From: a virus
DNA: 34,905 nt
Strand: one strand, 5' to 3'
IMG/VR virus record: IMGVR_UViG_3300042006_000132
Span: 1-34,905 of that record
Shown piece after piece: positions 1-34,905 of this stretch. A model generated the notes under the pieces. It worked only from the letters and a program-made list of their open reading frames with translations, searched no databases and was not told where the DNA came from. The number at the start of each line of letters is the position of its first letter. Positions within the stretch are counted from its first letter, which is position 1. The position numbers were made by a program, and so were the translations under genes.

Positions 1-2
1 AA

Positions 3-215
3 GTGATCCTGATGCTCAAGGCCAGCGCCCTGGCGAGCACCGTGACCCTGCTGGAACTCACCGGCATGGCCCGAACGATCATTGCCCGGACCTACCTGCC
101 GGTAGAAATCTTCTTCGCGGCCGGCATGTTCTACCTGGTGATGTCCTTCGTCCTGGTACAAGGCTTCAAGCAACTGGAACGCTGGTTGCGCGTCGATGCC
201 TGCCAAGGGCGCTGA
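3..215 (+). CDS. Amino-acid ABC transporter permease, C-terminal end (partial)
   Basis: The last 70 residues of an inner-membrane permease of the HisM/ArtM type; the start lies before the window. The sequence shows a hydrophobic, helix-rich C-terminus with segments such as KASALASTVTLLELTG and IFFAAGMFYLVMSFVLV, typical of polar amino-acid ABC permeases, where this region packs against the ATPase and closes the last transmembrane helix. The stop TGA overlaps the beginning of the next reading frame by about 20 bases, so the two genes may be co-transcribed. It is host DNA outside the prophage. The substrate cannot be told from this fragment; a basic amino acid is only a guess. Confidence 0.75.
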   Translation: MILMLKASALASTVTLLELTGMARTIIARTYLPVEIFFAAGMFYLVMSFVLVQGFKQLERWLRVDACQGR

Positions 216-1449
216 GAGCGAGGTGCTGACGGGCGAAGCATTGCTCGCCCGTTTCATGGCCCTGGATGCTTTTCTCACAGAGCACCAGGCACTATGGAAG
301 CCCCGCCCCTTCACTCATCTGCAGCTACCTTGGGAAACTTCCCACCCCGAATTGGCCCAATGGCTACGCCAGCGTTCGCTGCAAGCGGCGGAAAACGACC
401 ATCACCAGCCGTGGTTGATTGAAGACGCGCCCGCGCCGTTTGCGCAATGGGCCGCTACCGCCCGCGCATTGAGCGCTGTCGCCGAGCTGCCCGCCAGCCC
501 GCTGAAAGCGTCAACTCATCGCCTCAACGTCGACGTACCCGGGCGCAAATGGCAGCAGATCGAGGCCTTCGCCAGCCGCCTGAACTTCACCACCAAACCG
601 ACCCACTGGCTCGACTGGTGCGCCGGGAAAGGCCACCTGGGTCGACGGTTATTGCACGACGATCAGCACCTGACCTGCCTGGAATACGACCCCATGCTGG
701 TCGCCGCCGGCCAGCAACTGAGCCAGCGCCACAACCTGCCCGCCGTGCACCTGCAGCAAGACGTGATGGCGACGGACGCGGCCCAGGCGGTCCAACCGAA
801 ACACACCCCGGTAGCCCTCCACGCCTGCGGCGACCTGCATGTGCGGCTCATGCACCTGGCGAGTATCGCCGGCTGCGCACAAATGGCTATCGCGCCGTGC
901 TGCTACAACCGCATCAGCACGGCGCAGTATCAACCGCTGTCCGATGCGGCCAGCCAATCCCGCCTGCAACTGTCGCTGGACGACCTTGGCCTGCCACTGA
1001 GCGAAACCGTCACCGCCGGCGCGCGCGTCCGACGGCAACGGGACAAATCCATGGCCCGGCGCCTGGCCTTCGACCTGCTGCAAAGGCAAATCCGCCACAG
1101 CGACGACTACCTGCCCACACCGTCATTACCCAGCGCCTGGCTGGAAAAACCGTTCGCCCAATACTGCACCGAGCTGGCGGCCCTGAAGAATTTATCCATA
1201 GTCGGTTCCCCCGATTGGGAGCAATTGGAGGCTGCGGGTTATAAACGCCTGGCCGAGGTGCGCAACCTGGAACTGGTGCGAGGCCTTTTCCGACGGCCGT
1301 TGGAGCTTTGGCTGGCGCTGGACCGGGCACTTTTCCTCTGCCAGAGCGGTTATCACGTACGCCTCGGTATCTTCTGCGAAGCACCTCTTACCCCACGAAA
1401 TCTGTTGCTCTTGGCAGAGCGTCGTCCCCGCCGTACAGCCTGTGGATAA
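196..1449 (+). CDS. METTL25-type class I SAM-dependent methyltransferase
   Basis: A 417-residue protein with a Rossmann-type methyltransferase core in its first half. Visible motifs are the glycine-rich SAM loop LDWCAGKGHLGRRLL (about residues 138-152), an acidic strand end (CLEYDP), LHACGDLH (about 209-216) and APCCYN (about 233-238). The HACGDL and PCCY pair is characteristic of the METTL25/RRNAD1-like family. The substrate in bacteria is not known to me. The start at 196 overlaps the permease end; no strong Shine-Dalgarno is seen, and an internal start near 256 is possible. This is the last host gene before the tRNA and the prophage. It is not part of the mobile DNA. Confidence 0.8.
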   Translation: MPAKGAESEVLTGEALLARFMALDAFLTEHQALWKPRPFTHLQLPWETSHPELAQWLRQRSLQAAENDHHQPWLIEDAPAPFAQWAATARALSAVAELPASPLKASTHRLNVDVPGRKWQQIEAFASRLNFTTKPTHWLDWCAGKGHLGRRLLHDDQHLTCLEYDPMLVAAGQQLSQRHNLPAVHLQQDVMATDAAQAVQPKHTPVALHACGDLHVRLMHLASIAGCAQMAIAPCCYNRISTAQYQPLSDAASQSRLQLSLDDLGLPLSETVTAGARVRRQRDKSMARRLAFDLLQRQIRHSDDYLPTPSLPSAWLEKPFAQYCTELAALKNLSIVGSPDWEQLEAAGYKRLAEVRNLELVRGLFRRPLELWLALDRALFLCQSGYHVRLGIFCEAPLTPRNLLLLAERRPRRTACG

Positions 1450-1769
1450 GTCTGTTGATGAAATAAGCCTGGATCTAAGTAGGTCCTGATTTTTTGAGTA
1501 TTTGTAAGCTGGTCATTTTTTGTTCACATGGATAAAAAACCATGAAAACAGGGATTTGCGAGCAAACGAGAAAAGTGTCACAAAAAGGAAAGATTCCGTT
1601 CGGCGCTTCCTTCCCATTGTGCATAAGCGCCAAAACAAACCGACATAACGGTTGGTTTTAACGCCGTCAGGGCAGCATTTTCGCTGGCCGTGCGTCGATT
1701 GATGCCCGCACGCAAGCTCCGCCGCCCCGCCGAGCCACGGCCTGCGTAAAAATAGTCAGAATTCAGGGG
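1450..1769. other. Host intergenic stretch with no convincing gene
   Basis: This 320-base stretch between the methyltransferase and the tRNA promoter holds only weak reading frames. A 39-codon frame starts at an ATG near 1541, after an A-rich tract, but it has no ribosome site or family signature. The leftward frame over 1578-1787 would run across the tRNA promoter and is rejected. I see no clear terminator for the methyltransferase. Confidence 0.5.
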
Positions 1770-1797
1770 TTTACAGAACCCGCCCAATCGCTATAAT
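1770..1797 (+). promoter_or_regulatory. Sigma-70 promoter of tRNA-Thr
   Basis: The -35 box TTTACA (1770-1775) and a perfect -10 box TATAAT (1792-1797) are separated by 16 bases. The mature tRNA begins 13 bases downstream of the -10 box, as expected for a strong stable-RNA promoter. Confidence 0.85.
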
Positions 1798-1809
1798 CGT
1801 CGCCCACAC

Positions 1810-1889
<80 letters not shown>

Positions 1890-1890
<1 letters not shown>

Positions 1891-1926
1891 AACAAGGGCT
1901 TGCAGCGATGCAGGCCCTTTGTTTTT
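1890..1926 (+). terminator. Phage-borne terminator behind tRNA-Thr
   Basis: An imperfect hairpin pairs AAACAAGGGC and TGCA with TGCA and GCCCTTTGTTT, followed by a T-tract ending near 1926. It sits directly behind the shared repeat, inside phage DNA, and so replaces the host tRNA terminator, which was moved to 34505-34530 by the insertion. Confidence 0.75.
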
Positions 1927-1933
1927 GCCTCAC

Positions 1934-1954
1934 ACGTAACAACGGACGTAACAA
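1934..1954 (+). promoter_or_regulatory. Candidate integrase arm-type sites, left side
   Basis: Two copies of ACGTAACAA, at 1934-1942 and 1946-1954, lie 12 bases apart about 45-65 bases inside attL. Two close relatives, ACGTAATAA, lie on the inner side of attR at 34314 and 34366. Pairs of short direct repeats on both att flanks are what arm-binding sites of tyrosine integrases look like. Assignment rests on position and sequence only. Confidence 0.5.
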
Positions 1955-2035
1955 GCGCATGCGTAAGCGGCAGCCTGTGCGTCGGGTCACGCTCCCCCTC
2001 CTGAGTGCTCTGACCTGATTTATGTTGACCCATGG

Positions 2036-2320
2036 GAAAAAGGTAATTTTGGTAATTTCATTTTTGAGACAGCCGGAAAGCCTTTAAAATCATAGGGTTA
2101 GAGTAGATAGTTAAAGGTAATAATATGGTAATTTGATGGTTAGCCAATTACCTTTTGCCATGGTCAGAACCGGCATTGCTGCAGCCCTTTAAAATCAAGG
2201 GGTTACAGAAAAATTACCTTTACCCTTACCGTAAATTACCTTTTCTGGTAATTGCTCAAAGACCCGGAACACAAGGGCTCCAGCCCGATCCCCCACCCCG
2301 ATTACCAAAATTACCTTTTC
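2036..2320. repeat. Iteron-like GGTAAT cluster, candidate phage origin
   Basis: Ten copies of GGTAAT lie here: five on the + strand (starting at 2042, 2051, 2116, 2127 and 2247) and five on the - strand (ATTACC at 2147, 2213, 2235, 2301 and 2310). Most lie within a longer AAAAGGTAATTT-like context, and several form pairs 9-12 bases apart. A second repeat, CCTTTAAAATCA followed by GGGTTA, occurs at 2081 and 2186. The region is AT-rich and has no convincing gene. It resembles a replication origin for the primase-helicase at 28316, though a regulatory or packaging role cannot be excluded. Confidence 0.55.
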
Positions 2321-2330
2321 CCCAGCCCTC

Positions 2331-2879
2331 AACTGAAAATGGCCACCTGCTGCCATCTGGAAAACAGATCGGTCGGGCCACCTAATCCGCGTAAAAAGCC
2401 CGTTCCAGGTAGTGAAGGCCTGTGCAAAGCTCCACGCACGGAGAATCACGCTCCAGCCCACGGCCTGCCTAGCGTTCATGATGCTGACGTGTGTCAACTG
2501 TGTGCGTCTTGGTGCGTGTTTTTGAGAGCTGGGCGGATTGTGAAAACTGGCTGTAGTGAGGGTTTTCCGATTGTTCGCTCAAGCGGGCCGGGGCTACCGG
2601 GAACTGGTGCCCTGCAGTGGCTCCAGATAGCGCTGTGCAACCGCATGACATTTCTCTGCAAAACTTTGCACTCTGTGCAACGGCCGATCACCTATGAAAG
2701 CCCACGGCGGGCTTGGCCTGGAGCCCTGTTTGCACCCCACCGCTCGCTTGCACAAAAAAGGGACACAAAGCCCGTCGGCGGGAGGGGGATAAGTGATTTC
2801 CAGACAGATTTTTTTTGCCAGGAAGTACTTTCCTGATTGCGATATGCTCGGTGCTCTGTGTGCTGAAGGGACCAGGTCG
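2331..2879. other. Non-coding stretch between repeats and first cargo gene
   Basis: About 550 bases with several overlapping open frames on both strands but none with a clear ribosome site, family signature or consistent codon use. The leftward frame ending at 2195 runs through the repeat cluster and is probably fortuitous. The phage cos site could lie between the late genes and attP, as in HP1-type genomes, but I cannot identify it by sequence. Confidence 0.4.
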
Positions 2880-3131
2880 ATGTCTGGAACGCGCTGTGTG
2901 GATTTAACGACCATGGTCATGCCTGAACAGGTGCGGACTCAGGTACTGCGACTACTGGCCAATCTGGAGGTCGCTGACACTGAACAGGCGACGCGGATGG
3001 CTCTTGAACGAGCAGAAGGTTTTGTACTTGGTCTTGAGATGGCCACCTTTCCCAGGCAAATAACTGAATCTTTATACATCGGCTTTGAGAGCGCGGCTGA
3101 AGCCCGACTAGCCCAGATAAAATCTTTGTGA
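2880..3131 (+). CDS. Small hypothetical phage protein
   Basis: An 83-residue protein with no family I can name. I chose the ATG at 2880, because AAGGGA lies about ten bases upstream; a longer frame from 2793 runs through AT-rich non-coding sequence. The protein is mostly predicted helix, with an amphipathic segment VRTQVLRLLANLEVADTEQA and a C-terminal part containing ESLYIGFESAAEARLAQIK. It is soluble, with no signal peptide. It precedes the AT-rich cargo operon by about 75 bases but has ordinary phage composition, so it may be an independent phage gene. Confidence 0.55.
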   Translation: MSGTRCVDLTTMVMPEQVRTQVLRLLANLEVADTEQATRMALERAEGFVLGLEMATFPRQITESLYIGFESAAEARLAQIKSL

Positions 3132-3205
3132 ACAGGTCATTGCGTTGCAGGACACTACCAACTAGACATTGATCTGCAGCATTTAATATGGAAATGGAGT
3201 ACTGC

Positions 3206-4009
3206 ATGCTACTGGGCAAGAGCTGCGCAAAAAGGCATCACATCAGGAATGGAACTCTAAGACTCGGAACTCTTGCCTATTACAGAGCCACTGAAAACCA
3301 AGAGATCGCCGACAAAGGGGAAGGCCAATACAGTTTTACCGTCAAATTAGATGGTGAGGTTCGAGTAAGCACCTACTGGTTTGATACTCTGAATGCAGGA
3401 TTGCAGATAGGAAGTGTTGAGCCGCATTATTACCCAGGCAACATGACAGCTTGGCTAGACAAGATCGATTTCGTGAGAGACGGCCCAGAACACGTAAAGA
3501 TGAAAGATACTGTAATCCGCATCTTTAGAGAGAGCCCCAATTGCTTCGTGTTCTGCATGTCGGCTGTAGAAAGCCTTTCAGAATGCCAAACCATATTCAG
3601 CGGTTACGACGACTGCTGGGGCATTGCCAAGACTCAAGCCAAAGAATTTTGCATTGAAACCGCTAAAATCTTGTTGGAAACTTTAAAAGCTGAGTATCGA
3701 TCAGGCAAGCCTATATTGCCAGAGGGACTACCGGGCGGCTTAGACATAGATAAATTAAGCATCAACTGTATATGGAGCGAGGTGATGTACGTTCCCAGAG
3801 AACTTCACATCAGCGAAGCGAATAATGATACGCTTTCTCAGTTTTTGGAGAAGATGGAATCCATGGCATTTATAAAGCCACCAGAGCCATTCGCCAAAGA
3901 GAAGGAATATCGCTTCCAGTTTAACATCATGCATGGTAATTATTTACTTGAGCCAAGAGTCGAATCCATTATCATTGACGCAAAAAAATTAGCCAGATTT
4001 GTGATCTAG
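3206..4009 (+). CDS. Cargo gene A: unknown soluble protein, DUF2971-like features
   Basis: A protein of 267 residues (273 if the ATG at 3188 is used). The ATG at 3206 is preferred because GGAG lies six bases before it. No signal peptide or membrane helix is seen. The N-terminal part reads IRNGTLRLGTLAYYR followed by E-rich sequence and DKGEG; the C-terminal part has PFAKEKEYRFQFNI. Together these recall DUF2971-like proteins, which start with a small-element-then-YR pattern and end with a KEKEYR motif; this likeness is my inference and weak. The gene is much richer in A+T than its neighbours and is followed after 71 bases by a membrane protein gene. The position between late genes and attP is typical for phage cargo such as toxins or anti-phage systems. 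Confidence 0.7.
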   Translation: MLLGKSCAKRHHIRNGTLRLGTLAYYRATENQEIADKGEGQYSFTVKLDGEVRVSTYWFDTLNAGLQIGSVEPHYYPGNMTAWLDKIDFVRDGPEHVKMKDTVIRIFRESPNCFVFCMSAVESLSECQTIFSGYDDCWGIAKTQAKEFCIETAKILLETLKAEYRSGKPILPEGLPGGLDIDKLSINCIWSEVMYVPRELHISEANNDTLSQFLEKMESMAFIKPPEPFAKEKEYRFQFNIMHGNYLLEPRVESIIIDAKKLARFVI

Positions 4010-4080
4010 ACCTGATCTATTAACGCCGCCATTCGGGCTATGGAAATCTGAGCGCAGTTAGAACAACGAGGTATTTTTTC

Positions 4081-5079
4081 ATGACTCAAGACTGGAATTG
4101 GTTTTTTAGTTCCTTATCTCAATCAGCCGCAGCGATAGTCGGTATTTTTGGCGCATTCATCATCACCAAAATCTTTTCCCACCAATCTTTGTTTATCGAG
4201 AAAAGCAACAGAATAAAACAACTGGTCAATCAGGCGCGACGCATATCCGAAACTGCCAATAGCTTTAACGTCAAATGGCTAAACGACGGCTGGAACGAAA
4301 GCGAATACAGGGACTTCCATCAGCGGGTAGACGATACGTATCCGGATATCGAAGATGCAGAGCTTATACCTGATGATTTTCTTGATGACTTCATCAAAGA
4401 AGGCAAATTTTCGAGATACACAGACCGGAACGACATCATGAGCGAACTCCGTCATATAGCCCGCTCCATAGCAAATGAAAACACGTACAAACGAAGACAA
4501 AAAGAGCATGCTGAAAGAGCCAAAGAAGGCGATCAGAATCTAGCATTTCCAACTATTTCCAACATGATGCGTTCGCTAACGATAGCGAACACCAATCAAA
4601 AAAGCATCCATAGCTCTTTTCAGAGTTCGATGCCGGCGCCTTGGGACGCCTTAGGCAAGACGAGAGAAGGCCTGGGGGCGAGCTACCGGGAAGCTCGGCA
4701 TCACGCTCGTGAAAGTGCTATTTTTTTGGAATCTATCGAAGGAAACCCGGAGTCTCCGCGACTGATATCCTTAGCGCTCCTACTGGTGCTAATAATATTT
4801 TTCTCCGGTGTAATCTATCCTTTGAGCTTCATGCCTGCAAGCGGCCCGCCTAACATAGAGTTATCCATAGAAGCCATCAAATTCCATGTATGCTCTTTTA
4901 AAGGTTTCTTGCTGGGACTTATAGGAACCGCATTTACTGTAATTGTGACCATATTCTTCGTAACAAACGATCGCATGAAGTATTTAGCGTCTGACATCGA
5001 GCAAATAAGAAAACTCACTGACGTTAGCTGGTACTGCGACAGCTTCAAATTCGTTGCCCAGCACGTTGATCAAGATTAA
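4081..5079 (+). CDS. Cargo gene B: three-helix membrane protein of unknown function
   Basis: A 332-residue protein. One membrane helix lies near the N-terminus (about residues 12-31, with QSAAAIVGIFGAFIITKIF), then about 195 charged residues that should be soluble, then two further helices (about 228-250 and 275-297) and a short charged tail. GAGG precedes the ATG by nine bases. It is AT-rich like cargo gene A and probably in one operon with it. Its stop codon overlaps the stop of the convergent spike gene by four bases. I recognise no family. A membrane effector paired with a soluble sensor is a common layout in abortive-infection systems, but that role is inference. Confidence 0.75.
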   Translation: MTQDWNWFFSSLSQSAAAIVGIFGAFIITKIFSHQSLFIEKSNRIKQLVNQARRISETANSFNVKWLNDGWNESEYRDFHQRVDDTYPDIEDAELIPDDFLDDFIKEGKFSRYTDRNDIMSELRHIARSIANENTYKRRQKEHAERAKEGDQNLAFPTISNMMRSLTIANTNQKSIHSSFQSSMPAPWDALGKTREGLGASYREARHHARESAIFLESIEGNPESPRLISLALLLVLIIFFSGVIYPLSFMPASGPPNIELSIEAIKFHVCSFKGFLLGLIGTAFTVIVTIFFVTNDRMKYLASDIEQIRKLTDVSWYCDSFKFVAQHVDQD

Positions 5080-6047
5080 AGGGTGACCGACCCCAACTCT
5101 GCGGACAGCAGCCCAGCTTTCGTAGCGTCGCTGCTGAATGCAGCCGCTTGAGTAGGAATCGGCGAAGGCCCATGTGTATGCGCTGCTAGCTCAGTGGCAA
5201 TCTGCTGAATCAGATCCAGTGTGTCGCAAACCACTCGAAATATATTGACGTTTTTCGAGCCAACATGACTTTTTGGCGCGCTTAACTGTTGGCTAATACC
5301 AGCTACGCTTTCGCGCAGCCCCTGAATGCGTTCATGCATATCCCCACCGACCGCCGCGTTGTACTTCTTGCTGACCACAAGGTTGTAGTCGCGACCGGTC
5401 GCCTGGTGCAGGTCATCCACTGCCGCCAGGCTCGCAGTGCCGCCTGACAGCAGCTTGAGCGCGCCCAGGGCTTCGATCTTCTTGACTCCCCCCACCGTCT
5501 CGGTCGAGTGATGCTCGACGTCCTGCGTGTGGCTCTGAAACTGCTCGCGATTGCCCAGGGCCTGCACTTCGCGCTCGATCGCTTCGTCGCGGATCTTGCC
5601 ATCGGTGCTCCTGGTCCAGTTGCCGTCCGCGTCGACGCGCTGTTGTACCGCGTCACTGTGCTGCCACACCTGGTCGCCCTTTGGCACCCTGGGCAGGCTC
5701 AGACCGTGCGGCAGGATCGTCTGGATATAGGGGCTGCTCGGCAGGCCGTAGGCGAAACAGACCACCACGCGGGTGCCCTCTTCCGGAAACCCGTACATGC
5801 CCATTTCTTCCCCGCCATTGGCCAGCGGCAGCGGCACGCCCGACAGGATCGGCATGTCCGGATCGGACTCGCCGTCTGGGGTCAGCACTTCGATGTCGAC
5901 CGCGTAGCGCGGCCGGAAGTCGTCACACAGCCCGGCACCCGCCGGCGCGTCGGCCACTCCCACCACCCGGGCAAAACGCGGCAGGTGGTAGCCGCCAGTC
6001 AGCTCGGGGAATTGACGCTCTACGCTGCGCTTTATTGACTCGTCCAT
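5076..6047 (-). CDS. Baseplate spike protein (gpV-like)
   Basis: A 323-residue protein that should form the needle under the baseplate that pierces the outer membrane. The N-terminal third (to about residue 120) looks like the OB-fold domain of gpV/gp5-type proteins, with GMYGFPEEGTRVVVCFAYG. The middle is polar and repetitive, as expected for the triple beta-helix shaft. The C-terminal part carries AAHTHGPSPIP; a His-x-His motif near the tip binds iron in P2 gpV, which supports the assignment. It is longer than P2 gpV (211 residues). It is the last gene of the late operon and overlaps the hub gene by 16 bases. Confidence 0.85.
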   Translation of the reverse strand: MDESIKRSVERQFPELTGGYHLPRFARVVGVADAPAGAGLCDDFRPRYAVDIEVLTPDGESDPDMPILSGVPLPLANGGEEMGMYGFPEEGTRVVVCFAYGLPSSPYIQTILPHGLSLPRVPKGDQVWQHSDAVQQRVDADGNWTRSTDGKIRDEAIEREVQALGNREQFQSHTQDVEHHSTETVGGVKKIEALGALKLLSGGTASLAAVDDLHQATGRDYNLVVSKKYNAAVGGDMHERIQGLRESVAGISQQLSAPKSHVGSKNVNIFRVVCDTLDLIQQIATELAAHTHGPSPIPTQAAAFSSDATKAGLLSAELGSVTL

Positions 6048-6730
6048 TTGATCGCCATCTGTGTGCCGGCGAGCGTCACGCTGGTGATGCGCTCCCCTTG
6101 GTTGATTGTTGCGCCCGGACGCAGGCCTGGCAGGGCCGCGATCATTGCGCTCTGGTTGCCCTGGTAACCGTCGAACAGGCTTACCGGGAGTTGCAGCGGC
6201 GCGCGTGCGCCGAAAAAGCTGTCAGCCCAGGATCCGGCGAACACCTCGCCGTCGCCCTGCTGCTGCCAGATGAAGTCGTCGATACCGAAGACCTTGGCCA
6301 GGCTGTCCATGGCCAGCGTGCCGGAGGCCAGGCTGTAGAAGAACGGGGCCTTGGCCCGCGTGTAATCCCGATCGGGCACACGGAAACGCAGGCCGGTCTT
6401 GCTGCTCACGTCGGCCAGCACCGCCCGCATGTCGACGTGCCGCAGGTTCATCGGCAGCTTGCCGGCCAGTACAGCGGCCAGCTCGCGGCAGTACACCACC
6501 TGCTCGATGCCATTAGCCGCGGTGCAGCGTTCGACGTAGCCAATGAAGTGCCGTTGCAGCGCGGACTCGTTGTAACCGATGTCCAGCGTGACCAGGCCTT
6601 TGACCTGCGCGCCGGCCTGCACCGTGAAGGTCGCCCGCCCCGGGCTCTTGAGATCCAGGCGAACATCATCGTTCACCAGGGAAACGACCGCGCCGTCGAT
6701 GGTCAGCACCTTGTGCAGTTTCATGCTCAT
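6032..6730 (-). CDS. Baseplate hub protein (gp27/VgrG-N-like)
   Basis: A 232-residue protein probably forming the hub ring between tail tube and spike. The N-terminal part (VLTIDGAVVSLVNDDVRLDL, ATFTVQAG) and the following FIGYVERC resemble the first tube-like domains of gp27/gpD proteins, and its place just upstream of the spike gene fits. It is shorter than P2 gpD (387 residues), so it may be a compact hub or only part of the usual fold. The start ATG overlaps the preceding stop (ATGA), which indicates translational coupling. Confidence 0.7.
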   Translation of the reverse strand: MSMKLHKVLTIDGAVVSLVNDDVRLDLKSPGRATFTVQAGAQVKGLVTLDIGYNESALQRHFIGYVERCTAANGIEQVVYCRELAAVLAGKLPMNLRHVDMRAVLADVSSKTGLRFRVPDRDYTRAKAPFFYSLASGTLAMDSLAKVFGIDDFIWQQQGDGEVFAGSWADSFFGARAPLQLPVSLFDGYQGNQSAMIAALPGLRPGATINQGERITSVTLAGTQMAIKWTSQ

Positions 6731-7272
6731 GCCGGTTCGCCCAGGTAGGTGTCCACTTTCTTCAGCACGGCCTCAAAGCCGGTCAGTTCCTGGGGCGCGC
6801 TGCCGGATCCGCCGGCGCTGCCAGACCCGGCCACACCATCGCCTGGGGCAGACTGCGACGTCACGGCGTTGCCGGCGCGTCGGCTCTCGACCTTTTCCGG
6901 GTTGGAGAGTTTTTCGCTCAGGGTGAACTGGATGATCCATTGCGCCAGGCTGTCGTCTTCCCGGGCGCTGACGCCATCGGCAAAGGTTACCTGCCGGATG
7001 CCGAAGGCCTCGGCCGTGTCGTTGACGATCCGGTAAGTGGTCAGCTGGCCGCCCTTCTCGGTCCCTTCTGCCAGGCGCATCAGGGTGCGCAAATCGGCCT
7101 TGTCCTTGTAGCGGATGGTCAGGGCCACCGTCAGCGTTTTGGGCTTGAAACCCTTGTGCGACTTCTCGGTACCGGACGTCTGCCCGCCCATGTCGTCGGC
7201 CTCGATCCGCAGGTTGGCCGTGACCTTCATGCGGTTGCCGAGGATCTGCTGGCCGTTGAGTAACAGCGTCAT
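6727..7272 (-). CDS. Baseplate/tail complex protein
   Basis: A 181-residue protein. The start is the ATG at 7272 (MTLLLNGQQILGNRMKVTAN); the longer frame upstream lies inside the neighbouring gene. The first 125 residues look like a compact beta-rich domain (KPKTLTVALTIRYKDKADL), followed by a low-complexity Gly/Ser/Ala linker at about 139-160 and a short C-terminal helix. Small proteins of this kind in HP1/K139-type and other myophages are annotated as baseplate complex or gpU-like tail terminator proteins. The position just before the hub gene supports a baseplate role. The exact role is not shown by sequence. Confidence 0.6.
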   Translation of the reverse strand: MTLLLNGQQILGNRMKVTANLRIEADDMGGQTSGTEKSHKGFKPKTLTVALTIRYKDKADLRTLMRLAEGTEKGGQLTTYRIVNDTAEAFGIRQVTFADGVSAREDDSLAQWIIQFTLSEKLSNPEKVESRRAGNAVTSQSAPGDGVAGSGSAGGSGSAPQELTGFEAVLKKVDTYLGEPA

Positions 7273-8195
7273 AGGCCCACCAGCTCGCGCACGAACGCGA
7301 GTCCCTGCAGCGAACCCACCAGCATGACGCCGGAAGACAGCACCCATTCATGGCCTGGCGAATCGTCGCCGGCCAGCAGCTGCTTGCGCAGCTCGGTAGT
7401 GTCGCCCGGACCCAGCAACCGGGCCTGCATCGTGGCGTCGGGCGTGCCGTTGGCCAGCAGTTCCTTGAGCGCCGTCAGGTTGCCGGCCTGGCCCGCCGCC
7501 TGGTCGGCTTTGCGCTGGGCCATCGCGGCCAGATCGCTCAGCGGCGAGCTGTCGGCCGCGTAGCTTTCCAACCGGGCCACCTGGCTGCTGATGGCTTGTT
7601 TGGCGTCCTTCACCAGGGTGCAGCGCTCCAGCGGCAGGTCCGACCAGCGCGGCAGCGTGCCGGCGGTTGGCAAGGTCCACTTCTCGGCCTCCAGGGTGAA
7701 CAGGTTGCCGGCGCGGCGTTCGGCCTTCTGCAGATCGGCGATCGGCAGCAGCGCGTTGAACTTGGCCAGGCTGTTGGCCAGACCGTCATACCGCGTGCCC
7801 AGGAACAGTATCACCAGCGCATGCTGCTCGCCGGTCGGCAGGTTGCCGTCGTTGCCGTCCTGCAGCTTGTCGGCCAGCCGCTGCAGCAAGTTGGGCGCGG
7901 ACAGGAAGCGTTGACTGCCCTTGCCCTGGCCGACGCCGCTTTGAAACGGCGTCACGGTGATGCAGCGCGGCACCTCGCCAAACTGCGCATCGAGCGCGGC
8001 CAGACTCTTGTCCGCCGCCGTCTTGGCCAGCGCGCCCAGTTGGCTGGCATCGATCTTGACCAGATTGACCAGCCCTGTAACGCGCTCCGCCGTCTTGCCC
8101 AGCTCAGCGGTGGCCATGTCCTGGACACCGGCCAGGTCGTCCATCCACTTTGTGGACTGTTCAGGCCAGCGCATGGCCACGGGGGTCCAGTTCAT
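7269..8195 (-). CDS. Conserved phage tail-region protein, role unknown
   Basis: A 308-residue protein starting with MNWTPVAMRWPEQSTKWMDDLAG. The reading frame is open further upstream, but that part is a shadow of the tail-fibre chaperone gene; the ATG at 8195 overlaps the stop of that gene (ATGA). The protein is mostly helical with long charged and Ala/Leu/Gln-rich segments and no membrane helix or signal peptide. A short hydrophobic motif HALVILFLGTRYDGLANSL sits in the middle. Its place between fibre chaperone and baseplate genes suggests a structural baseplate or tail component. I recognise no named domain. Confidence 0.6.
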   Translation of the reverse strand: MNWTPVAMRWPEQSTKWMDDLAGVQDMATAELGKTAERVTGLVNLVKIDASQLGALAKTAADKSLAALDAQFGEVPRCITVTPFQSGVGQGKGSQRFLSAPNLLQRLADKLQDGNDGNLPTGEQHALVILFLGTRYDGLANSLAKFNALLPIADLQKAERRAGNLFTLEAEKWTLPTAGTLPRWSDLPLERCTLVKDAKQAISSQVARLESYAADSSPLSDLAAMAQRKADQAAGQAGNLTALKELLANGTPDATMQARLLGPGDTTELRKQLLAGDDSPGHEWVLSSGVMLVGSLQGLAFVRELVGL

Positions 8196-8716
8196 GGCTG
8201 CTCGCCCCAGACCACGGCTTCCATGGTGGCCTGGTCCTCGGCGGCCAGGGCCAGGTCCAGCTTGTGCTTGAGCAGATGCGCGTATTCCAGCAGCTTGACC
8301 TTGTACACGGCCAGATCCCGCCCGACCTCCTGCAGCTGCGCGCTGGTGTGCATCAGGAATTCCCTGGTGCCGTCCTCGTTGCGGCAAGGGTGCGGCAGGT
8401 CCAGCCCCGTCTGCACTGCGCCTGTCAGGTTCAGCTGGTCATGAATCTCGCTGCTGTAGGCATGCGGTGTGCCGAGCGCAGACGACGAGAAGCCGGCGAT
8501 GATCACCGCTTCGCAGGCCCGATCGATCTCCTGCAGTTTTCGCTCATGCAGCTGCGGCAGTAGCTCGCCCGGCGGCTGCAACTTGCCATTGACCAGCATC
8601 CAGCCTGGACGAACGCTCTTGCTGCAGGCCATCCAGATCATGGACGGGTGAAAGCGCCCAGCCGGGTCAATGTCCGTGAGTTCGGCCACGGTGCCGTTTT
8701 CAATGCGTGCCCACAT
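8192..8716 (-). CDS. Tail fibre assembly chaperone
   Basis: A 174-residue protein that lies immediately after the fibre gene, where tail fibre assembly (Tfa-like, DUF4376-type) proteins are found. The N-terminus MWARIENGTVAELTDIDPAGRFHPSM gives the short beta domain common to such chaperones, followed by PGWMLVNGKLQPPG and a helical C-terminal domain with an ACEAVIIAGFSSSALGTPHAY stretch that recalls DUF4376 (A-residue helix then SSALGxxHxY). It would act in the infected cell cytoplasm to help the fibre fold and trimerise. Confidence 0.85.
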   Translation of the reverse strand: MWARIENGTVAELTDIDPAGRFHPSMIWMACSKSVRPGWMLVNGKLQPPGELLPQLHERKLQEIDRACEAVIIAGFSSSALGTPHAYSSEIHDQLNLTGAVQTGLDLPHPCRNEDGTREFLMHTSAQLQEVGRDLAVYKVKLLEYAHLLKHKLDLALAAEDQATMEAVVWGEQP

Positions 8717-8727
8717 GTGAGGATCCC

Positions 8728-10686
8728 TCAGTACAGAATAGTGACGGCACCAGGTGCGCCGTCGCCTGCATAACCGCCGTTGTCCATCCGGCCACCACCG
8801 CCGCCGCCCGGCCCACGGCCGGTTCGCAGCGCGCCGCTGCTCACGCTGGATGCCGTCACCGCCACGCCTGCGCCGCCGGGACCGCCGCCGGAACCGGCGA
8901 CCGCCGGGGACGTGGTGCTGACGCGATAGCCCGCGTGGCCGTCGCCCAGCCCATAGTTCAGGTCGCCGCCGGTGCCGACACCGGAGTAACCGCCCTGCCC
9001 GCTGGTCTGGCCGCTGCTGCCGCCGGTGGCCGACATGTACGGACCGAACGCCGATGAACCACCGGTGCCGCCGACGCCATTGGTCACGTCAAACCACGCA
9101 CCCGCGCCGCCGGCCCCCACGGTGATGGAGATCACTTGCCCAGGGGTGACGTTGACCACGCCTTCGGCCACGCCGCCACCACCACCGCCACCACCGAACA
9201 CGGAGCTGTTGCGCCCGCCGCCACCGGCGCCGATGACCTTGGCGAAAACCCGGTAGACGCCTTCTGGTACGGTCCAGGAAAACACCCCAGGCACGGCGAA
9301 CACCTTGTGCGCGCGGAACGGAAGCATCTGCAGGGTTTGCAGCGTCGTCAGCGCGTCCGTAATGCCCGCGCCGGCCAGCGTGCTTGGGTTGGTGCCGCCG
9401 ATCACGCGGCCGCGCTTGTCGACCGTGACGCTGCGGTAGGTGCCAGCGGCGATGCCGGCCGGACCGGACGCGACCTCGAACTGCAGCGCGGTGACGCCTA
9501 GGTTGATCGGGCCGTCCGTAGCCAGCTGCCAGAGGCTGTCGCCATTAACTGCGCCCTGCTCGACCGGAACCAGCATCCCCGGCGTCACTTCCAGGCTGAC
9601 GTCGGCGTCGGCGGCCCGCGTCCAGTTGCCACCGGCAACGATGTACACACCGTTTTGTGCCGCGTCTGCCTGGTCCTTTACCAGAACCCGATCGCCATAG
9701 CCGACCGCTATCCCGTCGATTCGCTGCGAGCCATTGAGGCCGATGGGGCCAGTGGTCGCCACCACGACCGACTGCTTGCCGTCGAGCTTGTTGATCTCGT
9801 CACGCACGAACGCCCGGGACGCGAAGTAGCTGACCAGTGGGCTATCGATCGGCTCGACCGTGCGGCGGTCGACAATGCTGGTGGCTGTCACCAGATTCGC
9901 GAGCGGCACGCAGTAGTGACGCACGCCCAGGCTGTCGACGTAGTCCTGGCGCTCGGCCTCGAACACGATCTGCCAGCTGGCCACCACGTCGTTCAGCTCG
10001 CGCTGCAGGGCGACATCCAGCCAGGCGGTAGTCGGAAAGCCCGCCGGCGCGACCGGCAGCACGGCCGACCGCATCAGGCGGATGCCTTCGACGTAGGCAA
10101 CGCCCGGTTTCAACTGGTACACGCTGCCGACCTTCTCCAGCTGCAGCGCGCTGCCGAAGAAACAGGCGCGGCCAAACATGTCGCGGTTGCTCAGGCGTTC
10201 GCGCTCATCGATGCCGGCCAGGCGGATGGTGAAATCATGCTGCCAGGTGCTGGCATCGATCGTGATGCCGGTCAGCGCCTGGGCACCGTCAAAGGCCACC
10301 AGGAAGTTGCGGGTCAGGTTGTTGCCGATCTGCAGCGGCGGAATATTGCGGCGCTTCTCCTGCAGGGCGACGGTGGCCACCGCAAACAGGATGCCTTCGT
10401 CCGTCTCCAGGCCGATCCAGTTGAAATCCCAATCGCCCTGGTCGGATCCCAGCTGCGCGCTGTAGACCACCTGATTGGGGTTCACATAGCCCGCGCTGTC
10501 GATGGCGATGTCGTGCATGTAGACGATCTGACCTGCAGGCGGCTTGCCGGCGGCGCGGTCGACCGGCAGCGCCGGGTCCAGACCGGGCACATTGGCAAAA
10601 ATGAACCGCACGATGTTGAGCGGCTTTTTCGCGACGATCTTCTGGGCGATCAGGCTTTCGCCGGCGAGGGTGATACTGGCTCCCAT
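8728..10686 (-). CDS. Tail-collar fibre protein with glycine-rich tip
   Basis: A 652-residue receptor-binding fibre. Residues 1 to about 160 match the phage tail-collar fibre N-terminal domain (MGASITLAGESLIAQKIVAKK, then KPPAGQIVYMHDIAIDSAGYVNPNQVVYSAQLG), which attaches to the baseplate. The middle holds a shaft with repeats of the type VATTGPIGLNGSQRIDGI and a VLVKDQADAAQNGVYIVAGGNWTRA segment, found in many prophage fibres. The last ~200 residues are a glycine-rich sandwich with runs of up to eight glycines, ending GAPGAVTILY. Such polyglycine tips bind host receptors in other phages. The fibre should decide host range. Confidence 0.9.
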   Translation of the reverse strand: MGASITLAGESLIAQKIVAKKPLNIVRFIFANVPGLDPALPVDRAAGKPPAGQIVYMHDIAIDSAGYVNPNQVVYSAQLGSDQGDWDFNWIGLETDEGILFAVATVALQEKRRNIPPLQIGNNLTRNFLVAFDGAQALTGITIDASTWQHDFTIRLAGIDERERLSNRDMFGRACFFGSALQLEKVGSVYQLKPGVAYVEGIRLMRSAVLPVAPAGFPTTAWLDVALQRELNDVVASWQIVFEAERQDYVDSLGVRHYCVPLANLVTATSIVDRRTVEPIDSPLVSYFASRAFVRDEINKLDGKQSVVVATTGPIGLNGSQRIDGIAVGYGDRVLVKDQADAAQNGVYIVAGGNWTRAADADVSLEVTPGMLVPVEQGAVNGDSLWQLATDGPINLGVTALQFEVASGPAGIAAGTYRSVTVDKRGRVIGGTNPSTLAGAGITDALTTLQTLQMLPFRAHKVFAVPGVFSWTVPEGVYRVFAKVIGAGGGGRNSSVFGGGGGGGGVAEGVVNVTPGQVISITVGAGGAGAWFDVTNGVGGTGGSSAFGPYMSATGGSSGQTSGQGGYSGVGTGGDLNYGLGDGHAGYRVSTTSPAVAGSGGGPGGAGVAVTASSVSSGALRTGRGPGGGGGGRMDNGGYAGDGAPGAVTILY

Positions 10687-10694
10687 GGGGGCTC

Positions 10695-11219
10695 CTACAA
10701 AGTGGCGACCAGCGTCTGCTGGTCGTCGTTGAACTCGACCAAGCCGGCCCCAAGCGTTACGGGGGTCAGGGTCACGAAGTCATAGCGGCGGCAGGTGCGG
10801 CCGTACTGCTGAATCAGCACGCGCAGCAGTTCGGGGTTTTTGGAAAGCTGGGAGTCGGAAAAACGCAGCAGCACCACGTCCCAGTCGCGGCCGGGCATGC
10901 GCTCCTCGATCTCCACGTAGCCCACGCCCAGGCGCTCCAGGATGCGTTTCATCCCGGCTGTGCTGCCCGCGTCGACTGCGTTGATGAAGGCATACTTGAC
11001 CCGCAGGCGGTACAGGCTTTCGGGCTCGTTCTTGAAGCGGGTGATGTCCCGCTGCCAGGCCAGCAGATCGAGCACCACCAGGTGGCAGGTGTCCGCGTCC
11101 ATCTGCATCAAGGGCCAGCGCAGCCAGCCCTCTACCGTTTCCCACCAGCCCTGGGCGGCGGCCTTGAGCTTGGTCAGCTCCTTGCCTTCGAGCCAGAACG
11201 GCAAACCGAGCTTAATCAT
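10695..11219 (-). CDS. Tail protein I (baseplate wedge)
   Basis: A 174-residue protein, close to the 176 residues of P2 gpI, in the usual place between baseplate J and the fibre gene. It contains LDLLAWQRDITRFKNEPESLYRLRVKYAF, the family's hallmark segment with a D-x-L-A-W-Q helix, and SLRLRV-like spacing. It forms the outer wedge to which the tail fibres bind. The start ATG at 11219 overlaps the end of J by eight bases, so translation is probably coupled. Confidence 0.85.
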   Translation of the reverse strand: MIKLGLPFWLEGKELTKLKAAAQGWWETVEGWLRWPLMQMDADTCHLVVLDLLAWQRDITRFKNEPESLYRLRVKYAFINAVDAGSTAGMKRILERLGVGYVEIEERMPGRDWDVVLLRFSDSQLSKNPELLRVLIQQYGRTCRRYDFVTLTPVTLGAGLVEFNDDQQTLVATL

Positions 11220-12387
11220 GCAGAACGATCTCCAGGCTCTGGATCCGGGGAATGTTCAGCTCGGACAGGATGTCGGCGTTTTCGAAGTCCAGCGACTCGA
11301 TGCCGGCGAACTGCTGGTGCAGCTCTTCGCTCAGGCGGCTGAACGAGAAGCGCGACTGCGGCAGGGTCAGGGTCGGCTGGTAGTCGCTGGTGGTGCTCTC
11401 GCGAAACGCTGCCCGCACGAACTGCTCGACCTGCTGTTCCAGGTTCAACCGCTGTTCGGCGGTCAGGGTTGTGCGCGGCCAGATCTGCAGCTGCAGCGCG
11501 TGAAAGGTTTCCGGCATGACCATCACCTGCAGGTCATCGCCGTGGCCATGGTTGCCCTGGTCGCGAATGTGCGCGTTGATCTGCTCCAGGAACGCCTCGG
11601 CCGGGACGCCGGCGTCGAACAGCACGAAGGCATTGGCGCTGCCTGGGCCGCGTGGCGCGCCGTGCTCGAAATACACGCCGTCCGGACGCACGCCCGGGAA
11701 CGCCGAGATCAGGGCGCGATAGACCGCGTCAGTGTGCCACTGGTTGACCGCCGAGAACTGGTTACGGGTGCGCAGGCGCAGCTCGTCGTCGGGCTCGGGG
11801 TCCGATCCGGGCGTGGTCAGCCAGCCGTCCGCGTTGACCACTTGAGCAATGCCTGGCACCGGTACCGGCAAAATCGCGTAGTACCCCGGGGCCAGGTTGA
11901 AGCCGGAACCGGCCTCGATCGCCTCGACCGGGATTTCCAGCTGCATCAGCCCATCGGCAAATTCGCCGGCGGCCGTGGTGCGCAACTGGTAGACGTGGCC
12001 ATTGATCGCGGCGGACTGCACCAGGGTGCCGATCGGCACCGTGAAGGCCCCGCCCGGTGCGGTGCGGGTGAACAGCAGCACGCCAGCGGCGCGGGTTGCC
12101 CCCTTGCGCTCGACGTTGACCGCCCAGGCCAGCATGTCCAGCCAGGCCGCTTTGGCGGTCTTGACGAAGAAGTTCGGCAGTACCGTGGCCACGAAAAAAT
12201 CGAGGATCCACAGCACCGGCTTGGTCACCAGCGCGGTGATGACCCGCCAGAACGGCGAATAGGCGCTGGTGTTGGCCACCTTGCTACCCTGGGCGGCCAC
12301 TTCCTTTTCCCACGCCTGGCGCAGACCGGCCTCGGTGGTCGGAATGCCGGCGTCGGTCAGGGCCTGCTTGAAATCGACGTCGCTCAC
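11212..12387 (-). CDS. Baseplate J/gp47-family protein
   Basis: A 391-residue protein of the baseplate J family, the main wedge component of contractile tails. Features seen are an N-terminal helical part with the hydrophobic WILDFFVATVLPNFFVKTA, the typical WLDMLAWAVNVERKGATRAAGVLLFTR segment (about 80-110), the V-P-I-GT strand pattern, and the core PGSDPEPDDELRLRTRN (about 195-212), which is the clearest J-family signature. It starts with GTG at 12387; this codon overlaps the stop of the upstream DUF2590 gene. Length and place are as in HP1-type phages. Confidence 0.9.
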   Translation of the reverse strand: MSDVDFKQALTDAGIPTTEAGLRQAWEKEVAAQGSKVANTSAYSPFWRVITALVTKPVLWILDFFVATVLPNFFVKTAKAAWLDMLAWAVNVERKGATRAAGVLLFTRTAPGGAFTVPIGTLVQSAAINGHVYQLRTTAAGEFADGLMQLEIPVEAIEAGSGFNLAPGYYAILPVPVPGIAQVVNADGWLTTPGSDPEPDDELRLRTRNQFSAVNQWHTDAVYRALISAFPGVRPDGVYFEHGAPRGPGSANAFVLFDAGVPAEAFLEQINAHIRDQGNHGHGDDLQVMVMPETFHALQLQIWPRTTLTAEQRLNLEQQVEQFVRAAFRESTTSDYQPTLTLPQSRFSFSRLSEELHQQFAGIESLDFENADILSELNIPRIQSLEIVLHD

Positions 12388-12701
12388 AGGGTCACCTCGA
12401 TCGAGCCGAACTCAAGGGTGGTCGCCGTGACCAGGTACTGCCCCGGCTCAACCTGGGTGATCGATGCGGTGCCCGGTACCAGGCGCAGGTCGGTTTCCAC
12501 CAGCAGCTCCAATTGCTGGATGCAGTCGCGCTGCCGCAGGCGGTCACGCTCGGCCACCAGGGTGACCAGCAGGCCGCTGTCGCGGATCATGTGCGCGATG
12601 TCCTGGGCGATGCAGGCGCGGTCTTCGACCGGCTCAGGCTGACGGGAGGGATCGAGCACCAGGTCGTTGTCCTCGATCAGCAGATCGATATAGACACTCA
12701 T
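12384..12701 (-). CDS. DUF2590-type phage protein
   Basis: A 105-residue protein beginning MSVYIDLLIEDNDLVLDPS. The short pattern of an N-terminal strand, DLxLDxxxxP, then IAQDIAHMIRDSGLL and a C-terminal beta part agrees with DUF2590 proteins found between tape measure and baseplate J in HP1/K139-type phages. It likely belongs to the inner baseplate, in the place of P2 gpW. The frame is open for another 500 codons upstream, but that is the shadow of the tape measure gene; the ATG at 12701 overlaps its stop (ATGA). Confidence 0.8.
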   Translation of the reverse strand: MSVYIDLLIEDNDLVLDPSRQPEPVEDRACIAQDIAHMIRDSGLLVTLVAERDRLRQRDCIQQLELLVETDLRLVPGTASITQVEPGQYLVTATTLEFGSIEVTL

Positions 12702-14689
12702 CCGCCGATCGCCATGTTCATCATCCCTTCCATCTCCAGAGGGGTCATGGGTTTGCTGGTGTAGATGTTCACGTTGCCCACCTTGTTGCCGTTGGAATTC
12801 TGGTTGGTGTTGTTCTGGATGCTGGTCAGCAAGCCGCCCCGGGGCACGGCTTCCGGCCGGGAGGGTGAAAGGCTGCCCGTGGTCGCTGCAGGCCGTGTCA
12901 GCAGCTCGGCCCCTTGCGGGACGCCTGCAGGCACTACCGATGCTTGAATGCCCGGGATCTCGGGGGCCTTGGGCATGTCGCCAAAGGCCGCATCGATCTC
13001 GACGCCCGGAATCTTGTTGAGCATGTCGATCAGGCCGTTGATGGCGGTGCGGAAGATGGCGACGATGCCGTCCCAGGCGGCCGACGCCATGCCGGTCCAG
13101 CCGCCGATCGAGCCGAACCAGTCCGACAGGCTCTGGAGCTGCGCGGCGATCCACTGGAACGCGGCGGTGTTCATCAGCGCGCCGGTCCACTGGTCCCAGT
13201 AGACGACTGCGGCAACGACCGCCACGCCCAGCGCGATGATGCCGGCGACGATCAGCAGCACCGGGTTGGCCAGCATGGCGGCGTTGACCAGCCAGATCGC
13301 GCCCTGCCACAGCAACATGCCGGTGCGGACCAGGGCCATCCAGGTGTACATGGCCACCAGGCCAACGACGAACGCGGTCACCATGACGGTGTGGAAGACG
13401 AACATGGCGATCGAGCGGAAGCCCGTCCAGGTCAGGATCTTCCAGACCGTGACCAGGGCCAGCCACACCATCTTGCTGATGCCCACCATCAGGGTCATGG
13501 CGGACATCGCCGCGACCAGGCCGAACACGGCCAGTACGGTGATGCCCAGCACGCGGGTGATGTTGGGGAACAGCTGCGTCCAGCGGGTCAGTGTCGAGGC
13601 GATTCCGACCAGCCGGTCCATCAGCGGTGTCAGCATCGGAATCAGCGCCTGGCCGAAGGCAATGCGCAGCGCCTGCACGGCCGCGCCGAACTGCTGCCAC
13701 GGATCGACCATGGCCTTGGCCATCTTCTCGGCGTTCTCCAGACCGCGCACCTTGCCCAGCTCGCTGATGCCGCTGCGCAGCCGGTCGGTGTCCTTGGCCA
13801 GCGCCCCGATCACCTGGGCACCTTCGCCGCCGAAGGCCTCGGTCAGCTTGGTGCCGGCGGCCGCCGTGGTCAGGTCGCCGTACTTGCCCTGCAGCTTGTC
13901 CAGGATCTGGATCATCGGCAGCGTGTTGCCGGCGGCGTCGGTGAACGACAGGCCGGTTTTCTCGGCAGCAGCCCCGATGTTTTCGAAGAACGCCTTGTAG
14001 CGCCCGCCGGCGTCGCCGCCTTCCATGGTGCTCGACAGCGTGCCGATCACCGCCATCTGCTCGGCCACGCTGATGCCTGCAGTGGTGGCGATCGCCCCGA
14101 CTTCCTTGAAGGCGTCCTTGAGCTGCGCGCCGTCGGTGCGGAACAGCTTCACCGCCAGGGCGGTCTGCCCCGTCAGCTGCTCGACCCATTCGACCTTGCC
14201 CATCTTGTCGGCTTCGGTCTTGAACAGGGTGTACATGGTGCCGAGATAGGCGCTGGTGGTTTCGGCGTCGGCTTTGGTCACCTTGGCCAGCAGGCCGCTT
14301 GCGGCGGTGATCGATGCCAGCTGGTCGCCGACCAGGCCCTTGATCGCCCCTTCAATGGTGCGCGACGACGCCACGAATTCGGCGGCGCTGGTCGCGTAGG
14401 TCACGGAGAATTCCAGCGCCTTGCTGTTGAGCGCGGTCAGCGCGTCTTCAGCGACGCCCAGCGCACGCACGTCGCCCAATGCCCGATTGACCTCCAACGC
14501 CGGTTCCAGGGATTCGGTGATGGCCACGCCGGCACCGACCATGCCGGCAAGCCCCGCGCCCATCTTCACGATGTTCTGCTGGCCCTGGTCGGCAAGGTCG
14601 GTGAAGCTGGTTTTCACCTTGCCCAGGGGCGCGCTGACCTTGTCGGTCAGACTCAGGATGAAAGCCAGGCGGGCGGCACGATCAGCCAT
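12698..14689 (-). CDS. Tail tape measure protein
   Basis: A 663-residue protein that sets tail length and forms the core inside the tube. The N-terminal region (RAARLAFILSLTDKVSAPLGKVK) and the following part with AFKEVGAIATTAGISVAEQMAVIGTLSST are typical of the TMP family TP901-type core (about residues 60-330). A very hydrophobic segment follows at about 373-500, with several potential membrane helices for passage of DNA through the inner membrane. The C-terminus is polar and Asn-rich. It starts six bases behind the frameshifted chaperone stop, the usual order of the two genes. Confidence 0.9.
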   Translation of the reverse strand: MADRAARLAFILSLTDKVSAPLGKVKTSFTDLADQGQQNIVKMGAGLAGMVGAGVAITESLEPALEVNRALGDVRALGVAEDALTALNSKALEFSVTYATSAAEFVASSRTIEGAIKGLVGDQLASITAASGLLAKVTKADAETTSAYLGTMYTLFKTEADKMGKVEWVEQLTGQTALAVKLFRTDGAQLKDAFKEVGAIATTAGISVAEQMAVIGTLSSTMEGGDAGGRYKAFFENIGAAAEKTGLSFTDAAGNTLPMIQILDKLQGKYGDLTTAAAGTKLTEAFGGEGAQVIGALAKDTDRLRSGISELGKVRGLENAEKMAKAMVDPWQQFGAAVQALRIAFGQALIPMLTPLMDRLVGIASTLTRWTQLFPNITRVLGITVLAVFGLVAAMSAMTLMVGISKMVWLALVTVWKILTWTGFRSIAMFVFHTVMVTAFVVGLVAMYTWMALVRTGMLLWQGAIWLVNAAMLANPVLLIVAGIIALGVAVVAAVVYWDQWTGALMNTAAFQWIAAQLQSLSDWFGSIGGWTGMASAAWDGIVAIFRTAINGLIDMLNKIPGVEIDAAFGDMPKAPEIPGIQASVVPAGVPQGAELLTRPAATTGSLSPSRPEAVPRGGLLTSIQNNTNQNSNGNKVGNVNIYTSKPMTPLEMEGMMNMAIGG

Positions 14690-14694
14690 CAGGG

Positions 14695-15149
14695 TTATCC
14701 GTTAAAGGCAATGGAAATGCCGTTGGCCACGGCCATTTCCATGCGTCTCCAGTGTTCGTCGTCCAGCCACTTGGCGGTGCCCATGTTCTCGATCGTGGGC
14801 ACCGCGCCGGGTAGCCAGCGTTGGGTCAGGGCCAGCAACTGGCCCAGTCCGTCCTCGGTCAGGCCTTCGGCGTGCGCGACGGCTTTTTTACGATCACTTC
14901 CACGTCAGGCGAGTACTCTTCGAGCAGCGCGCCGGCGATGGTCATGGTGCTGACCGGGTTTTCCAGCAGCGGCTTGAGCGCAGCTTTCTCGTCCTGTTTC
15001 ACGGTGCCCATCAGCAGGTTGTGCGCCGGGGCGACCTTGTTGGCCTGGGTGGTCGAGTTGAAGTACTTGGTGATGTCCTGGGGCGTCAGGCTGAACGTGA
15101 ATTCCTGCGCGCCGATTTCCAGGGTGATGTCGCGGTTTACTTCGCTCAT
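14695..15149 (-). CDS. Tail assembly chaperone, long form by -1 frameshift
   Basis: Reading of the short chaperone frame up to A-AAA-AAG at 14889-14883 and then in the -1 frame gives 89 + 62 = 151 residues. The extension begins AVAHAEGLTEDGLGQLLALT, ends MAVANGISIAFNG, and stops with TAA at 14695, six bases before the tape measure ATG. The region 14698-14880 has no other gene and would otherwise be an odd gap in a tightly packed operon. A short and a frameshifted long chaperone that bind the tape measure during tail assembly are known from lambda G/GT and P2 E/E+E'. The exact slip rate is unknown. Confidence 0.85.
14859..15149 (-). CDS. Tail assembly chaperone, short form
   Basis: A 96-residue protein beginning MSEVNRDITLEIGAQEFTF, in the manner of the phage tail assembly chaperone family in HP1-type phages (DUF2765-like). 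It has a beta-rich N-terminus, the motif LTPQDITKYFNSTTQANKVAPAHNLL and a helical C-terminus. The zero-frame product ends just after the slippery site, with SRTPKA. It should coat the tape measure protein before the tail tube polymerises round it and is not expected in the virion. A polypurine site ACGGAAAACACC stands before the ATG. Confidence 0.85.
   Translation of the reverse strand: MSEVNRDITLEIGAQEFTFSLTPQDITKYFNSTTQANKVAPAHNLLMGTVKQDEKAALKPLLENPVSTMTIAGALLEEYSPDVEVIVKKPSRTPKA
14883..14889 (-). promoter_or_regulatory. Programmed -1 frameshift heptamer A-AAA-AAG
   Basis: On the minus strand the codons GTA AAA AAG contain the classic slippery heptamer A AAA AAG in the correct register for a -1 shift. 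The -1 frame is open for 62 codons to a stop just before the tape measure gene. I could not assign a stimulating hairpin with confidence, although the GC-rich sequence directly downstream could form one. Confidence 0.85.
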
Positions 15150-15169
15150 GGTGTTTTCCGTAGGGTGGT

Positions 15170-15649
15170 TCAGGGTTGTGCCGGCGTGCGCAGCACGACG
15201 CGGCGGATGTAGTCCTGCAGGCCGAGAATCATTTCCCGGCTGCGGGCAAGCTCGTCCCGGAGGGTGAAATAAGCCGATCGAGCGTCTGTTGTGAGTTCGG
15301 CGGCGCTTCCATCAGCCAGGCCGGCGGTGCCGGCGGTGCCTGGTACGGCTGGACAGGTGGCGTGGACGAGCAGCCGCTGATTACGATCAGCAACAGCGCG
15401 CTGCAGACGTTTGTTTTCATTGAGCGCACGGGTCAGTGCCTCCGTTCGTTGGGTATCGATCGAATCGCGGGCGGCCAGCTGCTGCGCGGCAAGACTGGCG
15501 GCAGCGACCTGCAGACCCAGCTCGGCCTGCAGGTCGTCGCGTTCCCGAACAACCGTTTCGTACCGGTCAAGCGCCCAGTCAACGGCGAGCCAGATCACCA
15601 GGCCAACGAACAGAGTCCGAAACAGCAGCTGCAGCGGGCCGATGGTCAT
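15170..15649 (-). CDS. Rz: Rz-like inner-membrane spanin
   Basis: A 159-residue type II membrane protein: an N-terminal anchor (LLFRTLFVGLVIWLAVDWAL) followed by a long periplasmic coiled coil (RYETVVRERDDLQAELG, then ALTRALNENKRLQRAV). This is the inner half of the two-component spanin that fuses inner and outer membranes in the last step of lysis. I chose the ATG at 15649 because it overlaps the endolysin stop (ATGA); a GTG at 15658 would add three residues. The outer partner Rz1 is encoded inside it in another frame. Confidence 0.85.
   Translation of the reverse strand: MTIGPLQLLFRTLFVGLVIWLAVDWALDRYETVVRERDDLQAELGLQVAAASLAAQQLAARDSIDTQRTEALTRALNENKRLQRAVADRNQRLLVHATCPAVPGTAGTAGLADGSAAELTTDARSAYFTLRDELARSREMILGLQDYIRRVVLRTPAQP
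15229..15420 (-). CDS. Rz1: Rz1-like outer-membrane spanin lipoprotein, nested in Rz
   Basis: A 63-residue lipoprotein wholly inside the Rz gene in a different frame. It has a signal peptide MKTNVCSALLLIVISGC with lipobox ISGC, so the mature protein begins at that cysteine, and is then rich in proline (STPPVQPYQAPPAPPAW), just like lambda Rz1. It should be anchored in the outer membrane and bind the C-terminus of Rz. An upstream ATG at 15429 would add three residues. Nested Rz/Rz1 genes are well known, and this pair fits fully. Confidence 0.88.
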   Translation of the reverse strand: MKTNVCSALLLIVISGCSSTPPVQPYQAPPAPPAWLMEAPPNSQQTLDRLISPSGTSLPAAGK

Positions 15650-16170
15650 GACAGGCACAGCCTCACTTCAGACAGGCGGCGGTTATGCAACCCCTGAATG
15701 AACCGTTTCTTGCCGTTGGCCTGGGTCACCGATGCCCACACCGGTCGGCCATCTGCGCCCCAGGCCAGCGCCTTGCAGCCTTCGGCAATGCGTCCGGCGT
15801 TGATCAGGCTCACGGCCCGACTGGCGCAGGTGCTTGGCGTGCCGACGTTGTGCGCGTGGCTGCTCAGGGCGTCGAACGTGTTCTGCCCGATCGCCTGGTT
15901 GGTCAGGCAGTCCGCCAGGGCCAGTTGCCCCTTGGCGATCACCAGGGATTCCACTTCGGCGCAGCGCGCGTCGGACCAGTAGTCACCGACGATCACCGGC
16001 TGGGGGCTGGTGTAGCGGGTAATGCCCTTGCACACGGTTGGCAATCCCTGGGCGAGTTGGTCGGCATAGACGACGTTCTGCCCCTCGCCTTCCCAGTGGC
16101 CCAGGAACGCGGTCAGCGTGCCGCTGCAGAGCACAATGACGCCGGCGGCGATCTTGGCGCGCAGGCTCAT
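15646..16170 (-). CDS. GH24-type endolysin, probably signal-arrest-release
   Basis: A 174-residue phage lysozyme of the glycoside hydrolase 24 type that cuts the glycan of peptidoglycan. The likely catalytic region is HWEGEGQNVVYADQLAQGLPTVCKGIT, with E27, D37 and T45 as the candidate Glu-Asp-Thr set; spacing between E and D and between D and T is slightly longer than in T4-like enzymes. Residues 7-24 are weakly hydrophobic, rich in Ala/Gly/Thr, with no cleavage site, as in SAR endolysins, which are exported and held in the membrane until holin acts. Cys15 within that segment could take part in redox activation as in P1 Lyz (inference). Start ATG overlaps the holin stop. Confidence 0.85.
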   Translation of the reverse strand: MSLRAKIAAGVIVLCSGTLTAFLGHWEGEGQNVVYADQLAQGLPTVCKGITRYTSPQPVIVGDYWSDARCAEVESLVIAKGQLALADCLTNQAIGQNTFDALSSHAHNVGTPSTCASRAVSLINAGRIAEGCKALAWGADGRPVWASVTQANGKKRFIQGLHNRRLSEVRLCLS

Positions 16171-16373
16171 GGCTTTACCTTCCAGTCGCGCAGCATCTGC
16201 CGGTACTTGGGGGCCAGCAGCACGATCTGCAGCACCATGTAGAGTGCGGTCAGCATGTAGGCCACTGCCGACCAGTCGACGGCACCGGTGGCACCCGTGG
16301 CGGCTACACCGATGGCGGGCGATACCTTGGCCACCGCAATCGCGGTGTCCTGAACAACCTGATTCGCGCTCAT
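16167..16373 (-). CDS. Phage holin
   Basis: A 68-residue small membrane protein between the zinc-finger gene and the endolysin. Two hydrophobic segments can be seen, a weaker one at about 12-30 (AIAVAKVSPAIGVAATGATG) and a strong one at about 36-55 (SAVAYMLTALYMVLQIVLLA), followed by a positively charged tail (KYRQMLRDWKVKP). Size, topology and position fit a class II holin that times lysis by forming holes in, or depolarising, the inner membrane. The ATG overlaps the upstream stop (ATGA). Confidence 0.85.
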   Translation of the reverse strand: MSANQVVQDTAIAVAKVSPAIGVAATGATGAVDWSAVAYMLTALYMVLQIVLLAPKYRQMLRDWKVKP

Positions 16374-16582
16374 CGATGAGCCTCTTTCTCGAAAGTGGAC
16401 TGGCACGGCACACAACGGGTCATGCCGCCCAGCGCCTGGCGCGCTGCCGGGATCTCTGCGTCGCAGTCTTCGCAATGGGTCAGGCTTGGCCCGCTCGGGC
16501 GCTTGCGGGCGAGCTGGGCCGCAATGGCCTGGTCGCGTTGCCGCTGCTCCAGGGCCTGGGCGCGATCGAACGGGCAAACCAT
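16370..16582 (-). CDS. TraR/DksA-family zinc-finger protein
   Basis: A 70-residue protein with a four-cysteine zinc finger, C37-x2-C40 and C57-x2-C60, after a charged helical N-terminus (RAQALEQRQRDQAIAAQLARKR). This is the plan of TraR-type proteins, truncated relatives of DksA that bind the secondary channel of RNA polymerase and change promoter use without ppGpp. The longer upstream frame is a shadow of the tube gene; the ATG at 16582 overlaps its stop (TGATG). Such genes are common in the lysis region of P2/HP1-type phages. Whether it acts on host or phage promoters is not known. Confidence 0.85.
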   Translation of the reverse strand: MVCPFDRAQALEQRQRDQAIAAQLARKRPSGPSLTHCEDCDAEIPAARQALGGMTRCVPCQSTFEKEAHR

Positions 16583-17034
16583 CAGGTCAGGCCCTCGATC
16601 TCTGCTGCGCCCAGGTACGGCACGCCGTTGATCTTCACGAAGTCCGGCGAGGTCACGTCGAACGGGATCTTGTGGGTGTTCTTCGCGCCGCCCTTGGGAT
16701 CGATGCTCAGCAGGCTGGAGACGCGCAACTTGCACCCGAACGCCTCGATGCGCAGCTCTTCCTCGCCCGCCTTGGCGAAGAACACGATGTCGAACGGCTC
16801 CAGTTCGCGGAAACTGCCCGCGCTTTTGGCCTGCTCGATCACCAGGTTGAAATTGGTGGTGTCCAGCTCGATCTCGCCGGCCGCCGCGACGTCACCGTCG
16901 ACGTGTCCATTCGGCACGCCCTTGGTCTGGGCGACGGTGCTGTTGTCAGTGATATCCAGGGTTGCCGCCTCAACGTGAACCAGCGAGTCGCCCAGGTTCA
17001 CGTCGAAGTTCTTGCCGCCAACTTTTGCAGCCAT
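16582..17034 (-). CDS. DUF2597-type tail tube protein
   Basis: A 150-residue protein starting MAAKVGGKNFDVNLGDSLVH. This N-terminus and the segment HVDGDVAAAGEIELDTTNFN are typical of DUF2597 proteins, the tail tube protein of HP1/K139-type myophages and the counterpart of P2 gpFII. It would stack as hexamer rings around the tape measure and let DNA pass. It directly follows the sheath gene (three-base gap). The C-terminal half is beta-rich with no membrane segment. Confidence 0.85.
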   Translation of the reverse strand: MAAKVGGKNFDVNLGDSLVHVEAATLDITDNSTVAQTKGVPNGHVDGDVAAAGEIELDTTNFNLVIEQAKSAGSFRELEPFDIVFFAKAGEEELRIEAFGCKLRVSSLLSIDPKGGAKNTHKIPFDVTSPDFVKINGVPYLGAAEIEGLT

Positions 17035-17037
17035 GAC

Positions 17038-18150
17038 TTACTCCGTTTCGGTAGTCGAAAGGTCCAGCGCGATGTTCGCGGTCAGGTCTTTCGGGCAGTA
17101 AAGGGGTTTGAGCTTCAGGAAGGCCTCGACGGCGGTTCTGCTCTTCCAGGTCAGCACGATGTCGCCGTCCTTGGGCTGCTCGATCTCGCCCGGGAACACC
17201 TGGCCCGCGAATCGGGTGGACTTGGCCATCGCACGCAGCGGCGCCATCAGCTTCGAAGTGGTTGTGGCCATGCTGTTGTCCGAGCTGTTCAACGAGCGAT
17301 CGGCGACGTAACGGATCAGCAGGATCCGCACGCGGCGCGCAGCTTTGTCGACGACCCGCAGATGCTCGATCACCTGGTAATCGCTGCCTGGCGCGTCCAG
17401 CAGGTTGCCGTCGCCCCAGAACGTGCCCGGGTAGTCCGCATAGCTCTGCGGCACCGACAGGCGGGCGGCGTCCAGCTGGCTCAGGACGGCCGACTGCAGC
17501 GGCGTGCCTTCGGAATCGACCGGCTCAGCGCCCAAGCCCACAACTGCACCGGTTGCGACCCGCATCGGTGAGTCGGCAATGCTTACGGCCGCGTTGGCCA
17601 GGCGGCCGGCGAGCACGCCCAGGTTGTTGCCATGCAGCTGCGGAACAGCCAGCACGCGCGGCGCGGCCAGACCGTCGACGATCTTCTTGGCGCTGACCAC
17701 ATAGTCGTTCCAGGTCTGCGCCTGGGCGATCCCGGCCAGCGCAGCCATGACGAACAGGCGACGGCCCAGGCGGTTGCCCAGCTCGATGGCCGCATCGTGC
17801 ATGGCGGACAGCTCGGCGGTCGTGGTAACCGGCGTGGTGATAACGACCGCTTCCACCGAATAGGTGCGGTTGGCCGCTTCCAGGGCGTCTTGCCAGCTGC
17901 CGTCTGCAGCGATCGGGGCCGCCACGCACGCCCAGCGGTCGCCGCCATTGAGGCGTGCTGCGGTGATCTGGGCCTTGAGTTCGCTGTCTACAACGCCCAG
18001 CTGGACGTCCAGGTCGCTTTGGGTGTCCAGGGGGACCAGCTTGCCGACGTTCTTGGACGCCGGACCGATGAACAGGAAATAGCGCTCGATCTCGGTCACG
18101 GCACCCTGGCCGAGGTTGAGATTGTTGACGCTGACTTTGCCGAGTGCCAT
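17038..18150 (-). CDS. DUF2586-type contractile tail sheath protein
   Basis: A 370-residue protein. The ATG at 18150 gives the family-like start MALGKVSVNNLNLGQGAVTEIERYFLFIG; the upstream part of the open frame is a shadow of the tail completion gene. The C-terminal part (YCPKDLTANIALDLSTTE) and the centre (MRVATGAVVGLGAEPVDSEGTPL, AARLSVPQSYADYPGTFWGDGNLL) agree with DUF2586, the contractile sheath in HP1-type phages and equivalent to P2 gpFI. The protein surrounds the tube and contracts to drive it through the envelope. Confidence 0.88.
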   Translation of the reverse strand: MALGKVSVNNLNLGQGAVTEIERYFLFIGPASKNVGKLVPLDTQSDLDVQLGVVDSELKAQITAARLNGGDRWACVAAPIAADGSWQDALEAANRTYSVEAVVITTPVTTTAELSAMHDAAIELGNRLGRRLFVMAALAGIAQAQTWNDYVVSAKKIVDGLAAPRVLAVPQLHGNNLGVLAGRLANAAVSIADSPMRVATGAVVGLGAEPVDSEGTPLQSAVLSQLDAARLSVPQSYADYPGTFWGDGNLLDAPGSDYQVIEHLRVVDKAARRVRILLIRYVADRSLNSSDNSMATTTSKLMAPLRAMAKSTRFAGQVFPGEIEQPKDGDIVLTWKSRTAVEAFLKLKPLYCPKDLTANIALDLSTTETE

Positions 18151-18161
18151 GTGGTGCCTCG

Positions 18162-18839
18162 TTAGCGGGGTGAATTGATGATTTGCTGCAGCACCAGGTT
18201 CACCAGATGGCTGGTTTCGCTGTCGCTTGCGCCGAGGAACTGGCGTTTCGGCAGGGTGATGTCCCAGCTCTGCGCGCCGGTTGTCGCGGTTCGTTCGGTG
18301 TCCAGGACGCGGATCAACAATCCGGCCCGGGCGTAGTTCAGGTGTTGCTGAATCCAGGCAACGGCTGGACGGGACGCGGCTTTCTTGCCCGGCTGACGGA
18401 CCTTGAAGCCCAGCTGCCGCAGGCGCTTGGCCTGTTTCTCGGTAGCCGCGGTGCCCGGCGGCACCCGGTTCCACTGGCGCATTTGCGCGGCGGTGCGCCG
18501 TTCGGATACGCCGTTGTGTTGCTGCGAGGCGATCCAGCGGGTCAGCTGGTTGCGCCAGCCCAGCTCGGCCTCGGTCGGGCTCAGACGGGTGACCTCCAGC
18601 AGCTTGCCCAGGCCCGCCTCCATCTTCTTCTTGCCCTTGCTGGTGTCCTTGCGTGCCTCGAACGGCGTGCCGTCCAGGTTCTCCTGGTTGCGGATCCGCT
18701 GACGGCTCAGGCTGCGCACGCGCTTGCTGACGTTGTTCAGCAGCCGCTTACGCTTGGGCACGGGCAGCTCCATCAGGGCCAGCAGATCCTGGGCTTCGAG
18801 CATGCCGCGAATGTCCAGCTCAAACGTGCTACGCGCCAT
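18162..18839 (-). CDS. Tail completion protein S (virion morphogenesis family)
   Basis: A 225-residue basic protein of the phage virion morphogenesis family (P2 gpS). Visible features are a charged N-terminal helix (PVPKRKRLLNNVSKRVRSLSRQRIRNQENLDGTPFEARKD region, about 28-65), in which the SRQRIRxQxxxDGTPF pattern is the family hallmark, and a long lysine/arginine-rich centre. It is needed to finish the tail before joining to the head. P2 gpS has 150 residues, so this one carries extra sequence in the second half. It overlaps gene R by 11 bases. Confidence 0.85.
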   Translation of the reverse strand: MARSTFELDIRGMLEAQDLLALMELPVPKRKRLLNNVSKRVRSLSRQRIRNQENLDGTPFEARKDTSKGKKKMEAGLGKLLEVTRLSPTEAELGWRNQLTRWIASQQHNGVSERRTAAQMRQWNRVPPGTAATEKQAKRLRQLGFKVRQPGKKAASRPAVAWIQQHLNYARAGLLIRVLDTERTATTGAQSWDITLPKRQFLGASDSETSHLVNLVLQQIINSPR

Positions 18840-19272
18840 GGCCGGTCACCTCACCGGATTCAGCGATCCACAGGTCGAACGGCACGAACGACCAGGTCTT
18901 GCCGTAGGCCACGATCTCGCCGGCCAGATCCTCGGCCAGGAACTGTGCTTCGGAGAACTGCAGCTTGATGTCCACGTCGGCCAGGTCGTTGTCGAGCATG
19001 ACCACGTCGAACACCACAGCCGGCAGGCCGTCGCGGTCTTCGTCGTTGGTTTCCAGCCAGCTGCCTACCAGGGCAAACAGGCGCGCCGGGTTGCCCGCGA
19101 AGCGCTCGATGACGATGGTTGCGCCGTAGTTCATGTCGCCCATGTGCATGCCCTTAACGTCGGGCTTCCAGATGAGTTCCACCTGCACCTGGTCGGTCCA
19201 GCTGTCGAGCTGTTCGGGCGCGACCAGCTTCCGTTCGATCAGGTACTTGGTCAGAGCACGGAGCTTGATCAC
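18829..19272 (-). CDS. Tail completion protein R
   Basis: A 147-residue protein like P2 gpR, which caps or connects the tail. The start MIKLRALTKYLIERKL and a following acidic, beta-rich domain (YGATIVIERFAGNPARLFALVGSWLETND) are as in that family, and the length is close to P2 gpR (155). Its place between L and S is the same as in HP1-type phages, where gene X of P2 is absent. The start overlaps the stop of L (ATGA). Confidence 0.85.
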   Translation of the reverse strand: MIKLRALTKYLIERKLVAPEQLDSWTDQVQVELIWKPDVKGMHMGDMNYGATIVIERFAGNPARLFALVGSWLETNDEDRDGLPAVVFDVVMLDNDLADVDIKLQFSEAQFLAEDLAGEIVAYGKTWSFVPFDLWIAESGEVTGHGA

Positions 19273-19730
19273 AGCAACACCGCCGTGATGCGGCCACGGC
19301 CCTGCAGGGCGCGGACGGCCTGCTGGCTGAACTCCAGGAAGACTTCGCCGCGCTCGGGCAGCTCCTTGGCGGTGTTTTCAGCCACGTCGCGGCGGGTCAC
19401 CGTCGCGAACTGGGTCAACAGGGTGGCTTTCGCCCGGGTGTAGACGGCCCGCTTGTACAGCGCGACCTTGTAGGTGCGCTCTGGCAGGACGGTGGTGTCT
19501 GCAGACTCAACGCTTGACACTCCAACGCCCTGCCAGCGCGCTTTACACTTGGCCAGGTCGGTATTCACCTCGACCATGGCCGTGGTCAGTTCGGCGACCA
19601 GCATGTCCACCAGGTATTCCGCCGGCAGGCGGTAACCCTTCTGGAACTCAGCGACCGCGAGGTCTGGCCAAAAGCCGTCGTTCACGATCCGTTCGTCCAT
19701 CAGCACCGTGGGCTTTCCGGAAAAGCTCAT
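19269..19730 (-). CDS. L: Head completion/stabilisation protein L
   Basis: A 153-residue protein corresponding to P2 gpL (169 residues), which binds the portal vertex after DNA packaging. The N-terminus has the family-like ERIVNDGFWPDLAVAEFQKGYRLPAEY and the second half RAVYTRAKATLLTQFATVTRRD. AAAGGA stands a few bases before the ATG. It is separated from the upstream late gene M by about 475 bases that contain a gene in the opposite direction, an exception to the tight late operon. Confidence 0.85.
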   Translation of the reverse strand: MSFSGKPTVLMDERIVNDGFWPDLAVAEFQKGYRLPAEYLVDMLVAELTTAMVEVNTDLAKCKARWQGVGVSSVESADTTVLPERTYKVALYKRAVYTRAKATLLTQFATVTRRDVAENTAKELPERGEVFLEFSQQAVRALQGRGRITAVLL

Positions 19731-19765
19731 ACACTTTCCTTTCGGACAGTGGAGGGATCCTGACC

Positions 19766-20068
19766 ATGGATGATGAAAAACGCGGACAGCTCATATCTCT
19801 GGCAGTACGCCGTAACGCTCGCCAGGCCATTGAAAAAGTTCAGTATCGCAACCGACAAAAGAGGCTTGCAGACGCGCTCGCCGTCACACGGGGCTGTATT
19901 GTGGCGATCCACGAACTCAGCCCTGAGGTCACCACCGAAATGGTTAAGTTCACCGACGTGTACATAGGCATCTTGCGCGGGTGCGTGCGCGCCATGGGAG
20001 GCGGCGATCTGGAGATCACCGCGACCTTTCCCGAAGGAAAGATCACGATTGATAAGTTCTCGCAGTAA
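19766..20068 (+). CDS. XRE/HigA-like DNA-binding protein, antisense insert in capsid operon
   Basis: A 100-residue protein on the + strand in the middle of the leftward capsid operon. GGAGGG nine bases before the ATG supports the start. The sequence RLADALAVTRGCIVAIHE resembles a helix-turn-helix, and the C-terminal VRAMGGGDLEITATFPEG closely follows the YVxAMGGxLEIxAxFPDG signature of XRE regulators of the HigA type. The gene has its own terminator. It may be a lysogenic-conversion gene (moron), expressed from the prophage. No partner toxin gene is visible beside it. Function is unknown. Confidence 0.75.
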   Translation: MDDEKRGQLISLAVRRNARQAIEKVQYRNRQKRLADALAVTRGCIVAIHELSPEVTTEMVKFTDVYIGILRGCVRAMGGGDLEITATFPEGKITIDKFSQ

Positions 20069-20091
20069 ACCAGTGACCATCGTCGCCTCTC

Positions 20092-20117
20092 AAAGCCCCG
20101 CCTCGTGCGGGGCTTTT
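20092..20117 (+). terminator. Rho-independent terminator of the antisense gene
   Basis: The stem AAAGCCCCGC pairs perfectly with GCGGGGCTTT around a five-base loop and ends in TTTT. It lies 24 bases after the stop at 20068. Transcripts from the XRE-like gene should end here before entering the M gene in antisense direction. Confidence 0.85.
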
Positions 20118-20206
20118 GGTAAATAGGGCAGGTTGCGGCTTCGGGAGAGGCCGGGGTCATGAATGACTCGGTCTTTCCGTGGCAGCTCCCTGCGGGGGGT
20201 AGTCGG

Positions 20207-20932
20207 TTATTCGGTGCTGGTGATGCCGGCGCGCTGTTTGGCCAGTGCCAGGCGGCACTTTTTGATGCGTGTTTCGTTACCGGCCTTTGCGTACAGCTCG
20301 GTGGAGCGCTCCAGGTGCTTGAGTGCCGTTTCCAACTCCCCAGCTTCCATGGCGCGCATGCCGATCAACTTGTGGTACTTGCTAGGGATCTGTTCGGTCA
20401 GGTCCCATTCACCGTCCACACGCGGGAGCAAATCGGACAGGTACGGCTCCGGGCTGCGATTGGCGTTGTATTCGGCATAGGCCCACTCGATGACCGCATC
20501 GGCGACGAAGGTCTGGATGTCGCGGCGCTTGAAGCGCTCCGGCATCTGCTGGCCCTGCTCGATGGCGATGTCGGCCAGCTCCATTCCGTCCACGAACTGC
20601 TCGGTGTCGAACAGCCAGATCAACACCTGCACCAGGACGCGGTTCGGGAAGTTCAGACCCGACTCGCAATAGCGCTGGATGTAGTCCTGGTATTTGGGCA
20701 GCAGCTCGTTGCGCTTGAGGTCCTGACGCCCGGCCAATCCCTTGATCGCGCTCAGGCGCTCAAGGTCCTGGTCCAGCGCCGCTTCCTGCAGGGCCAGGTG
20801 CTTGCGCGCATTGGCGGGGCTGCTCAAGGCTTCTGCAGCCGAGTAAGGCAAGGCAGCGGCAATCACAGCGCTTGCGAGCGCTGCGCTGCCCATGGCCTGG
20901 GTGCGACGTTTATGCGCCAGGGCCAGGCTCAT
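20207..20932 (-). CDS. M: Terminase small subunit M
   Basis: A 241-residue protein like P2 gpM (247 residues), which together with P recognises and cuts cos. The basic N-terminus MSLALAHKRRTQAMGSA and the helical centre (DLKRNELLPKYQDYIQRYCESGLNFPNRVLVQVLIWLFD) are typical of this family, called the terminase endonuclease subunit. The C-terminal part is TPR-like (MEAGELETALKHLERSTELYAKAGNETRIKK). The ATG overlaps the capsid stop (TGATG), showing tight coupling. Confidence 0.9.
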   Translation of the reverse strand: MSLALAHKRRTQAMGSAALASAVIAAALPYSAAEALSSPANARKHLALQEAALDQDLERLSAIKGLAGRQDLKRNELLPKYQDYIQRYCESGLNFPNRVLVQVLIWLFDTEQFVDGMELADIAIEQGQQMPERFKRRDIQTFVADAVIEWAYAEYNANRSPEPYLSDLLPRVDGEWDLTEQIPSKYHKLIGMRAMEAGELETALKHLERSTELYAKAGNETRIKKCRLALAKQRAGITSTE

Positions 20933-21948
20933 CAGACCAGCTCCACGTTTTCGGTCAGTGCGAACTTTTCCAGCTGCTCGATCACATAACCTTCGTTGCG
21001 ACTGTTGTAGTCCTCAACGCGGGAGCGCTTGGGGTTGTCCACGGTCTGTTTGCGCCAGCTGGAGTCCTGGAAGTAGATCGACAGGTTGTCCCAACTGGTG
21101 ACGACCACGGCATTGACCGGGAAGAACGGCACGCTGAAGCTCGGCAGACCGCCGTAAGTGGCGATGACCTGGGCGTCCTCGATGCGCTCTTTCTCGGTTG
21201 GGGTGTCGCCTTGCTTGGCGTACAGCTTGGCCTTGTCAGCGGCCAGCAGGTCGCTGCCGATGATCGCCACCAGGTCGCCGCCGTCGCGTAGGCGCTCATC
21301 CACCATCTGCTTGGTGTCATGGACCAGGGCATCAAGGTTGGCATAGTCGCCGCCTTCACCCAGGATGACCTTGCCCGCTACCTTGCCTTCCTTGAGCACC
21401 TGCGCCGGGATCTGCTCACGCGCGATCTGCAGCCAGCCCTTGTTGACGTCCTGCAGCATCGGATACGTGGCGATATCGGTCTGGGCTTCAGCCTTGAGGC
21501 CGTGGAAGCCGATCATGATGCGATCCAGCGCGATCTGCTTCTGCACGGCAGCGGAATAACGCTGCTGGAAGTCCGGGAATTTCGCCCAGGCATCGATCTT
21601 GGCGTAAGGCAGGCTGACGTCGGATTCCGTGGAGAACAGCTCGTAGGTGCTGTCATCCAGCGCCGACGCGTCCTTGGCTTCGCGATCCTTGGTCTTGGTG
21701 TTGGTGCGGCCGGTCACAGGACCGGAGACGCCCAAGAACACCTTCTGCCCCTTGATCTCGCTCACGCCGATGACGTTGATGCGGCTCAGGAAGTCCGACT
21801 TGGCGGTGATCGCGTCGTTGAGTTCCTGGGCGATCGTTGGCTCGACGCTGAACGTCTTGCTGGCCAGCTCGACGCCGTAGCTCTCGGCAAGCGCCAGTTG
21901 CAGGTTGGCGAACATCTTCGCGCCGTATGTGCTCAGAGACTGGGCCAT
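20932..21948 (-). CDS. N: Major capsid protein N
   Basis: A 338-residue protein like P2 gpN (357 residues). The start is the ATG at 21948 (MAQSLSTYGAKMFANLQLALAESYGV); the longer open frame upstream lies inside gene O. Family features include FLSRINVIGVSEIKGQKVFLGVSGPVTGRTNT and the C-terminal VEDYNSRNEGYVIEQLEKFALTENVE, the latter nearly the P2 pattern. The N-terminal ~30 residues are likely removed by the protease in O, as in P2. It lies one base after O. Confidence 0.93.
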   Translation of the reverse strand: MAQSLSTYGAKMFANLQLALAESYGVELASKTFSVEPTIAQELNDAITAKSDFLSRINVIGVSEIKGQKVFLGVSGPVTGRTNTKTKDREAKDASALDDSTYELFSTESDVSLPYAKIDAWAKFPDFQQRYSAAVQKQIALDRIMIGFHGLKAEAQTDIATYPMLQDVNKGWLQIAREQIPAQVLKEGKVAGKVILGEGGDYANLDALVHDTKQMVDERLRDGGDLVAIIGSDLLAADKAKLYAKQGDTPTEKERIEDAQVIATYGGLPSFSVPFFPVNAVVVTSWDNLSIYFQDSSWRKQTVDNPKRSRVEDYNSRNEGYVIEQLEKFALTENVELV

Positions 21949-21949
21949 G

Positions 21950-22873
21950 TCAGAGCACCTTCTTGGCGGTGGTGGCAGCGGGACCGGTGACGCGAGGAAC
22001 AACGCGGCCGGTCGCGGTGTTCTGCAGAGCGCTGAACTGCTTCTGCATGTCCGCCAGAGCGGCCAGCACTGCCTTGTTCGACGCGCCGCCGTTACGGGCG
22101 AACTCACGCTCTTCTTCGGCGGTGGTAACGATGGCGTCCACAGCGGTGGTTACTTCGTCGATCGGAGCCTGTTCAGGCTCGGGTGCATCTGCAGCAGCAG
22201 GCTCAATCACAGCCTGAATGCCGGCAGCGACGACCAGCAGCTGCGCCAGCAGGGCCTTGAGGGCCGTTGCGGTAGCTTCATCCATTGGGGGTTTGCTCTC
22301 GGTGGTTGGGGTTGGGGTGTCTTCGGCGGCCGGCTCCGAGGCGAATCCCTTGAACAATCCGGCCAGAGCGCTGAACAGCTTGGCCAGCTCGCTCTTTGAT
22401 TCATCTTCCTGCAGGGAACCGAGGGGAACGGCGGCAGCGAAATGCACCGGCTGGCCGGTCTTGCGGGAAAAGTAGAGTTCCTGAGTGCCAAGGCTTGCCG
22501 GTGAGTCGGTGACGGCCAGACCCGACAGATAGGCTTTGCCGGTATTCGCAAAATTCGGGGTGATTTCGATGCTGGTGAACAGCTTTTCGCCCTGGTCATT
22601 CAAAGCAAGGAGCTTGTCGTTAGGCTTGAGCTGTGCCTCCAGTGCGACCTGGCCTGGCTTCAATCCGTCCACGCCCTCCAGCAGCCGGACGGCAAACACG
22701 GTGCCGTAGGAGCCCGGCCAGCGCTCATGCTCGGACCAGATCGTCGCCGTGTAGGTAGCGGTGTTGTACGTCTCGGCGATGTCGCGCAGTTCCCGGACGG
22801 TAATCACGCGCCCATCAATGGTGGGACCACTGGTGGCAACTCGTTTCCAGAAGCTGACAAGGGAACGGGGCAT
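21950..22873 (-). CDS. O: Capsid scaffold and maturation protease O
   Basis: A 307-residue protein like P2 gpO (284 residues), an internal scaffold with a serine protease in its first half. Candidate catalytic residues are D20 (TIDGR), H49 (WSEHERWPG) and S101 (KLFTSIEI), which agrees with the known Asp-His-Ser triad of P2. The second half is helical and rich in Ala, Glu and Pro, with the C-terminal scaffold helix EREFARNGGASNKAVLAALADMQKQFSALQ. It is the first gene of the leftward late operon. No strong ribosome site is seen before the ATG. Confidence 0.9.
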   Translation of the reverse strand: MPRSLVSFWKRVATSGPTIDGRVITVRELRDIAETYNTATYTATIWSEHERWPGSYGTVFAVRLLEGVDGLKPGQVALEAQLKPNDKLLALNDQGEKLFTSIEITPNFANTGKAYLSGLAVTDSPASLGTQELYFSRKTGQPVHFAAAVPLGSLQEDESKSELAKLFSALAGLFKGFASEPAAEDTPTPTTESKPPMDEATATALKALLAQLLVVAAGIQAVIEPAAADAPEPEQAPIDEVTTAVDAIVTTAEEEREFARNGGASNKAVLAALADMQKQFSALQNTATGRVVPRVTGPAATTAKKVL

Positions 22874-23035
22874 AGGCTCAAACTGCGCTCATCGGTGAAG
22901 TGAGGCCCCAAGATATGCAGCCCAAGCCCCGCCAACAAACGGTTCATTTCCGCCCTTCTCCGATTTTTCATTTCTAGGAGAAACGCGGATTTTATCTACA
23001 CGTTTTCCGCATTTTCGCCGCATAGACTGCGGCCC
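22874..23035. promoter_or_regulatory. Divergent late promoter region between O and P
   Basis: This 162-base gap separates the leftward O operon from the rightward P-Q operon and must contain late promoters in both directions. Candidate -10 boxes are TAGACT (+ strand, about 23023) and TATCTT (- strand, about 22913). A short inverted repeat CCGCA-TAGAC-TGCGG lies at 23018-23032, just before the terminase ATG. I looked for the P2 Ogr element (TTGT-N12-ACAA) and did not find it, so the activator site must differ. Confidence 0.6.
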
Positions 23036-25093
23036 ATGTACTACTCGACCGAAGTTAAAGAAGCCGCCAAACGCCTGTTTCTGCGCCGCTACAAGGCCAA
23101 GGAAATTCAGGTGCAGCTCAACCTGCCCAATATCCGGATCGTCTATCACTGGATCCGCGTCGGGGGCTGGGAAGACATGCTCACCGATGAGGAACCGCTA
23201 ACGGCGGTCAGTCGGCGCATCACACTGCTGCTGGAAAAAACCGACGTCCTCACCAAGGGCGAACTGGACGAGCTTGACCGGCTGACGACGCTGCGCGAGC
23301 GCCTGGCGAAGCAATGCGTCAAGGCGGTGCCGGCGGCACCAGGTGCGCCGGCCAGCGAGGACGACGACAGCAGCGGCCGAAACGAGCCTGCCCGCAAACC
23401 GCGTGGCGGCCGAGGCGACAAGAGCGAGAAGAAGCGCGAGAAGAAGGCCAAGAACGACGTCAGCGGCCTGACTGAAGTCGACTTCCTGGATAAGTTCATC
23501 AACCAGATGTTCGACTACCAGAAAGAGCTGTTCGAGGCCAAACAGAACCCGCTGACGTGCCGGGTCCGGAACATCCTCAAGAGTCGCCAGGTGGGGTTGA
23601 CCTACTACTTCGCCGGGGAGGCGTTCATGGACGCCGTGCTAACCGGCGACAACCAGGTGTTCTTGTCGGCCTCCCGGGCGCAGTCGGAGATCTTCCGCAG
23701 CTACATCATCGGATTTGCCCAGAAGTGGTTTGGCATTGAGCTGACCGGCAACCCGATCACCCTGAGCAACGGTGCCGAGCTGCGATTCCTGAGCACCAAC
23801 AGCAGCACCGCCCAGGGCTACCATGGCCACGTCTACGTCGACGAATATTTCTGGATCCGTGACTTCGAGAAACTGAGCACGGTGGCCAGCGCCATGGGCA
23901 CCCACAAGAAGTGGCGCAAAACCTACTTCTCGACGCCCAGCGCTGTGTCGCACCAGGCGTATCCGTTCTGGACCGGCGAGGCCTTCCGCAACAGCAAGCG
24001 CGGCAAGAAAGCCGGCGGCGAGTGGCCGACCGAGGCGGCCTATACGAAAGGCGCACTGTGCCCAGACGGTCAATGGCGCAAGACCATCACGCTGGACGAT
24101 GCGATCGCCGGCGGGTGCGATCTGTTCGACATCGAGCAGCTGCAGCTGGAGTACGACGAAGACAAGTTTCAGCAGCTGTTCTACTGCAAGTTCATCGACA
24201 GCACGCAGAGCGCGTTCGGCCTCAAGGACCTGGAGCGCTGCTACTCCGATCTTGCGTTGTGGGACGACTACAACCCCGAACTGGACCGCCCGTTCGGCAA
24301 CAGCCCGGTCTGGCTGGGCTACGACCCGAGCCGGACCCGCGACGATGCCACCTGCGTGGTGGTCGCGCCGCCGCTAGAACCCGGAGCCAAGTTCCGGATC
24401 CTGGAGAAACACAGCTGGCGGGGGACGTCGTTCACCCACCAGGCCGCCCAGGTCAAAAAGCTCACCGAGCGCTTCAACGTCCAGCACATCGGCATCGACA
24501 TCACCGGCGTGGGCTACGGCGTATTCGACCTGGTGCGGGACTTCTACGCGAAGGTCACACCGATCCACTACAGCCTTGAAGCCAAGAACATGTTGGTGCT
24601 CAAGGCCCAGGACACGATCCAGGGCAGCCGCATCGAGTGGGACGCTGGCTGGACGGATATCGCCCAAGCGTTCCTGACCATCAAGCGCGGCACCACCAAC
24701 GGCGGCCAGATCACCTACAGCGCGAGCCGCACGGAAGCCACCGGCCACGCCGATATCGCCTGGGCAATCATGCATGCCCTGGCCAACGAACCCTTGAACA
24801 CGAACAAGCGGCGTCGCAGCCGCTACCTCATGAGCGGAAGCAATGCCCAATCGACGCAAAAAACACCAGGTCAGACAGCAGGCACCACAGCAGCAGCCCG
24901 TCCGGTCGTTCACGTTCGGCGAGCCGGAGCAGGTCCTGAGCGGCAACATCGGCGAGTACGTGGGGGTGTTCCCCAGCGACGACGGCAAGATCTACAAGCC
25001 GCCGGTGTCGCGGGCGGGCCTGGCCAAGCTGCTGCGCGCCAACGCGCACCACGGCGCAATCCCCAAGTTCAAGCGCAACCTGCTGCTGCGTGA
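23036..25093 (+). CDS. P: Terminase large subunit P (ATPase), with extended C-terminus
   Basis: A 685-residue protein, clearly longer than P2 gpP (590). The N-terminus is a helix-turn-helix part (KAKEIQVQLNLPNIRIVYHWIRVGGW), followed by a very charged linker (about 105-145). The ATPase has LKSRQVGLTYYFAGEAF (about 181-196) and the Walker B-like VYVDEYFWI (about 265). The nuclease domain starts with WLGYDPSRTRDDATCVVVAP (about 427). The family part ends near residue 600. The last ~83 residues are read through the portal gene in another frame, are rich in Arg/Gly/Pro, and are probably not conserved. This suggests a lost stop codon or an unusual overlap. Confidence 0.9.
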   Translation: MYYSTEVKEAAKRLFLRRYKAKEIQVQLNLPNIRIVYHWIRVGGWEDMLTDEEPLTAVSRRITLLLEKTDVLTKGELDELDRLTTLRERLAKQCVKAVPAAPGAPASEDDDSSGRNEPARKPRGGRGDKSEKKREKKAKNDVSGLTEVDFLDKFINQMFDYQKELFEAKQNPLTCRVRNILKSRQVGLTYYFAGEAFMDAVLTGDNQVFLSASRAQSEIFRSYIIGFAQKWFGIELTGNPITLSNGAELRFLSTNSSTAQGYHGHVYVDEYFWIRDFEKLSTVASAMGTHKKWRKTYFSTPSAVSHQAYPFWTGEAFRNSKRGKKAGGEWPTEAAYTKGALCPDGQWRKTITLDDAIAGGCDLFDIEQLQLEYDEDKFQQLFYCKFIDSTQSAFGLKDLERCYSDLALWDDYNPELDRPFGNSPVWLGYDPSRTRDDATCVVVAPPLEPGAKFRILEKHSWRGTSFTHQAAQVKKLTERFNVQHIGIDITGVGYGVFDLVRDFYAKVTPIHYSLEAKNMLVLKAQDTIQGSRIEWDAGWTDIAQAFLTIKRGTTNGGQITYSASRTEATGHADIAWAIMHALANEPLNTNKRRRSRYLMSGSNAQSTQKTPGQTAGTTAAARPVVHVRRAGAGPERQHRRVRGGVPQRRRQDLQAAGVAGGPGQAAARQRAPRRNPQVQAQPAAA

Positions 25094-25877
25094 GTTCATC
25101 CCGTCAGCCGGCTGCAGCGCGCAGACCATGGGCCGGGCGGGACTGGACTACATGGTGTTCGGCGAGGCGTATCTCTATCGCAAACGCAGCGCGTTCGGCG
25201 AAGTCCTGGAGCTGGAGCACCTGCCCGCCATCAACATGCGCGTGAAGGTCGACGGCGGGTACGTGATGCTGCTGCCTGACAACGAGGAAATGGAATTCGA
25301 CCAGGAGGAGATCGAGCACGTCATGGATTACGACGTGGAGCAGAACATCTACGGGATCCCGGACTACCTCGGCGGCCTGCAGGCGCTCCTGCTGAACGAA
25401 GCGGCCACCCTCTTCCGCCGGCGCTACTACAGCAACGGTGCGCATGCGGGCTACATCTTCTACACCAACGACCCGGACATGACCGAGGAAGACGAAGACG
25501 AGCTGCGCGCCCAGATCAGCTCCAGCAAAGGGGTAGGCAACTTCCGGTCGATGTTCGTCAACATCCCCAACGGCAAGGAAAACGCCATCCAGATCATTCC
25601 GGTGGGTGACTTCCAGGCCAAGGACGAGTTGGAAAAGGTGAAGAACATCACGCGCAATGACGTCATTGCCGCATGGCGAATGAACCCTGCTCTGGCCGGC
25701 ATCATTCCGGAGAACAGCGGCGGATTCGGCGATATCGAGAAGATTGATCGTGTGTACACCAGCAACGAAATCAGGCCGATTTGCCAGCTGTTCGAGCAAG
25801 CAAACGAGTGCCTGCGGATGGACAGGCGTTTTAGCTGGAGAGCGCCACAAAATTCAGGTGAAAGCACTACATCTTGA
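24843..25877 (+). CDS. Q: Portal protein Q
   Basis: A 344-residue protein, the same length as P2 gpQ, forming the dodecameric gate for DNA in the capsid. It has the family segments VFPSDDGKIYKPPVSRAGLAKLLRANAHHGAI, FIPSAGCSAQTMGRAGLDYMVFGEAYLYRKR and YGIPDYLGGLQALLLNEAATLFRRRYYSNGAHAGYIFY. The start overlaps the terminase frame by 251 bases. The last 20 residues (DRRFSWRAPQNSGESTTS) look unlike the rest of the protein and could be a shifted or replaced end; I cannot verify this. It is on the same strand as P, as in P2. Confidence 0.92.
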   Translation: MPNRRKKHQVRQQAPQQQPVRSFTFGEPEQVLSGNIGEYVGVFPSDDGKIYKPPVSRAGLAKLLRANAHHGAIPKFKRNLLLREFIPSAGCSAQTMGRAGLDYMVFGEAYLYRKRSAFGEVLELEHLPAINMRVKVDGGYVMLLPDNEEMEFDQEEIEHVMDYDVEQNIYGIPDYLGGLQALLLNEAATLFRRRYYSNGAHAGYIFYTNDPDMTEEDEDELRAQISSSKGVGNFRSMFVNIPNGKENAIQIIPVGDFQAKDELEKVKNITRNDVIAAWRMNPALAGIIPENSGGFGDIEKIDRVYTSNEIRPICQLFEQANECLRMDRRFSWRAPQNSGESTTS

Positions 25878-25914
25878 GGTAGACCCAGCCGATAACCCTA
25901 AATCTTGAGATAGA
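25871..25914 (+). repeat. Direct repeat before the late activator gene
   Basis: Two copies of ATCTTGAG(G/A)TAGA, at 25871-25883 and 25902-25914, are 31 bases apart, close to three helical turns. They lie between the portal stop and the Ogr-like gene. They are a good candidate for an operator controlling the activator gene. Confidence 0.5.
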
Positions 25915-25948
25915 ATACTGGCCACTGGACATCCCTGGGGAGGGACAC

Positions 25949-26209
25949 ATGCGGATTCATTGCACGACGTGCGGACACAAAGGACGGATCAGTTCGCGGG
26001 AAGAAGTCACCCGCGCTTACGTGAAGTTGTACTGCCAATGCCTGGACGCGAAGTGCGGGCACACCTGGGTGGCCAATCTGACGTTCTCCCATACGCTCAG
26101 ACCGTCCGGACAGCAGTTGGATGTCTTGCTGTTCGATCGCTTGAAGGGGTTGCCGGCGGCGCAGCAGAAAGAACTGTTCGACCAATTAGGACGCCAAGCG
26201 ACGGCTTGA
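25949..26209 (+). CDS. ogr: Ogr/Delta-like zinc-finger late-gene activator
   Basis: An 86-residue protein of the Ogr/Delta type, which activates P2-like late promoters by contacting the RNA polymerase alpha subunit. The zinc ligands C5, C8, C31 and C36 are in the typical order (HCTTCGH and YCQCLDAKCGHTW), followed by the VANLTFSHTLRPSG stretch, equal to the P2 Ogr region after the second pair. It has a strong GGAGG six bases before the ATG. P2 Ogr has 72 residues. The DNA target in this phage is probably different, since no P2-type box was found before O and P. Confidence 0.9.
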   Translation: MRIHCTTCGHKGRISSREEVTRAYVKLYCQCLDAKCGHTWVANLTFSHTLRPSGQQLDVLLFDRLKGLPAAQQKELFDQLGRQATA

Positions 26210-26244
26210 ATCGCCAGCGACAGCCGGCGATCTGCAGGCGGGTG

Positions 26245-26424
26245 TTACTCGTCAAGATCCTGGGTGTTTACGAGCTGACTAATAAGGCGCCGGACCTGGC
26301 GCCTTTCGTGTACCGACATGCGACGGTACCTCTGAATTAAACGGTGCTCGCTTTGACTCAGTAGCAAGCGATCACGGTCCGTTTTTTCAGCAGTCAAAAG
26401 TCCGACATCTGCCATTTCCAACAT
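26245..26424 (-). CDS. Small hypothetical protein downstream of repressor
   Basis: A 59-residue basic protein not noticed by a 60-codon cut-off. AAGGAG stands seven bases before the ATG. The sequence contains DRDRLLLSQSEHRLIQRYRR and ends SVHERRQVRRLISQLVNTQD, predicted helical throughout, like small phage regulators whose Q-RR-LI tail follows a MS-x-E-R segment. It lies 90 bases behind the repressor gene in the same direction and may be read with it. A GC-rich hairpin (26284-26306) sits inside its 3' part. Function unknown. Confidence 0.6.
   Translation of the reverse strand: MLEMADVGLLTAEKTDRDRLLLSQSEHRLIQRYRRMSVHERRQVRRLISQLVNTQDLDE
26284..26306 (+). terminator. Possible terminator hairpin behind the Ogr-like gene
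   Basis: AAGGCGCC pairs exactly with GGCGCCTT around a six-base loop, followed by only a short T-run (TTTCGT). It lies about 75 bases after the activator gene on the + strand, but also inside a small leftward gene, so it may just be coding sequence with structure. Confidence 0.45.
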
Positions 26425-26514
26425 GCGCTAACTCCTTGATAAGCATTGAGGAGAAGGCTTTATCGGACCGCAGCGAGGCGTCTACAACGGGGGTGGCCAA
26501 TGTTTGACAGACGG

Positions 26515-26862
26515 TTAGTCGGTTTCGTTATCGGGGTCTTCGATCATCGCTTTCAGAAAACGGCGGATGGCTCGTTTGTCTTCGGAGGTGATAGCCCGGT
26601 ACTGGTCAATGATCATAGCTTCGTCGGTGGCCAACCCTTCACCAAGGGAGCGGCGGCCGGTAAGCACATACGTGGCATCTACTCCGTTAGCCTCAAGCGC
26701 CATAACGTACTTGAGGTCCAAAGCGCCGATAGCAGTCCCCAACTCGTAATTTTTCTGAGTACCACGGCTCACGCCGATCAGAGCCCCAAAGTCAGTTTGC
26801 GACAGACTCAAACGCTCGCGCTCTTCCCTGAGCCTATGACCGACCCCTTCAGCGATTAGCAT
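26515..26862 (-). CDS. CI/C2-like prophage repressor
   Basis: A 115-residue regulator with an XRE helix-turn-helix in residues about 7-60 (LREERERLSLSQTDFGALIGVSRGTQKNYELG), followed by a short C-terminal part for dimer formation. There is no LexA/S24 peptidase part, so it should behave like P2 C, not like lambda CI, and not be cut by RecA. I chose ATG at 26862; the open frame goes further up, across the control region. It is transcribed away from the Cro-like gene and should hold the prophage quiet. Confidence 0.85.
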   Translation of the reverse strand: MLIAEGVGHRLREERERLSLSQTDFGALIGVSRGTQKNYELGTAIGALDLKYVMALEANGVDATYVLTGRRSLGEGLATDEAMIIDQYRAITSEDKRAIRRFLKAMIEDPDNETD

Positions 26863-26937
26863 TTTTTTGTCCAACAGCCCTTGACCTGAGCAAATATTTG
26901 ACCAAGAATCACCACAGACATACACAAACAAACAGGA
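26863..26937. promoter_or_regulatory. Lysis-lysogeny switch region
   Basis: This 75-base gap between repressor and Cro-like gene holds a duplicated TTGACC (26881-26886 and 26898-26903, 17 bases between starts) and an inverted CTTG...CAAG pair around AAATATTT. A rightward promoter can be read as TTGACC, 17 bases, AAGAAT. The repeats are likely operators for the repressor and Cro-like protein, but no binding site is proved by sequence. Confidence 0.6.
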
Positions 26938-27147
26938 ATGAACACTATGCCCGTGCCAGTTACGCCTGAGCAAGCCCGCGCTGCGCTTGATCGCAAAGGG
27001 ATGAGCATTGCGGAATTCAGTCGGATTCATGGTTTGAACAAGAATTTGGTCAGCGACCTTCTTAATGGACGTATCAAAGGCCGCCGGGGGGAGGCGCATC
27101 GTGCCGCCGTTTTGCTGGGGATCAAAGACGGCGTGATTGCACAGTAA
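26938..27147 (+). CDS. Cro-like DNA-binding protein
   Basis: A 69-residue protein with a helix-turn-helix in the segment SIAEFSRIHGLNKNLVSDLLNGRIKGRRGEAHRAAVLLG. It is divergent from the repressor, which fits a Cro or Cox-type gene that promotes the lytic program. Either ATG 26938 or ATG 26947 may be used; the second has AGGA at ten bases distance. It ends one base into the next frame. Confidence 0.8.
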   Translation: MNTMPVPVTPEQARAALDRKGMSIAEFSRIHGLNKNLVSDLLNGRIKGRRGEAHRAAVLLGIKDGVIAQ

Positions 27148-27176
27148 TGGCGCGCTCGATAAGGGAAAAGCAGAAC

Positions 27177-27643
27177 ATGAAAAGTCCAGTTCTAAAGACA
27201 CGCCGGGAAGTGGTCAGCGCAATTATCTGCAGCTATCCCGGCGGACGCGAATGCGCAGCAGCTCGTATTGGTTTGGCGTTGAAGAAGTTCGACAACCACG
27301 CCTACGAAAACAACAACAGCCGCCCGCTGACCGATGCCCAGCTCTATCAGCTGGAGCAGGAAGCCGGTACCCAGCACTTCCCCAACTATGTGGCGGCCTG
27401 TTCGTCCCGGTCCCGGATCCCGACTCGCTGGATAACGTCGAGATGTACACGCTTTCGGTCCAGGTGGCGGCCAAGCGTGGATGCGTCGACCAGGAGATTG
27501 CCAAGGCGCTTGCGGACGGCTGCATCAGCCCGGCCGAGGCCGAACACATCCTCAATGCACACAACCTGCACATGGCGGCACGTCACGCCGAGGTGCTGGC
27601 AGCCATCGATCTCTACCGCGCCAAATCAGGGCCAGCCCAATGA
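27177..27643 (+). pseudogene. YmfL-like putative regulator, split by a -1 frameshift
   Basis: The first ~70 codons (from ATG 27177, with AAGGGA upstream) read MKSPVLKTRREVVSAIICSY ... LEQEAGTQHFPNYVAA. The rest of the same family is in the -1 frame: LCGGLFVPVPDPDSLDNVEMYTLSVQVAAKRG ... AIDLYRAKSG, up to TGA at 27643. The join lies near 27385-27395. No slippery site is seen, so a single-base loss or a sequencing error is more likely than programmed shifting. Proteins of this type (CII-like/YmfL) follow cro in many Pseudomonas and enteric prophages. If the defect is real, the early operon still continues with overlapping ATGA. Confidence 0.75.
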
Positions 27644-28005
27644 ACGAATTGTCTGCAGTACAGGAATACCAGGATGTGCTCAAAGCCGCCGCCCTCACCT
27701 ACCTGGAGCGCCACCACTGTGAGCATTTGAGCGATGACCAACAGCTGATCGCCCGGGCTGTTCGTCACCTGGTGACCGATTACGACGTGCTGACCCAGCT
27801 GGCCGAAAAAATGGTGCACCTGGCCTACAACGACATGAGCGCGATCCGCGATCGGCAGCGCCTGGATGTGCGCAACAGTTCATCCACTCATTCGGTCATC
27901 GTCGACCCCGCCACCGGCAATGCGTGGGCCATCCCGGTCAGCCTGATCTACGAACGCATCATCAACGCGCCCGACAATGCGCGTTATCGCCTAGCCGACT
28001 CCTAA
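27640..28005 (+). CDS. Hypothetical early phage protein
   Basis: A 121-residue protein starting with an ATG that overlaps the previous stop (ATGA). It is mostly helical, with acidic and leucine-rich parts (VQEYQDVLKAAALTYLERHHCEHLSDDQQLIARAVRHLV) and a C-terminal VDPATGNAWAIPVSLIYERII. No signal peptide or membrane helix is present, and I know no named family. It is part of the rightward early operon leading to the primase. Confidence 0.65.
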   Translation: MNELSAVQEYQDVLKAAALTYLERHHCEHLSDDQQLIARAVRHLVTDYDVLTQLAEKMVHLAYNDMSAIRDRQRLDVRNSSSTHSVIVDPATGNAWAIPVSLIYERIINAPDNARYRLADS

Positions 28006-28079
28006 CACCCCCCTAAACACATCGCCTGTCCCCATTCCCGTGGGTTTGGGTGAGCTGCGCCCGAAATCGAGGTTTAACG

Positions 28080-28319
28080 ATGGGAAATGCCGTAATCATC
28101 AACACCCCACTGCCCTCGAACGAGGCGCAAGCGCTGCTCGAAACCCTGCGTACGCAGTACCGGGCGAGCCTCAACGAGCACTGGTACGACGATCAATTCC
28201 GCTTCGTACCGATTGGCATGCGCCACGGCGCAATCCTCGCTCACATACCCGCAATGTCTGCACAGAAACGCCTTATGGCCGCCCTGTCCCAAAGCCTCAA
28301 AGCAGTGAACCGACCATGA
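28080..28319 (+). CDS. Hypothetical early phage protein
   Basis: A 79-residue protein, MGNAVIINTPLPSNEAQALLETL and so on, between the previous gene and the primase. The ATG at 28080 follows GAGG at a normal distance; the longer frame from 28050 has no site. It ends in ATGA with the primase, so translation is probably coupled. It has no recognisable domain; it may help the primase since the two are always read together here. Confidence 0.65.
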   Translation: MGNAVIINTPLPSNEAQALLETLRTQYRASLNEHWYDDQFRFVPIGMRHGAILAHIPAMSAQKRLMAALSQSLKAVNRP

Positions 28320-31102
28320 GAGATGACCTTCGCCACGATGTCCTGCAGCGCCTTGAGGCCGACTACGGCCTCAAGCACCGGGCTGGCACCAAGTACATGC
28401 GCAAAGGCGAATGCCCGAAGTGCCGCAAGCGCGAGATGTACACCCACTTCGACAGCCCCTGGATGGTCATTTGCGGCCGCCAGGAGAAATGTGGGCACAG
28501 CCTGCATGTGAAGGACATCTACGATGACCTGTTCGAAGACTGGAGCAAGCGGGCACCCGTCACCCCCGACAACCCCATGGCCACCGCTCGGGCGTACCTG
28601 GAATTCAACCGGGGCTTCGACTGGGGCCGCGTCGGCACCTGGTTGACCCAGGAAAGCTTTTTCTCCCGTGAGCACAACGCCGGCAGCGCCACCGTGCGCT
28701 TCGCCCTGGAAAAAGGTGGCTACTGGGAACGGCTGATCGATCGGCCCCAACGTTTCGGCAAGATGAAGGCCCGCTTCAAGCCGGGGGAATCGTATCGGGG
28801 TGTCTGGTGGTGTCCGCCGAGCGTTGACCTGCAGACGGTCAAAGAGCTGTGGATCGTCGAAGGGATCTTCGATTCCATCGCGCTGATCCACAATGACGTG
28901 GCCGCCGTCTCGGCCATGTCGTCGAATGCTTTCCCCGAAGAATCCCTGAAAGCCCTGCTGGCCACGCGGGGGGACGATCTTCCCAGGCTGGTATGGGCGC
29001 TGGACAACGAACCAGGCGCGAACGCCTATACGCGCCGCTGGGTCCGACAGGCGCGGCAGCTGGGCTTCGTCTGCGAGGCTGCGCTGATTCCCCAGCGCGA
29101 CGGTCGCAAGGTCGACTGGAACGATCTGCACCAGCGCTGGGCGTTTGTCGACGACGTCGACGAACGCGCCGAGCGGATCCGCAAGGACCTCAAGGAGGCC
29201 CGGCATGAAGGTGCCCTGCTCCTGGCCGAAACCGCTGCCGAAAAAGCGCTGCTGCTCTACGACTGGCACAACCGCGGTGAATTCCACATGCGGTTCGCGG
29301 ACCGGCTCTACTGGTTCAAGCTGGACATGGAGAAATTCAACCGGGCCATGACCGACCTGGAAAACAGCGAGCGCGGCGAGGACCAGCTGCTGAACCAGGC
29401 GCAGCAGCGCGAGAAAGCCCTGCAACAGTCCGGGACCATCACGGAAATTGCCAACTGCTACCCGCAGGCCCTGTACTTCCAGCGCAACGAGATCACCGAC
29501 GAGTCCTGGTACTACTTCCAGGTGGACTTCCCCCACGACGCCGGCAGCGTGAAGAACACGTTCACCAGCGGTCAGCTCTCGGCCGCGAGCGAGTTCAAGA
29601 AACGGCTGCTGGGCATGGGTGCCGGCGCCATGTTCACCGGCAGCGGGCAGCAGCTGGACAAGCTGATGAAAGACCAGCTGTTCGGGATCAAGGTGGTGTC
29701 GACCATCGATTACATCGGCTACAGCAAGGAGTACGGCGCCTACGTCTACGGCGACCTGGCCATCAAGGACGGCAGCGTCTACCAGGTCAACAAGGAAGAC
29801 TACTTCGAGTTCGGCAAGCTGCGGCTCAAGACGCTGCAAAAGGGCGTACCCGTGCAGCCCAACCCTGACAGCCGGGAGTACAACGAAGAGTGGCTGCGCT
29901 TGATGTGGACGTGCTTCGGCGCCCAGGGCGTCGTTGCCCTGCTGTTCTTCTTTGGCTCCCTGTTCTGCGAGCAGATCCGCGCACGCCACCAGTCGTTCCC
30001 GTTCCTTGAAGCGACGGGTGAAGCCGGCGCGGGTAAAACCACGCTGCTCAACCTGCTGTGGAAGCTGCTCGGCCGGCCAGGCTACGAAGGCTTCGACCCC
30101 ATGAAATCGACCAAAGCCGGCCGCTCGCGTCTGATGGGGCAGGTGTCAGGCATGCCGGTGGTGTTCCTGGAGGCCGACCGCCATGGCGATGATCGAGCCC
30201 ACGCCAAAAACTTCGAGTGGGACGAGCTGAAAGACTTTTTCGGCGGCGGCACCCTGGCCACCAAAGGCGTCAAGACAGCGGGCAACGAAACGTACGAGCC
30301 CCCGTTTCGCGGCACCATCGCCATCAGCCAGAACGCCGCCGTGGTCGCGCATGAAGCGATCATGACGCGGATCGTGAAGCTGCATTTCGTGCGCCCCAGC
30401 GTCACGCCGGAAAGCCGTGCGGCCGCTGACAAGCTGAACGGGCTGGATGGTCATGCCCTGAGTCACTTCCTGATCAAGGCGCTGCGCAGCGAGTCCGTCG
30501 TGCTCGATGCTTTCCACCAGGCGATCCCTGTCTACGAAGGGAAACTGCGCCGCCTCAATACCCATTGCTTCGACTGCGACACGGCGTTTCCCCAGGAGGG
30601 TGGGTGCCGCACCTGCGGAAACAACGTGCGTGGCCACATCACCATCGAGCGGATCAACAAGAACCACGCCCAGCTGCTGGCCCTGCTGGACTGCATTCGC
30701 CACGTCGTAACGCTGACGGAAGTGCAGGTGAGCACCACTCGCCGGCAGATCCTGGAAATGGCCCTGGAGCGGCAGCGCACCACCAACGTTGATCATCCGG
30801 CCGTGGCGGAGTTCTGGCAGGTCTACGAGTACCTGGAATCGCTGTACGACAAGCCGTTGGTGAATCACAGCAAGAACCAGGACCTGATCGCCATCAACCT
30901 CAACGAGTTTGCGGAGCGCGCCGCCGAGCACCGCCAGAAGCTGGCCGATGTGACCACGCTCAAGGATCTGCTCAAGGAATCCAAAAGCCACAAGTACCTG
31001 GACTACAAAGCCGTCGACAGCGCCGTGCGTTCGGCCCAGGCGCTGCAAAACGGGATGGTCACGCGCAGCCCTACCGTGAAGTGCTGGATCTTCAAAGCCT
31101 GA
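28316..31102 (+). CDS. Primase-helicase with zinc ribbon, Toprim and P-loop
   Basis: A 928-residue replication protein. Starting with ATG 28316 (coupled to the previous stop), it has an N-terminal zinc ribbon (C33-x2-C36 and C53-x5-C59 with H61), a Toprim domain (VEGIFDSIAL around 181 and VWALDNEPG around 228), and a P-loop ATPase in the second half with GEAGAGKTT (about 568-576) and a Walker B-like VVFLEADRHG (about 615-624). Near residue 751 a second set CFDCDTAF...CRTCG may bind another zinc. Together these should prime and unwind DNA, in the manner of P4 alpha or T7 gp4. P2 and HP1 use rolling-circle gpA instead, so this module is of another origin. Confidence 0.9.
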   Translation: MRDDLRHDVLQRLEADYGLKHRAGTKYMRKGECPKCRKREMYTHFDSPWMVICGRQEKCGHSLHVKDIYDDLFEDWSKRAPVTPDNPMATARAYLEFNRGFDWGRVGTWLTQESFFSREHNAGSATVRFALEKGGYWERLIDRPQRFGKMKARFKPGESYRGVWWCPPSVDLQTVKELWIVEGIFDSIALIHNDVAAVSAMSSNAFPEESLKALLATRGDDLPRLVWALDNEPGANAYTRRWVRQARQLGFVCEAALIPQRDGRKVDWNDLHQRWAFVDDVDERAERIRKDLKEARHEGALLLAETAAEKALLLYDWHNRGEFHMRFADRLYWFKLDMEKFNRAMTDLENSERGEDQLLNQAQQREKALQQSGTITEIANCYPQALYFQRNEITDESWYYFQVDFPHDAGSVKNTFTSGQLSAASEFKKRLLGMGAGAMFTGSGQQLDKLMKDQLFGIKVVSTIDYIGYSKEYGAYVYGDLAIKDGSVYQVNKEDYFEFGKLRLKTLQKGVPVQPNPDSREYNEEWLRLMWTCFGAQGVVALLFFFGSLFCEQIRARHQSFPFLEATGEAGAGKTTLLNLLWKLLGRPGYEGFDPMKSTKAGRSRLMGQVSGMPVVFLEADRHGDDRAHAKNFEWDELKDFFGGGTLATKGVKTAGNETYEPPFRGTIAISQNAAVVAHEAIMTRIVKLHFVRPSVTPESRAAADKLNGLDGHALSHFLIKALRSESVVLDAFHQAIPVYEGKLRRLNTHCFDCDTAFPQEGGCRTCGNNVRGHITIERINKNHAQLLALLDCIRHVVTLTEVQVSTTRRQILEMALERQRTTNVDHPAVAEFWQVYEYLESLYDKPLVNHSKNQDLIAINLNEFAERAAEHRQKLADVTTLKDLLKESKSHKYLDYKAVDSAVRSAQALQNGMVTRSPTVKCWIFKA

Positions 31103-31117
31103 CCAGGAGCACCTGAC

Positions 31118-31402
31118 ATGCACATTCAACTGATCACCGGCCAGGGCAAGACGGCCCGACTGCAGGCACTGCTCGCGGACCTGCAGGCCAGTGGCAAAGA
31201 AGCCCGAATCATCGAAGCCAACGTGTACACCGCCGAGGGGCTGCGCTCGATCATGGACGTGGTGGCCAGCGGTGGCCAACGCACGTTGCTGGTGGACGAT
31301 TGCAGCGCTGAACAGATCGAGGCGGTATTGATGTGGCAGTCCGATGCGGACGAGGACCACCAGCTGGACGATTTAGAGATTCACCTGGTGCGCAAGGCGT
31401 GA
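31118..31402 (+). CDS. Hypothetical protein with P-loop-like start
   Basis: A 94-residue protein starting MHIQLITGQGKTARLQALLADL, which resembles the start of a P-loop (ITGQGKT) but lacks the full glycine pattern, and ending with TLLVDDCSAEQIEAV, a Walker B-like strand. It is too short for a full ATPase fold. It follows the primase closely and has AGGAGC before its ATG. A small accessory to replication is possible; function unknown. Confidence 0.6.
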   Translation: MHIQLITGQGKTARLQALLADLQASGKEARIIEANVYTAEGLRSIMDVVASGGQRTLLVDDCSAEQIEAVLMWQSDADEDHQLDDLEIHLVRKA

Positions 31403-31500
31403 GCCTGGCCACCGGTCGATGACGCCGGCCGATGCCGGTCATGAACGGCGCTGAGGAGGTGCAACTCCCCAGCCGCCAACCACCATCAGGAGTAACGCGA

Positions 31501-31788
31501 ATGCACGCACACCACCCGAACAGCAGCGAGGCGAAGGCTACCACAACGTCCGCCCACTTGGCGTCAGCGCCGGCGCGCCGCCTTATGGCCATCGGCATCG
31601 TAGGGACCGCGCTGGTCGATTACCAAATCCAGAAAACGCCGCACGCGCGGATCCGCCTCGAAACCGTCACGACCATGGCGCACCAGCTGGGCGACCTGAC
31701 CGCCAGCGACGCCGCCGTCGTCGCCCGGTTGCTGGCCAGACCTGTCGGTTCAACCGCGTGCGCCCGCGCCCAGGAAAACGGCCAGTAA
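31501..31788 (+). CDS. Hypothetical phage protein
   Basis: A 95-residue protein from ATG 31501, with AGGAG eight bases upstream; a longer frame from 31432 lacks a comparable site. The N-terminus is rich in His, Ser and Ala, and the part after 26 reads ARRLMAIGIVGTALVDYQIQKTPHARIRLETVTTMAHQLGDL with no domain I know. Predicted soluble. It is the last gene before a strong hairpin. Confidence 0.55.
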   Translation: MHAHHPNSSEAKATTTSAHLASAPARRLMAIGIVGTALVDYQIQKTPHARIRLETVTTMAHQLGDLTASDAAVVARLLARPVGSTACARAQENGQ

Positions 31789-31815
31789 TTCGTCCGACAG
31801 CTTCTGATAACCCTG

Positions 31816-31844
31816 CCCCGGCCACAGCGCTAGACTGGCCGGGG
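31816..31844 (+). terminator. Strong GC hairpin before the integration genes
   Basis: CCCCGGCCA pairs perfectly with TGGCCGGGG around an 11-base loop, followed by TTCT. The T-run is short, so this could be a weak terminator or an attenuator between the early operon and the integration module 25 bases on. Confidence 0.6.
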
Positions 31845-31869
31845 TTCTCCACTTGATAGAGGACTAGCC

Positions 31870-32082
31870 ATGAATTCCCGATCGGACCATGTCCTGGTGT
31901 TCACCGACCTGCAGCGCATCACCGGCTATCAACGCCGGTCAGACGTGGAGCGGTCACTGCTCGACCAGGGCATTCGCCTGTTCCGTGGCCGCACCGGGCC
32001 GTGGACGACACTGGACCTGATCAACCAGGCCGCTGGCATGACGCCGGCCGCCGCCGAACGGTACGACGCTGACATCCTATGA
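31870..32082 (+). CDS. DUF4224-like small protein, possible excisionase
   Basis: A 70-residue protein directly before the integrase with overlapping ATGA. The start is supported by AGAGGA. The part FTDLQRITGYQRRSDVERSLLDQGIRLFRGRTGPW agrees with the DUF4224 pattern of L-T-x-x-E/I-x-x-x-T-G-Y followed by a short L-x-x-x-G-I/W turn, common in small proteins next to phage integrases. These are thought of as helix-turn-helix adaptors of AlpA or Xis type. Function as excisionase is inference from position. Confidence 0.75.
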   Translation: MNSRSDHVLVFTDLQRITGYQRRSDVERSLLDQGIRLFRGRTGPWTTLDLINQAAGMTPAAAERYDADIL

Positions 32083-33227
32083 GGAAAGCACGGAAGCGGA
32101 AGCACAATCCGCACATCCCCGCCCATATCGACCAGGCCGCGCTTCCAGCGGCCATTTATTTTGATCATCGCGGCAGCGGCGTGTGGTACACGCTGCACTA
32201 CGACGAGACCGGCAAACAGCGCCGGCGCAATGTGGCTCCGGCCGAGGTCAGCCTGGCCGACCTGCACCAGATCATGGAACACACCTCGGGCGTGGACCGG
32301 GGCACCTTGCGGTATGTCTGCGCGCAGTTTCACCGCAGCGATCGCTATCAACGACTGGCCCCCAAGACCCAGGCGGACTACTGCTATTCACGGGACGTGC
32401 TGCTGGGCCTTCCCACCCGGCTGGGTAAACCGCTCGGCGACCTGACGGTCAAGAAGTTCACCGCCGCCCTGGTGCAGCGGATCGTCGATCGCCTGGCGGA
32501 CGAAGGCACCCCGTCGAAAGCCGCGCATGCCTTGCGCTACCTGCGGCGTGTGCTGCAGTGGGGCCGTAACCGGGGGTTTCTCGACGTGAACCCGGCCCTG
32601 GGCATCGAGGCCCCGGTGGAACGCAAGCGCCGGCGTCTGCCGAGTCATCTGGTGATGGACGCCCTGGTCGACCGCGCCCAGGCGTTTGGTCGACTGGCGC
32701 GGAACGAAAAAGGCGGCTGTCCGGAGTACCTGAGCTACGTGATGGAGATCGCCTACCTGTGTCGGCTGCGGGGCATTGAAACGATCACGCTGACCGACGC
32801 CCACGAACTGCCCGAAGGCATCATGACGAATCGGCGCAAGGGCAGTCGGGACAACATCGTGCGCTGGACGCCGCGCCTGCGGGCGGCCTGGGAGGGGGCC
32901 AAGGCCTATCGGGCCAAGGTGTGGGTGAGCCACGCGACGGTCATTCCGATCCGCCCCGAGCGGCGCTACCTCATCGTCGCCAGCCACGGCGGGCCCTTGC
33001 GCAAGTCCAGCCTGGACACCGCCTGGCAGCGGTTCATCACCTCGGCGATCGAGGACGGCACCATCGACGCGACGCAGCGCTTCGGCCTGCACGACCTCAA
33101 GCGCCGGGGCATCACCGACACCGCCGGCAACCGCGCCGACAAGCAGCAAGCCAGCGGGCACCGGGGCGAAGCGATGATGGACATCTATGACCTGAGCATT
33201 CCGCTGGTCAATGCCTCACAAACCTAG
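32079..33227 (+). CDS. int: Phage tyrosine integrase
   Basis: A 382-residue tyrosine recombinase that should catalyse insertion into and excision from tRNA-Thr. The catalytic region contains R231 (CRLRGIETITL), H338 (GLHDLKRRGITD), H361 (SGHRGEAMM) and nucleophile Y370 (DIYDLSIP). The second box reads H-D-L-K-R instead of H-x-L-R, a variant found in related phage integrases. The N-terminal part (KHNPHIP ... YFDHRGSGVWYTLHYD) is the arm-binding domain, and about 110-190 the core-binding domain. It is about 1.2 kb from attR and is the only complete integrase in the window. Confidence 0.92.
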   Translation: MRKARKRKHNPHIPAHIDQAALPAAIYFDHRGSGVWYTLHYDETGKQRRRNVAPAEVSLADLHQIMEHTSGVDRGTLRYVCAQFHRSDRYQRLAPKTQADYCYSRDVLLGLPTRLGKPLGDLTVKKFTAALVQRIVDRLADEGTPSKAAHALRYLRRVLQWGRNRGFLDVNPALGIEAPVERKRRRLPSHLVMDALVDRAQAFGRLARNEKGGCPEYLSYVMEIAYLCRLRGIETITLTDAHELPEGIMTNRRKGSRDNIVRWTPRLRAAWEGAKAYRAKVWVSHATVIPIRPERRYLIVASHGGPLRKSSLDTAWQRFITSAIEDGTIDATQRFGLHDLKRRGITDTAGNRADKQQASGHRGEAMMDIYDLSIPLVNASQT

Positions 33228-33476
33228 CGAACGGCCTGAGACTTCCACCTGGAACGCCTTGATTCCTGCTGATTCAGCAAAGCGCCCCACGGCGGTCAGG
33301 CTGGCCCAGGTACGCAGCGCCTCACGTCGCGAGCGCACCGGTAGCCAGCGACTACCGGCACCGCCCACACGGATCGCCAAGGACCATTTCTCGTCGTGCC
33401 GGCTGACCAGCACCTCGCGCACGGCATTGGCTTCGAGCATGGCTCGTAATGTGTCTTCCTGAATACCCTGACGCAT
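33216..33476 (-). CDS. ParC-like partition-associated small protein
   Basis: An 86-residue protein. Its central segment MLEANAVREVLVSRHDEKWSLAIRVG and RWLPVRSRREALRTWASLTAVGRF closely follow the pattern of ParC-type partition-associated proteins of plasmids and ICEs (VREV...W.L.V..G..W.PVRSRRE..R.W.SLTAVGRF). The start ATG is at 33476, three bases before the end of the upstream gene. It overlaps the convergent integrase end by 12 bases. In plasmids such genes lie near parA/parB, neither of which is here, so its present role is unclear. It may be a captured gene. Confidence 0.7.
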   Translation of the reverse strand: MRQGIQEDTLRAMLEANAVREVLVSRHDEKWSLAIRVGGAGSRWLPVRSRREALRTWASLTAVGRFAESAGIKAFQVEVSGRSLGL

Positions 33477-33478
33477 GA

Positions 33479-33769
33479 TCAACCCAGCTTCCTGACTTGC
33501 TCCGAAAACTGGTTGACCTGCTCCTGCGATAAACATCCCATTTCTCTGAAGCGTTCCAGATGATCGATCAACACCGTCCGGGCAAACGGTTCGCCTGAAA
33601 TGATCCGTCTGCAGGTCACTTCCAGGATTGTCCGGGCCAGTTCAGGGTTCTCAAGCGTCGAGGCATCGAACGCCAGCGCGATCGCGGCGGCCAACTCGCC
33701 CAGATCAGGATTTTTACGTTGTAGTGCGCGCAACGCGTTCAACTGCCGGGCGGTGATGGGTAACGACAC
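33479..33769 (-). CDS. Hypothetical protein with GTG start
   Basis: A 96-residue protein starting with GTG at 33769, with GGAGG five bases upstream, which decides the start. It is mostly helical (ARQLNALRALQRKNPDLGELAAAIALAFDASTLENPELARTILEVTCRR) with no known domain. It lies two bases before the ParC-like gene in the same direction and probably forms an operon with it. The pair might be a small mobile-element module. Confidence 0.65.
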   Translation of the reverse strand: MSLPITARQLNALRALQRKNPDLGELAAAIALAFDASTLENPELARTILEVTCRRIISGEPFARTVLIDHLERFREMGCLSQEQVNQFSEQVRKLG

Positions 33770-33855
33770 GTGGTCCTCCGGGACGCTTCTCTTACTCAGC
33801 CATGAACAGAGCGAATGGTAGACCAGAGACAGGGGGTCTGGTTTCCAGCAGGCGC

Positions 33856-33878
33856 AAAAAAGCCCGCCGGGGCGGGCT
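33856..33878 (-). terminator. Rho-independent terminator, leftward
   Basis: On the minus strand AGCCCGCC, a two-base loop and GGCGGGCT are followed by TTTTT. It closes the leftward gene at 33911-34171 and separates it from the two leftward genes nearer the integrase. Confidence 0.85.
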
Positions 33879-33910
33879 CTGCTGTGGGGGCCGATTGAAC
33901 ATAGGGCGCG

Positions 33911-34171
33911 TTATCGGCAGTCCTTGGACGGCCACCCTGGCAGCCGGACACCTGGTTTGTACGCCGGCATCCACGCCGCCAGTTCGATATCGGCCAGACT
34001 GGACAACTGCTGCCACTGGAGGTCATTGATCACACCGCAGTCATGCAACGCGCGGCAATAACCGGTCACGTCAGCGTGCAGCTTCTCGCAATGGCTCAGA
34101 CTGGATGCTGTGCGCAGCATACCGATGCTGGCCCTGACTCGATTGATAGCGGTCAGGCTGTTGATAGGCAT
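33911..34171 (-). CDS. Hypothetical small phage protein next to attR
   Basis: An 86-residue protein with an excellent ribosome site (AAAGGAGG, then CCCC and ATG at 34171). It contains two Cys-His pairs of no clear pattern (HCEKLH, CRALHDC) and a helical centre; family not recognised. With its own terminator and a start only about 245 bases from attR, it is an independent unit, possibly expressed in the lysogen. Function unknown. Confidence 0.7.
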   Translation of the reverse strand: MPINSLTAINRVRASIGMLRTASSLSHCEKLHADVTGYCRALHDCGVINDLQWQQLSSLADIELAAWMPAYKPGVRLPGWPSKDCR

Positions 34172-34313
34172 GGGGCCTCCTTTATATCTGCTGCTCACGG
34201 TCTTCGACCGGAGCACTAAAACAGTAGAGGCAGCGACGTGCCAAAGGTTCAGGACGGTTGTACGACGGCGTCGAGTCTTGGCTGCCGCTCGATTCTCCGG
34301 ACTGAACAAAGCC

Positions 34314-34376
34314 ACGTAATAAGGCAAGGAAAGGCCAAGCGGCATGGGGTGTCCACGCATGAGCGACGTAATAAGG
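34314..34376 (+). promoter_or_regulatory. Candidate integrase arm-type sites, right side
   Basis: Two exact copies of ACGTAATAAGG, at 34314-34324 and 34366-34376, lie 52 bases apart just inside attR. They match the ACGTAACAA pair inside attL in eight of nine bases. No gene covers this stretch (34172-34416), so a role as integrase or excisionase binding sites is plausible. Confidence 0.55.
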
Positions 34377-34416
34377 AAACCTGCAACTTATTGATTTATA
34401 TCTTAAAAGCATCTGC

Positions 34417-34466
34417 CTTGTAATCAGTAGGTCCCGGGTTCGACTCCTGGTGCCGGCACCATACAA
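34417..34466. repeat. attR: 50-bp prophage end repeat, right copy
   Basis: The exact repeat of 1841-1890. It is the displaced 3' part of the host tRNA-Thr gene, from the anticodon loop on; the 5' half (acceptor, D-arm, 5' anticodon stem) is absent, so it is not a tRNA gene. Behind it stands the original tRNA terminator. Confidence 0.95.
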
Positions 34467-34504
34467 GGTTCCATAGAAGGCTTTCAAAATCTCTGGAACC
34501 CCCG

Positions 34505-34530
34505 AAAAACCCGCCTTCTGGCGGGTTTTT
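34505..34530 (+). terminator. Original host tRNA-Thr terminator
   Basis: AAAAACCCGCC pairs with GGCGGGTTTTT around the loop TTCT, followed by more T. It lies 39 bases beyond attR, at the distance expected of the terminator of the uninterrupted tRNA-Thr gene. Confidence 0.85.
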
Positions 34531-34572
34531 TCGTTTTGGCGTTCCGTCGGATTCCGAGGGTAGCCAGCGCTA

Positions 34573-34625
34573 ATAAGGGTACTTTTAAGGATACCTACCA
34601 ATTCGACATTGGAAAGTACCCTTAT
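34573..34625. repeat. 13-bp inverted repeat spanning the second integrase start
   Basis: ATAAGGGTACTTT (34573-34585) and its exact reverse complement AAAGTACCCTTAT (34613-34625) flank 27 bases. The right arm includes the first two bases of the integrase start codon. The position suggests an operator or integrase-binding site for autoregulation. Confidence 0.6.
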
Positions 34626-34905
34626 GGCTCGCACAACAGCTCCCCTTACCGACAACGCCTGCCGCACTGCAAAGGCTCGCGAACGTGAGTACAAGCTTTT
34701 TGACGGCGATGGCCTTTACCTGCTGGTGAAGCCCAACGGTCGCAAAGGCTGGCGGCTCAGGTATGTGAAGCCCGATGGTCGCGAGGGCCTGACCTCACTC
34801 GGCAATTACCCGGTGGTCGGGCTGGCTGACGCTCGCCACAAGCGCTTCGAGCTCAAACAGCAGCTCGCCAACGGCATTGATCCTATCCAGTCCAAGCAGC
34901 AGGCC
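34624..34905 (+). CDS. P4-type integrase of a tandem element, N-terminal part (partial)
   Basis: The first 94 codons of an integrase with the DUF4102 arm-binding domain: TDNACRTAKAREREYKLFDGDGLYLLVKPNGRKGWRLRY is the clear signature (L-x-D-x-x-G-L-x-L-x-V followed by G-x-K-x-W-x-x-R-Y), and GLADARHKRFELKQQLANGIDP ends the domain. The rest lies beyond the window. Integrases of this type usually start close to the 3' end of the tRNA they use, as here (158 bases). It belongs to a second element to the right that uses the same tRNA-Thr and is separate from the prophage. Confidence 0.92.
   Translation, partial: MARTTAPLTDNACRTAKAREREYKLFDGDGLYLLVKPNGRKGWRLRYVKPDGREGLTSLGNYPVVGLADARHKRFELKQQLANGIDPIQSKQQA

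Follow-up and report, generated by a model that had tools for sequence, protein, structure and literature searches.

A conserved −1 slip site and a selected −1 frame extension point to two forms of the tail assembly chaperone in an HP1-type Pseudomonas prophage

A conserved −1 frameshift in the tail assembly chaperones of long-tailed phages has been known since 2004 (Xu, Hendrix and Duda; via PMC5009743), and the E/E+E′ frameshift of phage P2 since 2002 (Christie et al.; via PMC3091744). In lambda, as described in PMC5009743, the short form gpG coats the tape measure protein and the rarer gpGT links tail-tube subunits, at a short-to-long ratio of about 30:1, and both leave before the tail is completed. 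The same source characterizes the heptamer A-AAA-AAG as strongly slippery in E. coli. Here we analyze a chaperone locus in an IMG/VR virus contig of 34,905 nucleotides (the window, taken at its full length), relatives of which are found in Pseudomonas genomes. The system it carries is a firmly supported instance of this already known type of phage frameshift.

The locus lies on the minus strand, in the late operon of an HP1-type, P2-like phage that encodes sheath, a tail protein, endolysin, spanin, chaperone, tape measure and baseplate. The gene for the short tail assembly chaperone (96 residues; 14859 to 15149) sits directly upstream of the gene for the tape measure protein (12698 to 14689; PF10145, PHROG 28), the expected chaperone client, with the former ending at 14859 and the latter starting at 14689. 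Near the end of the chaperone gene, the sequence GT A AAA AAG CCG holds the slippery heptamer A-AAA-AAG (14883 to 14889), in phase with the chaperone frame in the register X XXY YYZ; AAAAAAG occurs only once on the coding strand of the whole 34.9-kb window. If one base is reread at the heptamer, translation would enter a −1 frame of 62 codons plus TAA (14695 to 14883, with the stop at 14697 to 14695), giving 89 + 62 = 151 residues, and the last part of the 0 frame (PSRTPKA and its TGA, 14859 to 14882) would also be read in the −1 frame. This recomputation bears out an earlier, sequence-only reading of the same DNA, which had placed A-AAA-AAG in exact register near the end of a 96-residue chaperone and had described 62 open codons and a 151-residue fusion; the distance between the extension and the tape measure ATG, given there as six bases, is five (CCCTG). 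The expected partner of the extension is a tail protein of PHROG 1182 (16582 to 17034, minus strand), probably the tail tube protein, as its counterpart in phi3 is annotated.

Two further observations concern other parts of the window. Two minus-strand ORFs that overlap by 16 bases (6032 to 6730 and 5076 to 6047) match successive halves of the baseplate PHROG 2258 (544 positions), so the single baseplate gene of some phages is split in two in this one. On the plus strand, the match between a 194-residue ORF (2252 to 2836) and the PADLOC model PDC-M03A (428 positions) extends over the first 63 residues of the model and no further. This ORF is followed in the same direction by ORFs at 2793 to 3131 and 3188 to 4009; the region from 2252 to 4009 may hold a candidate defence gene that has been split or disrupted.

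The closest parallel in layout is P2 gpE/E+E′, for which our layout analysis, run as a positive control, recovered E (91 residues) and E+E′ (142 residues). As in the window, the P2 gene stands just before the tape measure gene, encodes products of similar lengths and has an in-phase heptamer for a −1 shift near its 3′ end; moreover, its two Pfam families occupy positions in the fusion that match those of the two in HP1 (for the second family, 104 to 139 in P2 and 104 to 145 in HP1). The two systems differ in the heptamer itself (T-TTT-TTG in P2), in their Pfam families (PF10109 and PF06528 in P2, PF10963 and PF21830 in the window), in the end of the extension, which runs past the tape measure start in P2 and stops five bases short of it here, and in the lysis genes, which in the window separate the tail tube gene from the chaperone, unlike in P2. 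A comparison by hhalign of a 20-sequence profile with the single P2 fusion gave a probability of homology of only 0.4%, and neither PF10109 nor PF06528 gave a match. The proposed agreement with the short/long chaperone rule of lambda and P2-like phages holds for the layout of the P2 locus, though no sequence homology to it was detected, and by this analogy the window chaperone would work like gpE/E+E′. Lambda gpG/gpGT, set beside the window by its description, likewise pairs a short chaperone with a −1 extended form just before the tape measure gene. Homologues of the window chaperone are gp36/gp36a of Pseudoalteromonas phage ACA1 and orf26 of HP1 and HP2; the heptamer differs from that of the window, being A-AAA-AAA in ACA1 and A-AAA-AAC in HP1, where the stop follows directly.

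Both halves of the fusion belong to described protein families. The chaperone matches PF10963 (Phage_TAC_10; E = 1.6e-19, 70.2 bits, cut-off 25.7) and the extension PF21830 (DUF6890; E = 2e-20, 72.7 bits, cut-off 23.6), so that the two families follow each other in order across the frameshift, both above their cut-offs, as they also do in the HP1 fusion. PHROGs 1214 (chaperone) and 7050 (extension) agree with these assignments; neither half was matched in NCBIfam. DUF6890 is entered in Pfam as a family of unknown function, and our literature search found no paper naming it. A search of PDB sequences returned marginal matches only, including 3fgx at E = 0.81. AlphaFold models the short chaperone confidently (pLDDT 87.5), and among 568 chains compared the best structural match to this model is again 3fgx, an uncharacterized protein (Z = 9.0), followed by the HK97 tail assembly chaperone 2ob9 (3.9 Å over 76 residues) with a Z of 5.3, middling by the tool's own note. 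Foldseek gave E = 0.37 for the HK97-like chaperone fold, and the 2ob9 match is a suggestive hint, at the level of predicted structure, of a chaperone fold of the HK97 gp13 type. The extension is predicted to form a two-helix hairpin (residues 2 to 23 and 31 to 61, pLDDT 87.7).

By itself, an open −1 frame says little: about 22% of dinucleotide-matched random DNA (61% G+C) would be open for 62 codons, and many neighboring late genes likewise have a −1 frame that stays open far beyond the stop. We rejected openness as evidence on these grounds, and the case for two chaperone forms rests instead on comparison with relatives. We assembled 361 loci, corresponding to 274 distinct sequences, most of which came from queries of viral contigs and genomes with the chaperone half only and are thus unbiased towards an open −1 frame; relatives in named phages were found with the whole fusion (tblastn over both frames). 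Scanning 369 further genomes for PF10963 added one new locus. HP1, HP2 and other HP1-type Peduoviridae are among the matches, so the reference group named by the sequence-only reading was well chosen, and the heptamer and −1 frame, on whose conservation that reading had staked itself, are kept. An in-phase heptamer is present in 271 of the 274 distinct sequences (A-AAA-AAG in 113, A-AAA-AAA in 109 and A-AAA-AAC in 49), and the extension is 60 to 64 residues long in 264. Nearly all A-AAA-AAG relatives have their 0-frame stop at a constant distance of 21 nt.

When the heptamer-bearing sequences were clustered at 95% identity, GTA-AAA proved invariant in all 107 clusters, the three sequences with no heptamer standing outside this set. 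Elsewhere in the same gene of A-AAA-AAG clusters, GTA accounts for only 10 of 255 other valine codons (4%) and AAA for 40 of 191 other lysine codons, which amounts to a strong synonymous constraint on the slip site. Among the exceptions, L263/L265 and L268 have A-AAG-AAA in place of the heptamer; the A-AAG tetramer is retained there and the −1 frame is uninterrupted, so this is possibly a shift site of the tetramer type. In one further contig the A run is one base longer and both frames are fused outright (L218), and in another it is one base shorter (L163). All of these exceptions may be natural variants, slippage variants in the case of L218 and L163, or sequence errors.

The extension itself shows the substitution pattern of a coding sequence in one frame. 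For the window's group, dN/dS is 0.13 in the −1 frame, compared with 1.16 and 2.84 in the other frames, and 64% of substitutions fall at third positions; the corresponding −1 frame values for three other groups are 0.09, 0.19 and 0.23. These ratios indicate that the extension is evolving as protein, under purifying selection in the −1 frame only.

We conclude that two forms of the chaperone are very probably made in this Pseudomonas prophage, a relative of HP1 and P2, through a −1 slip at A-AAA-AAG. Most ribosomes would reach the TGA and release the 96-residue form, whose expected role is to coat the tape measure protein. A fraction would slip back one base, with tRNA-Lys on A-AAA-AAG re-pairing with AAA AAA, and would then read 62 further codons to yield the 151-residue form, whose two-helix DUF6890 extension, following the chaperone domain, is expected to bring tail-tube subunits to a tape measure coated with chaperone. 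Slippage and its rate are what we infer from the comparisons, and the division of labor between the forms is modeled on lambda gpG/gpGT.

Alternatively, the extension could be translated as a small gene in its own right, beginning at a TTG in the window and at ATG, GTG or CTG elsewhere. This is how it is called in phi3, ev239 and Vibrio phages and, in RefSeq, in E. coli LH13-b (L368, 556 to 750), where the annotated DUF6890 gene begins at a CTG overlapping the chaperone stop; the PHROG 7050 and DUF6890 profiles also start close to such codons. However, both the positions and the codons of these starts vary between relatives, and 26 of the 107 clusters lack ATG, GTG and TTG in the −1 frame as far as residue 24 of the extension. 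Furthermore, purifying selection is equally strong upstream of the usual start position: the exclusive codons from the chaperone stop to residue 16 of the extension, the first common start position (a stretch that in the window lies within AVAHAEGLTEDGLGQLLALTQR), have a dN/dS of 0.086. This low ratio, together with the lack of conserved −1 start codons, favors a fusion product over a separate gene. A start at residue 16 would also cut the first predicted helix (residues 2 to 23) in half, and a separate gene would leave the invariant GTA-AAA-AA(G/A/C) unexplained. We consider a separate gene very improbable, and the E. coli LH13-b gene is evidently a mis-called frameshift product.

It is slightly less probable still that RNA polymerase, rather than the ribosome, slips on the A run and produces a fraction of frameshifted mRNAs. 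An A run is indeed present at the site in every relative and reaches seven A in the A-AAA-AAA group. Yet the run in the window has just six, while the runs at which a large proportion of genomes show evident selection against slippage have nine A or T (PMC1088944); moreover, the conserved unit is an in-phase heptamer with G, A or C as its last base and not a longer run. As for a coincidence of heptamer and open frame, or a decayed fused gene, the share of matched random DNA that is open over this length counts for little against a heptamer kept in nearly all distinct relatives and −1 frame selection across phages of several bacterial families, and the comparison with relatives already refutes it.

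Returning to ribosomal slippage, we compared how the site is embedded in different relatives. Pseudomonas relatives and some marine ones have 21 nt between the heptamer and the 0-frame stop; in those from Vibrio, Aeromonas, enterobacteria and Pasteurellaceae, the stop abuts the heptamer (AAA-TAG, AAC-TGA, AAC-TAA). The 45 nt after the heptamer were then compared with synonymous shuffles, a z below −1.5 being taken as unusually structured. By this measure, 12 of 13 A-AAA-AAA clusters with an abutting stop, three of seven A-AAA-AAC clusters and two of five A-AAA-AAA clusters with a later stop are unusually structured, compared with none of the 23 clusters of the window's own A-AAA-AAG group, for which the overlap codons were free to vary in the shuffles. 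An upstream Shine-Dalgarno stimulator showed no enrichment over synonymous shuffles. In the Vibrio-type relatives, an eight-pair stem starting 8 nt after A-AAA-AAA is almost fully kept in 20 distinct sequences (L089, L093 to L095, L175 to L207), and in L089 stem pairs are changed with pairing preserved; these sequences were chosen by their stem-side motifs and the stem counted directly, so they illustrate a result for which the shuffle test is the evidence. The stem is likely a frameshift stimulator that the window's group lacks.

Two other structures deserve mention. Three relatives (L215, L226 and L229) have GCCC-TTGTTC-GGGC followed by CGAACAA after the heptamer, possibly forming an H-type pseudoknot rather than a simple hairpin. 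For the window's group, a hairpin (GGGCCAG/CTGGCCC) is predicted some 37 nt beyond the heptamer; it was rejected as a candidate, being too distant for a usual stimulator and showing no compensatory pair changes among 12 sequences.

Less slippery heptamers tend to be accompanied by a hairpin close downstream, which is absent from A-AAA-AAG members. This relationship is new here, fits the known ranking of heptamers by slipperiness in E. coli, and is a correlation confounded with host group and base composition. It is tempting to speculate, at somewhat less than even odds, that the frameshift cassettes of HP1-type chaperones are interchangeable and tuned to the strength of the heptamer: a strong A-AAA-AAG with no nearby stimulator and a stop 21 nt away in Pseudomonas, versus A-AAA-AAA or A-AAA-AAC in Vibrio and enterobacteria, where a stop usually abuts the heptamer and a hairpin often starts about 8 nt downstream.

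For the family, the comparisons assign DUF6890/PHROG 7050 as the frameshift-encoded second half of the HP1-type tail chaperone, not a gene of its own. This assignment is new here and supplies a role for a Pfam family listed without a known function, placed where P2 has its E′ part. It also makes current annotation correctable: RefSeq and many phage records list DUF6890 as a stand-alone gene or miss it, and most HP1-type records give the short form only or the extension as a separate gene. Among 22 inspected phage records of relatives, only the GenBank record of ACA1 annotates the homologous −1 join, by analogy with P2. The earlier statement that standard gene calling leaves the extension empty is only partly true for relatives, several of which have part of it called in their records as a small ORF of its own. 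The trade-offs among heptamer strength, stop-codon context and hairpins in bacterial frameshifting could be followed across the natural series that the two cassette forms provide, and, if the idea of tuned cassettes is true, phages of this type would reach an equal output ratio by different routes in different hosts.
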